Shown here: one piece after another, positions 1 to 53,319 of the stretch | Position numbering within the stretch: the first letter of the stretch is position 1 | Layout of the letters: each line of letters begins with the position of its first letter | Source of the DNA: Desulfobulbaceae bacterium | GTDB taxonomy: Bacteria; Desulfobacterota; Desulfobulbia; Desulfobulbales; Desulfobulbaceae | Direction of reading: 5' to 3' | Assembly: GCA_011391865.1 (NCBI GenBank) | Contig: JAABPV010000009.1 | Location: 1-53,319 of the forward strand | DNA: 53,319 nt | Translations under genes and position numbers: made by a program | The notes under the pieces: model-generated | What the model was told of the DNA's origin: nothing | What the model saw: the letters and a program-made list of their open reading frames with translations, nothing else | Database searches by the model: none

Positions 1-1
1 C

Positions 2-325
2 ATGAACTCGCAACACGCCTCTTTATTGTTCGCTATAATCTCAAATTAAGGGCATCACTTTCTATTTAGCCACCACCTCATTCTGCACGGTTCCCGTGTC
101 CGCAATGAGGCCCGGCAGGATTCTGACTGGGATTTTTTGATTATTGCTGACCATCCGCTGGACAAGCGGATTCTGACGGAGCTGAAGGACAGTCTGTATG
201 AGGTTGAATTGGAAAATGATGAGGTGGTGAGCAGCATCATACGGAGCAGGCAGGAGTGGTCTTCTCCTGAATGCGCTGCGCTGCCGTTCAAGGAGGCGGT
301 GGAAAAAGAGGGTGTGGTGCTGTGA
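2..325 (+). pseudogene. Broken MNT-type nucleotidyltransferase (MNT/HEPN toxin-antitoxin component)
   Basis: The frame ending at 325 reads LILHGSRVRNEARQDSDWDFL around positions 77-139. This is the GS(x)R plus D-W-D nucleotide-binding signature of small minimal nucleotidyltransferases, which usually pair with a HEPN protein. A frame-consistent ATG at position 2 is followed by an in-frame TAA at 47-49, and the only start after that stop is a TTG at 137, inside the active-site motif. The C-terminal part (about 60 residues) is intact. No HEPN partner follows; an array of short palindromes does. The window edge leaves open a sequencing or assembly error at the stop. The family call is good; the broken state is likely but depends on that one codon. 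Confidence 0.6.
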
Positions 326-364
326 ATTATAAACAAATGATTATCAGCTAACAAATCGGTTGTT
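326..364. other. AT-rich spacer before the palindrome array
   Basis: Short AT-rich stretch between the nucleotidyltransferase remnant and the 21-bp array. Nothing else recognisable was seen. Confidence 0.4.
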
Positions 365-617
365 CTAAATAAAATGCAGCCTACATGTTTGTAAAAACAT
401 ACTCTCACCTTTTAAAGGCGAGAGGCAACTGTTTGAAAGTTGCCGACAGATGATAAAAAGCAAGCCATCACCTTTTCAAGGTCGGTTTCCACTGTTAAGA
501 GGTACGCTTCTTCCTTTTAGCAGTATGAACGACACCATTAAAAGGTCAGTCTTCACCTTTTTAAGGGCGAAGGCGGATATTAAAAAAGCTCAGGCCACTT
601 TTTGAAAGAAAGGTCTG
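365..617. repeat. Array of degenerate palindromes on a 21-bp pitch
   Basis: About eleven or twelve degenerate units with an A-C-C-T-T-T-T-A-A-A-G-G-like core start at about 365, 386, 407, 428, 449, 470, 491, 512, 534, 555, 576 and 597, so the pitch is 20-22 bp, almost always 21. Several units are palindromic on their own: CCTTTTAAAGG at 408-418, GGCAACT/AGTTGCC at 424-444, ACCTT/AAGGT at 470-482, CTTTTTGAAAG at 598-608. Stop codons make long translation impossible. The array fills the gap between the nucleotidyltransferase remnant and the start of the next gene, so it could be a binding array, a curved-DNA segment or part of a transcribed leader. Confidence 0.7.
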
Positions 618-641
618 GGCGCAAAACATCAGGAGGACGCA

Positions 642-989
642 ATGGTAAGCAAAAGTATTCCTAAATTGTTGCAGGAAGCCAATGAAGTGAAGAAGGCCCT
701 TGAGGAAATCGGCGAGAACGTGCCTGCCGGAATTTCTGTTGCGGAGATGACGACGCATATCGAGGCGTTGGAAAACATAATCGGCGAACTGGATGCGGTG
801 AACGCCGACCGGACGCGGCTGGTCAACCGCAAGGCGGAGCAGGCGAAGGTTGTGAGCGATCAGATCGTGAAGGTGCGGGCCGCAGTCAAGGGGATTCTGG
901 GGGCGGATTCCTCGGAATATGAAATGGTTGGCGGCACGAGGACGAGCGAGCGGAAGAGGCCGAAGCGGAAGGCGGGCGGGACGGAGTGA
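642..989 (+). CDS. Small helical protein with basic tail, unknown function
   Basis: A 115-residue protein with a textbook ribosome binding site (AGGAGG, 7 bases before the ATG). Residues 1-90 are predicted helical by eye: long runs of Glu, Lys, Ala, Leu and Val with no cysteine, suggesting a helical bundle. The last 20 residues are very basic (SERKRPKRKAGG), which could contact nucleic acid or the membrane surface. No domain was recognised. It follows the 21-bp array directly, so the array probably lies in its promoter or leader. It is GC-richer than the genes that follow. Confidence 0.75.
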   Translation: MVSKSIPKLLQEANEVKKALEEIGENVPAGISVAEMTTHIEALENIIGELDAVNADRTRLVNRKAEQAKVVSDQIVKVRAAVKGILGADSSEYEMVGGTRTSERKRPKRKAGGTE

Positions 990-997
990 GGGCTGTT

Positions 998-1027
998 GTT
1001 TGGGGAGGGCTTTAGCTTTCCCCAAAC
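998..1027 (+). terminator. Hairpin after the small helical protein
   Basis: Nine-base-pair inverted repeat GTTTGGGGA / TCCCCAAAC with a 12-base loop, starting 9 bases after the stop codon. It is followed by a short A/T stretch (AAATTTTAT) rather than a clean T run, so it is a plausible but not perfect intrinsic terminator. Confidence 0.5.
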
Positions 1028-1143
1028 ATGCAAATTTTATCCGCCACTCTTTAGCAAACTTGCAGGCTTTGGGCAGGTCGTATTTGGCGGCGAGCGGCAG
1101 CGTGAATAGGGCAGGCAGCATGGGATGGAGCTGAAAATAATTC

Positions 1144-1173
1144 TTGACTTTTGATGAAATTTTCTCGTATCCT
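1144..1173 (+). promoter_or_regulatory. Sigma70-like promoter for the 1227 gene
   Basis: TTGACT at 1144-1149 and TATCCT at 1168-1173 are separated by 18 bp. Transcription would start near 1180, leaving a leader of about 47 bases that ends in the GGAGAAC ribosome binding site. Confidence 0.5.
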
Positions 1174-1226
1174 TATTGCCAAGTAATATTCATCTTTGCA
1201 TCTTAACTTTCAAATGGAGAACAATT

Positions 1227-2795
1227 ATGCCTAACGTACTTCCAAGCCAACTGATGAGTTCTGTGATGGGCAAGCTCTATGATGTTCTTACCAACGGCGA
1301 TGCCACTGTGCCGCAATCTGAAGATAATTTTTTCAGTTGGGCTACTCCTGGCATTCCAGTTGAGCCAGATGATTTCAATTTTCTTTCGCAAGGACTGACA
1401 GGTGTTGTCAAAAGAGAAGCTATCAATGAAATATCAGCAGGTTCAGGAGCGAGTGCGCCTGAGCTGACACCGGCTATACTTGCAGCACTACGAGCGGAAG
1501 ACACAGCCAATCTTTATATGCAGGCTGAAAACTTTGCTCGTCTTGTTGATTTTGTTCCAGATGTGACAAAAGCTCAAAATGAGCAGTTTGCTCGTCTTTC
1601 TGTGATGAACAATGAAGGAAGCCTGTCTGATATCTACAGCTATGTGCTGCGCATGAGCCAAGTAATGAAGACAGAGTTGGATCAAGAGACAAAAAAACAG
1701 CTTGAGGAGTTTCGCGCCCTCTTGACCGAAAAAGAGATAAAGAAAAATTTAGTTACCAAAGTTGAAACAGAAGTTTCAGTCCCAAGTCCATTAATTCAAT
1801 TATACAACCAAAAGCTAGCTGCATACGAAGAGGCTGCTCTCAGATACAATACAGCCCGTATAGATGCGTTAACGGCAGCAGATTCACGTTCTGTTCATTA
1901 CTGGGCGATGAATGCAAGTATTTTGCGCAATAGAGTGAAGGCGGCTATGGATGATTGGGTGAGCAACGGCTACAAGAATGAAAATGAACAGATAGCGGCC
2001 TTTATCGATCAGGTCATGCGGCGTGATATGTCCCTACTTAAAAGGGAGTATATAGATGACCTTGAGAAGGCTCGCTTGACCGGATTGGCATCTGGCAGCG
2101 ATTTTTTCTATACTTCTTTGGTGCCTGGCAATTTTGCAAGGTCCTCGGGATGGACGGAGTTTCGATTCACTCAAGGCAATTTTGAGAGTCATTCAAGCAG
2201 CAATTACAGCACGAAGCGATGGCAGGCATCTGGCGGTGCAAGCTGGCTGGGAATATTTGGAGGCAGAGGCAATGCTTCTTCCTCCAGCAGCAGGACTGAA
2301 TATCAGAGCAACTTCAACACAGATCATTTTTCATTAAATTTCGAGATAGCCCAAGTGCCAATTGTTCGGCCTTGGTTCAAGACAGCCTTCCTGATGAGCA
2401 AGTCTTGGCGGTTTGATCAAAATAACCCAGAGGCAAAGAGCAAGATGCTGAGTGACGGCGGCTCGCCGCCAAAAGGCATAATGCCAGCCTATCCGACCTC
2501 AGTGATATTCATCAGAAATCTCAAGCTCTCTTTCAGCGAAAGCTCAGGATTCAGAAATTTTATGGAGCAGCATACCAGCAGTCACTCTGGCGGCGGCGGC
2601 TGTGTGGTATGGGGGCCTTTCTTTATAGGCGGCCAGTACAGCCGTTCTTCATCCAGCGGCAGCAGCGAACGAAACTACGGTTATAAGTTCCAAGGACAGG
2701 AGATGATTGTGCCGGGTATGCAGGTAGTCGGTTTTAAATGTCATATCCTTGAGAAAAGGCCCGATCCTCTGCCCAGCATTACTCAGTGGATATAG
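1227..2795 (+). CDS. Large protein of unknown function, paralogue of the next gene
   Basis: 522 residues from the ATG at 1227, chosen because a GGAGAAC ribosome binding site precedes it; a longer reading from 1176 has none. No signal peptide. Residues about 30-300 are mostly helical. The C-terminal half has a Ser/Gly-rich patch and a block around 'RPWFKTAFLMSKSWRF ... GIMPAYPTSVIFIRN' that is mirrored in the downstream gene ('RGWLQPSLFKSRCWRL ... GRCPAYVAAVIFIRN'). The two are therefore tandem paralogues that diverged strongly. A His/Gly-rich stretch (SSHSGGGG) follows. The gene is AT-rich compared with the housekeeping genes here. No known family was recognised, and no function is proposed. 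Confidence 0.85.
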   Translation: MPNVLPSQLMSSVMGKLYDVLTNGDATVPQSEDNFFSWATPGIPVEPDDFNFLSQGLTGVVKREAINEISAGSGASAPELTPAILAALRAEDTANLYMQAENFARLVDFVPDVTKAQNEQFARLSVMNNEGSLSDIYSYVLRMSQVMKTELDQETKKQLEEFRALLTEKEIKKNLVTKVETEVSVPSPLIQLYNQKLAAYEEAALRYNTARIDALTAADSRSVHYWAMNASILRNRVKAAMDDWVSNGYKNENEQIAAFIDQVMRRDMSLLKREYIDDLEKARLTGLASGSDFFYTSLVPGNFARSSGWTEFRFTQGNFESHSSSNYSTKRWQASGGASWLGIFGGRGNASSSSSRTEYQSNFNTDHFSLNFEIAQVPIVRPWFKTAFLMSKSWRFDQNNPEAKSKMLSDGGSPPKGIMPAYPTSVIFIRNLKLSFSESSGFRNFMEQHTSSHSGGGGCVVWGPFFIGGQYSRSSSSGSSERNYGYKFQGQEMIVPGMQVVGFKCHILEKRPDPLPSITQWI

Positions 2796-2810
2796 GCTTC
2801 AAGCTGCATT

Positions 2811-2846
2811 TTCTTCCTGCTGAATTTGCGGCTTCAGCAGGAAGAA
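2811..2846. terminator. Strong 14-bp hairpin between the two paralogues
   Basis: TTCTTCCTGCTGAA (2811-2824) pairs perfectly with TTCAGCAGGAAGAA (2833-2846) around an 8-base loop. It lies 16 bases after the upstream stop and 34 bases before the next ATG. It lacks a clean T tail on the plus strand, so it may act as a terminator, an mRNA-stabilising stem or an attenuator. Confidence 0.55.
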
Positions 2847-2879
2847 AAATCTCTCCTCTTAAATTTATCCAAATAAAAC

Positions 2880-4871
2880 ATGGATGCTTATTCTCTGCTT
2901 GCGTTGATGACCAAAGCAAAGCTGATTTTTGAATCACCCGATACCTTTTTAAGTTTCCCAGCACTCTCGCCATTGACTTATTCCCCGGAACAGCTTCAGT
3001 TCAATAAGCCGGGCGGACAGTTCACTGCTGAACTCCTCGCCATGCAGTCAGAATTTTCCAGAATCACCAACTTGGTGCCGCGAGGTGTTCTTGCTCCTGT
3101 TACGCATGAAGAATATCTGTGGGATATTTACAGCGATGTATTGCATACTGCACAGATTGCAAGCAGTACCCTCACTGCCGAAGAGAAATCACGTCTTGCC
3201 GAGGCTGTCAATTTCCTTCATGAAATTTCGCCAAGTGGAAACAGGAAGGAAAGCCAGCAGCTCCAGCTTTATAAAAAATATAGAGATGCTCATATCGCAG
3301 CTCAGGAAGAGTACAAAAATCAGCAGCTGACGGTTGAACTGTCCGGTGACCCAGAAAAAGAAACGCACTGGCGTGATGCAGAAGAGCCTGTGCTGCGACA
3401 GAAAATAGCTCATCTGCTTGATGAATGGCTCCGCGACGGATTTAAAGAAGAAGTGGAACGGTATCAGTTAATTGAACAATCCTATACGGACAGACAGCCA
3501 TCTCTTGTTTGGAGTGAATGGAAAAAATCATTCATGCAAGATATAGATGTTTCCACGGACACCAATCAGATCAACTTTGCAGCAACTGGATTTTCGCCAT
3601 ACAACATATTTGATATAGATAATTGGCCTCGTTTCACCTTGACACAGGCTGAAATTGACAGCCTCGTGGAAAAGGCACCTGTTGAACTGCGCAAAATATT
3701 CGGTTTAAATCTTGCAAGGAACGATATTGAAAATATTTCTTTTGAATACCGATCAGTCGCAATCACAAGGGGATGGTTGCAGCCATCACTTTTCAAGTCG
3801 AGATGCTGGCGGCTCCCGCCAGAGAAAGAGCTACTCTCAACAGGAAATGATTTAGCGTCTGGCCGTTGTCCGGCTTATGTGGCGGCAGTCATCTTTATTC
3901 GGAATGCCAAAGTGAAATATGCTGACCAGAATTCTTTCTCAGCAATGTCTGGCAGCACGCTCTTGAATATTAATTCCTCCGCCCCTGCTGCGCCGCCGCA
4001 ATCCTTGACAATCAAGACTGGACGTTTCACAGTGCGGCAGACGTGGCATGGTGATTTTGATCAAAGCCGGGAGGTTCCTCAAGGGCGAAAAGAAGAGGCA
4101 GATTTTTGGTTCAATGCGCGGAGTGCAAATAATCGTGTTCTGACTCCTATGAATGGCGCGACTTTTGCAGTGCTGCTTGGCGAACCAGAAATGACGGCAA
4201 TGGTTCGGGCTTTGCAGGAACGGCCAGCGCATGAAATTGAGGTGACTCATCTGAAGCCTGGGGTTTGGGTTGCTGTGCGTACTAAAAAAGGTGTTCTTGC
4301 CGCCTTCACTGTTGAGGCTCCGATTGGCCCCAGCACAAACGAGCTGAAGATTCGTTATACTTCTTGGCAGAAGATGATGGACATGTTTGAGTCTGAGGAT
4401 GATCAAGGAACAGCAGGACGTTTCACAGTGCGGCAGACGTGGCATGGTGATTTTGATCAAGGCCGGGAAGTCCCTCGTGGTCAAGGAGAAGAGGCAGATT
4501 TTTGGTTCAATGCGCGGACTGCAAATGATCGTGCGCTTCTTCCTATGAATGGCGCGGCCTTTGCGCTGTTGTCCGGTGAACCGGAACCGGCTGCGATACT
4601 TCTGGCGTTGCAGGAACGGGCCGTCCATGAAATTGACGTGACTCAGCTAAGACCTATGGGGTGGATTGCCGTGCGCACCAAAAGAGGTGCTCTTGCCGCC
4701 TTCACTGTTGAGGCTCCGATTGGCCCCGGCACAAACGAGCTGAAGATTCGTTACCATCGCTGGCAGAAAGAACAGCAAGAAGAGACGGAGCAAGATGTCA
4801 CGATTCTTGCTTTCATTTGCAAACGATTGCCGCTTTGTCCAAATCCAGACCCATCATTGACGTGGCTTTAG
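2880..4871 (+). CDS. Large protein of unknown function with duplicated C-terminal domain
   Basis: 663 residues. The N-terminal ~370 residues resemble the upstream protein in layout (helical region, then the W-L-x-P-S-L-F / C-P-A-Y-x-x-x-V-I-F-I-R-N block). The C-terminal part is two tandem copies of a ~130-residue domain beginning AGRFTVRQTWHGDFDQ and ending TNELKIRY. Each has ADFWFNAR, MNGA, H-E-I-(E/D)-V-T and AAFTVEAPIGP motifs, suggesting a beta-rich module. No Shine-Dalgarno is visible before the ATG, so translation may be coupled or the start may differ. No signal peptide. A structural, toxin-like or secreted role is possible, but nothing proves it. Confidence 0.85.
   Translation: MDAYSLLALMTKAKLIFESPDTFLSFPALSPLTYSPEQLQFNKPGGQFTAELLAMQSEFSRITNLVPRGVLAPVTHEEYLWDIYSDVLHTAQIASSTLTAEEKSRLAEAVNFLHEISPSGNRKESQQLQLYKKYRDAHIAAQEEYKNQQLTVELSGDPEKETHWRDAEEPVLRQKIAHLLDEWLRDGFKEEVERYQLIEQSYTDRQPSLVWSEWKKSFMQDIDVSTDTNQINFAATGFSPYNIFDIDNWPRFTLTQAEIDSLVEKAPVELRKIFGLNLARNDIENISFEYRSVAITRGWLQPSLFKSRCWRLPPEKELLSTGNDLASGRCPAYVAAVIFIRNAKVKYADQNSFSAMSGSTLLNINSSAPAAPPQSLTIKTGRFTVRQTWHGDFDQSREVPQGRKEEADFWFNARSANNRVLTPMNGATFAVLLGEPEMTAMVRALQERPAHEIEVTHLKPGVWVAVRTKKGVLAAFTVEAPIGPSTNELKIRYTSWQKMMDMFESEDDQGTAGRFTVRQTWHGDFDQGREVPRGQGEEADFWFNARTANDRALLPMNGAAFALLSGEPEPAAILLALQERAVHEIDVTQLRPMGWIAVRTKRGALAAFTVEAPIGPGTNELKIRYHRWQKEQQEETEQDVTILAFICKRLPLCPNPDPSLTWL
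4020..4771 (+). repeat. Tandem duplication of a ~132-codon domain
   Basis: Two in-frame copies start at 4020 and 4416 (offset 396 bp). Long stretches are identical at the DNA level, for example around the shared FTVRQTWHGDFDQ and AAFTVEAPIGP segments, while the middles have diverged. This points to an internal duplication that still recombines or is fairly young. Confidence 0.85.
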
Positions 4872-4895
4872 CACCTTCACACAGAAGCTGCTGTT

Positions 4896-4924
4896 TTGTT
4901 GTGATATTAAATTTAGCATATTAT
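4896..4924 (+). promoter_or_regulatory. Promoter for the RCC1/DUF1566 gene
   Basis: TTGTTG (4896-4901), 17-bp spacer, TATTAT (4919-4924). The expected transcription start is within a few bases of the ATG at 4933, so the message would be leaderless or nearly so. The -10 lies inside a near-palindrome AGCATATTATGCT. Confidence 0.5.
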
Positions 4925-4932
4925 GCTTTGTC

Positions 4933-6486
4933 ATGAAAACAAAGACGTTTTATCTTCTCTTTTTTGTACTGTTTATCTCCTGGTACCCCGCATTGGCCTC
5001 AGCATCGTCACAAATTGCAGCTGGAGGAAATCACGCTGTTGTCATAAGACCTGACGGCAGCCTTTGGATTTGGGGAGAAAATACATCCGGCCAACTTGGT
5101 GACGGAACGACAACACCCAAAGATAGAGCTGTCAAAATAGATACTGCTGTCTGGAAGCAAGTGGCTGCCGGAGAATCGCATACTTTGGCGATAAAAAAAG
5201 ACGGCACTCTTTGGGGATGGGGATTCAACCAATATGGACAGCTTGGTGATGGCACATGGAACAACCAGTCTCGTCCCGTGCGGGTCGGCAGTGCCAACAA
5301 TTGGCTGTCGGTGGCTGCTGGAGCTGCGCATTCAGTAGCGGTAAAGACTGACGGCACCCTCTGGGCTTGGGGGGTTAATTTTTCTGGGCAGCTCGGCGAC
5401 GGGACCACTGTCAATCGGAACCTTCCGTTCCAAATTGGAACAGCGTCTGACTGGCGGGCCGCTGCTGCCGGAGAATCTCATTCCTTGGCTGTCAAAAGTG
5501 ATGGCACGCTTTGGAGCTGGGGAGACAACCAATATGGACAGCTTGGTGACGGGACAACAGTGCAGCGGGAGAAGCCAGTGCGGGTTGGCGGCGCATCAAG
5601 CAACTGGCAGACAGTGACCGCCGGGTATTCGCATTCTTTGGCGATAAGGACAGACGGCACGCTCTGGACTTGGGGAGACAACCAATACGGACAGCTTGGT
5701 GACGGGACAACTGAACGAAAAAACAAGCCGGTTCAGATCAGTACTGCATCTTGGCAGTCTTTGGCCGCTGGCCGTTTCCATGCTGCGGCAGTGCGGAGTG
5801 ACGGCACTCTTTGGACTTGGGGATACAACGAATATGGGCAGCTTGGTGACGGAACAAGAACGAATCATAGTGCTCCTGTTCAGATCGGAACCGCCGCCAA
5901 CTGGCAGGAAGTAGCAGCAGGAAAGTATCATGTTGCGGCATTGCAAAAGGATGACACGCTCTGGACTTGGGGATATAACAATTACGGGCAGCTTGGAGAT
6001 GGAACGGCAGAGTTAAAAAATTTGCCTGCGCAGATCAGCATAGTTAGGCAATATATTGATCATGGCGACGGCACGATAGCCGACAAGAAAACCGGCTTGA
6101 TGTGGAAACGCTGTTCAGAAGGTTTGTCCGGTGTGAACTGCGAAAAGGGCGTGGTGGAAAAATATACATGGGATAATGCGGTGAACCGTTTTAAAAATGT
6201 TGCATACGCAGGTTATTCAGACTGGCGGCTGCCAACCTTTGATGAATTGAAGACCTTGGTCTCTTGCAGCAAGGGGCAAAATGAACGCGGCTGGTGCAAT
6301 GATGGCTCAGAAAAACCAACGATCAACCAGCAGGCTTTTCCGAATACTGAGTGGAATTATTGGTCCGGGTCGTCCTTTGCTGACGGCTCGTCCTCCGCGT
6401 GGTACGTCGATTTCTTCCTCGGCGGTTCCGATGCCTACTTCCGCACCTTCCACTTTGAGGTTCGGTTGGTGCGCGGCGGACAGTGA
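4933..6486 (+). CDS. Exported RCC1-repeat protein with diversified DUF1566/C-type-lectin-like C-terminus
   Basis: 517 residues. A signal peptide (MKTKTFYLLFFVLFISWY...ASA) is followed by seven RCC1-like repeats with the core SDGTLWTWGxNxYGQLGDGT (about residues 28-365), which should form a beta-propeller. Residues ~375-517 are a DUF1566 (Lcl C-terminal) domain: DGTIADKKTGLMWKR, the conserved YSDWRLPTFDEL, and a terminal WSGS...VRLVRGGQ. That ending is typical of diversity-generating-retroelement target proteins, where the C-type-lectin fold displays hypervariable residues. The protein is probably a cell-surface or secreted binding protein. No reverse transcriptase or Avd gene is in the window, so any retroelement would act from elsewhere. 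Confidence 0.9.
   Translation: MKTKTFYLLFFVLFISWYPALASASSQIAAGGNHAVVIRPDGSLWIWGENTSGQLGDGTTTPKDRAVKIDTAVWKQVAAGESHTLAIKKDGTLWGWGFNQYGQLGDGTWNNQSRPVRVGSANNWLSVAAGAAHSVAVKTDGTLWAWGVNFSGQLGDGTTVNRNLPFQIGTASDWRAAAAGESHSLAVKSDGTLWSWGDNQYGQLGDGTTVQREKPVRVGGASSNWQTVTAGYSHSLAIRTDGTLWTWGDNQYGQLGDGTTERKNKPVQISTASWQSLAAGRFHAAAVRSDGTLWTWGYNEYGQLGDGTRTNHSAPVQIGTAANWQEVAAGKYHVAALQKDDTLWTWGYNNYGQLGDGTAELKNLPAQISIVRQYIDHGDGTIADKKTGLMWKRCSEGLSGVNCEKGVVEKYTWDNAVNRFKNVAYAGYSDWRLPTFDELKTLVSCSKGQNERGWCNDGSEKPTINQQAFPNTEWNYWSGSSFADGSSSAWYVDFFLGGSDAYFRTFHFEVRLVRGGQ
6355..6480 (+). other. Candidate DGR variable region (VR)
   Basis: Codons 475-516 of the RCC1/DUF1566 gene. Between W477 and the final VRLVRGGQ, no codon ends in A. 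Most end in C (NNC such as TCC, TTC, TAC, CGC, ACC, CAC) and the rest in T or G, and adenines are scarce. This is the footprint expected when AAC/AAT codons of an adenine-rich template are randomised at A. The G/C-rich end (GTGCGCGGCGGA) just before the stop is where an IMH-type sequence would sit. No template repeat was found by eye in this window. Confidence 0.6.
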
Positions 6487-6577
6487 TTTTGTCTTTTTTG
6501 CTTTTGCACGAGCACGGAGGCGGCAAAGGTATCTATGATGGCTTTCAAGCATGGACTCAGCCATCAAGCACAAATTT

Positions 6578-6640
6578 CTGGAACTTCATTTGGAAGAAGC
6601 TGTATCAAGCAAGGTTGTTCAGCTAACTGCCAATAAATAA
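6578..6640 (+). pseudogene. Truncated duplicate of the 3' end of the 6746 gene
   Basis: Encodes LELHLEEAVSSKVVQL followed by TANK and a stop, nearly the same as the end of the intact gene 363 bp downstream (6941-7000). Similarity continues about 12 bases past the stop. The 5' part of this copy is missing. It is a local duplication remnant. Confidence 0.75.
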
Positions 6641-6745
6641 GATGTTTTCACTGATTAATTAAACCATCCTGATTTCATCCAGCAGATGTCAAATTACCGT
6701 TAATGCGAAAACTGGCAATATTCCGATGAAGAATTCTTCAGAGAG

Positions 6746-7000
6746 ATGACAATGCAATCAGATATGGTAAATTTAGTCCTTGAAGGCATTCCAGACGCAG
6801 AGGTAAAAGTACTTTATCGAAGCCGAAGTGATGAGATTCCTCCACCTGTTTACGAGGGAAAAATAGGGGCGGACGGTTTTTTGAAAATCATCGTTCCTCG
6901 CGCATACTTGGTTGTCATCGGCTGCCATCAGACCATCCCGCTGGAACTTCATTTGGAAGAAGCTGTATCAAGCAAGGTTGTTCAGCTTAATGCCAAATAA
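6746..7000 (+). CDS. Small beta-rich protein, unknown function
   Basis: 84 residues from the first ATG; an internal ATG at 6752 has better spacing from the GAGAG upstream and is an alternative start. The sequence (VNLVLEGIPDAEVKVLYRS ... PPPVYEGKIGADGFLKIIVPRAYLVV) reads like a short Ig-like or carboxypeptidase-regulatory-like beta sandwich, with the 'G-A-D-G' turn common in such domains. No signal peptide. It lies downstream of the RCC1/DUF1566 gene and next to a truncated copy of its own 3' end. Function unknown. Confidence 0.65.
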   Translation: MTMQSDMVNLVLEGIPDAEVKVLYRSRSDEIPPPVYEGKIGADGFLKIIVPRAYLVVIGCHQTIPLELHLEEAVSSKVVQLNAK

Positions 7001-7046
7001 GGTGTTTTCGCTGAATACATAACAATGATGATGTTTCAATCCGTAA

Positions 7047-7337
7047 TCACTCGACTGCCGTCCCGGCCTTGTCCGCCAGCGGGCGCACGGAGACGAACCA
7101 TTGCTTGGAGGTGGTCGGCTCAATCACCGTGGCGCAGCGGTAGCATTTGCCCACCGCGTGCTCGTAGTCGTCGATCTTCACCAGCAGACCGCGCTCGTCC
7201 ATCACCTTGACCCGCTCCAGATTGTGGCGGATGCCGATCTCGTAGTCGTCGCGGTCGTGCGACGGCGTGACCTTGAGCGCGCCTGTGCCGAAGTCGCGCT
7301 GCACATAGTTGGAGAGCGACCCGCCGCGTTCTTTCAG
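7047..7337 (-). pseudogene. Internal fragment of valyl-tRNA synthetase
   Basis: On the minus strand, YVQRDFGTGALKVTPSHDRDDYEIGIRHNL and CYRCATVIEPTTSKQWFVSVRPLADKA match the editing-to-catalytic-core region of ValS (family: FGTGAVKVTPAHD and RCKTVIEP...QWFV). Only about 95 of the ~900 residues are present; it ends with TGA at 7047 and its upstream end abuts the stop codon of the dehydrogenase gene at 7334. It is a displaced fragment, presumably from recombination. The functional valS must be elsewhere. Confidence 0.8.
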
Positions 7338-8530
7338 GCTGTTTGGGGATTCAGCTCGCCGTAAGGCCGAGTATCAGGATAGAGCGGGGTCTCAGCGCAG
7401 ATGCGTAGGGCGGCCTCGCGCGGGGAGATGCCCTCATCGCGGCTGCGCTGGAGCAGGTTTTTGACGATGTGGCGGGTTTTGCGGTCAACGTGATTGAGCA
7501 CGTCCTGCACTGAGGGCGGCTCCTCCGGCCCAAACAGGCCCTGCATGGAGAGCGACCCGCCACAGCCTGCGACCATATCGGGAATGAGAACAATGCCGCG
7601 CTGATGCAGTACCGTCTCGGCCTCGGCGGTCACGGCTAAGTTCGCGCCGGAGACTATGGCCCTGACCTGCATGGTTTCCGCCGCCTGCCGGTCAATCGCC
7701 CGCTCGATGGCCGCAGGAATGAAGACATCGCAGGGCAATTCGTACACCTCCTCGCGGCGGCCATAAACGCCGCAGGCCGCCTGCTGAGGAATCAGGCCCT
7801 TGGCTTGACAGGTGCAGTCGGCGCAGACACGGTCGAGCAGGTCGGCGATGTCTAAAGGCGCGCCGTTCTCGCTGATCAGGCTTTTTTCGCAGTCAGCAAG
7901 CCCGATGATCGGCACTCCGGCCTGATGCAGGAAATAGGCCGCGCCGGAGGCCAGACTGCCGAAGCCTTGAATGACCACCCGCGCCTGTGATGCTGGAATC
8001 CGCAGGAACTCCAAGGCCGCCAGACAGGAGGCCGCAACTCCGGCCCCGGAGCGCAGCTTGCCCAGCGTGGCATGGCCGACAGGCCGCTTGAGCAGCCGCA
8101 CCCGCTCCTCGAACTCGGCAGGGCTGAATTCCTGGCACTTGGCGATCACCGCCTTGATCGAGCTGATGCCGATGCGGGCGCAGACCGCGTCCAGCTCCGG
8201 CATGGTGGTGTTGAGATCAGGCCCCATGGAGTAGCGTTCGAGCAAATACGGTCGGATCGCCCGGATGAAGCGGAGCATGGCCTCCTGCTTGCGCGGGCTG
8301 GCCGGATCGTAGTCAATGCCGCACTTGGCCCCGTCCGCACGGATGCCTGCGATGCGCATCTTCAGGGTCATGGTCGCGGCCAAGTCCTCCACCACCTCGC
8401 GGCTGAGGCCGCGCTGCACCCGCATCCCGCCTGCGGCCATGCGGTGCGTGAGGGAATCTATCACCAGCCAGCCCTTGAATCCCTCCAGCGGGTCGGTGTA
8501 TTCGACAGTCAGTTCAGGCTTTTTCTTCAT
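7334..8530 (-). CDS. Glu/Leu/Phe/Val (ELFV) dehydrogenase family protein
   Basis: 398 residues. The N-terminal domain carries GGMRVQ (residues 34-39), the catalytic-lysine segment DGAKCGID (Lys69; family GGAKGGI) and GPDLNT with Asp105. The C-terminal Rossmann part has VVIQGFGSLASGAAYFL and the late VSGANLAVT and IPDMVAGCGGS motifs of amino-acid dehydrogenases. It should oxidatively deaminate an amino acid with NAD(P)+ in the cytoplasm; which one cannot be told. The Cys in place of Gly in the lysine motif and an internal Cys cluster (CADCTCQ) are unusual. It is the last gene of a long minus-strand string, 13 bp after the JAMM-like gene. Confidence 0.85.
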   Translation of the reverse strand: MKKKPELTVEYTDPLEGFKGWLVIDSLTHRMAAGGMRVQRGLSREVVEDLAATMTLKMRIAGIRADGAKCGIDYDPASPRKQEAMLRFIRAIRPYLLERYSMGPDLNTTMPELDAVCARIGISSIKAVIAKCQEFSPAEFEERVRLLKRPVGHATLGKLRSGAGVAASCLAALEFLRIPASQARVVIQGFGSLASGAAYFLHQAGVPIIGLADCEKSLISENGAPLDIADLLDRVCADCTCQAKGLIPQQAACGVYGRREEVYELPCDVFIPAAIERAIDRQAAETMQVRAIVSGANLAVTAEAETVLHQRGIVLIPDMVAGCGGSLSMQGLFGPEEPPSVQDVLNHVDRKTRHIVKNLLQRSRDEGISPREAALRICAETPLYPDTRPYGELNPQTA

Positions 8531-8543
8531 GCCGCTGCGGAGG

Positions 8544-9095
8544 TCATGCGATCAGGATGGGGGTCTCGGCGTGCAGCTCGCCTTCATAAAAGGCGCGGAT
8601 GATCGGCTGCTCCGGGTTGACCATGGAGATGATGAAGGAATACATTTTACTGCCGCGCACCAGCACCGCGTCAAGGCCAGTCGGCGTGTCGCGCAGCGGA
8701 TCGCCGGGCCAAGGCACCACGTGAATATGGTAGCCGCCGAACATGGTCAGACCTTCGCGCTTGCAGATGTCCATGCAGGTCTTGAACTCCAGCGGGTCAG
8801 TCACCCAGCCGCGCTGATCCATCGGCGTGGTTGAAGGCACGGCGTGCTGCTCCATTAGCTTGTCCATGAAACTCTTCAGCGGCTCGACATTGCGGGCGTT
8901 CTTCTTGACCGGCAGCGTCTGCCGCACATGCAGCTCGTCGCCCTCGCGCACTCCGGCAAGGATGCCGAAGGCGCGCTTGACCGGACTTTCACCGGGCAGG
9001 AACTCTCCGGCCAGCTTTCTCCGGCAATGGGCGATGATGCTGTCCCAGACGGAACGGGGAAGACGTATCAGGCGTATTTCGTGCTGCCAGCTCAT
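8544..9095 (-). CDS. JAMM/MPN-like metalloprotease-fold protein
   Basis: 183 residues from the Met of MSWQHEIRLIRLP, chosen because the longer upstream reading overlaps dgkA and has composition of an out-of-frame extension. The segment VREGDELHVRQTLPVKKNARN followed by FGGYHIHV...PTGLD resembles the MPN fold with the H-x-H...D metal triad of JAMM deubiquitinase/peptidase relatives (family G-x-x-H-S-H-P...D). The spacing to the Asp is longer than usual and the N-terminal catalytic Glu is not obvious. It may be a peptidase or a catalytically altered relative. It lies between dgkA and the dehydrogenase, co-oriented. Confidence 0.55.
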   Translation of the reverse strand: MSWQHEIRLIRLPRSVWDSIIAHCRRKLAGEFLPGESPVKRAFGILAGVREGDELHVRQTLPVKKNARNVEPLKSFMDKLMEQHAVPSTTPMDQRGWVTDPLEFKTCMDICKREGLTMFGGYHIHVVPWPGDPLRDTPTGLDAVLVRGSKMYSFIISMVNPEQPIIRAFYEGELHAETPILIA

Positions 9096-9120
9096 GAATG
9101 ATGTTCTTTTGAAAGGAAAC

Positions 9121-9507
9121 TTAGCGCATTGCCTGCCAGACGTGGACGGCCTCCAGCGACAGCGTGACTCCCCAAACCAGAATGCTGATGCCCGCTGCTG
9201 CCGCCGCAATGTCCTTGATAATCCCGATCTTGGCGTTCTCCTGTGGCTCAAGGAAATCGCAGAGAGCCTCTATGGTCGTGTTGAACAGCTCAGCAACCAT
9301 CATCATCCCGGTCGCTAAAAAGACGATGCTGAAATCCAGCCATTGCCGGTACCAGAAGCACCAGAACAGAATCACGGCGGACAGCACGACCTTGTAGGCG
9401 ACGGCGAAATCATGCAGCACAGCATAACGTGCGCCGGACAAGGCAATCCGCATCTTGCGGAGCGGATGAAAGCCTTGATGACCGGTGCCGAGGAATTTGT
9501 TCTGCAT
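9121..9507 (-). CDS. dgkA: Diacylglycerol kinase (DgkA family)
   Basis: 128 residues, the usual length of this small membrane enzyme, which phosphorylates diacylglycerol to phosphatidic acid at the inner membrane. Three hydrophobic segments are visible (about residues 35-52, 57-75 and 100-120). The signature AELFNTTIEALCDFLEP...IGIIKDIAAAAA matches the active-site E...N-T-x-I-E and K-D-x-A-x-A blocks. It lies 15 bp after the YjeF-type gene and 25 bp before the JAMM-like gene, all on the minus strand. Confidence 0.9.
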   Translation of the reverse strand: MQNKFLGTGHQGFHPLRKMRIALSGARYAVLHDFAVAYKVVLSAVILFWCFWYRQWLDFSIVFLATGMMMVAELFNTTIEALCDFLEPQENAKIGIIKDIAAAAAGISILVWGVTLSLEAVHVWQAMR

Positions 9508-9522
9508 CAGCAGGCAGAGGAA

Positions 9523-10389
9523 TTACAGCCCCAGCTCCTTATGCACTTTCTCCAATGCCTTAGGCAGGCAGCGGAGGATTTCCTCCACCTGCGTGGCTGG
9601 CGTGGGATTGGCTAATTCGCCAGCAGCTCGGTTCACGCGGCCAGCAATGCGGCAAGCAAGCAGCGGGCTGCGGCCAGCGTGCATCAGACCGCTGATCATG
9701 CCGGTGATCAGGTCGCCCGTGCCGCCGATCGGCTCCATTGTCTCGATGCTCGGTTCTCTGATGGTGTCAACGATCTCGCCGTCCTGGCAGATGTAATCCA
9801 CCGCGCCTTTGACAAACATGGTCTTGGTGGCGTTGCCGCCCGCGTAGGCCCGGCGGATCAGCTCCGGCACATCGTCTTCCATATTGAAGATGAAGCCGCG
9901 CGTGTAGGCAGGATGATCGGCCTTCTCATCTGCAAGAAAGGTGGCCTCGCCGATGTCCGGGGTGAAGACATCGTAATATTTGGCATCGCCGCCCGCCTTG
10001 GCCACATACATGCTGCCTGCGTCGGCGATCATCAGTGGCTTCTCGTGCATGGTGGCAACGGTCGCCAGCACCTTTTTGTTCAGCTTGAGATCAGGCATCA
10101 CGTAGTGCATGGTCATCACATTGACCCCCATCGTCGGCAGGTTTGCAGCAAGATGATTGTAAATCGCCGTGCTGCCCTCGCGTTTGCCAATGTCACCCGC
10201 CACCATACCGACCGGCATCTCTACTCCGTATTCCTGGCAAATCAGGCTGGCGGCCTTCATCATCGCCTCGTTGCCACGGTTGATGTGCAGCTCGTGACCG
10301 TCAATCTTGATGCCGCGCTCGCTCAATGAAACCGGGCCGATCAGCAGGGGAAGGCGGTCAGCAGGAACCGCACCGACTAAGAGCAGCAT
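9523..10389 (-). CDS. YjeF C-terminal / ribokinase-like (NAD(P)H-hydrate dehydratase-like) protein
   Basis: 288 residues with the ribokinase-like fold. DVFTPDIGEATFL is the T-P-N-x-x-E equivalent and EPIGGTGDLITGMISGL carries the G-x-G-D catalytic Asp motif of ADP-dependent NAD(P)HX dehydratases and related kinases. There is no NAD(P)HX epimerase domain, and the N-terminus differs from typical NnrD, so the substrate may be another small molecule. It begins 3 bp after the DUF3343 gene stop and is probably translationally coupled to it, which links it to the selenium/sulfur-type genes upstream. Confidence 0.7.
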   Translation of the reverse strand: MLLLVGAVPADRLPLLIGPVSLSERGIKIDGHELHINRGNEAMMKAASLICQEYGVEMPVGMVAGDIGKREGSTAIYNHLAANLPTMGVNVMTMHYVMPDLKLNKKVLATVATMHEKPLMIADAGSMYVAKAGGDAKYYDVFTPDIGEATFLADEKADHPAYTRGFIFNMEDDVPELIRRAYAGGNATKTMFVKGAVDYICQDGEIVDTIREPSIETMEPIGGTGDLITGMISGLMHAGRSPLLACRIAGRVNRAAGELANPTPATQVEEILRCLPKALEKVHKELGL

Positions 10390-10392
10390 GAT

Positions 10393-10941
10393 TTACGCTC
10401 CAAGTTCCCGGATCATCTCTTCCCGGGCAGTGTTGAGGGAATAGGCGCAGAGGGAAAAGCCGACTTCGTCGGGCGCGGGTGCTTCGTCAAGCCGCTTGCC
10501 GATCATGGTCGTGGCGAGATAGGGCACGTCCGGGCAGCCGCCGCCGGAGATATTGACGATGATCTTCGTTTCCGCGTCAACGGTGATTTTCATGTTCGCG
10601 GCCCTGACCATCAGGTACTTGCTGCCGTACCATTTCTTGCGGACAAAGTGCAGAGGCTCCATACCTTCCGTGGTGATCGGCACCACGTCAATTGGATGCA
10701 GCTTGGTCGCATTGAGCAGCTCGGTGATGGCCGCCTCAGCTTCCAGCGGGAATTCCACGCTCAGGTCGCAGCCGGTGCGGTAGGCTGGCGGCGGGCTGAC
10801 CACCCGGATTTTGTAGCCCTCGTCACGCAGTAGCTCCTCCACCGCGATGACGGTGGTCGGATGGGCGAAGATCAGCAAGCCGCGAGTGACGTTCTCGTGC
10901 TGCGGCTCCTGGGGCTTTTTCTTTTTTTTGAACCAGTTCAT
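10393..10941 (-). CDS. DUF3343 protein (putative Se/S carrier-like)
   Basis: 182 residues, beginning with a Lys-rich stretch (NWFKKKKK). GLLIFAHPTTVIAVEELLRDEGYKIRVVSPPPAYRTGCDLSVEF matches the small DUF3343 fold, whose single conserved Cys (here in RTGCDL) is thought to carry Se or S. The C-terminal half is an extra domain with CPDVPYLA. DUF3343 proteins commonly sit with yedE/yedF in bacteria that use selenium, and a YedE gene is two genes upstream here. The minus-strand bases before the ATG contain a TTCTTG-17-TAATAC match, suggesting a local promoter after the inserted PIN-like gene, but it is very close to the start. Confidence 0.75.
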   Translation of the reverse strand: MNWFKKKKKPQEPQHENVTRGLLIFAHPTTVIAVEELLRDEGYKIRVVSPPPAYRTGCDLSVEFPLEAEAAITELLNATKLHPIDVVPITTEGMEPLHFVRKKWYGSKYLMVRAANMKITVDAETKIIVNISGGGCPDVPYLATTMIGKRLDEAPAPDEVGFSLCAYSLNTAREEMIRELGA

Positions 10942-10978
10942 GGAGTATTATGTCGAGTGTAGACAATCAAGAATTTGA

Positions 10979-11848
10979 TTAACAGGAGCTATATTCATAG
11001 ATTCTCTTGAAGATTTCAGTTTGTATTGAACGGACATTCTTTGAAACGTATTTTAATCCATCATACAAGAAACCATCATTTGTGATAAATACATCAACAT
11101 AAGGAAATACAGCAATTGACATTGTTAGGTCTATTGAATCTGATAATTGCGGTTTTCTTTTTGGATTCAACGATCTGTAACAAGAAAGATGTCGCTCTGT
11201 ATTTAATGATGGACACGATTTGTAAAAATTATTCTTATTTTTTAAGCAAAAACGTAGCAAATCAAGTTTATCGTCATGAGTAAATCCAAGTTGATATAGT
11301 TCTTTTTCAGGCAATCTTGATACAATTACATTCCTGAGAGTTATTTCTTCAATTTCCTTTGTTATTCTATTGTATTTTCTATGTTGCTGAAGTTCAGTCA
11401 AAATGCCAGCATGTTGTTCCCACTTAAGATTAAACATATTTTTCTGATTTGGATCGAATGCAGCCTTGACAAAATCCAGTGGAGATATGGTTAAATCCAG
11501 TGGAGATATGATTTCGTCATGAAATAATTCTGAAAAGTTGTTTTTATAAGGATTGTATTCTTGCGATATTTTTTTTAAATATTCGCTATAAATGAATTTA
11601 TGAATCTCTTGTTTTTGAATATCAAAAAATGAATCAATCCATTTTGGAACGCATGTCAAGACAGCCTGTGTTAACTCTATGGCTTGCTCTATCGTGCCTG
11701 ACTTGGAGAACTCAATTAAATTTTCCAAAGAAAGCACGACTGTTATTTCGCGTTGTTTATTTAATTGACTGAAATAATGCGCATCGGGAGAATCGATATT
11801 CTCGAATATATAGATAAGTGACTGGTTGTCTAAAAATATATTACGCAC
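10979..11848 (-). CDS. PIN-like nuclease-fold protein, AT-rich insertion in the operon
   Basis: 289 residues. The N-terminus NIFLDNQSLIYIFENI has the first Asp of PIN-like folds; a Glu follows in LENLIEFSKSG; the C-terminus has DSIDLTMSIAVFPYVDVFITND, like the conserved late Asp residues. These suggest a metal-dependent RNase of the VapC-like superfamily, but the middle ~150 residues are unusual. Codon use is strongly AT-rich, unlike both neighbours, and it separates the YedE gene from DUF3343. Best read as a recently acquired gene. A 21-bp tandem duplication inside it gives ISPLDLT-ISPLDFV. Confidence 0.7.
   Translation of the reverse strand: MRNIFLDNQSLIYIFENIDSPDAHYFSQLNKQREITVVLSLENLIEFSKSGTIEQAIELTQAVLTCVPKWIDSFFDIQKQEIHKFIYSEYLKKISQEYNPYKNNFSELFHDEIISPLDLTISPLDFVKAAFDPNQKNMFNLKWEQHAGILTELQQHRKYNRITKEIEEITLRNVIVSRLPEKELYQLGFTHDDKLDLLRFCLKNKNNFYKSCPSLNTERHLSCYRSLNPKRKPQLSDSIDLTMSIAVFPYVDVFITNDGFLYDGLKYVSKNVRSIQTEIFKRIYEYSSC
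11472..11513 (-). repeat. 21-bp tandem duplication inside the PIN-like gene
   Basis: Two adjacent copies (11472-11492 and 11493-11513) differ only at their last bases and keep the reading frame, adding seven residues (ISPLDLT then ISPLDFV). Confidence 0.85.
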
Positions 11849-11875
11849 GGGAATGAGCTGAATTTTTTAGTCAAC

Positions 11876-11907
11876 TGAGCAGGCCGCTTGCAGTTCATAC
11901 CTGCTCA
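11876..11907. other. Inverted repeat between PIN-like gene and yedE
   Basis: TGAGCAGG (11876-11883) and CCTGCTCA (11900-11907) form an 8-bp stem with a 16-base loop, just after the yedE-type stop codon. It could end or attenuate the transcript, although no T tail follows on the minus strand. Confidence 0.45.
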
Positions 11908-11919
11908 TCACGCATCCTC

Positions 11920-12987
11920 TTACCGCTGCGCCGCAGCCTTCTTCCGATACGCCAGCACCACCGTCAAACAAAAAATCAGCCCAGCCAACGTGGCAATCTT
12001 GCCGTTGAATTCCGGGCCAGCTGAGGTGCTGCGGAGCTGCCAGCTGACGACAAAGGCAGCGCCGGTCAGCATTCCGAAGCAGGTCAGCCCTGCGTCCACA
12101 TCGCCTTGGCCTGCTTTGACAAGCTGGCGGAACGGGCAGCCGTCCACAATCACCGCTGCCAAGCCGACCAGCACCATTGCTAAAAAGCTCCAGAAATTGC
12201 TGGGATGTGCGCCGGGCTGATCATAAAAACCCGGATTGAACTGCCCGCTGACTAACGAAACCAGCAGGGCCGAGCCAAAGGCGGCGATGATGCCCATGAG
12301 CAGAGTTTTCTCCCGGAACAAAAAGAAGTTGCGCAGCCCGCCGGTGATGCAGAGGCCAGACCGCTGCGACAGCGCACCGATGAGCAAGCCAATGCCGAGG
12401 GAGATCAGCATTGGCGCGTGCTGGGCCGCTGGGCCAGTGGCACCCTGCTGAATGAATCCAGGCTGAAGCAAGACGAAAAGCAACAGGAGTAGACCGATGC
12501 CGGGCAGGATGTAGCCGTTGATCTGCGGCAACTCACGGTCTCGGTCTAAAACGGAACCGGCGCGGATGTAGCGACTGCCGAGCCAGATGCCGAACATCAT
12601 GCCGAGTACGGCAGCGATCGCGGTCAGATCGCCAGCCGCAAGGCGCAGTATCATCTTGATCGGGCAGCCGATAAAGACTCCGCAGCCGACGATCATGAAA
12701 AAGCCAAGCAAGAAGCGGATCACCGGCGAGGAGCCGCCTGTCACCCGGAAACGGCGCATCTTCTTGGCCATCAGGAAGGAGCCAAGCAGAAAGCCGATCA
12801 GCTCCGGCCTGATGTAGCTCATGCGGGCGACATTGTGCATCTGGAGCGAACCGGCTAAGTTCTCGAAAAAGCAGGATATGCAGATGCCGGAGTTGGTCGG
12901 GTTGCCAAGCAGGGTCAGGATGACCGCGCCCGCGCCGAGGACGATGCCGGTGGTGACAGCGATGTCAGGAGCTTTAAAACGTGCCAT
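11920..12987 (-). CDS. yedE: YedE-family putative selenium (or sulfur compound) transporter
   Basis: 355 residues with about ten hydrophobic segments. Duplicated Cys-containing re-entrant motifs are present: NSGICISCFFENLAGS near residue 31, VGCGVFIGCPIKMILRLAAGD, SQRSGLCITGGLRNF, and VDGCPFRQLVKAGQGD. These are hallmarks of YeeE/YedE membrane proteins; the selenium subgroup has the early NSGICISCF motif. It is expected to move a reduced selenium or sulfur compound into the cell, and the DUF3343 gene downstream supports a selenium link. It is preceded by a string of genes for exported binding and scaffold-like proteins, which may deliver substrate. Confidence 0.85.
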   Translation of the reverse strand: MARFKAPDIAVTTGIVLGAGAVILTLLGNPTNSGICISCFFENLAGSLQMHNVARMSYIRPELIGFLLGSFLMAKKMRRFRVTGGSSPVIRFLLGFFMIVGCGVFIGCPIKMILRLAAGDLTAIAAVLGMMFGIWLGSRYIRAGSVLDRDRELPQINGYILPGIGLLLLLFVLLQPGFIQQGATGPAAQHAPMLISLGIGLLIGALSQRSGLCITGGLRNFFLFREKTLLMGIIAAFGSALLVSLVSGQFNPGFYDQPGAHPSNFWSFLAMVLVGLAAVIVDGCPFRQLVKAGQGDVDAGLTCFGMLTGAAFVVSWQLRSTSAGPEFNGKIATLAGLIFCLTVVLAYRKKAAAQR

Positions 12988-12995
12988 GTTGGTTG

Positions 12996-13553
12996 TTATT
13001 CGCAGCCACCTGCCAGCCGCCGTTTGATGTAGAGCAGCTCGTCAAGGGCCTTTTTGATGCTGGAGTCGCCGGGCTTCAAGGTCTGCTCCCGCAGGAGCTT
13101 GGCCTGCGACTCTTCCACATGCGCCTTGATGCCGGTTCCGGCGAAGAGCGGCGATTTTTTGTCAATAAACCCCGGCTCTTTGTCAACGGCCTGCCGGTAG
13201 CTGGCTAACGAGTCCGCGATTTCACCGAGTTCATACTGAAGCTGCCCCCGCCAGAGCAGCGCGCGGGGGCTGTCAGGATGGGCGGCCTCGATTTCATTCA
13301 GCTTGTCCATCGCCGCGCTGTGCTGCCGCTGCTCGGCCAAGGCTGCCACATCCTTGTACAGTGCCTTGTCCTGCGCCAGCTGCTGCTCCAGCCGCCGGAG
13401 GTGCTCCGCAGCGGAGACCTCCGAGGCGTTGTTGTCTTGGCCGGTCAGCTGCTGCTGCGCCAGCATGAAGAGCATGACCGCGCTCAGGACGGCCAGCGCG
13501 GCCTTGGTGAGCAGCTCCAGCGGGTCGCTGGCCAGTGTCTGGGCAAAATTCAT
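12996..13553 (-). CDS. Membrane-anchored TPR protein
   Basis: 185 residues. One transmembrane helix near the N-terminus (about residues 13-33, AALAVLSAVMLFMLA) is followed by a heptad-rich coiled coil and one or two TPR units (ALLWRGQLQYELGEIADSLASYRQAVDKEPG). The C-terminal half faces the periplasm or cytoplasm depending on orientation and should be a protein-protein scaffold. It is 8 bp upstream of yedE and 15 bp downstream of the beta-helix gene, so it is almost surely co-transcribed. Confidence 0.8.
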   Translation of the reverse strand: MNFAQTLASDPLELLTKAALAVLSAVMLFMLAQQQLTGQDNNASEVSAAEHLRRLEQQLAQDKALYKDVAALAEQRQHSAAMDKLNEIEAAHPDSPRALLWRGQLQYELGEIADSLASYRQAVDKEPGFIDKKSPLFAGTGIKAHVEESQAKLLREQTLKPGDSSIKKALDELLYIKRRLAGGCE

Positions 13554-13568
13554 AATCGTGAGACTATA

Positions 13569-14525
13569 TCAGAGTATGCCTGCTCCGGCAACAGCGGCTG
13601 TGTAAAAATTACGCAGGTCAGCCGCACCCAGCTCGCTGTCACCAGCTTTGTCCATGACTTTATCCCGGATTTTCTGCTCGTCCGCTGTGCCCCACCAGTT
13701 GTTGGGGAAGGCCATGTCCAGCTCCTGCCCTTCGAGCATTGAAAGGCTGTAGTCGGCGCTGTCGGTGATGTTGTTGTCGCTCAGGAGCATGGCTTTGACT
13801 GCGTAGAGAATCACGCCCTTGCCGTTGCCGCTGATATTGTTGAAGCGTACCGGTGCGTAGTCACAGTTCTTGCCGTACACGCCGAAGAACTCGTTCTTGC
13901 TGATCTCGTTGCGGAACACGCTCATGCCGTTGCCGACAATCACCCCGCCGCCATTCTCAGTGATCAGGTTGTTCAGCACCGGGATCACGCACTTGACCGG
14001 GTTGTCCTTCAAATTTTTGTTGCCGATGGCGGTGCCGTTGTGCCGCAGCTCGTTGCTGGCTACCACCACCTGCGATGAGTGGACGTGAACGCCGGTGTCC
14101 GCGTGCATGATGACGCAATGCTCGACGATGTTGCCGACGCTGCTGTTGAAATTCAGGCCGCCCCAGTCGCCGGGCTTGGGATCTTTTTCCGCGCTGGCAA
14201 AGGTGATTTTCTGCTCCTTGGTGCCTTGCGCGTAGAGGGTGCCGCGCACCAGAATCTCAATCCGGGGCAGATGGTTGTCCTTGTCGGTGTTCAGCTTTTC
14301 TGGCCCGAACGGCTCAATTTTGGCGAAGCGCACCGCAGTTCCGGGCATGATGGTAAGGGTCGCGCCAGCGGCGACTTCGACATCGCCCTTGACTAAAATT
14401 TCGCCTGACCACGTGGTGTTCTTGTCGATCACTCCCTTGCTGATCACGGTTTCAGCGGCTGAAGCGGCCTGAAGACCGCAGAACGCCGCCGCGCCGATCA
14501 AAAAGGAGAAAAGTATCTTGTTCAT
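13569..14525 (-). CDS. Exported right-handed beta-helix (NosD-like) protein
   Basis: 318 residues from the ATG preceded by GAGAGAATCCAGC; the longer TTG reading overlaps the preceding gene. Signal peptide MNKILFSFLIGAAAFCGLQAASA. Repeating Val/Ile/Asn-rich coils (VEHCVIMHADTGVHVHSS, LNNLITENGGGVIVGNG, VRFNNISGNGKGVIL, LLSDNNITDSADY) and the NNWWGTADEQKIRDKV end match parallel beta-helix proteins of the NosD/pectate-lyase class. No enzyme active site is evident, so a periplasmic structural or metal/cofactor-handling role is plausible. Confidence 0.85.
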   Translation of the reverse strand: MNKILFSFLIGAAAFCGLQAASAAETVISKGVIDKNTTWSGEILVKGDVEVAAGATLTIMPGTAVRFAKIEPFGPEKLNTDKDNHLPRIEILVRGTLYAQGTKEQKITFASAEKDPKPGDWGGLNFNSSVGNIVEHCVIMHADTGVHVHSSQVVVASNELRHNGTAIGNKNLKDNPVKCVIPVLNNLITENGGGVIVGNGMSVFRNEISKNEFFGVYGKNCDYAPVRFNNISGNGKGVILYAVKAMLLSDNNITDSADYSLSMLEGQELDMAFPNNWWGTADEQKIRDKVMDKAGDSELGAADLRNFYTAAVAGAGIL

Positions 14526-14545
14526 GCTGGATTCTCTCTCAGAAA

Positions 14546-15481
14546 TCAATGCTTGTCGTAAGGGGCCATGTTGTTGAGCCGCAGCTTGTCGCGGATGATG
14601 TCGTACTCCTTGTCAATCGCCGGATGAAAGCCATCCAAGTCCATCCGCTTCAGCACCTTCAGCACCTCGCCGTCCACCAAAGCGGTCTCATCCTTCTTCA
14701 GATTGAGCAGGATGTTCTTAACTTTCTCCTGCAAACCTTTGTCCACATGTGCCGCAGCACCGATGGTGCAGTAAGGCATCTTCTCGCTCTCGGCAATGAT
14801 GTGGTAATCATCGAGATTGATGATGTCGTCAGCTACCATGCGGTCAAGGTCAATGCGCGGCGCAGCACCGACATCATATTTGCCGTACTCCACGCCGAAC
14901 ATGATCTTGTCATGCTTGAGCGAGCCAGGCGGGATGTCGTAGCGGACAAGGTCGGTTTCCGGGTCAAGGCCGTTCTCCAGCATCATTGAATACTGGGCCA
15001 TGTAGCCGAAGGGAGCCAGTGCCGGGCCGAAGAGCAGGGTCTTGCCCTTCATGTCCGCGATGGTTTTGATGCCGCTTTCCTTGCGGGCGATGAGAGTGCC
15101 GGTGGCCATGTGGCCATTGCGGCCCTGCACGTCCACAGCGAGGAACTCAGCCTTGTAGCGTTCTTTCAGCAGCACCGCGACCACTGAATTGACGTGGAAG
15201 AAGTCGAACTCATTCTTCTTTGCCAAGCCCTCGACATCAAAGGTGTTGACCAAGGTCATCTCGACCTTGCGGCCCAGTTTCTCGCTCAGATAGGCGGTGA
15301 AAGGCGCGAAACGCGCCGCTGACAGCTCGCGGCTGTCGCAGATCATGTAGCAGAAACGGAGCGGCGGCTCTTTGCTCTCCGCCGCAGTCTTGCTGTCTTG
15401 GCCGCCGCCGCAGGCTTGCAGGGAAAGCAGCAGGGCTGCGGTGAGCAAAAGGTAGCGCGTGATTTTATTCATTGCTTTCAT
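14546..15481 (-). CDS. PhnD-type substrate-binding lipoprotein
   Basis: 311 residues (alternative ATG three codons in). Lipobox LLSLQAC shows a lipid-anchored periplasmic protein. PLRFCYMICDSRELSAARFAPFTAYLSEKLGRKVEM and TIADMKGKTLLFGPALAPFGYM are characteristic of phosphate/phosphonate-binding (PhnD, DUF/PBP2) proteins. No ABC permease or ATPase gene is in the window. Its companions are TPR, beta-helix and YedE proteins, so it may feed a different transporter and bind another oxyanion. The ligand is unknown. Confidence 0.85.
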   Translation of the reverse strand: MKAMNKITRYLLLTAALLLSLQACGGGQDSKTAAESKEPPLRFCYMICDSRELSAARFAPFTAYLSEKLGRKVEMTLVNTFDVEGLAKKNEFDFFHVNSVVAVLLKERYKAEFLAVDVQGRNGHMATGTLIARKESGIKTIADMKGKTLLFGPALAPFGYMAQYSMMLENGLDPETDLVRYDIPPGSLKHDKIMFGVEYGKYDVGAAPRIDLDRMVADDIINLDDYHIIAESEKMPYCTIGAAAHVDKGLQEKVKNILLNLKKDETALVDGEVLKVLKRMDLDGFHPAIDKEYDIIRDKLRLNNMAPYDKH

Positions 15482-15501
15482 TCAGATGGAAAAAGGAGCG
15501 T

Positions 15502-15996
15502 TCAGGATTGACTGATCAGCTTGATCTCGTTCTGGACAGCGGCGGCACCTTCCGGGCCGGGCGATAGCTCGCCCGCCTTTTTCAGGGCTGCTGCGGCCTG
15601 TTCCGGCTTCTGGAGCTGCTCGTGGGCCAGCGACAAATGAACGTGAAGCATGGCATCCTTGTCGTTGACCGTCAAAGCCCGCTCCAAATATTTCAAAGCC
15701 TCTTCAGCTTTTTTTTGCCGGAGCAGAACGATGCCCATGCCGTCCAGCGCGTCAAAATTGTTCGGGTCTTTTTGCAGCACGCCTTCCAGCTCCGCCGCCG
15801 CTTCAGCCAGCTTGCCGGTGCGGAAATAAGCCATCGCCAAACTGTTTTTGGTCTCCGCGTCGGCGGGATCCATGTAGAGCAGCATCTGATATTGCATGAT
15901 CTGGACAGAATCCGGCAGCTTGGAGATGTCCCCGTGCGCCGCCGCGCTGCCTGCTGATGCGGCGAGCATCAGGAACGCAAAAAAAACTCTCAGCAT
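15502..15996 (-). CDS. Exported TPR protein
   Basis: 164 residues: signal peptide (MLRVFFAFLMLAASAGSAAA) then about three TPR units (AETKNSLAMAYFRTGKLAEAAAELEGVLQKDP, NFDALDGMGIVLLRQKKAEEALKYLERAL, AMLHVHLSLAHEQLQKPEQAAAALKKAGEL). It should be a periplasmic scaffold. It is 20 bp upstream of the PhnD-type gene and 9 bp downstream of the first gene of the string. Confidence 0.85.
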   Translation of the reverse strand: MLRVFFAFLMLAASAGSAAAHGDISKLPDSVQIMQYQMLLYMDPADAETKNSLAMAYFRTGKLAEAAAELEGVLQKDPNNFDALDGMGIVLLRQKKAEEALKYLERALTVNDKDAMLHVHLSLAHEQLQKPEQAAAALKKAGELSPGPEGAAAVQNEIKLISQS

Positions 15997-16005
15997 AATT
16001 TCCTC

Positions 16006-16584
16006 TCAGATCAGCTTTTGGGCTTTAAGCAGCTCTTTGGCCGCAGCAGCCGGATCGGCTCCTTGGCTTTTCTGGATCATTTCCTGCACAAGGCTGTCGC
16101 TGACCATGCCGCTCAACTTGTTGATCACCCGATCCAGCACTGGGAACTTGCCCAAAGCCTCGCGGGGCGAGACCGGCACGGCGATTGAGGCTTCAGCCTG
16201 ATTAGCCACCGGCCCTTTGAAGGCAAAGGGCTTCAGCCAGACGATGCTTTTGTTCTCCAAATAGAACTCTTTGCCCTTGGCGTAACCTTCCTTTTCATCC
16301 TGCGGCTGATCGCCGCCAATCCCGGCCAGCGCGGGCTTGAGGTATTGAATGCAGACATCGGTGGCGCAGGTGCCGTCCGCGCTTTGCTGATTTTCCACCA
16401 GAGTGACCATGGTGCCGGTGCGCTCGTTGATGTAGGTGGCCATGAGCTGGCCCACCGCCTTCTGCTCCGCCGAGCCGTCAATGGTCAGGTTGAGCACCCG
16501 GCCAACGCAGCTCTGTCCGGGGCTGACGGCCAGCGCGACCAGCAGGACTGAACCTGTCAGCAGGGACATTGTTTTTTTTGTCAT
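16006..16584 (-). CDS. Short exported solute-binding-like protein, first gene of the string
   Basis: 192 residues with a signal peptide (MTKKTMSLLTGSVLLVALAVSPGQS) and a good ribosome binding site (GAGGAGAAACC). NLTIDGSAEQKAVGQLMATYINERTGTMVTLVE resembles the first lobe of glycine-betaine-type (OpuAC) or other PBP2 binding proteins (ELLAAYIEERTG pattern), but at under 200 residues it lacks much of the second lobe. Three Cys residues (SCVG, TCATDVC) could bind metal or form a disulfide. It is probably a specialised binding protein for the same system as the downstream PhnD-type lipoprotein. Confidence 0.65.
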   Translation of the reverse strand: MTKKTMSLLTGSVLLVALAVSPGQSCVGRVLNLTIDGSAEQKAVGQLMATYINERTGTMVTLVENQQSADGTCATDVCIQYLKPALAGIGGDQPQDEKEGYAKGKEFYLENKSIVWLKPFAFKGPVANQAEASIAVPVSPREALGKFPVLDRVINKLSGMVSDSLVQEMIQKSQGADPAAAAKELLKAQKLI

Positions 16585-16631
16585 AGGTTTCTCCTCGCTT
16601 TTTTTGGTTGAACGTCGCGCAGATTATGAGC

Positions 16632-16650
16632 GTATGCTCACAAAGCATAC
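16632..16650. promoter_or_regulatory. Candidate operator upstream of the exported-protein operon
   Basis: GTATGCT (16632-16638) and AGCATAC (16644-16650) are a perfect 7-bp inverted repeat with a 5-base spacer, about 50 bases before the first ATG of the minus-strand string. An overlapping GAGC/GCTC pair adds symmetry. Its place in the promoter region suggests a repressor or activator site. Confidence 0.45.
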
Positions 16651-16723
16651 CTTGTTTCTGTTGAGAAGGGAAGTCAGGAACGCTGGCTGCGCTGCGGTTA
16701 TTGTCGAAGGAATAGCATATCAA

Positions 16724-18103
16724 TCAAAGCCAGTCCAGCAATTTCCACCAGAAATAGTTGATTGGCAGCAGGACAAAGACGGTGATCAGGGCCAGAGGCA
16801 GGCAGATTTTCGCCGCGCTGGAGAGCTTTTCTCCGGCAAGCTGAAGACCTACCACAATGGGCGGGCCTTGATAGGGCAGCAGCACAGTGGCGAAGCCGAC
16901 CGCCTGCATCATCAGCAGGGATTCGGTTTTCAGGCCGGTGGCTTGGGCCAGACTGTCGGTGAGCGGAGTGAAAACCGCAGGCACCGCTGGCAGGGTGGTG
17001 AGTAGGCCGGTGAAGGCCGAAGCCAAGCTGACCGAAAGATAGTTGGTGAAATCCTGCTGCGGGGCCAGCGGCAGCAGCTTGAGCAGCCCGGCGGCGAAAA
17101 TGCGGTCCAAGCCGGTCTTGCCGATCATGCCGCCCAGCCCCAAGATGCCTGCGGTGAAGACGATTGAGGACCAGTTGAGCTTCTGGTTGAACTGCGCCGC
17201 GCTGACAATGTCAACGCCCGGCATCATCAGAAAAAACGCGCCGCCAAGGGCGATCCAGGCCGGGGAAATATGATGCAGGAAATCAGTCATCCAGAGCACG
17301 AGCATGAGCAGCAGCGCAGCGGCCAGAATTTTTTCTTGGCGACTCAACGGCCCAGCAGCGTCTTGACTTTGTTCCAGCTGCTCAACGGCTTGGTCGGGAT
17401 AGAGAAAAATGATCAACGCGGCGATGATCACCGCCTTGGCCAAGGTCAGCAGCGGAAAATGCAGAAGCAGATAGGAGCCGTAAAGGAAGGATATTTTGTA
17501 TTTTGTCTCGGCCATGCCCGCCAGTACCACGTTCGGCACGTTGGCGGTCAGGATGCCGAAGGCCGGGATGTAGGTGCCGAGAATCACGGCCAGCATGATG
17601 CCCGTGCGGCCTTTCGAGCCTTGCTTGAAGCCGAAGTGGTCGGCGACGGCCAAGGCGATGGGGGTCAGCAGGACAACGCGGCCCATCGAGGAGGGCATCA
17701 GGAAGCTGAACAACACCACCGCCGCCACGATGCCGCCGATAATTCTGACATAGCTGCCGTGGAGATGAGCGGCGGTATGTCGGCCAATTCTCCCGCCCAA
17801 GCCGGTGGACGAAATCGCCGCTCCGGCCACCAAGCCGCCGAAGACCAACCAGACTGCCGCCGAGCTGAAGCCGGAAAAGACCACATCCGGCGGCGCAGCG
17901 GAAAAGAGCAGGGCGAGCAGGAAGAAGAGCAGGGCGGTGAGATGCTCAGGAATCAGAGCACTGGCCCAAAGTCCCAAGGTCAGCAGGGCGATGCCTGCGG
18001 CCTTGGCCGCCGCCGGAACCGGCAGGAGCTGAAGCAGGGCAACGCCTGCGACAGAGAGCAGCAGGACAGAAAGCTTAACGGTTTTGCTGAACGGCGCGCT
18101 CAT
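16724..18103 (-). CDS. SLC13/DASS-family anion permease
   Basis: 459 residues from the Met of MSAPFSKTVKL; the longer upstream reading lacks membrane-protein character. About eleven to twelve hydrophobic segments are visible. The SLC13 hairpin-like pattern LMPSSMGRVVLLTPIALA (S-N/S-x-x-P-x-x-x-x-x-P region) and a second FTGLLTTLPAVPAVFTPL repeat are present. The family imports dicarboxylates, sulfate or similar anions with Na+ or H+; a sulfate or sulfonate ligand would fit the sulfur-type neighbours, but this is a guess. It lies 139 bp upstream of the exported-protein operon, same strand. Confidence 0.8.
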   Translation of the reverse strand: MSAPFSKTVKLSVLLLSVAGVALLQLLPVPAAAKAAGIALLTLGLWASALIPEHLTALLFFLLALLFSAAPPDVVFSGFSSAAVWLVFGGLVAGAAISSTGLGGRIGRHTAAHLHGSYVRIIGGIVAAVVLFSFLMPSSMGRVVLLTPIALAVADHFGFKQGSKGRTGIMLAVILGTYIPAFGILTANVPNVVLAGMAETKYKISFLYGSYLLLHFPLLTLAKAVIIAALIIFLYPDQAVEQLEQSQDAAGPLSRQEKILAAALLLMLVLWMTDFLHHISPAWIALGGAFFLMMPGVDIVSAAQFNQKLNWSSIVFTAGILGLGGMIGKTGLDRIFAAGLLKLLPLAPQQDFTNYLSVSLASAFTGLLTTLPAVPAVFTPLTDSLAQATGLKTESLLMMQAVGFATVLLPYQGPPIVVGLQLAGEKLSSAAKICLPLALITVFVLLPINYFWWKLLDWL

Positions 18104-18314
18104 GGTGGCCCAAAAAAAGACAAGACAGATGGACTGCGCGTAATACGACCCGCAGGGTGAAATATTACTACCCGGCTCCGCCGCTGCGGTCAAGGAATAA
18201 ATTGCGGGTCAAGACTACAAGAAAGAGCTTGCGGAAAAGAGACGTTGCGGGTAATGAAAAAATGCGGTCGCGCAGAAGCGCGTCCTGAAGCGTCACTTTT
18301 TCCCGGAGCACATC
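18104..18314. other. Divergent intergenic region, permease / Wzz-like gene
   Basis: Separates two divergent genes and should hold both promoters. Several TTGCGGG-like heptamers recur irregularly (18203, 18229, 18245), without a fixed pitch. No confident -35/-10 pair was found. Confidence 0.35.
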
Positions 18315-19454
18315 ATGTCAGCCTGGCCCACCCACCGTCCGCAGCTACTGGCGGTTTTCATTCTGACCGCCCTGTCTGCCGCCGTTCTTTTTTTCGTTCT
18401 GCAAAAGCCGGTTTTCGAGGCCCGCGCCAGCATTCATGTGGCGGCAGAGACAAAAACGGACATGAAAAACGCGCAGGTGCTGCTGCGCAGCAGCAGCTTG
18501 GCCGGACAAGTGCTGGCCGCTGTCGGCGGAGACCGCCTGTTTCCTGAAGCTGACACGGACGAGATGTTGCGCCTGTTCCGTCAGCAGCTTCAAGTTAAGC
18601 CGGGCGGCAGCTCACGCATGTTCAATATTGTCTTCAGTCATCATGAGGAAAAGCTGGCCGCTGAGGCGGTGAACGTCTTGATCCGTCTTTTTGCGGCGGA
18701 GCTGGAAAAGCTGGAGCGCGCTGCCTTGGAGCAGGAACTTATCCTGCGTCGGAAACGGCTGCGGCAGGCTGAAAATGCGACAGCCATGATGGAAAAAAAC
18801 AGACCTCCAATGCCTGACGTGCCGCCTGAAAACGCGCGGCAGGAAGGCTTGGAGCTGCTGCTGGCCGGAGCGGCGGAGAAAGAGCGCGTTCTGGCTGAAG
18901 AACTTGACGAGCTGCGGCGGCAGTTTACAGCGGCGGCAGCAGGGCAGGGCGGCGGAGTCCAAGAAGACTGGACGGCTTTTTTAGACATGAAGCTGTATGA
19001 GCGCGAGCTGCTGCGGAAATACAAGGAGGACGATCCCCTGCTGGCCTCAGTCCGGCAGCAGCTGGAGATGCAGCGGGCGCGGCTGCGGCAGCACGGCGGC
19101 CAGACGGCGGAGAAGCTGGCCGGGCAGATTGCTGAGGCCGCCGAAGCTCTCGGCGGGCAGCGGGAGGAAAGGGAGAACGTTCAGCGGCAGCTCAATCAGC
19201 TTGCCGCTCATGCTGGACAGCAGAACGTGCCGGAAAGCCGCACCTATATCCGCCTGCGAGATGATCTTGAGGACAACCGTGACCAGCTTGCGCAGCAGGA
19301 CAGGCTGGTCACGGTTGTTGAGCAGCCCGTCCTGCCGCTGAAGCCGGTCAGGCCGAAACAGCCTCGCGCCATGCTGGCGGCAGCGTGTTTCGGCCTGCTG
19401 TGCAGCCTGCTTCATGCGCTCTTGCTCCGGCGGAAGGAGCGCGGCGCGGCCTGA
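18315..19454 (+). CDS. Wzz/GumC-type chain-length determinant (polysaccharide co-polymerase)
   Basis: 379 residues with GGAG 8 bases before the ATG. It has the classic layout: N-terminal transmembrane helix (LLAVFILTALSAAVLFFVL), a periplasmic domain beginning FEARASIHV, a long coiled coil (residues ~130-320), then PVLPLKPVRPKQP before the second transmembrane helix (AMLAAACFGLLCSLLHALLL) and a short basic tail. No C-terminal tyrosine kinase domain. Such proteins set the length of exported polysaccharide. No glycosyltransferases flank it, so its partner locus is elsewhere. Confidence 0.8.
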   Translation: MSAWPTHRPQLLAVFILTALSAAVLFFVLQKPVFEARASIHVAAETKTDMKNAQVLLRSSSLAGQVLAAVGGDRLFPEADTDEMLRLFRQQLQVKPGGSSRMFNIVFSHHEEKLAAEAVNVLIRLFAAELEKLERAALEQELILRRKRLRQAENATAMMEKNRPPMPDVPPENARQEGLELLLAGAAEKERVLAEELDELRRQFTAAAAGQGGGVQEDWTAFLDMKLYERELLRKYKEDDPLLASVRQQLEMQRARLRQHGGQTAEKLAGQIAEAAEALGGQREERENVQRQLNQLAAHAGQQNVPESRTYIRLRDDLEDNRDQLAQQDRLVTVVEQPVLPLKPVRPKQPRAMLAAACFGLLCSLLHALLLRRKERGAA

Positions 19455-19456
19455 CA

Positions 19457-20452
19457 TCAGGGCTTGGCGGCCTGCTGCGGCCCGCTGCTGCCAGGCGTGA
19501 GTGGGAAATCGCCTTGCAGGCGGTCCGCCATCATTTTCCGCTGCGTCTCCTGCATTCCGGCCCCGGACAAGGTCTCCCGCATGGTTTCCTCCATGATTTT
19601 CATCATCTTATCATTGATGGAAGATTGAACCTTGGGATCAATCTTTTCAGCTGCTGAAGAAATGGCGGAATTTAGCTGCATTCCGCCGGGCAGGACTGAA
19701 GGCTGCTGCGCCGCCGGATTCAGCCCCAACACGCTCTGCATCTGAAAACGGAGATTCTGCTGCATGGAGGTGGGATCGCCCGGCAGAGAACGGCTGTTCT
19801 GCGGCTGCGGGGTCGGCACCTGAATCTGCGGCATTACGGAAGGCTGGACCGCCTGTTTTGCCGCGCCTTGCTGACCTGCGGCGGAGGGTGCCACCTGCTT
19901 TGCCTGGCCTTGCATCTGCGCTGCTGGAGACGCACCTTGCATTTGCTGGGTCATCTGCCGCATCATCTGCTCCTGCATCTGCTGCTGGATGCCGCTCACA
20001 TCAGGCATTCCCTGCATCTGCTGACCTGCGGCTGACGACGGTGCCGCCTGCTTCGCCGCGCCCTGCATCTGTGCTGCCGGAGAGGCACCTTGCATTTGCT
20101 GGGTCATCTGCCGCATCATCTGCTCCTGCATCTGCTGCTGGATGCCGCTCACGTCAGGCATTCCCTGCATCTGCTGGCTTGCGGCGGGCCGAGCTGCGCC
20201 TTGCATCTGCGCCGCCGGAGAAGCCGCCTGCATTTGCTGGGTCATCTGCCGCATCATCTGCTCCTGCATCTGCTGCTGGATGCCGCTCACGTCAGGCATC
20301 CCCTGCATTTGCCCGCCCAGCGGCTCCGGCATGCCCGCCCCCTGTCCGTTGTCACGCTGCTGCGCTCCTGCTGAACCGGCCAGCAGAAGCAGTCCACAGG
20401 CCGCCGCCCCGATGGCGAATTTGCTTACGGACTGTTTTTTCGGATTGTTCAC
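19457..20452 (-). CDS. Exported Met/Gln-rich repeat protein
   Basis: 331 residues from a GTG at 20452 preceded by AAGGGGAATAAG; the longer upstream reading has no such site. Signal peptide: VNNPKKQSVSKFAIGAAACGLLLLAGSAGAQQ. Three near-identical ~45-residue repeats follow, with cores MQGMPDVSGIQQQMQEQ and MMRQMTQQMQ plus an Ala/Pro linker ASPAAQMQGAA. The tail (MQSVLGLN...INDKMMKIMEETM) is helical. Mature protein is extremely rich in Met and Gln. It is convergent with the Wzz-like gene. No family recognised; copper or silver binding through Met, or an extended surface polymer, are possible. Confidence 0.75.
   Translation of the reverse strand: MNNPKKQSVSKFAIGAAACGLLLLAGSAGAQQRDNGQGAGMPEPLGGQMQGMPDVSGIQQQMQEQMMRQMTQQMQAASPAAQMQGAARPAASQQMQGMPDVSGIQQQMQEQMMRQMTQQMQGASPAAQMQGAAKQAAPSSAAGQQMQGMPDVSGIQQQMQEQMMRQMTQQMQGASPAAQMQGQAKQVAPSAAGQQGAAKQAVQPSVMPQIQVPTPQPQNSRSLPGDPTSMQQNLRFQMQSVLGLNPAAQQPSVLPGGMQLNSAISSAAEKIDPKVQSSINDKMMKIMEETMRETLSGAGMQETQRKMMADRLQGDFPLTPGSSGPQQAAKP
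19900..20320 (-). repeat. Three tandem ~130-bp coding repeats
   Basis: The DNA for the Met/Gln block occurs three times (around 19937-20010, 20092-20166 and 20230-20304 on the plus-strand numbering) with almost no changes, showing recent duplication or ongoing homogenisation. Confidence 0.75.
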
Positions 20453-20719
20453 CTTATTCCCCTTTTTTAAAATCGATGTGCTGCCGCGCCGCCCCCCGGC
20501 ACGGCAATGCTGTTTCTTTAAAGTACCCAGCTGCAATTCTGTTTGTCAATTTGTTTTTCCCGGAATGCGGCGGAAGCCTGCATGGTATTTCCTGCACCGA
20601 AAACAAGAGAAAATTTCTACCAATGATCACATAAAATTTTTCAGAGGATTTCACAAAAAGCATTTTTTCGCAACCCGGCTTTTAAAAAACGGAAAAAAGA
20701 TGGAGACCGAAAATATTCA
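20453..20719. other. A/T-rich intergenic region with spaced A/T palindromes
   Basis: Between the Met/Gln-rich gene and comEC. A/T-rich palindromes GAAAATTTC (20609-20617), AAAATTTT (20633-20640), AAAAAGCATTTTT (20655-20667) and TTTTAAAA inside CCGGCTTTTAAAAAACGG (20675-20692) have centres about 23 bp apart. Low complexity weakens the case. Confidence 0.4.
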
Positions 20720-23152
20720 TCAATCGCTGATAGGAGATTGGCGGTCGCACTCCAGCATCTTCCCGTCTGTCCCGCAAGTCACTGTTCCCTGCTCTCTGGT
20801 GATCAGCACCGGGATCTTCCGCTCCTGCCAGATGGCGCGGTTGACCGCCGCCGGAAAATGCTCCTGCCGAGCCGATCTTCCTGCCGAGACCACGATCAGT
20901 TCTGGATGCGCTGCGGTCAGAAACCCTTCGCCTGTTGAAGTGCGGCTGCCGTGATGGGCGGCCAGTAGCACATCCGCCTGCATGTCCGCGCCTTGCTGAA
21001 GGAGCACGTTTTCACTTTGTTTGCCGATGTCGCCGGGCAGAAGAAATGTCCGCCGTCCGTGCCGATAATGCAGCACCAGCGCGGCCTCGTTGACATCGTC
21101 TCCCGGCGGCTTGCCGCGCAGCACGGTCAGAGTAAAATCTTTCCCTTGCGCAATCGGCTGGCCTGATTGCGGAATCCGCACCTGCACGCCCTGCGTTGCT
21201 GCCTGCTCAAGAATCTGCTGATAATTCTCCTCCCGGTGCGCGTCGCCGTTGATCCAAAGGATTTTTGGTTTGAAATGGCGGAGAATGAAATCCATGCCGC
21301 TGAAGTGGTCGCGGTGCGGATGGCTAATCAGCACCTGATCAAGCCGCCAGACGCGCTGGCTCCAGAGATAGGGCGCGATGACCTGCTCGCCGATGTTCCT
21401 CTTGCCGCTGCTGCCTGCGTCGGCAAGAATGCGCGAGCCGTCGGGCAGATGGAGAAAGGCGGATGAGCCTTGCCCGACATCGAGGAAGGCGATTGCGCTC
21501 GTGCCCGGCTGCGGCGGAAACCACAGTCCCCACGTGAAATGCAGCATCAGCAGCGCGGCCCCGATGAGGGCTGTCTGCCGACAGCGAAGGCTCCAAAGCA
21601 GCAGCACGATGCCATACCAAACAATTTCCGTCAAACTCGGACTGATCGTCCAGAGCGAAGCACAGGGCAGCAGGCTGGCCAGCTCGTTGCAGCGCAGGCC
21701 CGCCCAGATGCCGAGGCTGCCGATCTTCAGCAAAAACACTGCTGCGGGCGGATAAATGAAGAGGCAGAGAATCGCTGCCAAGCCCAACGGCAAGGCCCAG
21801 AGACAGAGCAGCGGCTCGACAATCAAATTCAGCAGCGGGCCGAGCAGCGGCAGGCGGTGAAAATGGAAAAGCAGGAACGGCAGCGTGCCCAAGGTCGCAG
21901 CGATGGAAACCAGCAGCGCGGAAAAAAGATACCGGCCTACCTTGATGAGCGTTTTTGGCGGCTCATCGCTTTCGGTGACGGGCGGCACGATCTGCGGCAG
22001 GAAAAGAATCAGGGCGGCCGTCGCGCTAAAAGAAAGCTGAAACGAGGCGGTGAAGAGCGAAAGCGGATTGCAGGCCAGCACCAGCAAGGCTGCGGCGGCC
22101 AGCAGATGCAGCATGTCGTGCCGCCTGCGCAGGATGAGTGCGGCCAAGAGTGCTGCTGCCATGAGCATCGCCCGCAGCACCGGCGTATTCAGCCCGGCGA
22201 TGAAGCCGTACAGCAGCAGCAGCGGCAGGGTGCCGAGCAGGGCCAGCGTCGGCACATGCGTGCGCAGCAGCAGCCATTCCGAACGCCGGAGCAGCCAGTT
22301 GAGCATCAGGCCGCTCATCAGGCCGAGCAGGCTCATGTGCAGGCCGGAAACCGAAAGGATGTGCATGGTGCCCGCAGCGCGGAACTGCTCCTGAATCTCT
22401 GGCGACACAGCGGCTTGGCTGCCGATGAGCAGGGCCTGATACACGCCCGCCAGCTCCGGGCTGAGGTGCTGGCGGAGAAAACGGCCCGTCTCCTGCCGCA
22501 GCTGCTCCGGCAGCCAGCGCAGGCTCGGCGGGTCTTGGCTGTCGAGCAGGAGCACGTCCGCCCGCCCGTCAATCCAGCCGCTCAGATAAATGCCTTTAGC
22601 CGCCAGATGGCTCTGATAGTCAAACGCGCCCGGCGTTTTGAAGCTCTCCGGCGGGCCGACTTTAGCCAAGAGCATCAGCGTGATGCCGGGCCGCAGATCG
22701 TCCGCTTTGCCGAGCATGGCCAGCCGCACCCCCCCGCGCACCGCCCGCCACGTTTTATCCAGCAGCACCTCTTCCGCCTCCAGCTCAAAGCGGGAGATGA
22801 CTTCGCCGTCCTGCTCGCTCTCCTCAATCATGCTCGCCAGCGTGCCGACAAGCGTGACGCGCCGCTCCTCCTTGGTGAGCAAGGCCGCGAGCTGCCCGGC
22901 GGCGTGCGGTTTTGCCAAATGATGGAGCAGATGCAGGTGTCCGGTCAGGAAGAAAATGGGCAGACTGAGGAGCAGGGCGTGGCGGTGATGAAGGAAAAGC
23001 GCGGCAATCGCCAGCAGGACAAGGGCAATGACCGCTGTCTGCTCCGGCAGAAGCTGCGTTTGGCCCGCGCTGATGCCGAGGATAAAGCAAACCGTGACCG
23101 GCAGGAGGATGTTGCGCTCGCACCAGCGGAGGGCTGCTGCCGGGGAGGGCAT
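20720..23152 (-). CDS. comEC: ComEC/Rec2 DNA-uptake channel
   Basis: 810 residues, normal length. N-terminal hydrophobic segments and a DUF4131-like domain (residues ~30-220), the competence membrane domain with AAGTMHILSVSGLHMSLLGL (H-x-x-S-x-S-G-x-H) and many transmembrane helices (~230-530), and a C-terminal metallo-beta-lactamase-like domain with AFLDVGQGSSAF and the H-x-H-x-D-H motif HPHRDHFSGMD (611-621). It forms the inner-membrane channel for transforming DNA, with a nuclease-like domain. Natural uptake would fit the many duplications and integrations in this window. Confidence 0.92.
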   Translation of the reverse strand: MPSPAAALRWCERNILLPVTVCFILGISAGQTQLLPEQTAVIALVLLAIAALFLHHRHALLLSLPIFFLTGHLHLLHHLAKPHAAGQLAALLTKEERRVTLVGTLASMIEESEQDGEVISRFELEAEEVLLDKTWRAVRGGVRLAMLGKADDLRPGITLMLLAKVGPPESFKTPGAFDYQSHLAAKGIYLSGWIDGRADVLLLDSQDPPSLRWLPEQLRQETGRFLRQHLSPELAGVYQALLIGSQAAVSPEIQEQFRAAGTMHILSVSGLHMSLLGLMSGLMLNWLLRRSEWLLLRTHVPTLALLGTLPLLLLYGFIAGLNTPVLRAMLMAAALLAALILRRRHDMLHLLAAAALLVLACNPLSLFTASFQLSFSATAALILFLPQIVPPVTESDEPPKTLIKVGRYLFSALLVSIAATLGTLPFLLFHFHRLPLLGPLLNLIVEPLLCLWALPLGLAAILCLFIYPPAAVFLLKIGSLGIWAGLRCNELASLLPCASLWTISPSLTEIVWYGIVLLLWSLRCRQTALIGAALLMLHFTWGLWFPPQPGTSAIAFLDVGQGSSAFLHLPDGSRILADAGSSGKRNIGEQVIAPYLWSQRVWRLDQVLISHPHRDHFSGMDFILRHFKPKILWINGDAHREENYQQILEQAATQGVQVRIPQSGQPIAQGKDFTLTVLRGKPPGDDVNEAALVLHYRHGRRTFLLPGDIGKQSENVLLQQGADMQADVLLAAHHGSRTSTGEGFLTAAHPELIVVSAGRSARQEHFPAAVNRAIWQERKIPVLITREQGTVTCGTDGKMLECDRQSPISD

Positions 23153-23201
23153 TGGCTCACTGGTTCAGCAGCGTCATGCCAGTTCTCACGCTGTCTTCCT
23201 G

Positions 23202-25205
23202 TTATAATATTCCCAGTTTTTTGAAGAATATCTTATTACGCATTGTTGCGTCTCTCAGCACTTTGTCCCAGCTAATGACTTCGACATACAAGTTAATGTT
23301 GCTCATCGGACGAAACCATCCAAGCCGATCAGGCATCGGCTTAAAGTCCTTTTCCCGCTCAAGCCACAATTCGACTTTTTGACTCAACTCGCAGACTACA
23401 TACCCATAAAATGGGGTATTTTCGCTGACCATTATCTTAAGACCTTCAGGCGTTTTGTACTTGCCATCACGAATATTGTTGACATAGCGAATTATCTGCT
23501 GAACAGGGTCCTCTTGTGAGGATGGATTGACAAAATCGTCCCGTTGAGGCTTTTTAAACTCAAATATTGTAATTGGATTGCTCGCCTCGTTATCTCCACG
23601 GAAAACAACACGTTTGTTGTAAACAACCACGTCAGGTCGTTCTGTATTTTTTCCATCCAAAGGAATATCAGAAGAAACATAGGTAGTGAAGTTTAGGCGT
23701 TCATCCAGAATCCAAAGATTATGATCTTTGAATGATGTGATTTCTGTGCTTCCTTTTCTTGGAAAAATTATGTCATGAACAGTGCCTTCAGATGAATATT
23801 TACCATTTTCATCTATCTGAAGGCTTTTGCTGAAAATATCCAAAATATTTCGCCGATGCGCAATATAGTGAATTAGATCATTTTTACCAGTCTCGGATAT
23901 TTTACTGACAATTGCGCCAGCCTGCTCTTTCACCTTCTCAAGATCGCTTTCTTTAAGAAGTTGAGCAACATCCTTCTTTATTTTAATTTCTTGGGTAAAT
24001 TTTTCCTTTTGCAAGCGAAGTTCGATATCTTCGTTTGACGGATTGTAAGGCATCCCGCTCAAATCTATTGTTTCCAATATGTTTTTGTGCCAAGGTGCTT
24101 CATTGTCCACATATGAATAAACCTTTTCTTTTTTCTTCTCCTGTCTTGAAATAATATCTGATCCAACAGCTTCTTTTGCTATCGCTGAAGCCTCGCGCTC
24201 AACCTGCACCTGACCTATTCCAAACAAGAGGCTTGGTTCCATTCCAAATTCAAATCCACCACGCTCCAAAGAGACGTTGTGATCGAGATACGAACCGAAC
24301 ACATACGCCTTAATGATGTAATTTCGTTTTTTAATTACCTCTCCATCTTGCTCTTTCTCGTAGAATTCATCTTCAAACTCTGGAATATATTTATGAAGTG
24401 CTTCCACAGACACTTCACGTTTGTGTGCAACAAGACTGATTTTGCTTCTCTGGTTTTTAGGCGAATATAATTTGAACACCCTGACAGAGAATTCTTCTTC
24501 AGCACCAGACGCTTTTAGTGTAAATACGTTCCTTTTTGTCTCAATTTCTGATAATTCAGAAGATACATTTTTTCTGACATAATCATTCAGGCAAATAGAT
24601 TTTTCGTCAACTTCCGTCAGGATGATCTCAGGACAAACGTAATCCTTTGTTATAAAATACGGAAGTAGTCGCTCAACCAAGTTTCTGGCTATCGTTGCCA
24701 ATCTCTTCTCAAATTCTTTTCCTTCCCTTAAGGTGAGCAAACTCACGACTGTACCAGATTCCTGCCTTTGGCTTGGTTCAATCTTTTCATTGACGATAAT
24801 ATCTTTATCTTCTCCCATAGAAAAGCGACGCTCATTAAAAACGTCACCGTCTTGAAAGACACTTCTGACATGAAGGTTCTTAAAATATTTGAGACAGGTA
24901 AACCGACCAAATCCCTTCCCCCCGTCCTTAATCTTTTTATCGGTATAGAGTGTATCGAAAGAATCTCGATGCGCTTCTGTGAAACCTATCCCATTATCTT
25001 CAATTTCAAAGCTGCTGATTTCTGGCAAACTGCCATCTGTCTGCATCTGCCCGTTTCGTTGCACTCGAATTATAATTTTCCCGTCCGCCCTGCCAGTTTC
25101 TTCGATAGCCTGAATTGCGTTTACAATTACCTCGATAACTGGCGTGTAAATTGTGGTATTAGCCCGAATATTATCAACCGCTCTTTTTATGTTAACATTA
25201 CTCAT
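23202..25205 (-). CDS. GHKL ATPase fused to a PD-(D/E)XK nuclease, candidate defence protein
   Basis: 667 residues from the ATG at 25205 (MSNVNIKRAVDNIR). The N-terminus is a GHKL ATPase: N-box EVIVNAIQAI (Glu25, Asn29), EDNGIGF (69-75) and lid GGKGFGRF (95-102). The C-terminal ~150 residues have RPDVVVY (from 523) and ITIFEFKKP (Glu549, Lys551), a PD-(D/E)XK nuclease signature. The middle is helical and charged. Such MutL/Hsp90-like ATPase plus nuclease fusions occur as single-gene or small anti-phage modules; that role here is inferred. The gene is AT-rich beside GC-rich neighbours. It is flanked upstream by a 21-bp repeat array. Confidence 0.8.
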   Translation of the reverse strand: MSNVNIKRAVDNIRANTTIYTPVIEVIVNAIQAIEETGRADGKIIIRVQRNGQMQTDGSLPEISSFEIEDNGIGFTEAHRDSFDTLYTDKKIKDGGKGFGRFTCLKYFKNLHVRSVFQDGDVFNERRFSMGEDKDIIVNEKIEPSQRQESGTVVSLLTLREGKEFEKRLATIARNLVERLLPYFITKDYVCPEIILTEVDEKSICLNDYVRKNVSSELSEIETKRNVFTLKASGAEEEFSVRVFKLYSPKNQRSKISLVAHKREVSVEALHKYIPEFEDEFYEKEQDGEVIKKRNYIIKAYVFGSYLDHNVSLERGGFEFGMEPSLLFGIGQVQVEREASAIAKEAVGSDIISRQEKKKEKVYSYVDNEAPWHKNILETIDLSGMPYNPSNEDIELRLQKEKFTQEIKIKKDVAQLLKESDLEKVKEQAGAIVSKISETGKNDLIHYIAHRRNILDIFSKSLQIDENGKYSSEGTVHDIIFPRKGSTEITSFKDHNLWILDERLNFTTYVSSDIPLDGKNTERPDVVVYNKRVVFRGDNEASNPITIFEFKKPQRDDFVNPSSQEDPVQQIIRYVNNIRDGKYKTPEGLKIMVSENTPFYGYVVCELSQKVELWLEREKDFKPMPDRLGWFRPMSNINLYVEVISWDKVLRDATMRNKIFFKKLGIL

Positions 25206-25659
25206 GATTAGACCATTCCATTGTTGTAAAAATCGGCACGAGCTGTTCAACCCGTTACCAAACATTACCACCCACCTGCGAAAAATCAAGCCAAAACCAG
25301 CCTTCCTCACACCGCAGCTGCTTCTCATGGCGTTCAATGCGCGGCAGCTGCGGCTCAATCTGCCGCAAATCAAACTTGATCCGCCGCCCGTGGAACTCTG
25401 TTTACGCCAGACAGAACGCGATGCGCAGCAGACAAAGGTTGAACGGCAGCAAATCAAGCTCTGTCTGCGGCAAATCGACTTCATTCTGTCGCGGATCAGC
25501 TCGCATCAGGAGCAGATCAAGCGCAACGCGCACCGGACGCGGCTCATTTTCCTGCGGATTTTGCGCCTGTTTCGGCTGCTTTGGCGGGCTTGGCCGCAGA
25601 TTGCAGCGGCTGTCATGCTCGCAAAGGCGGAGCAAACGTCCGCCCTTGCGCCTTTGCGC
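25206..25659. other. Long intergenic region upstream of the ATPase-nuclease
   Basis: No convincing gene. Most of it is the 21-bp array; a reading frame exists on the plus strand from 25327 but lacks a ribosome binding site and runs into telA on the other strand. Confidence 0.5.
25341..25613. repeat. Thirteen degenerate units on an exact 21-bp pitch
   Basis: Units start at 25341, 25362, 25383, 25404, 25425, 25446, 25467, 25488, 25509, 25530, 25551, 25572 and 25593, each beginning with a G-C-N-G-C-A-G-A-T-like core. A rough consensus is GCGGCAGATCAAGCTC plus five variable bases. Because 21 is a multiple of three, the plus-strand frame gives heptads (RQLRLNL, PQIKLDP, QQIKLCL, RQIDFIL, EQIKRNA) and all frames repeat. 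The units are much less palindromic than in the 365-617 array. Confidence 0.75.
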
Positions 25660-26865
25660 TCAATCAATGTCCAAATAAATGGCCGGGCTGGCCTGATTGC
25701 CGCGCTCCATCTTTTTGATCGCGTCGTCGGTTTCGTTGGTGAGGCGGTCCATCTCCAGCACGGTTTTGGCCATCTGCGGCAGGGCCTCCTGACGGAAGCG
25801 GGCGATGTCGTCCAAGGCGGCGTGGATGTCGGCGAAAGCCTGCTTGAGCACCTGAATGTCCAACTGGCTGGTTGAGGCCTGCTTGTGGATTGCCGTGCCC
25901 TGATCCTTCAGCCGCCGCGCCGTGTCGCCGATCAGCTTGTTGGTCGTCTCGTTGACCGCCTCGATCTTCTTTAGGACAATGCGCTGATTGGCCAAGGCCA
26001 GGGCCACGGTCACAGCCACATTGAGGGCGTTGACCGTCACATTGACCGCCCGGCTCACGCCACGGATCAGCTCTTTATTGTTGCGGATGATGATCTCAAT
26101 GGCCAGCACCGCCTGCTGGTTGACAGCTAACTGCTGCTGCAAGTCCATCAGCCGCTGCCGGAGCGGAAAGAGCAGCTCCTCCTTGATAAAGCCACTGCGC
26201 GGGTCGTCAGAAGGAATCTCCTGCTCCGCAACCAGACTCAGCTTCTTGTCCACCATCATGCCCAGCTCAATAGCCTTGCGCAGCTTGTGCGTGGCAAGGC
26301 GGAGCTGCTTCTGGTCATCAGTCAGGGTGATGTTGTCGCGCTTGAGGGTGTCCGCGCCAGTTTGCAGCGAGCGGAAGATCGCGTCCAAGACGGTCTGCGC
26401 GCTCTCAAACTGGAGGAAGTAGCGTTTCAGCGGCGTGCCCACGCCGGGAATCATGCCTAAGAGACGGGCGAACCAGCCGGGATTGAGGTTGAATTTCTCC
26501 GGGTCCAGCTCGTCCACCTTCATGTTCAGGTTGACCAAGGCGTTCGCCACTTCGCCGCCGTCCTCGCCCTTCTGCGCCAGCTTGCGGATCGGCTCGCGCA
26601 GCATCGCGCTGCGCAGGGCGGAGTCCTTCTGCGCCTTGGAACCGAGGTTGTCAATGGCCGCGACATGCTGCTGACGCACCTCCAGCTGGCCCGCGTCTTC
26701 CGGGTTGAAATTCAGAATTCTGGCCGCGAACTCCGCCGCCATCTTCTCCAGCTCCGGGTCGACTGTCGCGACCTCCAGACGGGCCGGATCAACCAGCCCA
26801 AGCTCCGCGCTCAACTGCCGCTCATCCACTTTGACCAGCGCGTTTTCCTCTCTTGCTTCCAACAT
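25660..26865 (-). CDS. TelA/KlaA toxic-anion-resistance family protein
   Basis: 401 residues, the family length. The core FARLLGMIPGVGTPLKRYFLQFESAQTVLDAIFRSLQTGADTL and the following helical region up to ALANQRIVLKKIEAVNETTNKLI are typical of TelA (linked to tellurite, colicin and antimicrobial-peptide tolerance, and often found in envelope-stress operons). Cytoplasmic, no transmembrane segment. It is the last of five co-oriented genes (31796 to 25660) and follows the coiled-coil membrane protein by 16 bp, the usual partner position. Confidence 0.9.
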   Translation of the reverse strand: MLEAREENALVKVDERQLSAELGLVDPARLEVATVDPELEKMAAEFAARILNFNPEDAGQLEVRQQHVAAIDNLGSKAQKDSALRSAMLREPIRKLAQKGEDGGEVANALVNLNMKVDELDPEKFNLNPGWFARLLGMIPGVGTPLKRYFLQFESAQTVLDAIFRSLQTGADTLKRDNITLTDDQKQLRLATHKLRKAIELGMMVDKKLSLVAEQEIPSDDPRSGFIKEELLFPLRQRLMDLQQQLAVNQQAVLAIEIIIRNNKELIRGVSRAVNVTVNALNVAVTVALALANQRIVLKKIEAVNETTNKLIGDTARRLKDQGTAIHKQASTSQLDIQVLKQAFADIHAALDDIARFRQEALPQMAKTVLEMDRLTNETDDAIKKMERGNQASPAIYLDID

Positions 26866-26881
26866 GGGCTTCCTCCTGAAT

Positions 26882-27715
26882 TTAATACTGCTTGGCGCGG
26901 GCCGCCACCTGCTGCAACTGGGCTATGGCGGTTTCCAAATCCCCTTTGGCCAAGGGGCTGTTTGTGGACATGGCGGCCACTGCCGCCGCTGTCTCCTGAA
27001 TTGCGGTCATCGCCTCCTCGTTGGCTGCAAGCAGCTCGTTGACCTGCTCCAGCTGGCTTATGCGCAGCTGCTGCCGCCGGAGCAGGGTCTCGCGCTCCTT
27101 GCGGTCGGCTTCCGCAAGATCGGCCAGTTTGTCGATCTGCCTGAGGCGTTTTTCAAGATAATCAAGGTCAATGCCGCCGACGCTCTTCAGCAGCGAGACG
27201 ATGCGGCGGAGATTGTCAAAGCCGCCCATCTGCACCTGCTCCGCCGCGCCGAGAAAGCGCCCGTAGGACAGCTCGCCCTGCTGGAATTTCTCCGTCAGCA
27301 GACGGCTCAGGTTGTCTACCTTGGCCCGCAGCTGGTCGAGCTGCTCAACAGCCTGCCCGGCATGATCCTCTGCGCCGGGCACCGCCCGCGTTTGCTCCAG
27401 CTCGCGGCGCAGCTCGTCCAAAGCCTGCCGCTCCTGCTCCCGGAGCTGGCCGGCCAATTCTTGCAGATAACGGGAGGACAGGGCATCGCCCCGGAAGAAA
27501 ATGTTGATGATCGCGCTGCCCATGCCAAGGGCCGCGCCGCCAAGGGCCGCCAGATACAGCAGCGGCGTGTTGAACAGGTAGGCGGCAAAACCCAGCGGCA
27601 GGCCAAGCGCGGGCGGATAGAGCGTGAGCCAGTGGGTCAGCCCCTGCCGCAGCACCTGCCGACGCAGCGCGCCTTGGCTGTAGTCTTGGAGGTTGGGCGG
27701 AAGGTCGTGCTCCAC
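26882..27715 (-). CDS. TelA-partner membrane protein with coiled coil
   Basis: 277 residues. Two hydrophobic segments (about residues 33-50 and 53-73: PPALGLPLGFAAYLF, LLYLAALGGAALGMGSAIINIFF) are followed by ~200 residues of heptad-rich helix. The layout matches the membrane partner commonly encoded beside telA (XpaC-like position), but no specific motif was recognised. The start overlaps the stop of the upstream SBP-OmpA gene by a base or so, implying translational coupling. Confidence 0.7.
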   Translation of the reverse strand: MEHDLPPNLQDYSQGALRRQVLRQGLTHWLTLYPPALGLPLGFAAYLFNTPLLYLAALGGAALGMGSAIINIFFRGDALSSRYLQELAGQLREQERQALDELRRELEQTRAVPGAEDHAGQAVEQLDQLRAKVDNLSRLLTEKFQQGELSYGRFLGAAEQVQMGGFDNLRRIVSLLKSVGGIDLDYLEKRLRQIDKLADLAEADRKERETLLRRQQLRISQLEQVNELLAANEEAMTAIQETAAAVAAMSTNSPLAKGDLETAIAQLQQVAARAKQY

Positions 27716-29254
27716 TCACATATCCTCTCTCGCAAGCACCAGCTCAACCCTCGGCAGGCGGTACTCATAGGCCCGCAGCGGCTCGCCGGGCAGCTGCGCG
27801 AGCGGCTTGGTTGCTCCTAAGCCCAGCGGCCGCAGCCGGTTGGGATCAATGCTGTGGGTGATCTGAAGATAGCGGCTCACCGCGTCGGCCCGGTCCAAAG
27901 AGAGGCGCAGGTTCTCATCCATATCCCCGCGCAAGCCGGTGTGGCCCTTGATGAGGATGCGGAATCGTGGATAATGGCGGAGCCGCTCCGCCGCCGCATC
28001 AACGGTCTGCTTGCCGAGGATGTCCAATTCCGCTGTTCCCTGCTGGAAAATGACTGGATCAAGTTTCAGCGTGCCCACCTCTTTGAGCGCGGCCCAGCCT
28101 GCCGCATCCAAAGGCGGAAAGGCCGCCGCGCCAGTCTGCGCTGTTTTGCCGCCAGTGAAGCCTGCTGTTTCAGAGGCGAGCAGCTCTTCGATGAAGGCCC
28201 GGTTGGTGAGCCGGTAGGGATTGCCGTCCGGCACCGGGCTGGTGGAGAAATCGCCCGCGTTGACAAGTATGTCCGCCGCTGACTCGACAGCCGCGATCAG
28301 CCCTTCCTCGCCGCCGTTCAGGCCGAACCACTGCTCGCCGTTGTCGGAAAGCGAGGCCCAGCTCACGCCCTTAAGCATCGAACGTACCTCATCTTCCTTC
28401 AATCCGGTTTCCTCGCGGACATGACGCACCAACAGGGCCTCGTCCTGACGGTATTTGCGCAGCGTTTTGAAATAGGAAGAGAGGAGGAGCTTGACGAGCT
28501 GAGGATTCTTCTGCGCGAACTCGCGGCGGACCAGCAGGATGTCCACAATCAGCCGCTGCGTGTCCTCGGTGCCGAGCAGCTTGACAATGCCTTGCTGCTG
28601 GAGCGCCCTGCTGACATCCGGCTCCCAGAGCACGGCGACATCGGTCGTGCCGGCAAGCAGGGCGGCCTTGGCCTGCTCAGAGCCGTTCACCGCCAGCCGC
28701 AGCGGGCCTTGGGGCGGATGCAGTTCTGGCGCATTGAAATGATCCGCAGCCGCTTTGGCCAGATGCTCGCTCGGACTTGCCGGGGTGAAGGCCACTTTCA
28801 CGTCGATCTTGCCTTTGAGGTCGTCAAGGCTGGCCACCCGCTCCTGACGGGCAAGGATCGCGTCGCCGCCTTTGGACTCATCCAAAACAGCGATGATGAT
28901 GCCGGGATAGCTGAACCGCCCGCCGTTGAGGAGGTAGGAATCCACCGTGGCGGCTGCGAAATCCAGCTCGCCCTTTTGCAGCCGCTCCATCCGGCCCGGA
29001 TAGTCGGCCTTGTCGTCCTCCCAAGCCAGCAGCCAGCCCGCCTGGCGCAGGGCTGCCTTCATCTCCGGCGAGCGGAGAGGGAAATAGCCGATCCAGCTAT
29101 CCGCCGCGACGCGGATCTTGCCCTGCAAATCCGCCGCGTCGCTGGTCTCCTGCTGCTTGCGGTCAAGAATCCACGGCAGCAGCAGCCAGATTCCGTAAGT
29201 GACCGCAAGCCCCAAGAGCATCAGGAGCAACGCGCCGATCAGTCTGGCCTTCAT
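27716..29254 (-). CDS. Solute-binding protein fused to OmpA-like peptidoglycan-binding domain
   Basis: 512 residues. N-terminal transmembrane/signal anchor (ARLIGALLLMLLGLAVTYGIWLLLPWIL), then an NMT1/SsuA-like binding domain (KIRVAADSWIGYFPLRSPEM, GELDFAAATVDSYLL, KAALLAGTTDVAVLWEP). The C-terminal ~110 residues are OmpA-like: QQGTAELDILGK, FRILIKGHTGLRGD and LSLDRADAVSRYL, which bind peptidoglycan. A transporter-type binding domain tethered to the cell wall is unusual. It lies between the VWA lipoprotein and the telA pair in one operon. Confidence 0.85.
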   Translation of the reverse strand: MKARLIGALLLMLLGLAVTYGIWLLLPWILDRKQQETSDAADLQGKIRVAADSWIGYFPLRSPEMKAALRQAGWLLAWEDDKADYPGRMERLQKGELDFAAATVDSYLLNGGRFSYPGIIIAVLDESKGGDAILARQERVASLDDLKGKIDVKVAFTPASPSEHLAKAAADHFNAPELHPPQGPLRLAVNGSEQAKAALLAGTTDVAVLWEPDVSRALQQQGIVKLLGTEDTQRLIVDILLVRREFAQKNPQLVKLLLSSYFKTLRKYRQDEALLVRHVREETGLKEDEVRSMLKGVSWASLSDNGEQWFGLNGGEEGLIAAVESAADILVNAGDFSTSPVPDGNPYRLTNRAFIEELLASETAGFTGGKTAQTGAAAFPPLDAAGWAALKEVGTLKLDPVIFQQGTAELDILGKQTVDAAAERLRHYPRFRILIKGHTGLRGDMDENLRLSLDRADAVSRYLQITHSIDPNRLRPLGLGATKPLAQLPGEPLRAYEYRLPRVELVLAREDM

Positions 29255-30063
29255 TGCGCTTCAAAGGTGGCTGTGTCAAAGGTTTCGGCCTCGGCCAGCA
29301 CCTCGGCCAAGCCTTGGCGCAGCGCGGCAGGATTATCCGCCGCCTTGTACATGGTGCGGCCCGGCATGTTGAGGCTGTGATTCTGGCCGATACAGAAGCC
29401 GATGGTATGCAGCTCTACCGGCGTGCTGGCCAGCATCCAGCTCACCTGCGCCCTTGGATCCTCGCTCATGCTGGCCTCGCCATCGGTGACGACCACGAGG
29501 ATGTAACGGCCATAGCCGAGCTGTCGCATCGCCTGTGCCTCCAGCTTCGCATAGCCGGAGGTGATCGCGCTGCGCAGCGGAGTCTCGCCGGAGGCAGCGA
29601 CCGAGGTAACTGCTTCGGCAAACTGCTTGCGGTTGCCGCCGCCCAAGGGCACCAGCTCGCGGATTCTGCTTTCCGTGAAGGCGAGCAGGCCGAGATTCGC
29701 CTCGGCAGGCACGCTGGCCGCGAATTCCTTGAGAGCGTTCTTGGCCGCCTCCATCTTGCTGGTTCCGCCGGAGCACTGCTTATCGGTCATGGAGCCGCTG
29801 CCATCTAATACCACATAATAATTAGCTGCCAGCAGGTTCGGGGCCAAGATCATGTCTCCGGCAGGCGCGGGCGGCCACGGCGCGGCGGCAGGTTTGGCCA
29901 CGGCGGCTCCTGCGCCTGCCTGCTGAGGACCGGCCTGCGTTGCCGGATTAGTCTGGGGCGTAGAGCTGCTTCCATGCTGCGCCGGACGGTCTTCGCAGCC
30001 GGGCAGCAGACAGCTCATGGCTGCGGCGGCAAGCAGAAGCGGCGTGATTTTCAATGCGTTCAT
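29251..30063 (-). CDS. VWA-domain lipoprotein
   Basis: 270 residues from the ATG preceded by GAGGGAGG. Lipobox LLPGC (Cys23), an Ala/Pro/Gln-rich linker (residues 30-70), then a von Willebrand factor A domain with the MIDAS motif DGSGSM (87-92) and later TDGE. It should bind a protein partner through a metal in the periplasm. Its stop overlaps the start of the SBP-OmpA gene by four bases (coupled translation). Confidence 0.88.
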   Translation of the reverse strand: MNALKITPLLLAAAAMSCLLPGCEDRPAQHGSSSTPQTNPATQAGPQQAGAGAAVAKPAAAPWPPAPAGDMILAPNLLAANYYVVLDGSGSMTDKQCSGGTSKMEAAKNALKEFAASVPAEANLGLLAFTESRIRELVPLGGGNRKQFAEAVTSVAASGETPLRSAITSGYAKLEAQAMRQLGYGRYILVVVTDGEASMSEDPRAQVSWMLASTPVELHTIGFCIGQNHSLNMPGRTMYKAADNPAALRQGLAEVLAEAETFDTATFEAQ

Positions 30064-30077
30064 CGTCCGCCTCCCTC

Positions 30078-31796
30078 TCACAGCGGCTTGAAGACCGATG
30101 TTTCGGCTTCGAGCTGAAGGATGCGGAATTCCACCCGCATGTTGTCGCGCCATGCCTGCTCGGTCTTAGGCGGGCAGGGATCGTCGCCGCACATGCCGCT
30201 TCTCGGCTTGGCAATGCCGTGGCCGATCACCGCGAACTGGCTTTCATCCAAGGTCACGCCCTTGGCGGCGGCAAAGGTCACAACGCTTTCACGCACCGCG
30301 TTGGCCCGCGAGAGGCTGAGATTCTTAGCCGCCTGCTTGATCTGCCCCAAAGCCATTTCCGTCTCCTGCCGCTTCTTCGCTTGCAGCCAGCCCATCGGGT
30401 CTGAGTGGCCTTCCACAGTGATCACCGCGCCGCCGTAGGTCGAGGCCAGCTCAATAACCTTATTGAATGCGTCGGCGTAAAGGTCAGCCGAGAACTGGTT
30501 CTGGTTGGGCTGGAAAAAGACCTCGAAGGAGAACAGCTCGCCCTCGGCCAAGCGGTCCTGCTGCTGCTTGCGCTGGATCACACCTGCGACCTTGGCGGAA
30601 TCGAACTTTGGAACCGCCGCGTCAGCCACGTTGCTCAGGCCCTCCTTGAGCGCGTCGTAGTTGAACTCAGCCGCAGCCAAAGGCGACTTCCTGCCAAGCA
30701 GGCCGAGCTTGACAAAGGCGTTCTGGGTCTGGTCGCGGAGGTTAAGGAAATTGCGCGGATAATTGGGATCAGTGAAGAACTTGACGTTGCCGGCGAAGCC
30801 GACGAACTCGCAGTCCGCCCGCAGCGACTCCGCGTCGGCGGTCGCGGCAGGACTGTCGAACAGCAGCTGCGCCGAAGCCTTGACCGTCTCGGTGTAGTCC
30901 TTCATCCGGCCAGTCTTGTTCTTGAGCAGCTCGGCCAGCCGCTCCTCGCCTTGCATCAGGCCGTTGACGAACTTCTCCACCTCGGCGCGGCGGCTTTTGA
31001 AATAATCGCTCCGCACCGCATAGACATCGGCGATGACCCGGTTGGCGGTCTTGGTCGAAAGCAGGATCTCCGCGCCTTTGACCGAGCCTTCCGCGCCTGT
31101 GCCCACCGCGCCGCCAGAGGTCAGGGCCATGCCGTCCGGGATGATCATCATCGCCGCATCAATGCCGTCCTCACGGAAGGCATCAGCCGGGGTCTCCGCT
31201 GTGCCGGTCAAATCTTTGACCCACTTGACAGTCACGTCGCTCATGGACAGCCCTGCGTCGGCCAGCACCTTGGCAAGATAGTCAACATGCGGGCCGTAGG
31301 CTTGCAGGGCCACGGTTTTGCCCTTGAGATCCTTGACGGTCTTGATCCCCGGCTTGACCGCGAGGCAGTCGCCACCGTTCGACCAAGTGAGCTGGTAGAT
31401 GACCACCGGCGCGGTGCGCGGGTCACGCCCAAGCACCTCAGAGGCCATGCTCACCATGCCCACGGTGCCGCGCAGATAGGGCGTGTCGCCCTTCAAGTAC
31501 GCCTCGATCTGCTTCTTGAAGTCATCTTCACGCGCCAGATTCAGTTTCAGGCCCTTCTTGCCGAAGATGCTGTCCGGCGCGGTACGGGCGGCGTTGCCGT
31601 TGGCGAAGATGGTTGCCTCGTCGCCGCCCCACGTGATCAGCGGCACCCGGATATGCTCGGCAGGCTTGACCTCCTCGACCGCAGCACTGATGACCTTGGC
31701 CAGCGGCGGCGCGTCCACATACTGCACTGCGCGGGCGGTCGGGCCGGAGAAGAGGAGGAGGAGGAACACCGCGTGAGCAAGCCCTTGTCGTCTCAT
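30078..31796 (-). CDS. Second SBP-OmpA fusion, first gene of the telA operon
   Basis: 572 residues from the ATG preceded by AAGGTG; a GTG three codons earlier is possible. Signal peptide (LAHAVFLLLLFSGPTARA), a phosphate/NMT1-like binding domain (HIRVPLITWGGDEATIFANG, KTVKDLKGKTVALQAYGPHVDYLAKVL), then a C-terminal OmpA-like domain (GGAVITVEGHSDPMGWL, LSLSRANAVRESV, FAVIGHGIAKPRSG). Two Cys near the end (MCGDDPC) may form a disulfide. It shares the design of the 27716 gene but is only distantly similar, so the operon carries two such fusions. Confidence 0.88.
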   Translation of the reverse strand: MRRQGLAHAVFLLLLFSGPTARAVQYVDAPPLAKVISAAVEEVKPAEHIRVPLITWGGDEATIFANGNAARTAPDSIFGKKGLKLNLAREDDFKKQIEAYLKGDTPYLRGTVGMVSMASEVLGRDPRTAPVVIYQLTWSNGGDCLAVKPGIKTVKDLKGKTVALQAYGPHVDYLAKVLADAGLSMSDVTVKWVKDLTGTAETPADAFREDGIDAAMMIIPDGMALTSGGAVGTGAEGSVKGAEILLSTKTANRVIADVYAVRSDYFKSRRAEVEKFVNGLMQGEERLAELLKNKTGRMKDYTETVKASAQLLFDSPAATADAESLRADCEFVGFAGNVKFFTDPNYPRNFLNLRDQTQNAFVKLGLLGRKSPLAAAEFNYDALKEGLSNVADAAVPKFDSAKVAGVIQRKQQQDRLAEGELFSFEVFFQPNQNQFSADLYADAFNKVIELASTYGGAVITVEGHSDPMGWLQAKKRQETEMALGQIKQAAKNLSLSRANAVRESVVTFAAAKGVTLDESQFAVIGHGIAKPRSGMCGDDPCPPKTEQAWRDNMRVEFRILQLEAETSVFKPL

Positions 31797-31933
31797 GGGA
31801 AGCACCTTGTCAAGAATTCAGAGGAAACAGGCGCACCAGCTGCCTGTGCGGGCAGATTCGCATGAAACGCAAATGCTGTCAAGTCTTTTTGCGCAAGAAA
31901 TGAAGTGCGTTGCGCAGGCCGTCGGGATGCTTG

Positions 31934-32121
31934 ACCCGGCAGCGGCGGGTTTACCGTTCCGAAGCGTTCGGGTTACTAATCCCGAAGCGAATTCATCGCC
32001 CGATGAATTGCAAATGGGATACTAATCCCGAAGCGGATTCTACGCCCGATGAATTCCTTTTGGGATGAGTAACCCGCAGAGAATTCATCGCCCGTAGAAT
32101 TGAAAATGGGATTCCCGTCCC
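31934..32121. repeat. Eight or nine palindromes on an exact 23-bp pitch
   Basis: Palindrome centres: 31942 (ACCCG/CGGGT), 31976.5 (GGGTTACTAATCCC), 31999.5 (AATTCATCG-CC-CGATGAATT), 32022.5 (GGGATACTAATCCC), 32045.5, 32068.5 (GGGATGAGTAACCC), 32091.5 and 32114.5. From 31976.5 on, spacing is 23.0 bp each time. Two palindrome types alternate (G-G-G...C-C-C and A-A-T-T-C...G-A-A-T-T), giving a 46-bp superunit at 31970, 32016, 32062 and 32108. Arms vary in compensating ways (GATGAATT vs TAGAATT), keeping symmetry. Confidence 0.85.
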
Positions 32122-32149
32122 GGCTGCGGCGGAACGGGAATCCTTTTTT
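32108..32149 (+). terminator. Intrinsic terminator / last palindrome of the array
   Basis: GGATTCCCGT pairs with ACGGGAATCC across a 15-base loop, followed by six T on the plus strand. On the minus strand the stem is followed by CATTTTC, so it may also stop the short genes read leftward. Its stem is almost the same sequence as the terminator at 33618-33660. Confidence 0.65.
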
Positions 32150-32199
32150 GGCAGGAACGGCGGATGCGGCGGCAGGCGGAACGCAGTCCGGCCCGCGCC

Positions 32200-32337
32200 C
32201 TACCGGCCTTTCTTGGAAGGGGTCATCGGCTTGGGCGGCGGCGGCGCAACATAGCCTCCGGCCTTGCCTTTTTTCTGTCGGCCAGGCGACGGGGTCGGTC
32301 GCGGCGGCGTTGCTGCGGGCGGTTTTTTCTCGCTCAT
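32200..32337 (-). CDS. Very small Pro/Lys-rich protein
   Basis: 45 residues from an ATG with a strong AAGGAG ribosome binding site (8 bases away). Sequence MSEKKPPAATPPRPTPSP...GYVAPPPPKPMTPSKKGR is disordered and very rich in Pro and Lys. No hydrophobic segment, so it is probably cytoplasmic and could bind nucleic acid or act as a linker peptide. The strong start and absence of any other frame support a real gene. Confidence 0.6.
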   Translation of the reverse strand: MSEKKPPAATPPRPTPSPGRQKKGKAGGYVAPPPPKPMTPSKKGR

Positions 32338-32456
32338 ATCATGCTCCTTGTGGTTGATGAGATGCTCCGGCGGCGCGGATACTGCGTTCAACTATACGCC
32401 AACTGCGGCAAACCGCAAGCAAATTGGCGGCTGCGGCTGTTGCGGCCATGCGCTGA

Positions 32457-32627
32457 TCAGGCTGCCGCGTGGAACGCCTCGTGGAAGCTAATCTCGCTCT
32501 GTGGCATATCCCGGTCAAAGGAGAGCGCGCTGATCTCCAATTCCGCAAAGGCCGTTTTGATCAGCGCGGCAATGGCGGTGATGCCGACTTTAGTCTGGTG
32601 TCCGATGATGATCGTTTTTGGTGTCAT
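32457..32627 (-). CDS. Possible 56-residue protein
   Basis: Frame from ATG 32627 to TGA: MTPKTIIIGHQTKVGITAIA...FDRDMPQSEISFHEAFHAAA. It is amphipathic with a hydrophobic first half and acidic second half. No clear ribosome binding site. It is the only open stretch in this gap and runs on the same strand as the Pro/Lys-rich gene, but it may be chance. Confidence 0.35.
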   Translation of the reverse strand: MTPKTIIIGHQTKVGITAIAALIKTAFAELEISALSFDRDMPQSEISFHEAFHAAA

Positions 32628-32683
32628 TGCTGTCGCAGATGCTTAGTTGAGAATGTGTCTCATTATTATTGCTCGTTTTTATA

Positions 32684-32726
32684 TTGACATATTTCAAGCA
32701 CCATGTTATGGGTTATGTACCATAAC
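32684..32726 (+). promoter_or_regulatory. Promoter with overlapping inverted repeat
   Basis: TTGACA at 32684-32689 with a weak TATGGG 17 bp later. GTTATGG (32705-32711) and CCATAAC (32720-32726) form a perfect 7-bp inverted repeat over the -10/start region, as expected for a repressor operator. It precedes the exported protein gene at 32774. Confidence 0.5.
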
Positions 32727-32773
32727 GAAGATGCTGTATCTTTGTCACCAAAAAAACTGGAGGAAATGTCAAA

Positions 32774-33586
32774 ATGAAGAAGTTTATGTGCGCAGCTGCC
32801 GGGTTAGGTGTCGTGTCTTTTGCGGCGGTGTCGGCCTCGGCCGCAACCCCTTCCGCGAAATTTGCCGCCACGTGGACGACAAAGCCAGGACTGGCATCAG
32901 TGGTGAACATTTCTGATGCCACAGCAGATGCTGTCAAGGTTGACAGCAAAACCGGCTACACTTTGGCGACCATCAAAGTGCCGCAGGACAAAGAGCTGCT
33001 GATCGGTGTTTCTGCGGAAATCGGCTTGGTGACTGAAACCGCAGTGAAAGGCAAGAATGGCGGCACAGCGACATCCACTGCTGACGGCGAAGCCTACATC
33101 ACAGTGTATGCTGTTCCTCGTGAAGGCGGCGACAGCACTGAAGCGGCTCCAGGAAAGGTCATGCTCTCCAAGCGGGTTCAGGCATTGACCGCTACCTTGG
33201 GCGGCGTGATTCAGAGCTGCCAAGTGAGCTGCGCGGAAAATCCGGATTCCGGGCTAATAGTGTGCGAGGACATTGTGATCGCTGAAGACTGCGTGGTCAC
33301 AGACGAGCAGATCGGCCTGCTGCAAGACACCACCGCCGCGCATCACTTCAATTTTGTCCTGCCGAACATGAAGCAGGGCGTGTACGACATCAAAGCTGTG
33401 TTCACCACCGGCGCACGTGCTGCTGTTGACATCTGCGACGAAGGCGAGGCGTGCAGCTTTGATCCTGAAGGAACAGTCGCCGCCAGCGCAAACACAAAAG
33501 CCGTGATCAACAAAACCATGCTGACCGTGCAGCAGGTTCGCGCCGCAAAAGACGGCTTGCAGGAGATGGACATCATCCCGCAGTAA
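32774..33586 (+). CDS. Exported protein of unknown function
   Basis: 270 residues with GGAGG 9 bases before the ATG and a clear signal peptide (MKKFMCAAAGLGVVSFAAVSASA). The mature part is beta-rich with Ala, Thr, Val and six Cys (SCQVSC, VCED, EDCV, ICDEGEAC), spaced for disulfides, so it probably folds in the periplasm or outside. No family recognised. It stands alone: own promoter upstream, intrinsic terminator downstream, suggesting high, separately controlled expression. Confidence 0.82.
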   Translation: MKKFMCAAAGLGVVSFAAVSASAATPSAKFAATWTTKPGLASVVNISDATADAVKVDSKTGYTLATIKVPQDKELLIGVSAEIGLVTETAVKGKNGGTATSTADGEAYITVYAVPREGGDSTEAAPGKVMLSKRVQALTATLGGVIQSCQVSCAENPDSGLIVCEDIVIAEDCVVTDEQIGLLQDTTAAHHFNFVLPNMKQGVYDIKAVFTTGARAAVDICDEGEACSFDPEGTVAASANTKAVINKTMLTVQQVRAAKDGLQEMDIIPQ

Positions 33587-33617
33587 CATTGCTGACAGCA
33601 TTGCCCTTCCTGCCGCG

Positions 33618-33660
33618 AAAGGATTCCCGTTCTGACACACAAGGAACGGGAATCCTTTTT
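33618..33660 (+). terminator. Intrinsic terminator of the exported protein gene
   Basis: GGATTCCCGTTC and GAACGGGAATCC pair over 12 bp around an 11-base loop, followed by five T, 31 bases after the stop codon. Confidence 0.85.
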
Positions 33661-33763
33661 GCAATTCATAAGGCAGTCTTCCTGCCGCCTGATAAGCATT
33701 GGCCGCAACGAGAGGTGCAAATCGCATATATTTTGATTGATAACAAACTATTGAGCGCATCTT

Positions 33764-34602
33764 TCCCTCACTCCACCCGCCGACACACATCCTCCGCCTG
33801 CTGCATCTGCGCATCCAGCCGCTTCTCTGACACCGGGAAAGCCGTGCCCATCTCCGGGGCGAAGACCGAAACCCTGAACTCTTCCACCATCCGTCGGCAC
33901 AGCCTGATCTCCTCCCTGCAAGCAGCACAGCGCGGCCCGGCATTGCGGCGTTCCAGCTCACGCAGCCGCTCGACGACGGGCTGCACCCGCTTGGCTTTCT
34001 CCTCATCTTTCAGCGGCGCGTGCTCGGCCCGCTCTATCCGCTTGGCAAGGGCCAGCAGCCAGCGTCTGCGCTCGCCCGCCTCGTCCAGCCGCAGCCTGCT
34101 GAGAAAGTCCTGCGGCAGCAGCTCCTCCATCAGCCGTTGATACTCGACAAAACGGGGCGACGCGCCGCAGCCCGCCTTGCTGCTGCGCTGTCTGCTCTGG
34201 GCAAGGACAGCCTGCGTCTGCCGCCGGGCCGCAAGCAGCTCAATGATTTGATTCAGCAACGCCTTTGCCGGTTTGAGCAACCCTTGCGGCTTCAGAGTAG
34301 CGAGCACGGCTGCAAACTGCGTCTTGCTCGGCGAGGCATCTGTCGTGTCCAACTGAAAAAGCCGGTCAAGAATGCCGTTGAGCAGCAGGCTCTTGGTCTC
34401 CGCCGCAGTTGCCTTCAGGCCGAGCGCGAGCCACGAAGCGGTCTGACTTGCCACTGCTGCCTTGCAGTCCTTGCCGAGTGCCGGGATATCGCCAGGGAAC
34501 TGAAGACCGTAGAGGAAACGCAGGCCCTCGCGGTTGCGCTGCGCGGCCTGCTCCGGGTCGGCAATATAGCGGAGAGCCACGCTCTGCGCCTGGCCGTTTT
34601 TC
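33764..34602 (-). pseudogene. 5'-truncated second copy of the hrpA 3' end
   Basis: About 840 bp nearly identical to 38519-39358, coding for the last ~280 residues of HrpA (NGQAQSVALRYIADPE ... AEDVCRRVE and the same stop). By eye about 14 residues differ, so the copies have diverged. Similarity ends abruptly at both sides: a few bases past the stop, and at 34602 inside the coding part. There is no start codon or helicase domain, so it is not functional as a helicase. Confidence 0.9.
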
Positions 34603-34647
34603 TCCGAAAATGCGTAAGGAGTTGCGCGAGTCTTGCTCGACAATGCT

Positions 34648-37600
34648 CTATGATGTCTTACAAAAAGGATAACGTGTTAGAATCTCCTCAATACTTCCGA
34701 CACGAGTATTTGCCAGAGCATCTATTTTCGCATACTGCATAGGAACAATACCGCTGCAAACCAAACATGATACAATGTTCGGCTCTGACACCTCGGTGAA
34801 ACGCTGTATCTTGTCAAGGTTCTCTTGAAGGAGTGCAACCCTGTCGAGATGCCTTTTCAATTTATCCCGCTTGCCGTTTGAGTCCGTGCTTCCCTGATAT
34901 TCTGAAAGCAGAGCGGCAATCTCTGAATAATTTCTTGCCAACGACAAGTCTTTGCATTCAATCACCAAGATGTCTTTGTGGCCTGTCCGCCAAGCAAGCA
35001 CATCAACATCGCCGAAATCTCCTTCGATTTTTCGATCCTTACGATTGAGAAGCTCAGGCAGTCCGATATTCTCATGAACGTGCCATCCAGCTTGCTGTAA
35101 TTTCTTTGCAACCTCTGCGTTAAAGGTGTGCCCTTCCCGTGCTTTCCCCCACCAAGCATCACGCATTTCTGTCGTGCGGAAGAAATCCTGCTCGAAGTTT
35201 CCGTTATAGGCACCATCGAACACGTAAACAAAACCTATTCGCAGTGCATTAGGAGCAATGATCAGCAGCGGGTCATCACTGTCATCTGTTTTGAGAAAGG
35301 GGCGGGTGACAAATGACAGCCGACGGCCATAACGCCAAGGATAGATGTCTTTGAGACTGAAGCCTTTGGGCAGTTTATCCCAACGAGGTCTGGGTGAGAG
35401 TGAAAACTGATCAAGGAACTTTCCGGCAACATCTTCTGAAACTCCCTCGGAGGAAAGAAGTTTCAGGTATTCGCTCTGCTTCATCGTGAAGATTGCGGCA
35501 TTATCCTTTATGCCTTTGTCTTCAAGCACATCGATGACAGAACGGGCTTCGTCTATCTCAAAGCCCATCTCGATTTTCCAAGCCTCTAAGAAATCCCCAT
35601 TTAACCCCTTTTGCGCTTCAGGATAAATTTCAGGTTCTTCATAATTTTTCTTTTGCAACGGAGCGTTGGCAATAAACCCGTCTCCCGTATGCCGAGTCAA
35701 CATAGGCTTAACTACTGCCTGACCAAATTCATTCTGAAAGAGAATGTCTCCCAGAGGAGAAATTGTAAGCTCTGGTGGAAGGGCATTGTAGTAAATTGCA
35801 TCAGAGAGACCGCCTATACGCGCCAGCAACGCTGCCCGCGCAATCAACTTGCTCAACTCAATGTCTGATATTTTGGCACCACCTTCAACCGGACAAACAC
35901 ACAACGCAATCTCGATCAAAATACGGCTGGCAAGATTAGCTCCGGCAAACTTGTCCATCTGCTCGACATAACGTTCAACAGTACCTTGCTCATTGCCATA
36001 TAAACCGAGAAGAGCTGCGGATGTTTGTTTCCACTGTCTTTTCTCCGCATTCGCTTTCTCGCAATTGGCGACAAGTCGGTTTAGTACTGCAAGTCTGTTG
36101 AATGGCTTGAGTGCTTCAAATGTATCGGCAAGCAGAACATCAACGACCTTTCCAAGGAAACGAGTGCAGGTTTCTTTGCCTTTGATCGTATTGTCTTGGC
36201 CTTTTTCAAGGACACGCCAGCCAAGACCAATTTTCACCGCCGCATCATCAACTGGATCAATTTCGATGACTTTTTTTGGCAGAGTGTCTCGAACAAAATC
36301 AATAAATTCTCGCGCCTGAAAAAAATGGAGACTGCGTGCATCATCGTTGGGAACAACGAGGTGTTCAATTTCTTCTGCTTCACACTCACAATCCTTTGCA
36401 CCGAGAATATGTAAATAAGCCTGTGTTAGAGTGCGAACAAAGAGCCGCTCAACAACATTCTCGGCAATGCGGCAGCCATCCAGAATCGTTGTCTGAAAAA
36501 CCGCTTTGCAGGCATTAGGTTCGCTATGAAATTCGATTCTGCAAAGTGGAACCAGCTCATCAATAGATGGCTTTTCTGTCCATCCATCTTCTGGATCATT
36601 GCCAATAAACTCAATATAAACTTTAAGAGGGTGCTTTACTGATAAAAATTCTGTTCGTTTATCCAAAGCATTGCCGATACGGGGCAGCCACTCCCTCGCC
36701 ATTTCCCAAAGCTGATATCTGTGTCCATTGTTGGAAATACCGGGTGCGGCAACAGAGAACCAAAGTTTGAGCGATCCTTCATATAACGCCGTAATATTTT
36801 TGCGTTGAAGCATGTCATCAAGGGAGACATAAACGCGCCTGGAAGTTTCGTTGCTGAAAAATGGATTCGGCGATTCATGCTGGACAATGTGCCACTTGCC
36901 GGTGTTGTCAGCCATGCAGTGACGATCATAACCCTGATCTGAATCAGCGCGCACTTCCCGCAGAAGGTTTAACGGCGGACAAAGACGCAAGGGACGTTCC
37001 GGCGAAATCTCGCCCTCCGGCAGTTGGGCATGCGGGACGAAATGTCCATCATTTTTCCGAATCCAGCCGATCAGATTCAATATCCCATTAAGATTGAAAA
37101 TTTTGACTCCAGCCTTTTCGATAGTTTCCAGCCCGTCTTGAATCCGCCAAAAGTAACCGGGCTTCATATCTGCAAGCCAACTCAGCCGCACAAGGTCGGC
37201 TGCGGACATACTTTGAAAACGCCAATGCGGATGATTCAAACTTGCACCTGGAATGCCATAACCTCTCCCCCATCCGCAACCGACCAGAACAATGAGTCCG
37301 CTCTTGAACCCTTCCTGATTTCTAAACTTTTCAACAACATCATTAAGTTGCGATTGCAAGAGTTCTCCTATGGAACCTTCATCTTGGTAGTAGCCTTTAA
37401 ATCCGCCATTAAGATGTGTTTGCACTGATGGTAAAACTAGATGGAACGATATAAAATATCCTTCGTCAATCCGGACGACAAAGTTTGATAGTTTACATCC
37501 ATCTAATTGCATCCAATAAACCGGTGCTTGATTCATTCTGCCGAGCAAGGGCGTATCAAAGAAGAGTTCAGAATATTTCTGCGCAAGTACTTCATCGAAA

Positions 37601-38472
37601 GATGAAGAAAATCCAAGCCTGATAATATGTTCGATCACATAATCGCGCACAGCAACCGATAACGCTGTGGGAAGCGCAACAGTCAGATGCTTCGCATCAT
37701 GCGCAATCAGCGGACAACGATTTAACAGGCTGAGTTTAACTTCCTGCGCTGGTAATTCCTTGCGTATCTGCGGATGCAAGATAAATGGCTTGATGTCATC
37801 AAAGCTAATGCCGTGTTCTTCAAGTTCAGCAAAGCTAATTTTTACACGAGAAATTAGAGCATTGCGTCGTGGAAGCATCCGCGATGATAAAACCGAGTGC
37901 AGCTCCTCGGAGCCAAGCTGATAACGTTGCAGTCCAGATTTTTCACAGACCATATCCGAGATAATCAGCAATGCCCGGATACTTCTTTTGATTTCCCAAT
38001 ATCGTCCGGTGTCAGGCATCGTGGCCATTACATCCAGCACTCGTTGCGTATAAAATCCAGCAGATTCCCAAATCCCTTCTATGAGCCGATAGTCTCCGTT
38101 GCTGTCATATACGAGAGAGACAAAAACATCTTCAGCCGGATCCTCACCCGATACGCATTTCGACTGTCCGATCAGAGAAAACCAGCGGATTGCTTCGGCA
38201 ATATTTGCCTTTTTTCTGCCGCGACAGTGGACGACGGCTAAAGCAACGAGGATTTCAAGACGAATGCAATTGGATTGATATTCTGGGACAGTCAGGAGAC
38301 TTGCAAGAAGGGGGACGGCAACGGCAGGATCATATCTGGCAAGATCACGGACGAGTGATTTGTTCGCCTTTGCAACTTCTTCAAGGGTTACAGCTTGATT
38401 AGCCCAGTGCATGTTTTCGGCAAACAAGGCATTTAATCGCTCCATATCTGATTCACTGAATTCTTCAGGCAT
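34648..38472 (-). CDS. Giant protein with C-terminal PD-(D/E)XK nuclease, candidate defence gene
   Basis: 1274 residues. The first ~1100 match no family I recognise: mostly helical, no transmembrane segment, no Walker motif seen. The last ~120 residues carry a restriction-endonuclease-like core: GDVDVLAW (Asp1155, Asp1157) and ILVIECKD (Glu1172, Lys1174), the D...E-x-K of the Mrr/PD-(D/E)XK clan. Composition is AT-richer than hrpA. It lies alone, 50 bp downstream of intact hrpA and followed by the truncated hrpA copy, so it sits on an integrated segment. A role against phage or plasmid DNA is inferred from the nuclease motif and mobility. Confidence 0.8.
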   Translation of the reverse strand: MPEEFSESDMERLNALFAENMHWANQAVTLEEVAKANKSLVRDLARYDPAVAVPLLASLLTVPEYQSNCIRLEILVALAVVHCRGRKKANIAEAIRWFSLIGQSKCVSGEDPAEDVFVSLVYDSNGDYRLIEGIWESAGFYTQRVLDVMATMPDTGRYWEIKRSIRALLIISDMVCEKSGLQRYQLGSEELHSVLSSRMLPRRNALISRVKISFAELEEHGISFDDIKPFILHPQIRKELPAQEVKLSLLNRCPLIAHDAKHLTVALPTALSVAVRDYVIEHIIRLGFSSSFDEVLAQKYSELFFDTPLLGRMNQAPVYWMQLDGCKLSNFVVRIDEGYFISFHLVLPSVQTHLNGGFKGYYQDEGSIGELLQSQLNDVVEKFRNQEGFKSGLIVLVGCGWGRGYGIPGASLNHPHWRFQSMSAADLVRLSWLADMKPGYFWRIQDGLETIEKAGVKIFNLNGILNLIGWIRKNDGHFVPHAQLPEGEISPERPLRLCPPLNLLREVRADSDQGYDRHCMADNTGKWHIVQHESPNPFFSNETSRRVYVSLDDMLQRKNITALYEGSLKLWFSVAAPGISNNGHRYQLWEMAREWLPRIGNALDKRTEFLSVKHPLKVYIEFIGNDPEDGWTEKPSIDELVPLCRIEFHSEPNACKAVFQTTILDGCRIAENVVERLFVRTLTQAYLHILGAKDCECEAEEIEHLVVPNDDARSLHFFQAREFIDFVRDTLPKKVIEIDPVDDAAVKIGLGWRVLEKGQDNTIKGKETCTRFLGKVVDVLLADTFEALKPFNRLAVLNRLVANCEKANAEKRQWKQTSAALLGLYGNEQGTVERYVEQMDKFAGANLASRILIEIALCVCPVEGGAKISDIELSKLIARAALLARIGGLSDAIYYNALPPELTISPLGDILFQNEFGQAVVKPMLTRHTGDGFIANAPLQKKNYEEPEIYPEAQKGLNGDFLEAWKIEMGFEIDEARSVIDVLEDKGIKDNAAIFTMKQSEYLKLLSSEGVSEDVAGKFLDQFSLSPRPRWDKLPKGFSLKDIYPWRYGRRLSFVTRPFLKTDDSDDPLLIIAPNALRIGFVYVFDGAYNGNFEQDFFRTTEMRDAWWGKAREGHTFNAEVAKKLQQAGWHVHENIGLPELLNRKDRKIEGDFGDVDVLAWRTGHKDILVIECKDLSLARNYSEIAALLSEYQGSTDSNGKRDKLKRHLDRVALLQENLDKIQRFTEVSEPNIVSCLVCSGIVPMQYAKIDALANTRVGSIEEILTRYPFCKTS

Positions 38473-38518
38473 TTCTTAATCCTTTTGGCAATTGATTGAT
38501 TCCATGATGATTCATTTC

Positions 38519-39358
38519 CCCCTCACTCCACCCTCCGACACACATCCTCGGCCTGCTGCATCTGCGCATCCAGCCGCTTCTCTGAGACCGGGAAGGCCGT
38601 GCCCATCTCCGGGGCGAAGACCGAGACCCTGAACTCTTCCACCATCCGCCGGCACAGCCTGATCTCCTCCCTGCAAGCAGGGCAGCGCGGCCCGGCATTG
38701 CGCCGTTCCAGCTCGCGCAGCCGCTCGATGAAGGGCTGAACCCGCTTGGCTTTTTCCTCATCTTTCAACGGCGCGTGCTCGGCCCGCTCAATCCGCTTGG
38801 CAAGGGCGAGCAGCCAACGTCTGCGCTCGCCCGCCTCATCCAGCCGCAGCCTGCTGAGAAAATCCTGCGGCAGCAGCTCCTCCATCAGCCGCTGATACTC
38901 GGCAAAACGGGGCGATGCACCGCAGCCAGCCTTGCTGCTGCGCTGTCGGCTTTGGGCAAGGACCGCCTGCGTCTGCCGCCTCGCTGCGAGCAGCTCAATG
39001 ATTTGATTCAGCAACGCCTTTGCCGGTTTGAGCAGCCCTTGTGCCTTCAAATCAGCGAGCACGGCTGCGAACTGCGCTTTGCTCGGCAAAGCATCTGTCG
39101 TATCCAGCTGAAAGAGCCGGTCAAGGATGCCGTTCAGCAGCAGGCTTTTCGTCTCCGCCGCAGTTGCTTTCAGGCCGAGCGCGAGCCACGAAGCGGTCTG
39201 GCCAGCTACTGCCGCCTTGCAGTCCTTGCCGATGGCCGGGATATCGCCGGGGAACTGAAGACCGTAGAGGAAACGCAGGCCCTCGCGGCAGCACTTTGCG
39301 GCCAGCTCCGGGTCGGCAATGTAGCGGAGAGCCACGCTCTGCGCCTGGCCGTTCTTCT
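38519..39358 (-). repeat. hrpA 3' segment, duplicate of 33764-34602
   Basis: Direct repeat partner, offset 4755 bp, same orientation. It forms the end of the intact hrpA. Together the two copies bracket the 1274-residue nuclease gene. Confidence 0.9.
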
Positions 39359-42350
39359 CTTCGATCTCCAAAGCGGGATGGTAGAGCGCGGTGATCCGGC
39401 TGGAGCTGTCTTTCACCGCGATGGGCTGCGGCGGTTCGGCAAACTCCCATGTTCTCATGCCGGTGGTGCTGGGCAGGCGTGGCGCATCCGCTGCCGCGCC
39501 GCCCTTGCTTGCCGTTGCGACAGGCCGCGTGCAGTGCTCGGCCAGCTCTTGGAAGTTGCGGCTGCAATGAATGGTCTTGCCCTGTTCGTCGCAAAGCCGG
39601 AAGCGCATCCGCAGATGCGGCGGCAGGCCGTCAAGCTGCCAGTCGGAGCGGCTGACCGTGACCTGAAAGCGGCGGAGGATGGCCTGCTCCAAGGCCGGGT
39701 AGAGCGAACCCTGATACAGGTTGAGGCTGTCCATCAGCTTGTCCACTGCGTCCGGCAGGGGCACAAGGCGGCGGCGCAGCGTTTTCGGCAGACTGCGCAG
39801 CAGGGCAAGCACCTTGTCCTCCAGCAGGCCAGGCACTAACCACTCAAACAGGGCCGAGGGCAGGGCCGCGCAGCAGGAGACCGGCACATCCACGGTCACG
39901 CCGTCGTCCTCCTGCCCCGGCTGGAAGCAGTAGCGCAGGCGGAGGCTGCCTTGCGGCGTTTGCAGGCTTTCCGGGAAGCGGTATAAATCTTGACTATCCG
40001 GCTGGTTGCGGCAGATGTCCTCCTCGCGCATCCGCAGCAGGCTGTCCGCCTCCTGCCCGTGCTCGCGCTGCTGCTGGCGGAGAAAGCGGTTGAGGGTGAA
40101 GCGGTCATAGACCAGGCCGAGCCGCTGCTCGTAGAAATCGTGCAAGGCTTGATCATCAGCAAGAAAACCCCGGCGGCGCAGGCGTTCCTCCAGCTCTTCC
40201 AAGTGGCGGAGCAAGTCGAGGTTGTGCTTGAGAAATGGGTAGTTGCCCTCCAGCTCACCAGCCAGGAGCGCGTCGCGGATGAAGATGGCCTTTGCCTCCT
40301 CCGCAGCCTGCGCACTGAGCCTGCCGTAATTCACCTTGCGACCCGCCGCGATAACCAAGCCAAAGAGCGTCACCCGCTCAAAGGCCGTGACCTGCGCCGC
40401 CTTCTTCTCCCAGTGCGGGTCAGAGTACGACCGCTTGCACAAATCCCCGCCCAGCCGCTCCAGCCAAGCCACGTCAATGGTCGCGGCCATGCGGGCAAAG
40501 AGCTGCGAGGTCTGGATGAAGTCAACCGCCACAATCCACTCGCCGCCCTTGCTGTATAAGCACGAGCCGGGGAAGAGCACTGCCTCGCGCCCGCCGCTGA
40601 TCAAGTAGGTGTTCTTCTCCTTGCGCTGGGCAATGTTGCGGAGGAAGCCAGCCGTGACCGCCTGATGCACCGCCTCTGGCGGGCCGGGCGCACGGTCAGG
40701 GCTGCTCAATTGCTCCAGAGCCGCCTTGAACTCATCGTGCTGACCAAGGATGCGCAGGATTTGCTCGTGGATGTCGAACCACTCGCGCATCCGCTGCCAC
40801 GAGCAGAAGTTGGTGGCGCAGAAGCGGCGGAGTTCGCCCGATGTAGGGGCGGTTCGCGAACTGCCCCTACACCCATCCCACAGTTTAACCAGCGTCAGCA
40901 GATCAGACCCCGGATGAACAAACACCCGTTGCGCCTGCCGTGCCTTCTCCTGCTTGTCCGGCGGCTGCACACGCGGGTCTTGAATGGCAAGTGCGGCGGC
41001 AATGATGGCTGTCTCGCGCAGCACGCCCAGCTCCGCGCCTTCAATGATCATCCGGGAGATGCGCGGGTCAAGGGGCAGGCGGGCCATGATCTTGCCGCGT
41101 GCGGTGAGCTGGTGCTCTTCGGTGAGCGCGTCCAGCTCACGCAGGGTGCGGTAGCCCTCGCTGATTGCCTGCGGCGCAGGAGGATCGAGAAAGGGAAAGA
41201 CGCGGGGATCAGGCAGATGCAGGGCGGTCATCTGCAAGATGACCTCAGCCAGATTGGAGCGCAGTATCTCCGGCAGAGTGAACTCAGGCCGCGAGAGGTA
41301 ATCCTCCTCGCTGTAAAGCCGGATGCAGAGGCCCGGCCCCACACGACCGCAGCGGCCTTTGCGCTGGTCGCAGCTCGCCCGCGAAACCCGCGCCACGGGC
41401 AGGCTGGTCGTGCCTGCGCGGACATTATAGCGGGCAATGCGGGCCAGGCCGGTGTCTATCACCGTCTCAATGCCCGGCACGGTTATCGAGGTCTCGGCCA
41501 CGTTGGTGGCGACGATGATCTTGCGCTGCTGGGCAGGCAGGAAGATGCGCCGCTGCTCGCCTCCTTGCAGGCGGCCAAAGAGCGGCAGGACAAGTGCTTT
41601 GCCCTCGAACTGCCGTTTCAGCGCGTCCGTGGTGTCGAGGATGTCGCGCTCGGTGGGCATAAAGACTAGGATGTCGCCGCCGGGCCTGCTCATCAGGCCG
41701 CGCACCTGCTCAATCACCAGCTCGTCAATGTCGCGGTCTGGCTCGTCTTCCTCCTCCGCGCCGCTGCCGAGCGGACGGTATTCCACGCGCACCGGATAGC
41801 TGCGGCCCTCAACCTGCACCACCGGCGCGTCGTTGAAGTGCCGACTGAACTTCTCGGTGTCTATGGTGGCGGATGAGATGAGCAGCTTGAGGTCAGGCCG
41901 CTTGTCCAGCAATTGGTGCAGGTAGCCGAGGAGGAAGTCTATGTTCAGGCTGCGCTCGTGCGCTTCGTCAATGATCAGCGTGTCATAACGGCGCAAGGTG
42001 CGGTCGCCCTGTGTCTCGGCCAGCAGCACGCCATCGGTCATGAACTTGATCCGGGTCTGCGCGCTGGTGCGGTCGCTGAAGCGGATCTTGTAGCCAACCA
42101 GCTCGGCGGCAGCCAGCTCCTCCTGCACCCGCTCGGCCACGGACACCGCCGCAATCCGGCGCGGCTGGGTGCAGCCAATCAGCTTGCCGTCCGCTGCCCG
42201 GCCTGCTTCCAAGCACATCTTGGGCAGTTGTGTCGTCTTGCCGGAGCCGGTATCGCCAGCGACTACCACGACTTGGTGCTGCTGAATCGCCCGGATGATC
42301 TCGTCTTTGGCGGCGGTGATGGGAAGCTGAGGTGGGTAGTTTATGCGCAT
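38523..42350 (-). CDS. hrpA: ATP-dependent RNA helicase HrpA
   Basis: 1275 residues from ATG 42350 (a TTG 28 codons upstream is possible; neither has a clear Shine-Dalgarno). DEAH-box helicase: Walker A GDTGSGKTT (32-40), TQPRRIAA, DEAH (128-131), SSATID, then the helicase C, HA2 and OB-fold parts and the long C-terminal DUF3418 region typical of bacterial HrpA. It unwinds RNA and is linked to mRNA processing and stalled-ribosome rescue. Odd points: a palindrome inserted in frame at 40843-40870 and the duplicated 3' end downstream. Confidence 0.93.
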   Translation of the reverse strand: MRINYPPQLPITAAKDEIIRAIQQHQVVVVAGDTGSGKTTQLPKMCLEAGRAADGKLIGCTQPRRIAAVSVAERVQEELAAAELVGYKIRFSDRTSAQTRIKFMTDGVLLAETQGDRTLRRYDTLIIDEAHERSLNIDFLLGYLHQLLDKRPDLKLLISSATIDTEKFSRHFNDAPVVQVEGRSYPVRVEYRPLGSGAEEEDEPDRDIDELVIEQVRGLMSRPGGDILVFMPTERDILDTTDALKRQFEGKALVLPLFGRLQGGEQRRIFLPAQQRKIIVATNVAETSITVPGIETVIDTGLARIARYNVRAGTTSLPVARVSRASCDQRKGRCGRVGPGLCIRLYSEEDYLSRPEFTLPEILRSNLAEVILQMTALHLPDPRVFPFLDPPAPQAISEGYRTLRELDALTEEHQLTARGKIMARLPLDPRISRMIIEGAELGVLRETAIIAAALAIQDPRVQPPDKQEKARQAQRVFVHPGSDLLTLVKLWDGCRGSSRTAPTSGELRRFCATNFCSWQRMREWFDIHEQILRILGQHDEFKAALEQLSSPDRAPGPPEAVHQAVTAGFLRNIAQRKEKNTYLISGGREAVLFPGSCLYSKGGEWIVAVDFIQTSQLFARMAATIDVAWLERLGGDLCKRSYSDPHWEKKAAQVTAFERVTLFGLVIAAGRKVNYGRLSAQAAEEAKAIFIRDALLAGELEGNYPFLKHNLDLLRHLEELEERLRRRGFLADDQALHDFYEQRLGLVYDRFTLNRFLRQQQREHGQEADSLLRMREEDICRNQPDSQDLYRFPESLQTPQGSLRLRYCFQPGQEDDGVTVDVPVSCCAALPSALFEWLVPGLLEDKVLALLRSLPKTLRRRLVPLPDAVDKLMDSLNLYQGSLYPALEQAILRRFQVTVSRSDWQLDGLPPHLRMRFRLCDEQGKTIHCSRNFQELAEHCTRPVATASKGGAAADAPRLPSTTGMRTWEFAEPPQPIAVKDSSSRITALYHPALEIEEKNGQAQSVALRYIADPELAAKCCREGLRFLYGLQFPGDIPAIGKDCKAAVAGQTASWLALGLKATAAETKSLLLNGILDRLFQLDTTDALPSKAQFAAVLADLKAQGLLKPAKALLNQIIELLAARRQTQAVLAQSRQRSSKAGCGASPRFAEYQRLMEELLPQDFLSRLRLDEAGERRRWLLALAKRIERAEHAPLKDEEKAKRVQPFIERLRELERRNAGPRCPACREEIRLCRRMVEEFRVSVFAPEMGTAFPVSEKRLDAQMQQAEDVCRRVE
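40843..40870. repeat. REP-like palindrome inside hrpA
   Basis: GTAGGGGC ... GTTCGCGAAC-like centre ... GCCCCTAC: a 28-bp palindrome with a single mismatch. In frame it adds residues C-R-G-S-S-R-T-A-P-T between KLWDG and SGELRRFC, where HrpA relatives run straight on. It looks like an inserted repetitive palindrome that the protein tolerates. Confidence 0.7.
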
Positions 42351-42492
42351 GATGCAGGTCGGATTGAGCTGGTTGAGGCGGTAGCTGGGCTGCGATGACG
42401 CTGCCACTATACGGCGTTCCGGGGAAGGAGGCAAAGAGAATGCGTTATACAGATTGTCCTTGCCTGTCGGTTCTCATGCAAGCACACTTTGA

Positions 42493-42521
42493 TTGCGTTT
42501 CCAGCTGCGGCCTGCTATCAT
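42493..42521 (+). promoter_or_regulatory. Candidate hicAB promoter
   Basis: TTGCGT (42493-42498), 17-bp spacer, TATCAT (42516-42521). Transcription would start almost at the hicA ATG (42528), giving a leaderless message, consistent with the absence of a Shine-Dalgarno before hicA. Confidence 0.4.
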
Positions 42522-42527
42522 GCAAAC

Positions 42528-42782
42528 ATGAAAGCAAAGCACCGGAAGACCTTGACCGTCATCTTTGCCGAACCAGTCAACGGCAACATCGAATGGGAGA
42601 AAATAGAAACGCTCTTCATTGCCTTGGGCTGCCGGGTAATTGAAGGTGCAGGCTCAAGCGTCACTTTTGAACGGGACGGCATCAGGGCGTATTTTCACCG
42701 GCCTCATCCGGCCAAGGCAGCATTGCGCTACCGCATCAAAGATGCCCGCGACTTTCTGATCAAATTGGGAGAAAAACCATGA
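42528..42782 (+). CDS. hicA: HicA mRNA-interferase toxin
   Basis: 84 residues from MKAKHRKTL; an upstream extension to 42489 has no support. The double-stranded-RNA-binding-like fold of HicA is clear: KTLTVIFAEPVNGNIEWEKIETLFIALGCRVIEGAGS (usually D/N-I-x-W...E...G-x-G-S), then HRPHPAKAALRYRIKDARDFL with the conserved His. It cleaves mRNA in the cytoplasm and is neutralised by HicB. It overlaps hicB by four bases (ATGA). Confidence 0.9.
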   Translation: MKAKHRKTLTVIFAEPVNGNIEWEKIETLFIALGCRVIEGAGSSVTFERDGIRAYFHRPHPAKAALRYRIKDARDFLIKLGEKP

Positions 42783-43114
42783 GCAGCAGCTTGAACTACA
42801 AAGGCTATTGCGCCAAGGTGGAGTTTGATGCCGAAGACCGCATCTTCGCTGGACGCATCATTGGCATCCGCGATGTGGTCGGCTTTCACGGCGAATCGGT
42901 CGCTGAACTGGAGACTGCTTTTCACGAGGCGGTGGATAATTACGTTGCCGCCTGCAAGGAGCTGGGGCAGGAGCCTTGCAAGCCGTATTCTGGCAACCTG
43001 ATGCTGAGGATTCCGGCAGAGATTCACGCGGCAGTGGCCGCTGCTGCCGAGGCCAGCGGCAAGAGCATCAATCAGTGGGCCGCTGCTGTGCTGGCGAATG
43101 CCAGCCATGCGTAA
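42779..43114 (+). CDS. hicB: HicB antitoxin
   Basis: 111 residues, coupled to hicA through the ATGA overlap and a GGGAG site within it. N-terminal partial RNase-H fold (YKGYCAKVEFDAEDRIFAGRIIGIRDVVGFHGESVAELETAFHEAVDNYV) and a C-terminal ribbon-helix-helix DNA-binding part (LMLRIPAEIHAAVAAAAEASGKSINQWAAAVL), which would let it repress its own promoter. Confidence 0.92.
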   Translation: MSSSLNYKGYCAKVEFDAEDRIFAGRIIGIRDVVGFHGESVAELETAFHEAVDNYVAACKELGQEPCKPYSGNLMLRIPAEIHAAVAAAAEASGKSINQWAAAVLANASHA

Positions 43115-43169
43115 GAGGCATAATGCAAGGCGTTATCCTCGCAGGGCGGCATTCAGGAGAGGCTCTGAA

Positions 43170-43254
43170 CTCCTACCACCATAGGAGGCAATCTCCTACC
43201 CTAATAGGAGCGAGGCTCCTACCTTGGTAGGAGGCTGCTTCCTATTAGGGTAGG
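43170..43254. repeat. Four palindromes on an exact 23-bp pitch
   Basis: Units at 43170, 43193, 43216 and 43239 are built on CTCCTA-CC...-TAGGAG. Palindrome centres are 43178.5, 43201.5, 43224.5 and 43247.5, exactly 23 bp apart. The fourth has swapped arms (CCTATTAGGGTAGG). The array lies 56 bp after hicB. Confidence 0.85.
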
Positions 43255-43337
43255 GTGCTATGAGTCAAGCTGTAACAGGAAGCGATCGGATGTTACGCAC
43301 TGCATCGTCAAAGATTTGCAAGATACTAAAATAATAG

Positions 43338-43366
43338 TTGACCTGACAGTTATCGAGTTGTATTAA
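43338..43366 (+). promoter_or_regulatory. Sigma70-like promoter for the 43456 gene
   Basis: TTGACC (43338-43343), exact 17-bp spacer, TATTAA (43361-43366). The leader would be about 80 bases. Confidence 0.55.
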
Positions 43367-43455
43367 TATGCAAAATCAGTTTGAGCAGCAGCAAGTCTCT
43401 CGATGCTGTTGTAACAACACAGCGGTATTGTTTCTTAATTTTCAGCGAGGACACT

Positions 43456-43740
43456 ATGAGTCAGTATTCGGAGCGTGGCGAGTCCATAAGAGAGTTATCT
43501 ATACAACTTGTTAAGCATTTCATGGAAGCGACTGCTGCATGTCAACCGGGAGCACAAGGGAGGACGCAGAGTGACCTTTTTCGTGACTGTGGTTTTGAAT
43601 GGCCGCATCAACAGACTTCTGACGCAACTCACCAAAGAGTGTGGTTCAATTTCCTTTTACAGGAGATGGAGCGCAGGAAAATAATAGAATTGAATCAATC
43701 TCCACCGCAATCTTCAGGGAAGTTTTGGCGATTAGTATAG
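43456..43740 (+). CDS. Small winged-helix-like protein, unknown function
   Basis: 94 residues from the ATG preceded by AGCGAGG. Helical start (RGESIRELSIQLVKHFMEAT), then QSDLFRDCGFEWPHQ and a C-terminal VWFNFLLQEMERRKIIELN...GKFWRLV. The helix followed by a beta wing at the end resembles winged-helix DNA-binding proteins. AT-richer than neighbours. It stands alone with its own promoter. Family not recognised. Confidence 0.6.
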   Translation: MSQYSERGESIRELSIQLVKHFMEATAACQPGAQGRTQSDLFRDCGFEWPHQQTSDATHQRVWFNFLLQEMERRKIIELNQSPPQSSGKFWRLV

Positions 43741-43838
43741 CTGATGGACGATTGGTTTGGTGTTCAGCAATGCTTTGATTGCAACAGCACCATCTTTCCA
43801 GACTAATCATTGAACGCACGAAATTCGTTCGATACTCT

Positions 43839-44282
43839 ATGACCACCGTCGCTCTCTACGAAACAGACCTGTACGCTTGGGCCATACGCAATGCCCAGCT
43901 TCTGCGTGAACGATGCGCTGATGAGCTTGATTTTGAACATTTGGCACAGGAAATTGAGAGCGTGGGCGCACGAGAAAAACGGGAGCTGCAAAGCAGATTG
44001 GAAGTGCTGATCGCCCATCTGCTCAAGCTGGGCTATCTCACTGTATTACGGGCGCAGAATGAGCGCGGCTGGAAAGTGACGGTGCGTGAACAGCGGCGGC
44101 GAATTGCGGAGTGTTTGAGCGACAGCCCCAGCTTGCAAACACAGTTGGCAGGCTGCGCGCACCGCGCCTACAGTTATGCGGTTGACAGCATTATCCGACA
44201 GTTCGGCGTGGATGAGTCTGCCCTACCTGCGCAGTGTCCCTACACGCTGGAGCAAATCTTGGACAGCACTTTCTATCCCTGA
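43839..44282 (+). CDS. DUF29 family protein
   Basis: 147 residues from MTTVALYETDLYAW. The DUF29 pattern is clear: YETDLYAWAIRNAQLLRER...DFEHLAQEIESVGAREKRELQSRLEVLIAHLLKL, then the basic W-K-x-T-V-R-E-Q-R-R-R-I and YTLEQILDSTFYP end. The family is common in cyanobacteria and large sulfur bacteria and often lies by toxin-antitoxin genes; its function is unknown. No clear Shine-Dalgarno. Confidence 0.88.
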   Translation: MTTVALYETDLYAWAIRNAQLLRERCADELDFEHLAQEIESVGAREKRELQSRLEVLIAHLLKLGYLTVLRAQNERGWKVTVREQRRRIAECLSDSPSLQTQLAGCAHRAYSYAVDSIIRQFGVDESALPAQCPYTLEQILDSTFYP

Positions 44283-44349
44283 TCTGCAAGAACGCTGCCA
44301 GCAGATGCTGCCGCCTTGCACTCTGCTTCTGTTGTTCCTCAGAAAATAG

Positions 44350-44378
44350 TTGACAACCTGCCTGCCGCGTTTTAAAAA
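44350..44378 (+). promoter_or_regulatory. Promoter of the 44438 gene (duplicated type)
   Basis: TTGACA (44350-44355), 17-bp spacer, TAAAAA (44373-44378). The spacer end (GCGTTT) and the following leader (CATTCCGCTT...CTTCCAC-GGAGAACGAT-ATG) recur at 45681-45768. Confidence 0.65.
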
Positions 44379-44437
44379 GATTGCTGGACATTCCGCTTCC
44401 AGCTTCCCTCCCATCCACCTTCCACCGGAGAACGATT

Positions 44438-44833
44438 ATGCCGACAAAGAAAATGTTCCCTGACATTCCCTTGTCCAACGACTCTGAATCCCCCATCTTG
44501 GACATCAAACCGGAAAGAGACCCGCTGATCGAGAGAATAGTCGCCAGTGTCGCCAAAGAGCGACCGCAGGACAGCGAAGAAGAACTCAGAGCGGTCGCAC
44601 GATATGTCCTGATGTATATTACTCAAAAGGTTATGGAGGGCAACGAAGTGATCTTGGGTGACATACTCCTCCGCCGTAAGCCGGACAAAGACTCGCCTGA
44701 GGCAAAAGGCCCCCGGCCAGGGCAAGAACATCTATTCCATATTGATGTCGAATATACCCCGCCTAAGATTCCCGGCGCAAGCAAGGACAGCTTTCCTATG
44801 TCCCTGCCTCCGAATCTGCTCACAAAACATTAA
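44438..44833 (+). CDS. Small acidic protein of unknown function
   Basis: 131 residues from the ATG behind the GGAGAACGATT site. Acidic N-terminus (DIPLSNDSESPILDIKPERDP), a helical middle (EELRAVARYVLMYITQKVMEGNEVILGDIL), and a Pro-rich C-terminus. No domain recognised. It shares its promoter and leader with the HU-like gene at 45769, which suggests joint control. Confidence 0.7.
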   Translation: MPTKKMFPDIPLSNDSESPILDIKPERDPLIERIVASVAKERPQDSEEELRAVARYVLMYITQKVMEGNEVILGDILLRRKPDKDSPEAKGPRPGQEHLFHIDVEYTPPKIPGASKDSFPMSLPPNLLTKH

Positions 44834-44845
44834 GTTTGCGCATGA

Positions 44846-44863
44846 ACCGTTCCTGCAAACGGT
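44846..44863. terminator. Hairpin after the 44438 gene
   Basis: ACCGTT / AACGGT inverted repeat, extended by CATG on both sides (with one bulge), 12 bases after the stop. No long T run, so termination is uncertain. Confidence 0.45.
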
Positions 44864-44897
44864 CATGATATTCTGTTTTCCGCAGTCCTCCCATCCC

Positions 44898-44952
44898 CCT
44901 TCCACTGGAGAACGATCATGGCAACCATCCAATGGCGGCCCGAAGTCAACGC
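44898..44952 (+). repeat. 55-bp exact duplicate of 45749-45803
   Basis: Covers the ribosome binding site and first twelve codons (MATIQWRPEVNA) of the 45769 gene. The copy breaks off at 44953. Offset 851 bp. Confidence 0.9.
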
Positions 44953-44971
44953 ACAGAACCTGCTTGAATGA
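44918..44971 (+). pseudogene. Remnant of a 45769-type gene
   Basis: ATG followed by MATIQWRPEVNA and then NLLE and a stop after 17 codons. It keeps the intact ribosome binding site, so it may still be translated and couple to the PIN gene whose ATG overlaps its stop (44968/44971). Confidence 0.75.
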
Positions 44972-45447
44972 TGAGCAGAAAATTTGTCTATCTGGAGACC
45001 AGCGTCATCAGCTATCTGGCTGCCCGGCCAAGCAGAAACTTGGTTGTCGCCGCGCATCAGTCCATAACCGAGGAATGGTGGAGACAGAGGAGGAGACGTT
45101 TTCAGGAGGTCATTTCCGAGATAGTGCTTGAGGAGGCGCAGCAGGGCAGCCCAGAAGCGGCCAAGAGGCGCATGGATATTCTCAGCGGCATTCCTTTTAT
45201 CCCTGTTGCGGAAAACAGCTTGCGTCTTGCCGACATATTGGTGCAAAGCGGAGCTGTTCCGGCAAAAGCGGCGCAGGATGCCCTGCATATTGCGGTCTGC
45301 TGCGCAAACAGCATTGATTTCCTGCTGACATGGAATTGCAAACATATTGCCAATGCGGAAAAAAGAGGTCATATTGAAGAGACGGCGCGGCAGAACGGTT
45401 TCACTGCGCCGGTCATCTGCACACCGGAAGAGCTGCTGGGAGAATGA
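44968..45447 (+). CDS. PIN-domain (VapC-like) toxin
   Basis: 159 residues (or one fewer from the second ATG). RKFVYLETSVISYLAARPSRNLVVAAHQ is the N-terminal strand with Glu in place of the usual first Asp, a feature of this PIN subfamily; then EEWWRQRR, SEIVLEEAQQGSPEAAKRR, and KAAQDALHIAVCCANSIDFLLTWNCKHIANA with the later acidic residue, ending in CTPEELL. It is a likely Mg2+-dependent RNase toxin. It is translated from the remnant leader and overlaps the small downstream gene. Confidence 0.88.
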   Translation: MMSRKFVYLETSVISYLAARPSRNLVVAAHQSITEEWWRQRRRRFQEVISEIVLEEAQQGSPEAAKRRMDILSGIPFIPVAENSLRLADILVQSGAVPAKAAQDALHIAVCCANSIDFLLTWNCKHIANAEKRGHIEETARQNGFTAPVICTPEELLGE

Positions 45448-45629
45448 ATATGTTCGATGATCCAATTGTCAGGGAAACACGGAAGACCAGAGAGCGCATG
45501 GCGGCGCAGCATAACTATGATGTGTACAGCTTGGGGCGGCACTACATGGAAAAGCAGCAGCAAGCGCGGCGGGTGTTCATCCATGTTCCTGGCAGAACAG
45601 AACGTCCGCAGCCTGCAACGCAGCCCTGA
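45444..45629 (+). CDS. Small partner protein of the PIN toxin
   Basis: 61 residues (ATG 45450 is an alternative). MFDDPIVRETRKTRERMAAQHNYDVYSLGRHYMEKQQQ is the pattern of short proteins regularly encoded with this PIN subfamily, presumably the antitoxin even though it follows the toxin. Overlaps the toxin stop. Helical, charged, no DNA-binding motif evident. Confidence 0.7.
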   Translation: MNMFDDPIVRETRKTRERMAAQHNYDVYSLGRHYMEKQQQARRVFIHVPGRTERPQPATQP

Positions 45630-45680
45630 AGCCTGTTCCTGCTTCTTCCTGCCCTGCTTTCCCTTGCCAGCAGAAATTTG

Positions 45681-45709
45681 TTGACAAGACATCTCTGGCG
45701 TTTTAAAGA
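45681..45709 (+). promoter_or_regulatory. Promoter of the 45769 gene (duplicated type)
   Basis: TTGACA (45681-45686), 17-bp spacer, TAAAGA (45704-45709), matching the 44350 promoter in spacing, -10 type and downstream leader. Confidence 0.65.
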
Positions 45710-45768
45710 GAATTGGAAGCATTCCGCTTTCAATCCTCCTCCTTTTTTCCTTCCACTGGAGAACGATC

Positions 45769-46845
45769 ATGGCAACCATCCAATGGCGGCCCGAAGTCAA
45801 CGCCCTCACCACGCCCCAGTCCTACCGCGCCCGCGTCCTGCCCAGAAATGTGATTGGCAACGACGAGCTGGCCGCCGAGATCGCGGCGGAGCTGGATGTC
45901 ATCAGCCCGGATGTCGCCCGCTTGGTCATCACCACGGAAAAAAAGCTGATTGCCAAGCACTTGGCCAACGGCGACCAGGTGACGCAGGAGGACGCATTGA
46001 CCTACAGCCTGTCGCTGACCGCCAAATTAGACAGTCCCGACGACCCGCTACCGGACGAGGATGACATGCTGAAGGTGCGCATCTACGCCTCCAAGCCTTT
46101 CATCGCCGAGGTGCGGCAAGGGGCCAAGCTGGAACGCCTGCCTTTAGCCGAGAAGGTGCCGGTGATCGCCTCTGCTGAGGACAACCGGCTCAAACTCGCT
46201 GATGTCCTGTTCGCGCAGGGCGTGCTCAAGCTGACCGGCAGCAATCTCTTCTTTGATGAGACCGAGGAAAGCGGCGAATGCGTGATCGAGGGGACGCAGA
46301 GCGGGAGGACGGTGCAGAACCAGTACGCCATGATCTCCAACTCCGCGATTCTGCTGGTGCCCAATATCCCGGCGCAGGCCCATCCGTGGAACAATGAATA
46401 CACGGTCTCGGTCAGCACGCACTACACCGAGCACGGCACGCCGCGCAGCGGCACCTACCGCCGACGGCTGCGCTCGCCGCTGACTGTGCCCGGCCTCGGC
46501 AGCCCCAATCCGCCAGGTACCGGCATCCTTACGGGCAGCAGTGCCTTCGCGCATGTCAGCATCAACGGCGGCTTGACCAGCGCGGACACCTTGCTGCGCA
46601 TCCAAGTCATCCTCGATCTGCAAGGCGGGCGGCTGCTGTTCTCTTTGCTGGACATGCAGGAAGGCGGCGCGGCAGGCGCAGAGGTGATCGTGCCGCAGAA
46701 CGGGGAATACATTCTGCCGGGCTTTGCCAGTTCTCCTGTGACCAGCGTCGAGATCACCGTGAACAACTACGCCGCTCTGTGGGACATGATCCGCAATGAC
46801 TACGGCGGCAGGCTGGTGGATGTGCTGGATGTGAGGGTGGCGTAG
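45769..46845 (+). CDS. HU-like/DUF4469-type DNA-binding protein
   Basis: 358 residues with GGAGAACGATC before the ATG. MATIQWRPEVNALTTPQSYRARVLPRN plus DVARLVITTEKKLIAKHLANGDQVTQEDALTYSLSLTAKLDSPDDPLP fits the HU-like N-terminal domain of bacterial DUF4469/'DNA-binding domain-containing' proteins, followed by ~230 residues of beta-rich sequence (carboxy-terminal domain). Function is not established for the family; nucleic-acid binding is the likely activity. A helicase fragment starts right after its stop. Confidence 0.75.
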   Translation: MATIQWRPEVNALTTPQSYRARVLPRNVIGNDELAAEIAAELDVISPDVARLVITTEKKLIAKHLANGDQVTQEDALTYSLSLTAKLDSPDDPLPDEDDMLKVRIYASKPFIAEVRQGAKLERLPLAEKVPVIASAEDNRLKLADVLFAQGVLKLTGSNLFFDETEESGECVIEGTQSGRTVQNQYAMISNSAILLVPNIPAQAHPWNNEYTVSVSTHYTEHGTPRSGTYRRRLRSPLTVPGLGSPNPPGTGILTGSSAFAHVSINGGLTSADTLLRIQVILDLQGGRLLFSLLDMQEGGAAGAEVIVPQNGEYILPGFASSPVTSVEITVNNYAALWDMIRNDYGGRLVDVLDVRVA

Positions 46846-46898
46846 GAGATGAGCAGCTTGAGGTCAGACAGTCTGTCCAAGAGCTGGTGCAGGTAGTA
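46846..46898 (-). pseudogene. Tiny DEAH-helicase fragment
   Basis: The minus strand reads LHQLLDRLSDLKLLIS, matching HrpA positions around 41872-41924 (YLHQLLDKRPDLKLLISSATID). About 22 bases are identical in a row and the rest similar. It abuts the stop codon of the 45769 gene. It is a leftover of recombination with an hrpA/hrpB-like gene. Confidence 0.7.
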
Positions 46899-46930
46899 CC
46901 GGTTTGGCCTGCTTGCCCAGCTCTTGTATA

Positions 46931-48640
46931 TTACAGCACTTGCAGGATGGCAGGAAGTGCTGGAAATGTGGTTGTCGTTCCAGGCGTGCTGGCTGGCATG
47001 ATGACAAACAGCGTGATCGAATTGCCAGGGAACGTCGCTGTGAAGCTGCCTGCGCTGACAGCTTGATTGCTGGCATGTACGATGGATGCGAGCTGGGCTG
47101 CGCTGTAACGGTACACTGATGCGGTTGCACTCGGTGTGAAGCCAGCCAGACTGACCGTGCTGGTGAGCGCAGCCCCAGTCTTGTTGATCACCATTATAGT
47201 CAGAGCTTGATCAGCACTGCGCCGGGCCGCGTAGATGGAGAGCTTGTCCTGATCACTGCTCGCGGCTGACGTGCTGATATTGCCAAACCCATGCCCTGCG
47301 CCGTCATAGCTGAGATACATACGGAAGGCGAAGGAGCCGGGAGCGGTGACGGATGGTGGTGCCCACAAGGTTGCCAAGTCAACACCTTCACGGCCAAAGA
47401 TGCCCAACACATCAGCCTGAGCAAGTGCGCCGTTGATGTTCTCCAAACCACCCCAGTTGTACTCGGAGATGGCGATCTTAGTGCTAGGGTAATTGTCCGC
47501 TATCCATGCCTTCATGCGCGGGATCAGCTTGATCTCGGTGCCAATCCAGCTTTCATCAACGTATGCAGCATCCCACAAGGCGCGGGTAGAACGCAGCCTG
47601 AGTGCTTGGGTGGTGCTGTCTCCCGCAGGTGCCAGCGATACACCATTGGCCTGCGGATAATAATGCAAGTCCAGATAGTCGAGAAGGCGCACCCCATTGG
47701 CTTGCTCATAAGCCTGCATCTGCTTGAGATACCAAGGCACATAGTCGCCGTGCGCCGCATGATCGGCACCAGCACCGCAGCCATATTGATTGAGCGCGTT
47801 GTCGGCAGCAGAGTACAAGTACCGGCACCAGCCATCTTCAGCAGGGCCAAGCGTCTTTGCTGATGGATCAGCGGCCTTCACTGCCGCCGCATACTGCTGC
47901 GTCAGCGCGACGAATTCGGCATCATGCTGCGCCCCAGGGTGAACATCGCGGTGAGTTTCTTTCCAGAGGCCAGGCTCGTTGTCAAGTCCGTAATATGCCA
48001 CGCCACCGTTCGCCGCAGTGCCGTACTTAGCGGTCAGATGATTGATCCAGCCGGTAACAAAGTCCGGGCCAATTGCCGTGCTGGTGTCAGCAGGATCATT
48101 GCCGGTGATTGGGCCAGCGTCCGTCATGCCATTGCCGCAGTCAGTATCCCACTCCCAATCAGTGCCGGTCTGCGCACCATATTTAGATACCTTGAAGCTG
48201 CAATCATACGGATGATTGCGCGGACTGCCGCTCTTGGGTGTCCAGCCAATCATCGGAACAGTGACCAGCGACTGGGTATTGGTGCTCTTGTTCTGCGCCA
48301 CAAACTGATCGGACAAGGAGCCGTCGCTCGTTGCAGGGCCATCCGGGATGTTCTCAAAGTACCAGTTCCTGCCAGCATTGTGCATATTGGTCTGCCAGTT
48401 ATACCGCGAGGTGCTGTCACCACCCCAGCGCTGCACTGGCAGATGCAGTTCGGCTGCCAGACTATCTTTGGTGGCATTCATCCCGTCAATTGCATTCACG
48501 CCATAGATGCCCGGACTGATAGGATGCTGATTGCTGCTGGCATCAACAGTAAGTGTCGGCCCTTGTTGAGCAAGGGATACAGCAGGCGTGCTGGCAAGCG
48601 GCAGCATAGCTGCCCAAGCCATGATGATTCTGCGCTTCAT
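46931..48640 (-). CDS. Secreted glycoside hydrolase family 44 enzyme
   Basis: 569 residues with a signal peptide (MKRRIIMAWAAMLPLASTPAVSLAQQ). GIYGVNAIDG, QRWGGDSTSRYNWQ, YYGLDNEPGLWKETH (acid/base Glu222) and IAISEYNWGGLENI (nucleophile Glu393) are the GH44 signatures; the family cleaves beta-1,4-glucans such as cellulose or xyloglucan. The last ~100 residues are a beta-sandwich like those beside GH44 catalytic barrels. No carbohydrate-binding module or dockerin. A lone plant-polymer enzyme among housekeeping genes suggests acquisition by transfer. Confidence 0.88.
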   Translation of the reverse strand: MKRRIIMAWAAMLPLASTPAVSLAQQGPTLTVDASSNQHPISPGIYGVNAIDGMNATKDSLAAELHLPVQRWGGDSTSRYNWQTNMHNAGRNWYFENIPDGPATSDGSLSDQFVAQNKSTNTQSLVTVPMIGWTPKSGSPRNHPYDCSFKVSKYGAQTGTDWEWDTDCGNGMTDAGPITGNDPADTSTAIGPDFVTGWINHLTAKYGTAANGGVAYYGLDNEPGLWKETHRDVHPGAQHDAEFVALTQQYAAAVKAADPSAKTLGPAEDGWCRYLYSAADNALNQYGCGAGADHAAHGDYVPWYLKQMQAYEQANGVRLLDYLDLHYYPQANGVSLAPAGDSTTQALRLRSTRALWDAAYVDESWIGTEIKLIPRMKAWIADNYPSTKIAISEYNWGGLENINGALAQADVLGIFGREGVDLATLWAPPSVTAPGSFAFRMYLSYDGAGHGFGNISTSAASSDQDKLSIYAARRSADQALTIMVINKTGAALTSTVSLAGFTPSATASVYRYSAAQLASIVHASNQAVSAGSFTATFPGNSITLFVIMPASTPGTTTTFPALPAILQVL

Positions 48641-48708
48641 ATTCGTCTCCTACGAAGAATATAATCAAGGGCGGAACCCTACGTCCGCCCCCTTGCAACA
48701 ACCCGCCT

Positions 48709-49383
48709 TTACGCCAGCTTGCCCAATATCTCCACTGACACTTCCTTAATCCCCTTGGAGCCATCCACCGAGATCACCTTGGCCTTGCCGCTCTGCTTGA
48801 AGTAGTTCACTGCCGCCATCGTGCCGGTTTGGTCGTCGTAGTAGATGTCATGCCGCTTGCCGATGGCCGCCTCGTCCTGATCATCGGCCCGCGCACTCAG
48901 CTCGCCGCCGCAGACCCGGCAGACCAGCCTGCCGTCCTTCTCCACCGGCTTGATGGCATCGAAGGCAATGTGGTTGGGGTGGTTGTTGTCGTTGGCGCAG
49001 AGACGGCGGCCCATGATCCGCTCTTTGGCAATCTGCCGCTCCAGCGTGATCTCAACCACATAGTCGAGAGCCATGCCGGATTCGGTCAACGCCTTATCCA
49101 ACGCCTTAGCCTGCTCCAGCGAGCGCGGGAAGCCGTCGAGCAGCCAGCCTTTGTCCTTGGATTTGGCCAAAGTCTCCAGCACCATCGGCACGGTGATTTC
49201 GTCCGGCACCAGGTCGCCCCGGTCAATGTAGGCTTTGGCCTTCTTGCCCAGCTCAGTGCCGCCCTTGATGTGCTCGCGGAAGATCGCGCCAGACTCGATG
49301 TGAGCCAAGCCGTACTTCTCTTTGACGATTGCGCCCTGAGTGCCTTTGCCGCTGCCGTTGGGTCCGAAGGTGAGGATGTTCAT
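48709..49383 (-). CDS. adk: Adenylate kinase
   Basis: 224 residues from the ATG preceded by GAGAGG; longer readings overlap hom on the other strand. P-loop GPNGSGKGTQ (7-16; family GPPGAGKGTQ), IESGAIFREHI, DGFPRSLEQAKAL and the GRRLCANDNNHPN...CRVCGG LID with four metal-type positions partly kept. It balances AMP + ATP with 2 ADP. The Asn-Gly-Ser in the P-loop and His-rich LID insertion are characteristic of an adk subgroup in Deltaproteobacteria-like organisms (family statement from memory). Confidence 0.93.
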   Translation of the reverse strand: MNILTFGPNGSGKGTQGAIVKEKYGLAHIESGAIFREHIKGGTELGKKAKAYIDRGDLVPDEITVPMVLETLAKSKDKGWLLDGFPRSLEQAKALDKALTESGMALDYVVEITLERQIAKERIMGRRLCANDNNHPNHIAFDAIKPVEKDGRLVCRVCGGELSARADDQDEAAIGKRHDIYYDDQTGTMAAVNYFKQSGKAKVISVDGSKGIKEVSVEILGKLA

Positions 49384-49421
49384 GCTGACCTCTCTATATA
49401 ATAGAAGGAAAAAGGATGTGA

Positions 49422-49440
49422 AGGGAGGTGCTGCCTCCCT
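49422..49440. other. Stem-loop in the adk leader
   Basis: AGGGAGG-TGCTG-CCTCCCT, a perfect 7-bp stem, 39 bases upstream of the adk ATG. It could expose or hide a ribosome-binding-like AGGGAGG; a regulatory role is only possible. Confidence 0.4.
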
Positions 49441-49518
49441 GATTGCGCATGGGCCGTTTCTTCGCCAGACTATACCGCAGCCGCGCTGCCAACGCCAGCA
49501 GAAATGCGGCGCATCCTT

Positions 49519-49547
49519 TTGACAAGCAGGCGCAAAGAGGGTAAAAA
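49519..49547 (+). promoter_or_regulatory. Promoter of hom
   Basis: TTGACA (49519-49524), 17-bp spacer, TAAAAA (49542-49547), the same architecture as the promoters at 44350 and 45681. Expected start near 49554, leader ~37 bases. Confidence 0.7.
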
Positions 49548-49590
49548 CATGGGCTGCATCCCTTTCTCCCCCAACCTGACGGAACCTGCT

Positions 49591-50898
49591 ATGCACACCA
49601 TCAATATCGGCCTGTTCGGCTTCGGCACCGTGGGCAGCGGCTTGGCCGAAGCCCTTTGCTCCCAGCACGAGCGCATCCTGCGCCGCAGCGGTCTCTCCCT
49701 CAAGCTGACCAAGATCGCCGCCCGCTCCCTGAGCAGCCTGCCGCCGCAGCTGGCCGGGGTGGAGTTGGTCAAGGACGCGGACGCGCTGATCAATGACCCC
49801 AGCATTCATATCTTCGTCGAGCTGATCGGCGGGATAGAGCCAGCGCGGACGTGCATCCTCAAGGCGATAGCTGCGGGCAAGCACGTGGTCACGGCCAATA
49901 AAGCCCTGCTCTCGCAGCACGGCAAGGAGCTGTTCGCCGCAGCCGCAGCCAAGGGCGTGGAGGTCGGCTTTGAAGGCAGCGTGGGCGGCGGCATCCCGCT
50001 GATCAAGGCGTTGAAAGAAGGGCTGGCGGCCAACAAGCTGCTGGCGGTGATGGGCATTCTCAACGGCACGGCCAACTACATCCTCACCCGGATGACTGAG
50101 GAGCGGCTGCCCTTTGCTGAGGCATTGCGTGAGGCGCAGCGGCTGGGCTTCGCTGAGGCCGACCCCACCTATGACGTGGAAGGCATAGACACCGCCCACA
50201 AGCTGGCCATCCTGATGACCATTGCCTATGGCATGAACATCAGCCCGCAGCAGATCGCCACTGAGGGCATCAGCACCATCGAGCCGGTGGACATCGACTT
50301 CGCCCGCGAGTTCGGCTGCCGGATTAAGCTGCTGGCCGTGAGCCGGGATGTGGGCGGGGCGATTGAGGCGCGGGTGCATCCGACGATGGTGCCGACCGCG
50401 CACCTGCTGGCCTCGATCAGCGGAGCCAACAACGCCGTGGAGTTCTGCGGCGACCTGACCGGCAGCATCATCCTCAGCGGCGCAGGCGCAGGCAGACTGC
50501 CGACTGGCTCGGCAGTGGCAGCGGACGTGATCGACATCGCCCGCAACATCGCCGCTGGAGCCGTCGGGCGGGTGCCTGCGCTCTCCTATCTGCCGGAGCA
50601 GATCGTTGACCGGCCCATTGCCCCGCTCTCCGCCTTGTCCTGCCCCTTCTACCTGCGCATCACCGCCCTCGACAAGCCCGGCGTGCTGGCGAAGATCGCC
50701 GCCATCCTCAGCGGGCACGGCATCAGCATTGAGTCGGTCATCCAGAAGGGACGGCGGGAGAACGAGCCGGTGGCGGTGGTCATCCTCACCCACACTGCCA
50801 AGGAAGAAGCGGTAGCTGCGGCCTTGCGGGAGATTGACGCGCTGGACACCGTGGCTGCGCCGACGGTGCGGATTAGGATGCTGGGGGAGGAGGAATAA
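49591..50898 (+). CDS. hom: Homoserine dehydrogenase
   Basis: 435 residues from MHTINIGLFGFGTVGSG; the longer frame from 49504 crosses the promoter. NAD(P) site GLFGFGTVGSGLAEAL, then TANKALLSQHGKELF, EGSVGGGIPLIKALKEGL, GILNGTANYILTRM and YDVEGIDTAHKLAIL, plus a C-terminal ACT domain (YLRITALDKPGVLAKIAAILSGHGISIESVIQK) that usually senses threonine. It reduces aspartate semialdehyde to homoserine for Thr and Met synthesis. Its 3' end is duplicated beyond the PIN module. Confidence 0.95.
   Translation: MHTINIGLFGFGTVGSGLAEALCSQHERILRRSGLSLKLTKIAARSLSSLPPQLAGVELVKDADALINDPSIHIFVELIGGIEPARTCILKAIAAGKHVVTANKALLSQHGKELFAAAAAKGVEVGFEGSVGGGIPLIKALKEGLAANKLLAVMGILNGTANYILTRMTEERLPFAEALREAQRLGFAEADPTYDVEGIDTAHKLAILMTIAYGMNISPQQIATEGISTIEPVDIDFAREFGCRIKLLAVSRDVGGAIEARVHPTMVPTAHLLASISGANNAVEFCGDLTGSIILSGAGAGRLPTGSAVAADVIDIARNIAAGAVGRVPALSYLPEQIVDRPIAPLSALSCPFYLRITALDKPGVLAKIAAILSGHGISIESVIQKGRRENEPVAVVILTHTAKEEAVAAALREIDALDTVAAPTVRIRMLGEEE
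50877..50892 (+). repeat. 16-bp direct repeat, left copy (hom 3' end)
   Basis: GATGCTGGGGGAGGAG occurs at 50877-50892 (coding MLGEE of hom) and again at 51660-51675, also in a frame giving MLGEE then stop. The repeats bracket the antitoxin/toxin pair and a gene fragment. Confidence 0.8.
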
Positions 50899-50899
50899 C

Positions 50900-51160
50900 A
50901 TGGCATCACTATCAATACAGAGTGTTGACGAGCAGCTCGCGGCCTTACTGAAGCAGCGGGCCGCAGCAGCGCGGAAGAGCGTCAGCCAGTTCGTTCTGGA
51001 CACGCTGCGGCAGCATCTCGGCCTGGAGAAGGAAAAGCGATTCACGGCGGAGCATGACGACCTTGACAGCCTCTTCGGCGCATGGACGGAGGAGGAGTTC
51101 AGCAGCATCCAAGGCAGCATCAGCGCGGAACGGCGGATTGACCCGGAGCTGTGGCAGTGA
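50900..51160 (+). CDS. Antitoxin of the second PIN module
   Basis: 86 residues with GGAGGAATAAC directly before the ATG and just 1 bp after hom. ASLSIQSVDEQLAALLKQRAAAARKSVSQFVLDTLRQHLGL is a ribbon-helix-helix N-terminus as in FitA/VapB antitoxins; the acidic C-terminus (FGAWTEEEFSSIQGSI) would bind the toxin. It would repress its own operon, but here it may be read through from hom. Confidence 0.85.
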   Translation: MASLSIQSVDEQLAALLKQRAAAARKSVSQFVLDTLRQHLGLEKEKRFTAEHDDLDSLFGAWTEEEFSSIQGSISAERRIDPELWQ

Positions 51161-51552
51161 ACAGGGTACTGATCGACACCAATATCTACTCTGCCGCCAT
51201 GCGGGGCGATGCGGAGACAGTCCGCCTCCTGCGCCGGGTGGCGCACATCGGCATCTCGTCCGTCTCTGTCGGCGAGCTGCTCTCCGGCTTCCGCGCAGGC
51301 AGCAGAGAACAGAAGAACAGGCAGGAGCTGGGCATCTTTCTTGATTCGCCGAGAGTTGCTCTGTATCCGGTGGACGAGGAGACCGCCGAGCACTACAGCT
51401 CCGTCCTCAATCGGCTCAGGCAGAAAGGCACGCCGATTCCGACCAATGACATCTGGATAGCTGCGTCTGCCTTGCAGCATGGCCTGCCACTCTGCACATT
51501 AGACAGGCATTTCACTCATGTTGAAGGGCTGTTGCTTATGAACATGGCATAG
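51157..51552 (+). CDS. PIN-domain (VapC/FitB-like) toxin
   Basis: 131 residues from GTG 51157, which overlaps the antitoxin stop (GTGA); GTG 51151 is an alternative. VLIDTNIYSAAMRGD (first Asp), SVSVGELLSGF (Glu), IPTNDIWIAASALQHGLPLCTLDRHFTHV (later Asp residues) give the four acidic residues of a PIN RNase. Toxin of a standard antitoxin-first module. Confidence 0.9.
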   Translation: MNRVLIDTNIYSAAMRGDAETVRLLRRVAHIGISSVSVGELLSGFRAGSREQKNRQELGIFLDSPRVALYPVDEETAEHYSSVLNRLRQKGTPIPTNDIWIAASALQHGLPLCTLDRHFTHVEGLLLMNMA

Positions 51553-51675
51553 GCAAAAGAACGAGCTGGACATCGCCCCTGAGTATCTGTTCTACCTTGC
51601 CTTCAAGGATGACCCAGCCTTGCAGGAGCAGTTCAGGCAGTGGGGCTACATCTCCTGACGATGCTGGGGGAGGAG
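51551..51675 (+). pseudogene. Unknown gene fragment plus duplicated hom end
   Basis: After the toxin, a frame reads NELDIAPEYLFYLAFKDDPALQ...QWGYIS and stops, without a start; it looks like the C-terminus of a protein I do not recognise. It is followed at 51660 by the second MLGEE copy of the hom end. Both are debris at the right edge of the inserted module. Confidence 0.5.
51660..51675 (+). repeat. 16-bp direct repeat, right copy
   Basis: Partner of 50877-50892; followed by GTGA instead of GAATAA. Confidence 0.8.
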
Positions 51676-51694
51676 TGAGAAGAAAGGACAGACT

Positions 51695-51722
51695 GCTGCC
51701 GGACAACCCGGCAGCTCGTCTT
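51695..51722. terminator. Bidirectional terminator-like hairpin
   Basis: GCTGCCGG (51695-51702) and CCGGCAGC (51708-51715) with a 5-base loop, then TCGTCTTGTTT. It lies between convergent gene ends and can serve both. Confidence 0.6.
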
Positions 51723-51728
51723 GTTTCC

Positions 51729-52979
51729 TTATCTCCGCAGCCGCATCATGGAGACGGGAGCGGAGGCATTTGCAGGCGGAATGCTGAACACATAGGCAGA
51801 GCCGGAATTAGTGCCTCTGTCGTCATCCCAAGGTGCTCCGATCAAGGCTGTCTGACCGTCAGCGGAGAGCGACACAGAAGCACCGAATCCGTCTCCCGCC
51901 TCGCCATCCTCGGCAGTGAGCTTGAACCGCTGGTGCCACGTGCCATCGTCGTTTTTGACGAAGACATACGCCGCACCGGAGTCATTGGCCCTGTCGTCAT
52001 CACGACGTGCTCCGATCAGGGCTATGCGGCCATCGGCGGACAGCGACAGCGCACTGCCAAATCCCTCGTATGCCTCGCCAGCCCCGGCGGTCAGCTTTGC
52101 TTGCTGACTCCAACTGCCGTCTTCTCCCTTAACAAAGACATAAACTGTGTTATTATCTCCGGTATCTCCGGGTGATTTGATCAGCACTGTTCGGCCATCG
52201 GCGGACAGTGACACAGCCGAGCCAAACCATTCTGCTTTGTCCTCGGAAGTGAGCTTTGCTTGCTGACTCCAGCTACCGTCCTCACCCTTACCAAAGACAT
52301 AGACAGCACCGAAATATTTGAATACGTCGTCAGGGTCGCTGTCGTAATAGGGTGCTCCGACCAAGGCTATCTTACCGTCGGCAGACAGTGACACAGACCA
52401 ACCGAAAAGAACATTTCTTATAGGATCAGGAAGACGAAGTTCAGCTTCTTGACTCCATGTGCCGTCCTCATGCTTAACAACTACATGGGCAGCACCAAAA
52501 GTATATGTAAACAGAACCACTCGACCGTCGGCTGACAGCGATACAGGACTGCCAAATGCTATATTACTGTAGTCAGCAAGCTTAACCTTCTGGCTCCAGA
52601 TACCGTCTTCGCCCATAGTGAAAAGGTATACTGCATCACTCCCCAGATCACTCGCTATAATTGTGCAGCCATCAGCGGACAGCGACATATTCTTAGGCAT
52701 AGGACTAGAAAACGGTCCAATCAGCTTGGTCTGTTGGCTGTAGCTGCCGTCCGCTTCTTTGATGAAAACATAACCTACGGAATCACCTCCAAATCCTCCT
52801 GCGTCTCCTATCAGAACTGTGCGGCCATCAGCAGACAGCGATACAGCGTAACCGAATAGCTTAAATTTATCGCCGTCCTCTGCCAGCAGCTTCCTCAGCT
52901 CGGCGGGGTCATTGGCGGCTTTGTCCGGGCTGGCAGCCAGCCGCTCGGCCACGGAACGCAGTCTGTTCAATCTTCTCAT
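51729..52979 (-). CDS. FG-GAP/integrin-like beta-propeller repeat protein
   Basis: 416 residues from the ATG preceded by AAAGGAAGACAAC. Seven repeats with the core F-G-x-A-V-S-L-S-A-D-G-R-T-V-L-I-G-(A/D) and G-A-A-Y-V-F-x-K-x-E-D-G-S-W-S-Q-Q-x-K-L fill residues ~45-410, as in FG-GAP beta-propellers that bind ligands or partners, often at the surface. The N-terminus (MRRLNRLRSVAERLAASPDKAANDPAELRKLLAEDG) is charged with no signal peptide, so export would need another route. The palindrome array at 53117 lies upstream. Confidence 0.85.
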   Translation of the reverse strand: MRRLNRLRSVAERLAASPDKAANDPAELRKLLAEDGDKFKLFGYAVSLSADGRTVLIGDAGGFGGDSVGYVFIKEADGSYSQQTKLIGPFSSPMPKNMSLSADGCTIIASDLGSDAVYLFTMGEDGIWSQKVKLADYSNIAFGSPVSLSADGRVVLFTYTFGAAHVVVKHEDGTWSQEAELRLPDPIRNVLFGWSVSLSADGKIALVGAPYYDSDPDDVFKYFGAVYVFGKGEDGSWSQQAKLTSEDKAEWFGSAVSLSADGRTVLIKSPGDTGDNNTVYVFVKGEDGSWSQQAKLTAGAGEAYEGFGSALSLSADGRIALIGARRDDDRANDSGAAYVFVKNDDGTWHQRFKLTAEDGEAGDGFGASVSLSADGQTALIGAPWDDDRGTNSGSAYVFSIPPANASAPVSMMRLRR

Positions 52980-53249
52980 GTTGTCTTCCTTTTTCCTTGT
53001 GAGTTGATATGGCTGGCGCACACACTATCATGCTGTCAGTGCCATATTGCTATTGTCTTCCAGAAAAAACAAGCAGTTTTCTCATCTGCGCAGTGTTTGG
53101 CCGTGCCGCATTTTGCGAGCAACCATTTGCCCGTCATGTGCGCAACCACTTGCTCATCACACGAGCAAGTGGTTGCTCATAGGAGTTACGCAGTTAGTTT
53201 TTTAACTTGTTGATTTTGTTAAACTGGTGATTTGTAGCACTGCGTGGAT
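52980..53249. other. Intergenic region upstream of the FG-GAP gene
   Basis: Contains the third 23-bp palindrome array. Downstream of it a T-rich stretch with TTGTTGATTTTGTTAA leads to the transposase end. No gene seen. Confidence 0.45.
53117..53185. repeat. Three palindromes on an exact 23-bp pitch
   Basis: GAGCAACCATTTGCCC (53117), GCGCAACCACTTGCTC (53140) and GAGCAAGTGGTTGCTC (53163) have centres at 53124.5, 53147.5 and 53170.5. The arms differ from the other arrays, but the pitch is the same. A weaker unit may precede at 53094. Confidence 0.8.
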
Positions 53250-53319
53250 TCAAGTTCCAAGTGCAATTTTTTGGCAAGTTCCCAAGAATAGCTTTTTTGG
53301 CGTGTTGAAGCCAAGAGAT
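53250..53319 (-). mobile_element. 3' end of an IS30-like transposase, cut by the window edge
   Basis: The minus-strand frame open to the edge ends LGFNTPKKLFLGTCQKIALGT and TGA. IS30-family transposases end with a similar L-G-F-x-T-P-x-x-x-F...A-L-x-T pattern. After the stop, the sequence ACTTGAATCCACG resembles the ends of such elements. Too short to be certain. Confidence 0.45.

Follow-up and report, generated by a model that had tools for sequence, protein, structure and literature searches.

The window, by which we mean the whole 53,319-nucleotide stretch of DNA that was analyzed, carries a gene encoding a 517-residue protein in which seven RCC1 repeats are followed by a C-terminal Lcl_C (DUF1566) domain, as assigned by Pfam. 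The features considered here, together with the basis on which each was assigned, are as follows.

4933-6486, forward strand: RCC1-Lcl_C target gene, 517 amino acids (open reading frame, translation, Pfam)
5008-6012, forward strand: RCC1-type beta-propeller, approximately residues 26-360 (Pfam WD40_RLD and seven RCC1 stretches)
6070-6474, forward strand: Lcl_C / DUF1566 domain, residues 380-514 (Pfam PF07603, 100.9 bits; genome search)
6358-6477, forward strand: variable region (VR) of a diversity-generating retroelement (DGR), 18 hypervariable codons with a family-wide third base of C or T (column base counts, third-base test, independent template repeat, composition)
6460-6499, forward strand: IMH-like sequence closing the VR at its 3' side, GTTCGGTTGGTGCGCGGCGGACAGTGATTTTGTCTTTTTT; target type, with GGACAG in place of GGAAAG (alignment of eight VRs, ends in intact DGRs)

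The target gene and its protein

The VR occupies the 3'-terminal part of the gene, ending a few codons short of the stop, and falls inside the Lcl_C domain as delimited by Pfam, which is the position expected of DGR targets. The DUF1566 domain has been reported to adopt a C-type-lectin fold and to be the commonest Pfam domain among DGR targets (PMC6642488). AlphaFold models of the window protein reached a pLDDT of 50 for the whole protein and 47 for the Lcl_C domain, values too poor for a reading of the fold, and no solved structure matching the Lcl_C domain by sequence was found. The predicted N-terminus resembles a signal peptide; by analogy with DGR-diversified lectin tips on effector proteins, the RCC1-Lcl_C product probably acts as a secreted binder, its tip having been selected for a single ligand.

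The DNA just 3' of the gene contains a 56-nt direct repeat (6578-6633 and 6941-6996, 96% identical), apparently a duplication of the terminal (3') part of a small gene. Beyond it, a valyl-tRNA-synthetase-like fragment, read by eye on the minus strand (7054-7306), adjoins an ELFV dehydrogenase gene; its counterparts in congeners are two separate pieces, which suggests that this spot has been rearranged.

Composition of the variable region

Adenine accounts for 8 of the 117 nucleotides (7%) in the 39 codons from 6361 to 6477, which directly precede the terminal Gly-Gln, as against 26.5% across the remaining gene. Specifically, 39-codon windows elsewhere in the gene contain a minimum of 17 adenines (median 32), and a count as low as that of the VR is reached by 0.12% of 117-nt windows taken across all 53 kb. 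The third bases of the 39 codons are C in 22 cases, G in 10 and T in seven, with no A; the codons ending in G are conserved ones.

These values agree with a first-pass annotation of this DNA, made by a model from the sequence, which had described an adenine-depleted C-terminus between two retained flanks, YSDWRLP and VRLVRGGQ, both of which are present in the translation. Its count of about 30 codons between the flanks must be corrected to 39, of which approximately 18 are hypervariable. Its description of codons ending in C, T or G holds insofar as third-position A is absent, but is better put as randomization of positions 1 and 2 with only C or T at position 3. Similarly, the extent that it gave, 6355-6486, does enclose the VR at 6358-6477, but conserved DGR-type sequence continues beyond 6486 to approximately 6499.

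An adenine-directed pattern across the VR family

The window VR was compared with approximately 37 relatives from its own genus (g1) and a sister genus (g12), making up a family of approximately 38 VRs; column base counts were taken from 26 ungapped VRs, and a third-base test was applied to 17 complete domains. Throughout the 26 ungapped VRs, hypervariable codons are interleaved with conserved ones, and positions 1 and 2 of the hypervariable codons take all four bases, while at the third base T predominates in columns 7, 18, 23, and 33 and most columns have C. Across the 18 hypervariable columns of the 17 complete domains, the third base was C 227 times and T 77 times, and A and G did not occur (C or T in 304 of 304). 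When pairs of codons encoding different amino acids were considered, the third base was the same in 87% of pairs within the VR vs. 30% at variable flank codons (17 domains), figures that are descriptive since the pairs are not independent. Taken together, a third base fixed as C or T and randomized positions 1 and 2 match the outcome expected of AAC and AAT template codons under adenine-specific mutagenesis.

Independent templates and the IMH

A degenerate template pattern was derived from the VR family before any Lcl_C template repeat (TR) was known, and this pattern was used for searching; the template inferred from the VRs contains TGGTCCGGGTCGCCGAATGCTAACAACTCGGACAACGCGTGGTACGTCAATTTCAACAACGGCAATTCC... 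Lcl_C-type TRs were recovered in ten genome contigs and six viral contigs, mostly adjoining a reverse transcriptase (RT) with the DGR motif. One such TR, adjacent to a DGR RT in CAIQZX010000196.1 (locus L120), reads ...TAATGCTAACAATAGTAACAATGCGTGGATCGTCAATTTCAACAACGGCAATTC... and is closely like the template deduced from the VR family. Compared with this TR, the window VR shows differences at 34 of 41 A positions and at 16 of 76 non-A positions (Fisher p 7e-11). Additionally, the order contains complete VR-TR-RT loci with Lcl_C in families other than that of the window (L139-L142).

The IMH-like sequence of the window is conserved beyond the stop codon in its siblings, as seen in the alignment of eight VRs. 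The window and most sibling VRs carry the end GGCGGACAG, vs. GGCGGAAAG in the TRs of most intact Lcl_C DGRs; likewise, VRs end in GGCGGACAGTGA and the TRs of most intact loci in GGCGGAAAGTGA, with the window showing the VR form. A search for a hairpin or cruciform 3' of the VR found none beyond what shuffled sequence gives (z -0.5 and -1.2). To our knowledge, such a structure downstream of the VR is not universal among DGRs.

Judged by its sequence, 6358-6477 is a true DGR variable region, the grounds being the column pattern of the family, the match to an independent template, and the IMH of the target type. The earlier proposal of A-to-N mutagenic homing from an AAC/AAT-rich template is thus borne out by both the family of approximately 38 VRs and the comparison with an independent TR. 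It could be argued instead that no DGR was ever involved and that ordinary positive selection, combined with codon bias, drove the divergence of the lectin tip; Lcl_C domains, as binding modules, are variable, and the VR of the window is short when taken alone. We consider this very improbable, however, because third bases are fixed for each column (T in four, C in the others) though the encoded amino acids are very different, because the variable flank codons share so much smaller a proportion of their third bases (the 30% given above), and because real templates match and the noncoding sequence 3' of the stop codon is conserved.

Paralogs, architectures, and the host group

The genome to which the window belongs encodes two close Lcl_C paralogs, on contigs C5 and C52, both of which are fused to a caspase-C14 domain and have a signal-peptide-like start, as well as five further, more distant Lcl_C copies. 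Repetitive low-complexity DNA, evident from repetitive ORF translations, lies 3' of both caspase-Lcl_C genes (L002, L003). Among 74 genomes of the taxonomic family searched, additional copies occur almost only in the window's own genus and the one sister genus, and the caspase-C14 plus Lcl_C architecture was present in all 10 of the sister-genus or congener proteins scanned. These caspase siblings may couple binding at the tip to proteolysis.

No RCC1 match carrying Lcl_C was found among the frames read in 258 genomes of the order, with up to five candidates scored per genome, and from these sequences the RCC1-Lcl_C fusion looks unique to the window gene within the order. The first-pass annotation had remarked that an RCC1 propeller, here of seven repeats by Pfam, is uncommon in combination with a diversified tip.

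As to the identity of the organisms, enolase is absent from all five g1 genomes and present in the sister-genus genome G064. Published work describes Candidatus Electronema as lacking enolase (PMC10030654) and the closed genome of Candidatus Electrothrix scaldis as encoding it (PMC10926707). Since the enzyme is missing in g1, as published for Candidatus Electronema, we infer that the organisms are cable bacteria and that the window species is Electronema-like.

Absence of the retroelement from the assembly and of an Lcl_C template from the relatives

The assembly containing the window comprises 87 contigs at 95.2% completeness. Neither BLAST nor a pattern search allowing 3 mismatches found a template repeat in it, and the same two approaches found no Lcl_C template in 12 relatives from g1 and g12, single-contig genomes included. 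The assembly contains no DGR-type RT; its sole RVT_1 match (contig C75, L013 868-2445) is a DRT2 defence RT, scoring 447 bits to Drt2, and a search for bAvd gave no match. An RT on contig C63 of G057 is similar in appearance to this DRT2-type RT.

The absence of RT and Avd, first noted for at least 46 kb downstream, therefore extends to the whole assembly, and the genome-wide search for an A-rich template that had been proposed beforehand returned none. The first-pass annotation had held that the want of such a template anywhere in the genome would refute its reading. No template was indeed found, but DGR origin is not thereby refuted, as the VR may have lost its retroelement and the question of origin is decided by the relatives and by real DGRs elsewhere. 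The alternative that it had put forward, of a target orphaned or served in trans, is supported, and the absence of an Lcl_C template reaches the close relatives too.

DGR-type RTs were recognized in the twelve other g1 and g12 genomes, two in G065 (L052/L077 and L078) and one in G060 (L060/L076), by a survey that left out five RT matches of G059. The loci concerned (L077 7440-10161 and L078 of G065; L076 of G060) are intact DGRs with RT, TR, and VR and with targets of other lectin types, and Avd adjoins those of L077 and L076. They were rejected as the source of an Lcl_C template because their own templates serve those other lectin types. The other RTs of the sister genus were rejected as DGR RTs, being mostly of group II intron or retron types; an RT fragment in G061 was set aside for its position at a contig edge and an end like that of a group II intron maturase, and a short TR-like match in G063 proved to be mnmG. 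Finally, no carrier of a template for the VR family was found in phage, plasmid, and viral collections.

A frozen orphan or a target served in trans

We think it probable that the window VR is a frozen orphan receptor allele of a DGR target whose retroelement has been lost. Under this model, a DGR RT that misreads template adenines would have made an error-prone copy of the template-repeat RNA, and the resulting cDNA would have replaced the end of the C-type-lectin-like Lcl_C domain by way of the IMH at 6460-6499, randomizing the presumed ligand-facing residues at the tip of an RCC1-propeller protein that is probably secreted. The VR would now persist as an orphan (frozen) allele, inherited and also passed between paralogs when whole blocks are exchanged.

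Two observations argue for a frozen state. The window VR differs from every other VR at a minimum of five non-A positions. In addition, the VR on contig C52 of the same genome, with approximately 150 bp upstream (L003 ~1600-1930), is nearly identical to a gene of the congener G054 (L089 ~5150-5470), vs. approximately 79% identity over the remainder of the two genes, which points to exchange of a block without mutagenesis.

In the sister genus, two VRs of G063 (L016, L033) and one of G065 (L018) agree without exception at the 78 non-A columns and at third bases (36 of 36); they differ at 20-24 A columns, and 70-77% of their flank third bases are shared. Identity at non-A columns combined with differences at A columns marks these VRs as recently homed from one template, which is absent from the assemblies of both G063 and G065. 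It follows that absence of a template from an assembly is no proof of inactivity, and the sister genus likely drew on a template source that is mobile or has been lost, while the window may have done so too.

The sister-genus VRs are also an argument that the window VR is still being diversified in trans, by a TR and RT that would be carried by some element such as a plasmid or phage, or would lie at a strain-variable locus outside the assemblies. The intact IMH of the window and the documented remote or trans targets of Thiohalocapsa (PMC10907252) fit with this, but the window's own genus contains no pair of differing VRs that would fit a common template without non-A differences, and the phage, plasmid, and viral collections yielded no carrier; on balance, we judge continued diversification in trans unlikely. 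A further consideration against a frozen VR is that, in an assembly of 87 contigs, a DGR of 2-3 kb may have been missed, either because it falls in a gap or because its replicon was left unbinned. Such a complete chromosomal DGR, acting in cis or in trans from an assembly gap, would be compatible with the 95.2% completeness and with the tendency of DGR loci holding several near-identical repeats to break short-read assemblies. It is less probable still, given that the single-contig genomes G059 and G064 carry such VRs yet contain no Lcl_C template, and that these two genomes score 96% completeness, such that 95% is near the ceiling for the group. The frozen orphan remains our preferred reading. 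More speculatively, diversification may have been outsourced, with the caspase- and RCC1-linked lectin repertoire of filamentous, probably cable, bacteria having no resident DGR and being renewed in trans by a DGR, mobile or extrachromosomal, that passes between species, alongside block exchange among paralogs; we hold this to be a minority possibility.

Relation to known systems

DGRs with DUF1566 (Lcl_C) targets resemble the window in domain, VR position, AAC/AAT-type template, and IMH. In those systems, however, TR and RT adjoin the target, while neither is present in the assembly of the window gene, in which an RCC1 propeller precedes the domain on the N-terminal side. Orphan or remnant targets are also known: Treponema denticola isolates without the core DGR (PMC4891356) and the partial DGRs of DUSEL4 Nanoarchaeota (PMC4372165) have, as the window does, genes with an adenine-directed VR but with neither an RT nor a TR at the locus or genome-wide, and whether such targets are fossils or are served remotely was already asked in those studies. 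In contrast to these orphans, the VRs described here form a large paralog family that spans two genera and includes single-contig genomes.

The conflict-system sensors of Thiohalocapsa PB-PSB1 (PMC10907252) likewise share a C-terminal lectin-like VR on effector domains; caspase-like effectors and beta-propeller proteins occur within the same systems, and some of the targets are served in trans. Thiohalocapsa PB-PSB1 differs in having nine DGR loci, with targets that are STAND, vWA, CHAT/TIR, and FGE proteins and not caspase-C14 or RCC1 fused to Lcl_C. The DGR-diversified lectin tips on such effectors have been proposed to act as antigen sensors of multicellular bacteria (PMC10907252).

While DUF1566 DGR targets and orphan VRs are already known (PMC4891356, PMC4372165), the papers searched included none combining DGR with RCC1 or DGR with cable bacteria, and within that literature the RCC1 fusion and the two-genus, mostly caspase-fused orphan family appear to be new. 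DGR targets thereby gain a beta-propeller (RCC1) protein, along with a set of paralogs, most of them joined to caspase-like peptidases, that bear clear DGR marks at their tips in genomes without a template. Should the proposed assignment to cable bacteria hold, the family would provide a link to the hypermutated sensors proposed for multicellular bacteria. Moreover, two sister-genus species whose VRs fit one unseen template perfectly give a concrete case in which to ask if an orphan VR is a fossil or has a source acting in trans.

Follow-up and report, generated by a model that had tools for sequence, protein, structure and literature searches.

HU proteins are usually weakly specific benders of DNA. 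An expansion of paralogs is known in Bacteroidetes for the HU-HIG / BVU_2165-type proteins (PF18291, PF14848, PF14734; PDB 4fmr), and autoregulated parC or iteron arrays provide examples of regularly spaced sites lying beside the gene of the protein that binds them. REP/BIME elements are intergenic, palindromic, clustered and repeated across the genome (PMC3733652). Our search of the literature on palindromic or tandem repeats of cable bacteria, DUF4469 and HU-HIG, with many subscription papers lying outside it, returned nothing relevant, and the arrays reported here are to that extent undescribed.

Here, we analyze a stretch of 53,319 nucleotides (the window) from a Desulfobulbaceae bacterium that is a cable bacterium, Candidatus Electronema. 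It carries arrays of palindromes at a 23-bp pitch and a gene of the HU-HIG family; among named genomes, homologous arrays occur in Candidatus Electronema aureum GS and Desulfobulbaceae UBA5173. Of the genomes compared below, G002 and G003 are of the same genus as the window. The features discussed below are:

30078-31796, minus strand: gene with an NMT1/SsuA-like substrate-binding domain and a weak OmpA-like C-terminus, with the main array upstream of it (start taken from sequence)
31878-31883, minus strand: TTGACA, -35-like, between the main array and the minus-strand gene, with a weak -10 partner (read from sequence)
31922-32122, no strand: main array, nine palindromic 23-bp slots of alternating GGGWTNNNNAWCCC and ATTCWWCGNNCGWWGAAT types, dyads 31930.5-32114.5
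32103-32149, plus strand: terminator-like hairpin and T-run closing the right side of the array, with a counterpart at the orthologous locus of G003
32200-32337, minus strand: 45-aa open reading frame beginning MSEKKPPAATPP, adjoining the array here and in G003:C60
43170-43255, no strand: second 23-bp array, CTCCTACC...TAGGAG, dyads every 11.5 bp
45769-46845, plus strand: predicted HU-HIG and DUF4469-type protein (358 aa) belonging to the host's set of ~35 paralogs, with TTGACA at -88
53116-53185, no strand: third 23-bp array, GAGCAACCACTTGCTC family, an orphan whose counterpart is the array of paralog C71:3527-4585

Longer tandem repeats, apparently within genes, also lie at 4020-4753 (396-bp period) and 19869-20312 (153/138-bp period).

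Geometry of the array and its genome-wide class

The main array has dyad centres at 31930.5, 31953.5, 31976.5, 31999.5, 32022.5, 32045.5, 32068.5, 32091.5 and 32114.5, a constant 23-bp step in which the leftmost two dyads are weak, and it spans ~31922-32122, slightly more than the 31934-32121 marked by the sequence-only reading. The exact spacing claimed there is borne out, with an 8-point lattice score of 39 against a mean of 24 and a maximum of 30.5 in dinucleotide shuffles (n = 1000, all periods from 15 to 35 bp). So is the 46-bp superunit of two alternating palindrome types: the GGG...CCC / ATTC...GAAT alternation runs from 31976.5 on, and TRF returns a 46-bp unit in 3.1 copies at 31970-32112. 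The units diverge and unique spacers are absent, in agreement with the statement that this is not a CRISPR, and the view of the array as constrained DNA rather than a simple tandem repeat is upheld. A tRNA search of the window found none.

That reading had proposed a genome scan for palindromes at this spacing against shuffled sequence, and such a scan supports it decisively. In 453 kb of the host (the window and 20 further stretches), counting as a chain any run of three or more dyads, a spacing of 11.5 bp gave 18 chains, 23 bp gave 14, 34.5 bp gave 8 and 46 bp gave 9; the shuffled sample gave 0 at all four spacings, and most other spacings in the host gave 0-6, usually 0-3. Tandem repeats with a 23- or 46-bp period also stand out in the sample. 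All 30 of the 23-bp arrays called there are intergenic, in a sample that is 88% coding by a simple hexamer model, and they lie mostly between co-directional genes (divergent spacers only 2/27). Dozens of unrelated array sequences share one pitch, and the second and third arrays of the window follow it with sequences unrelated to the main array and dyads every 11.5 bp. Samples from non-cable Desulfobulbales showed no comparable spacing peak.

Two other kinds of repeat were seen. A second class of array has a 21-bp pitch, dyads every 10.5 bp and GATTC/GAATC motifs (L051:16029-16277, L055:13194-13390, L056:1745-2023 and L058:5552-5753, as well as samples of G003, G002, G009 and G042) and also occurs outside Electronema. 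Dispersed palindromes of the GTAGGGGCAATTCATGAATTGCCCCTAC type, a separate repeat family, lie beside the upstream arrays at L161, L166 and L172.

Arrays and the HU-HIG gene family

Several arrays adjoin paralogous genes of ~355 aa whose products combine an HU-type N-terminus with an Ig-like DUF4469 domain (Pfam HU-HIG/HU-DNA_bdg/DUF4469). The L057 paralog matches HU-DNA_bdg at E = 2.2e-6 and HU-HIG at 8.6e-5, and other paralogs match more weakly, all of them below the curated cut-offs; DUF4469 is above cut-off in 4/5 paralogs tested. A profile of 27 paralogs recovered the HU protein 5eka (E = 0.0026) and, over residues 27-223, PDB 4fmr (E = 1.6e-7). No recombinase or nuclease domain was found with Pfam, and a single-sequence AlphaFold model of the window protein was useless (pLDDT 31). 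Counting fragments, the host has 35 matches to the family, four congeners have 18, 15, 32 and 13, and three genomes of genus g14, which belongs to the same family as the host and is probably Ca. Electrothrix, have 20, 15 and 2; 49 other Desulfobulbales genomes have 0. PF14734 was found in 1/395 genomes across the phylum, namely the host, and a search of viral contigs and plasmids returned no relatives. In G003, one HU-HIG match (C1:32000-32932) is part of a 10,983-codon open frame that apparently encodes a giant fusion protein.

A survey upstream of 90 HU-HIG genes in eight genomes shows how closely genes and arrays are coupled. A TTGAC box sits close to position -88 relative to the start codon in almost every one of them, with the array occupying the ~200 bp upstream of the box. 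Identity at a lag of 23 is 0.44 and at a lag of 46 it is 0.41, against 0.25 at other lags, and dyad pairs 11.5 bp apart number 197 versus 1.3 in shuffled sequence. In the host, a strong lag-23/46 repeat falls in the fixed upstream zone of 22/30 HIG genes compared with 26/397 other genes (p = 2.5e-17), and reading the sequences adds several further upstream arrays; in G021, the best lag is 23 or 46 for 14/14 HIG genes. For a small number of HIG genes (L153, L165) no clear upstream array was seen, and for L154 and L155 the array lies 1.1-2.5 kb from the gene. For most paralogs, an array sits beside the promoter of the gene of the candidate binder, as an autoregulatory operator would. The occurrence of arrays follows that of a family of ~35 paralogs, specific to this lineage, with predicted HU-fold and Ig-like domains, and HU-HIG proteins very probably bind the arrays upstream of their own genes. 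A RAYT/Y1 transposase was also considered as a driver of the arrays and set aside: the genome contains one weak Y1_Tnp match (25.9 bits), and the arrays track HU-HIG genes.

The array sequence differs from paralog to paralog and follows the identity of the protein. Between species of one genus, pairs with 70-80% and >80% protein identity share on average 19 and 40 array 8-mers, compared with 3-5 in a control zone further upstream; across genera, the corresponding values are 9 and 18 against 1-2. Pairs below 60% identity have ~1.5 array 8-mers in common. Sharing is predicted better by identity of the HU domain (AUC 0.80) than by that of the C-terminal rest (0.61), with a bootstrap interval of 0.08-0.31 for the difference over pairs that are not independent. 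Residues 11-45 and 91-125 are candidates for the positions that set specificity. That orthologous arrays are conserved over species and genera suggests retained function.

Other arrays stand away from any HU-HIG gene. Among 23 such orphans, 14 match the array of one paralog beyond 50 shuffles, the runner-up usually being near noise, and 9 have no above-chance match to a paralog in the compared set. The main array of the window belongs with the former: it has 42 8-mers in common with the array of paralog G000:C30:15638-16705, where the next best has 10 and the shuffled mean is 5.5. Orthologs of this paralog in G003 (91%) and G004 (76%) both have GGG/ATTC arrays 0.5-1.1 kb upstream, and in host and orthologs alike one or two small genes (in the host, a PIN-domain gene) lie between array and gene. 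In G003, the array has the MSEKKPPAATPP gene on one side and the HU-HIG gene on the other. The window has the small MSEKKPPAATPP gene and the array at a place where the HU-HIG gene is missing, and its array is therefore the positional ortholog of that in G003. On shared 8-mers and position, then, it is an orphan of paralog G000:C30:15638-16705, and its site corresponds to that of the array which Ca. E. aureum, the sister species, carries next to the orthologous gene. The 43170-43255 array is probably that of the HU-HIG gene of the window itself, with small genes intervening.

PIN-domain (toxin-like) and other small genes separate array from HU-HIG gene at window positions 43839-45629 and at L060:14693-15503. 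In the L060 case, there is a TTGACA promoter after the array and another one resembling it ahead of the HU-HIG gene.

A candidate binding mechanism and its alternatives

The sequence-only reading attributed the symmetry of the palindromes to selection on DNA or RNA pairing, which was not borne out. In one comparison, the left and right arms of a unit match each other at 5.82 of 9 positions and arms of different units of one array at 6.22, with a phase choice that slightly favors the cross-unit value; over 12 arrays, with phase chosen on the total, the values are 5.43 and 5.65 and none of the 12 is significant. Own arms matching no better than cross-unit arms, the compensatory base-pair changes of a structured RNA are not seen. 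G-T and A-C mismatches are about equal, without clear strand bias (33 versus 25), unlike in a selected RNA hairpin. Since the arms do not covary, the symmetry looks like that of paired protein half-sites, and the pattern is consistent with half-sites that recur in alternating orientation and serve a putative dimeric DNA-binding protein.

We therefore consider it likely, with a probability of roughly 0.78, that the palindromes are binding arrays for a protein of the HU/IHF superfamily, each HU-HIG dimer occupying the 23-bp units of a private array in an autoregulatory or architectural nucleoprotein. This explanation draws on the constant pitch, the intergenic placement, the linkage to HU-HIG genes, the conservation between orthologs, the one-to-one matching of most orphans to paralogs, the lack of arm covariation and the tracking of the HU domain; we count against it that the part of this domain which varies most corresponds in alignment to helix 2 of HU rather than to the arm that inserts into DNA, that HU proteins tend to be weakly specific, that orphans sit in ordinary operons with no common function or promoter evident, that 9/23 orphans lack a paralog match, and that the arrays of some HIG genes are distant or not clearly seen. 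Each paralog would have palindromic 23-bp units of its own, in a private array that ancestrally lay just upstream of the -35 box of its promoter. A homodimer would bind each unit through its HU domain, presumably one dimer per unit, and successive dimers would pack at 23 bp into a bent, regular nucleoprotein. This could tune the paralog's own promoter directly downstream of the array and may, elsewhere in the chromosome, mark or structure the orphan arrays. More tentatively, ~35 mutually insulated HU-type proteins might provide cable bacteria with a multi-channel "addressing" of DNA, in which private arrays at each protein's own gene and at dispersed sites would specify, in a multicellular bacterium, a combinatorial nucleoid architecture that is sequence-specific.

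Alternatively, HU-HIG proteins could be ordinary specific transcription factors and the orphan arrays operators at their target promoters. The arrays of HIG promoters do lie just upstream of the -35 box, and the main array is ~40-50 bp from the TTGACA preceding the minus-strand gene. Such regulons are nevertheless unlikely: most orphan arrays, which tend to occupy short gaps between genes of ordinary operons, have no recognizable promoter following them, a shared one not being found as a rule, and few arrays of any kind lie in divergent spacers (the 2/27 above). The genes downstream are also unrelated, with no common function evident (ROCO GTPase, pyruvate kinase-like, CutA1, ThiC, MetW, sigma-54 activator, response regulator).

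It is more doubtful still that gene and array form a selfish module whose protein helps its own array to duplicate or spread. The fast expansion of paralogs, confined to cable bacteria, would suit such a module, as would orphan arrays that are common in Electronema and number none in 100 kb of G042; the protein, however, lacks the recombinase or nuclease domain looked for above, and orthologous arrays persist across species and genera. Orphans do turn over, as their absence from these 100 kb indicates together with one intergenic site at which two species carry different array families (L059:17069-17177 in G000, L075:2087-2240 in G002).

This turnover and dispersal, and a placement that is always intergenic and mostly between co-directional genes, would also be expected if the palindromes were REP/BIME-like mobile elements that a Y1 (RAYT) transposase disperses and that have no role in the host, an origin we regard as very improbable given that dozens of unrelated sequences share one pitch and that the arrays are linked to HU-HIG genes and conserved with them between orthologs. 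Inspection by eye revealed no common GTAG/CGTC foot tag across many unrelated arrays. Equally hard to credit is an intergenic transcript that folds into a row of hairpins and has a part in the stability of mRNA or the role of a non-coding RNA: the arrays often lie between co-directional genes, that of the window is closed by a terminator-like hairpin and its single strand folds more stably than shuffles, yet the predicted folds are nested rather than a series of local hairpins, an Rfam search of the window gave no match, arm covariation and a clear G-U strand asymmetry are lacking, and the arrays of HIG genes precede the promoter and are therefore outside the HIG transcript.

Comparison with known systems

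The binding of private arrays by HU-HIG proteins, if correct, suggests a function for DUF4469/HU-HIG, a domain family of unknown role. Through an expansion within one lineage, dozens of HU-type paralogs appear to have acquired DNA codes of their own, all on one fixed ruler, and the natural series of orthologs and paralogs make this putative specificity code directly testable. In these multicellular bacteria, which conduct electricity, it would be a candidate layer of regulation or of chromatin.

HU-HIG / BVU_2165-type proteins share with the cable-bacterial set an N-terminal HU fold with an Ig-like domain after it; the cable-bacterial set is desulfobacterial and linked to specific 23-bp palindromic arrays. 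With the IHF/HU nucleoid proteins it has in common the superfamily and, as predicted, architectural DNA binding, but where IHF/HU use one degenerate or structural site, HU-HIG comprises dozens of paralogs with their own tandem palindromic arrays. The arrays resemble REP/BIME in being intergenic, palindromic, clustered and repeated, and differ in their fixed 23-bp pitch, their many unrelated sequences, their privacy to HU-HIG genes and the lack of a RAYT link. Tandem operator and partition-site arrays likewise have regular sites adjoining the gene of the binder, here putative; in cable bacteria, by contrast, the protein fold is unrelated and one genome, that of the host, appears to hold ~35 parallel, mutually specific pairs of gene and array.

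Follow-up and report, generated by a model that had tools for sequence, protein, structure and literature searches.

The upx-like anti-phage gene of this Desulfobulbaceae bacterium lies between an intact hrpA gene and a second, 5'-truncated copy of the hrpA end. The locus is a recombination scar of an already known kind, and its sequences support entry of the gene by recombination through hrpA. On balance, we think that this scar was probably left by linear DNA from a congener that was imported through hrpA with one homologous and one illegitimate joint. The window, the whole stretch of 53,319 nucleotides that was analysed, is a contig of a draft assembly, and its structure is read from that assembly.

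The order on the minus strand is intact hrpA, a 1274-residue upx-like open reading frame and the 5'-truncated hrpA tail, just as the preliminary description had given it. The intact gene (38523–42434, minus strand) encodes a DEAH-box RNA helicase (TIGR01967 HrpA, 1221 bits; Pfam DUF3418, HA2 and DEAD); its open reading frame opens at a TTG at 42434, and translation more likely starts at the ATG of residue 29 (about 42350). A HicA-like toxin gene (PF07927) is found just upstream of hrpA, on the opposite strand, at 42489–42782. A 50-nt spacer (38473–38522, minus strand) separates the hrpA stop codon from the start of the upx-like gene (34648–38472, minus strand), and a 37-nt joint (34611–34647, minus strand) connects the upx stop codon to the onset of hrpA homology in the truncated copy. 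This copy, tail A (33768–34610, minus strand), runs from codon ~1024 to the stop codon and matches TIGR01967 positions 1034–1284. Its duplication partner, tail B, is the final 843 nt of the intact gene (38523–39365, minus strand).

The alignment of tails A and B spans 843 nt and contains 72 mismatches but no indel, giving an identity of 92% in nucleotides and 94% in protein; the earlier estimate by eye of about 14 differences in ~280 residues was slightly low. Chance is excluded as the source of this likeness (E = 0 when the organism's own genome was searched), and the same genome contains no further copy of the tail. The homology has sharp edges: it starts at ~codon 1024 of hrpA and ceases no more than ~10 nt from the stop codon, which the two copies share and beyond which their flanks differ. 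The reading frame of tail A is still open, and its 843 nt contain neither a stop codon nor an indel despite 8% divergence. No counterpart of the 37-nt joint was seen in a by-eye search downstream of two other upx genes.

Several further repeats are present in the window. The region 31969–33667 is repeat-rich, with 65-nt inverted arms at 32097–32161 and 33603–33667 (78%) enclosing a 270-aa open reading frame that has no Pfam or PADLOC match, and the segment 32167–32434 recurs on another contig of the genome (92%) and in the congener G003 (86–92%). A 358-aa gene at 45769–46845, with no Pfam match, is one of more than 10 related copies in the genome, and more are found in congeners. The contig ends in a ~77-nt repeat (53240–53319), found with 91–100% identity at many other places in the genome and in the congener G001, often at contig ends, and this repeat probably broke the assembly.

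The gene between the two tails had been described as a giant nuclease gene. It does carry a nuclease-type motif, a C-terminal PD-(D/E)XK-type arrangement of D1157 and E1172-C-K1174 in which D1157, E1172 and K1174 are invariant in four homologues, and it is more than that, since it matches Upx, a known single-gene anti-phage family (PADLOC PDLC02221; NCBIfam NF042954), over its full length. The PADLOC model aligns from 1 to 1269 of its 1271 positions with residues 1–1265 of the gene (1750.9 bits). The score against NF042954, 'anti-phage protein Upx', is 1805.2 bits and falls below the naming cut-off of 1900, and we therefore call the gene Upx-like and do not use the NCBI name. Like the family, it is a single intact gene with a conserved C-terminal ExK motif; judged by this homology, it is a probable anti-phage nuclease gene. 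Its G+C content is 46% (GC3 43%), whereas both hrpA tails have the host-like value of 64%.

Genes of this family are rare in the group, with two carriers among 257 genomes in the class and two in a sample of 395 from the phylum. The upx of the other carrier in the class (G035) is 76% identical to that of the window and also has a G+C content of 46%; it lies far from hrpA and adjoins a short gene, judged by eye to be similar to those of REP-type transposases. A single scan of genome contigs for Upx gave one homologue (69%), on a short contig. The flanks of a homologue in an Anaerolineales MAG contig (L060, 61–120 and 4100–4240) resemble integron attC sites by eye, and this homologue may be a gene cassette. 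Upx had no match in IMG/VR or in the phage collection, and its matches in plasmids are partial, at no more than 45% identity, with none covering 80% of the gene. In the window, the upx-like gene is the only long gene between the tails, with no integrase, transposase or other recombinase in the insert, and a by-eye look for transposon ends around it found no convincing inverted repeat.

The flanks beyond the shared stop codon indicate which of the two junctions is the older. The 16 nt past the stop codon of tail A, GGGAAAGATGCGCTCA (33752–33767, minus strand), agree at 15 of 16 positions with GGGGAAGATGCGCTCA, the sequence behind the single-copy hrpA of G001, and GATGCGCTCA, their ten-base core, is found at one place in the 53 kb window. 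The corresponding 16 nt of the spacer behind the intact hrpA, GGGGGAAATGAATCAT, agree with G001 at 8 of 16. The comparison is with a congener, and the window and G001 diverge past ~16 nt; behind its hrpA, G001 carries a DUF4145 gene. The 15/16 agreement places the ancestral downstream junction of hrpA behind the truncated tail, and the upx-like gene together with one tail's length of hrpA would have been inserted ahead of it. The preliminary description had expected that hrpA would run directly into the flank of the truncated tail where the nuclease gene is lacking and, as far as the data allow, this is the arrangement of G001. The congener G003 was also considered as an empty site and set aside: its assembly (L055; 92% complete) is without hrpA, and its synteny with the left flank of the window breaks at ~31.85 kb. 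Two less complete congeners likewise lack the gene, which is thus absent from the assemblies of three of the four congeners, and either gene loss or an unbinned contig may be the cause.

The divergence between the tails accumulated under selection at the protein level. They differ by 53 silent and 19 replacement changes (dS 0.31, dN 0.031, omega 0.10). With G001 as the sole and distant outgroup (dS about 1.05), 34 changes are polarised to tail A, and 14 of these are replacements, compared with a fraction of 0.705 expected for an unconstrained copy (P = 0.0004); for all A/B changes being neutral, P = 1.4e-14. Replacements make up a somewhat larger share of the changes in the truncated copy than in the intact one (14/34 vs 4/24; Fisher P = 0.08), as expected if tail A recently lost its function. 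The excess of silent changes indicates that most of the divergence arose while both tails belonged to working genes in separate lineages. These patterns bear on another account, in which the end of hrpA was duplicated in tandem within one genome, upx was inserted between the two copies and the broken one then decayed. That account would agree with tails A and B being each other's closest relatives among the genomes compared, but replacements are too few for an unconstrained copy, 843 nt at 8% divergence have stayed free of stops and indels, and two tails are found in no other relative examined except G021, a member of a closely related genus. We consider such a duplication highly improbable, and on the substitution pattern we reject self-duplication followed by decay of the broken copy.

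A related donor, as the preliminary description had proposed, is supported both by the substitution pattern and by the 92% identity of the tails, which falls inside the range of identities found when this genome is compared with its nearest congeners (84–94% with G003, 79–90% with G002). Identity in the congener range, together with the contrast between host-like tails and a lower-G+C gene, points to a close relative as donor and to upx as older foreign DNA. The immediate donor would most likely be a congeneric species in which upx was already positioned behind hrpA, and upx itself appears to have been derived earlier from a source of lower G+C. No potential donor, with upx immediately behind hrpA, turned up among 257 genomes of the class. 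The preliminary description had also set its reading against tails that are each other's closest relatives everywhere; in the window they literally are, given that no closer genome was compared, and in the second case, described next, they are not.

Among the other hrpA loci of the family that were examined, a second tail next to hrpA occurs only in that of G021. The order there runs from hrpA through an ATPase–DUF4276 gene pair matching HEC-01, a 71-nt hrpA stub ending at the hrpA stop codon and a further gene to a second, truncated HEC-01 copy; the two HEC-01-like copies behind hrpA (L037, 6970–11430) are 84% identical. In G029, hrpA is followed by HEC-01 without a stub, and this unit matches hrpA and the first HEC-01 pair of G021 continuously, with 88% identity over 2.8 kb, while the sequence behind the G021 stub matches that behind hrpA in G101. 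The stub differs from the intact tail of its own genome at 11 of 71 sites and from the tails of all seven other species of the genus at 7–10; with so few sites, the comparison is supportive but not conclusive alone. The G021 locus has the appearance of a G101-type tail in front of which a G029-type end has been grafted. The HEC-01 loci of G021, G029 and G101 resemble the window in having candidate defence genes in the place occupied by upx, and in G021 an hrpA stub likewise follows such genes; they differ in that the genes are not upx and in that the G021 stub is 71 nt long, compared with 843 nt in the window.

Two further explanations are constrained by this second case. Site-specific integration at the hrpA 3' end, by an element that brings its own substitute for the gene end, like prophage e14 at icd, would give the same topology, would use a gene 3' end as its site and would agree with hrpA having been hit twice. 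It nevertheless has little to recommend it, because a recombinase is not present in the insert, the breakpoints differ (codon ~1024 in the window, 71 nt before the stop codon in G021) and the shared 843 nt far exceed the usual attachment cores. Equally hard to credit is an assembly artefact, in which the hrpA alleles of two strains were chimerically joined. The draft consists of 87 contigs and the tails do differ as alleles of two strains would; however, the joint at 34611–34647 shares no repeat with hrpA that could have misled the assembler, the estimated contamination is 0.23%, and a comparable arrangement was assembled independently in G021.

For the import through hrpA that we favour, a congeneric DNA fragment with an upx-like gene already directly behind hrpA would have entered the lineage and paired with the resident hrpA upstream in the gene by ordinary homologous recombination, and its other end would have been joined to the resident hrpA in mid-gene, at codon ~1024, with no real homology at the joint. 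The outcome would be an intact resident hrpA with a donor 3' part, followed by upx, with the resident's own tail and the ancestral downstream sequence remaining behind as a scar. At one end of the insert, the non-homologous 37-nt joint adjoins the abrupt end of hrpA homology at codon ~1024, as this sequence of events would give. On the other side, an intact, in-frame hrpA leads into upx. Entry of the DNA by uptake is possible, since comEC, the DNA uptake channel gene, does lie in the same window (20720–23152, minus strand; PF03772, E = 2.8e-61), as had been pointed out, and dprA is found elsewhere in the genome in a search that also matches controls such as E. coli; neither gene proves competence.

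The preliminary description had instead proposed that a circular DNA with the gene and a 3' piece of hrpA had integrated through one crossover; homologous recombination of this kind, in the shared tail, could also excise it again. Import through hrpA is supported, but the circle is not established, and a linear fragment gives the same product: direct repeats around the insert and an ancestral flank following the distal copy are also expected without a circle. A circle with one crossover and a linear fragment with two unlike joints end in the same gene order, and the window fits both equally. The topology is an exact fit to a circle, and the 843-nt repeat, with identical runs of up to 46 nt, is long enough for homologous recombination. 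However, the insert holds no plasmid, phage or circle functions, the phage and plasmid searches described above lend the circle no support, and the 71-nt stub of G021 is short for such a crossover. Mismatches per 140 nt along the tail (16, 15, 16, 9, 10 and 6) give no sharp shift in identity that would mark a crossover, although this is a weak test. We regard a circle as possible but doubtful, and prefer the linear route because it works without a circle and is compatible with stubs of any length, even one of 71 nt.

The linear route resembles homology-facilitated illegitimate recombination, described for natural transformation in PMC3240628 and work cited there, in having one homologous and one illegitimate end and in bringing in adjacent foreign DNA; the window case differs in being read from sequence alone. 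Exchange via core genes that flank variable regions is documented more broadly (PMC5635113) and shares with these loci the lack of mobile-element genes, a conserved anchor gene and variable cargo (upx, HEC-01 and the DUF4145 gene), but that model has two homologous flanks and would leave no duplicated gene end.

A survey of 88 downstream open reading frames from up to 54 hrpA loci of the family gave HEC-01-type matches in two members and Pycsar-cyclase-like matches, which reflect a generic cyclase domain, in two members, the rest having mostly housekeeping-type domains. These generic cyclase matches aside, defence-type matches behind hrpA are limited to the closely related genus, with HEC-01. 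This survey does not support hrpA as a family-wide defence hotspot, and any hotspot in its 3' region would be local, confined to two related genera. Under either the circular or the linear route, recombination between the 843-nt direct repeats could delete upx. We suggest, tentatively, that in this lineage the hrpA 3' end may be a repeated landing site at which incoming DNA, using a housekeeping gene as its anchor, swaps defence genes without mobile-element machinery, the leftover tails recording the swaps and allowing loss. How lone defence genes spread without such machinery is a live question, and leftover tails of an anchor gene offer a readable record of single transfer events, with a simple signature (an intact gene, a defence gene and a truncated copy of the first gene's end) that can be scanned for in any genome collection.
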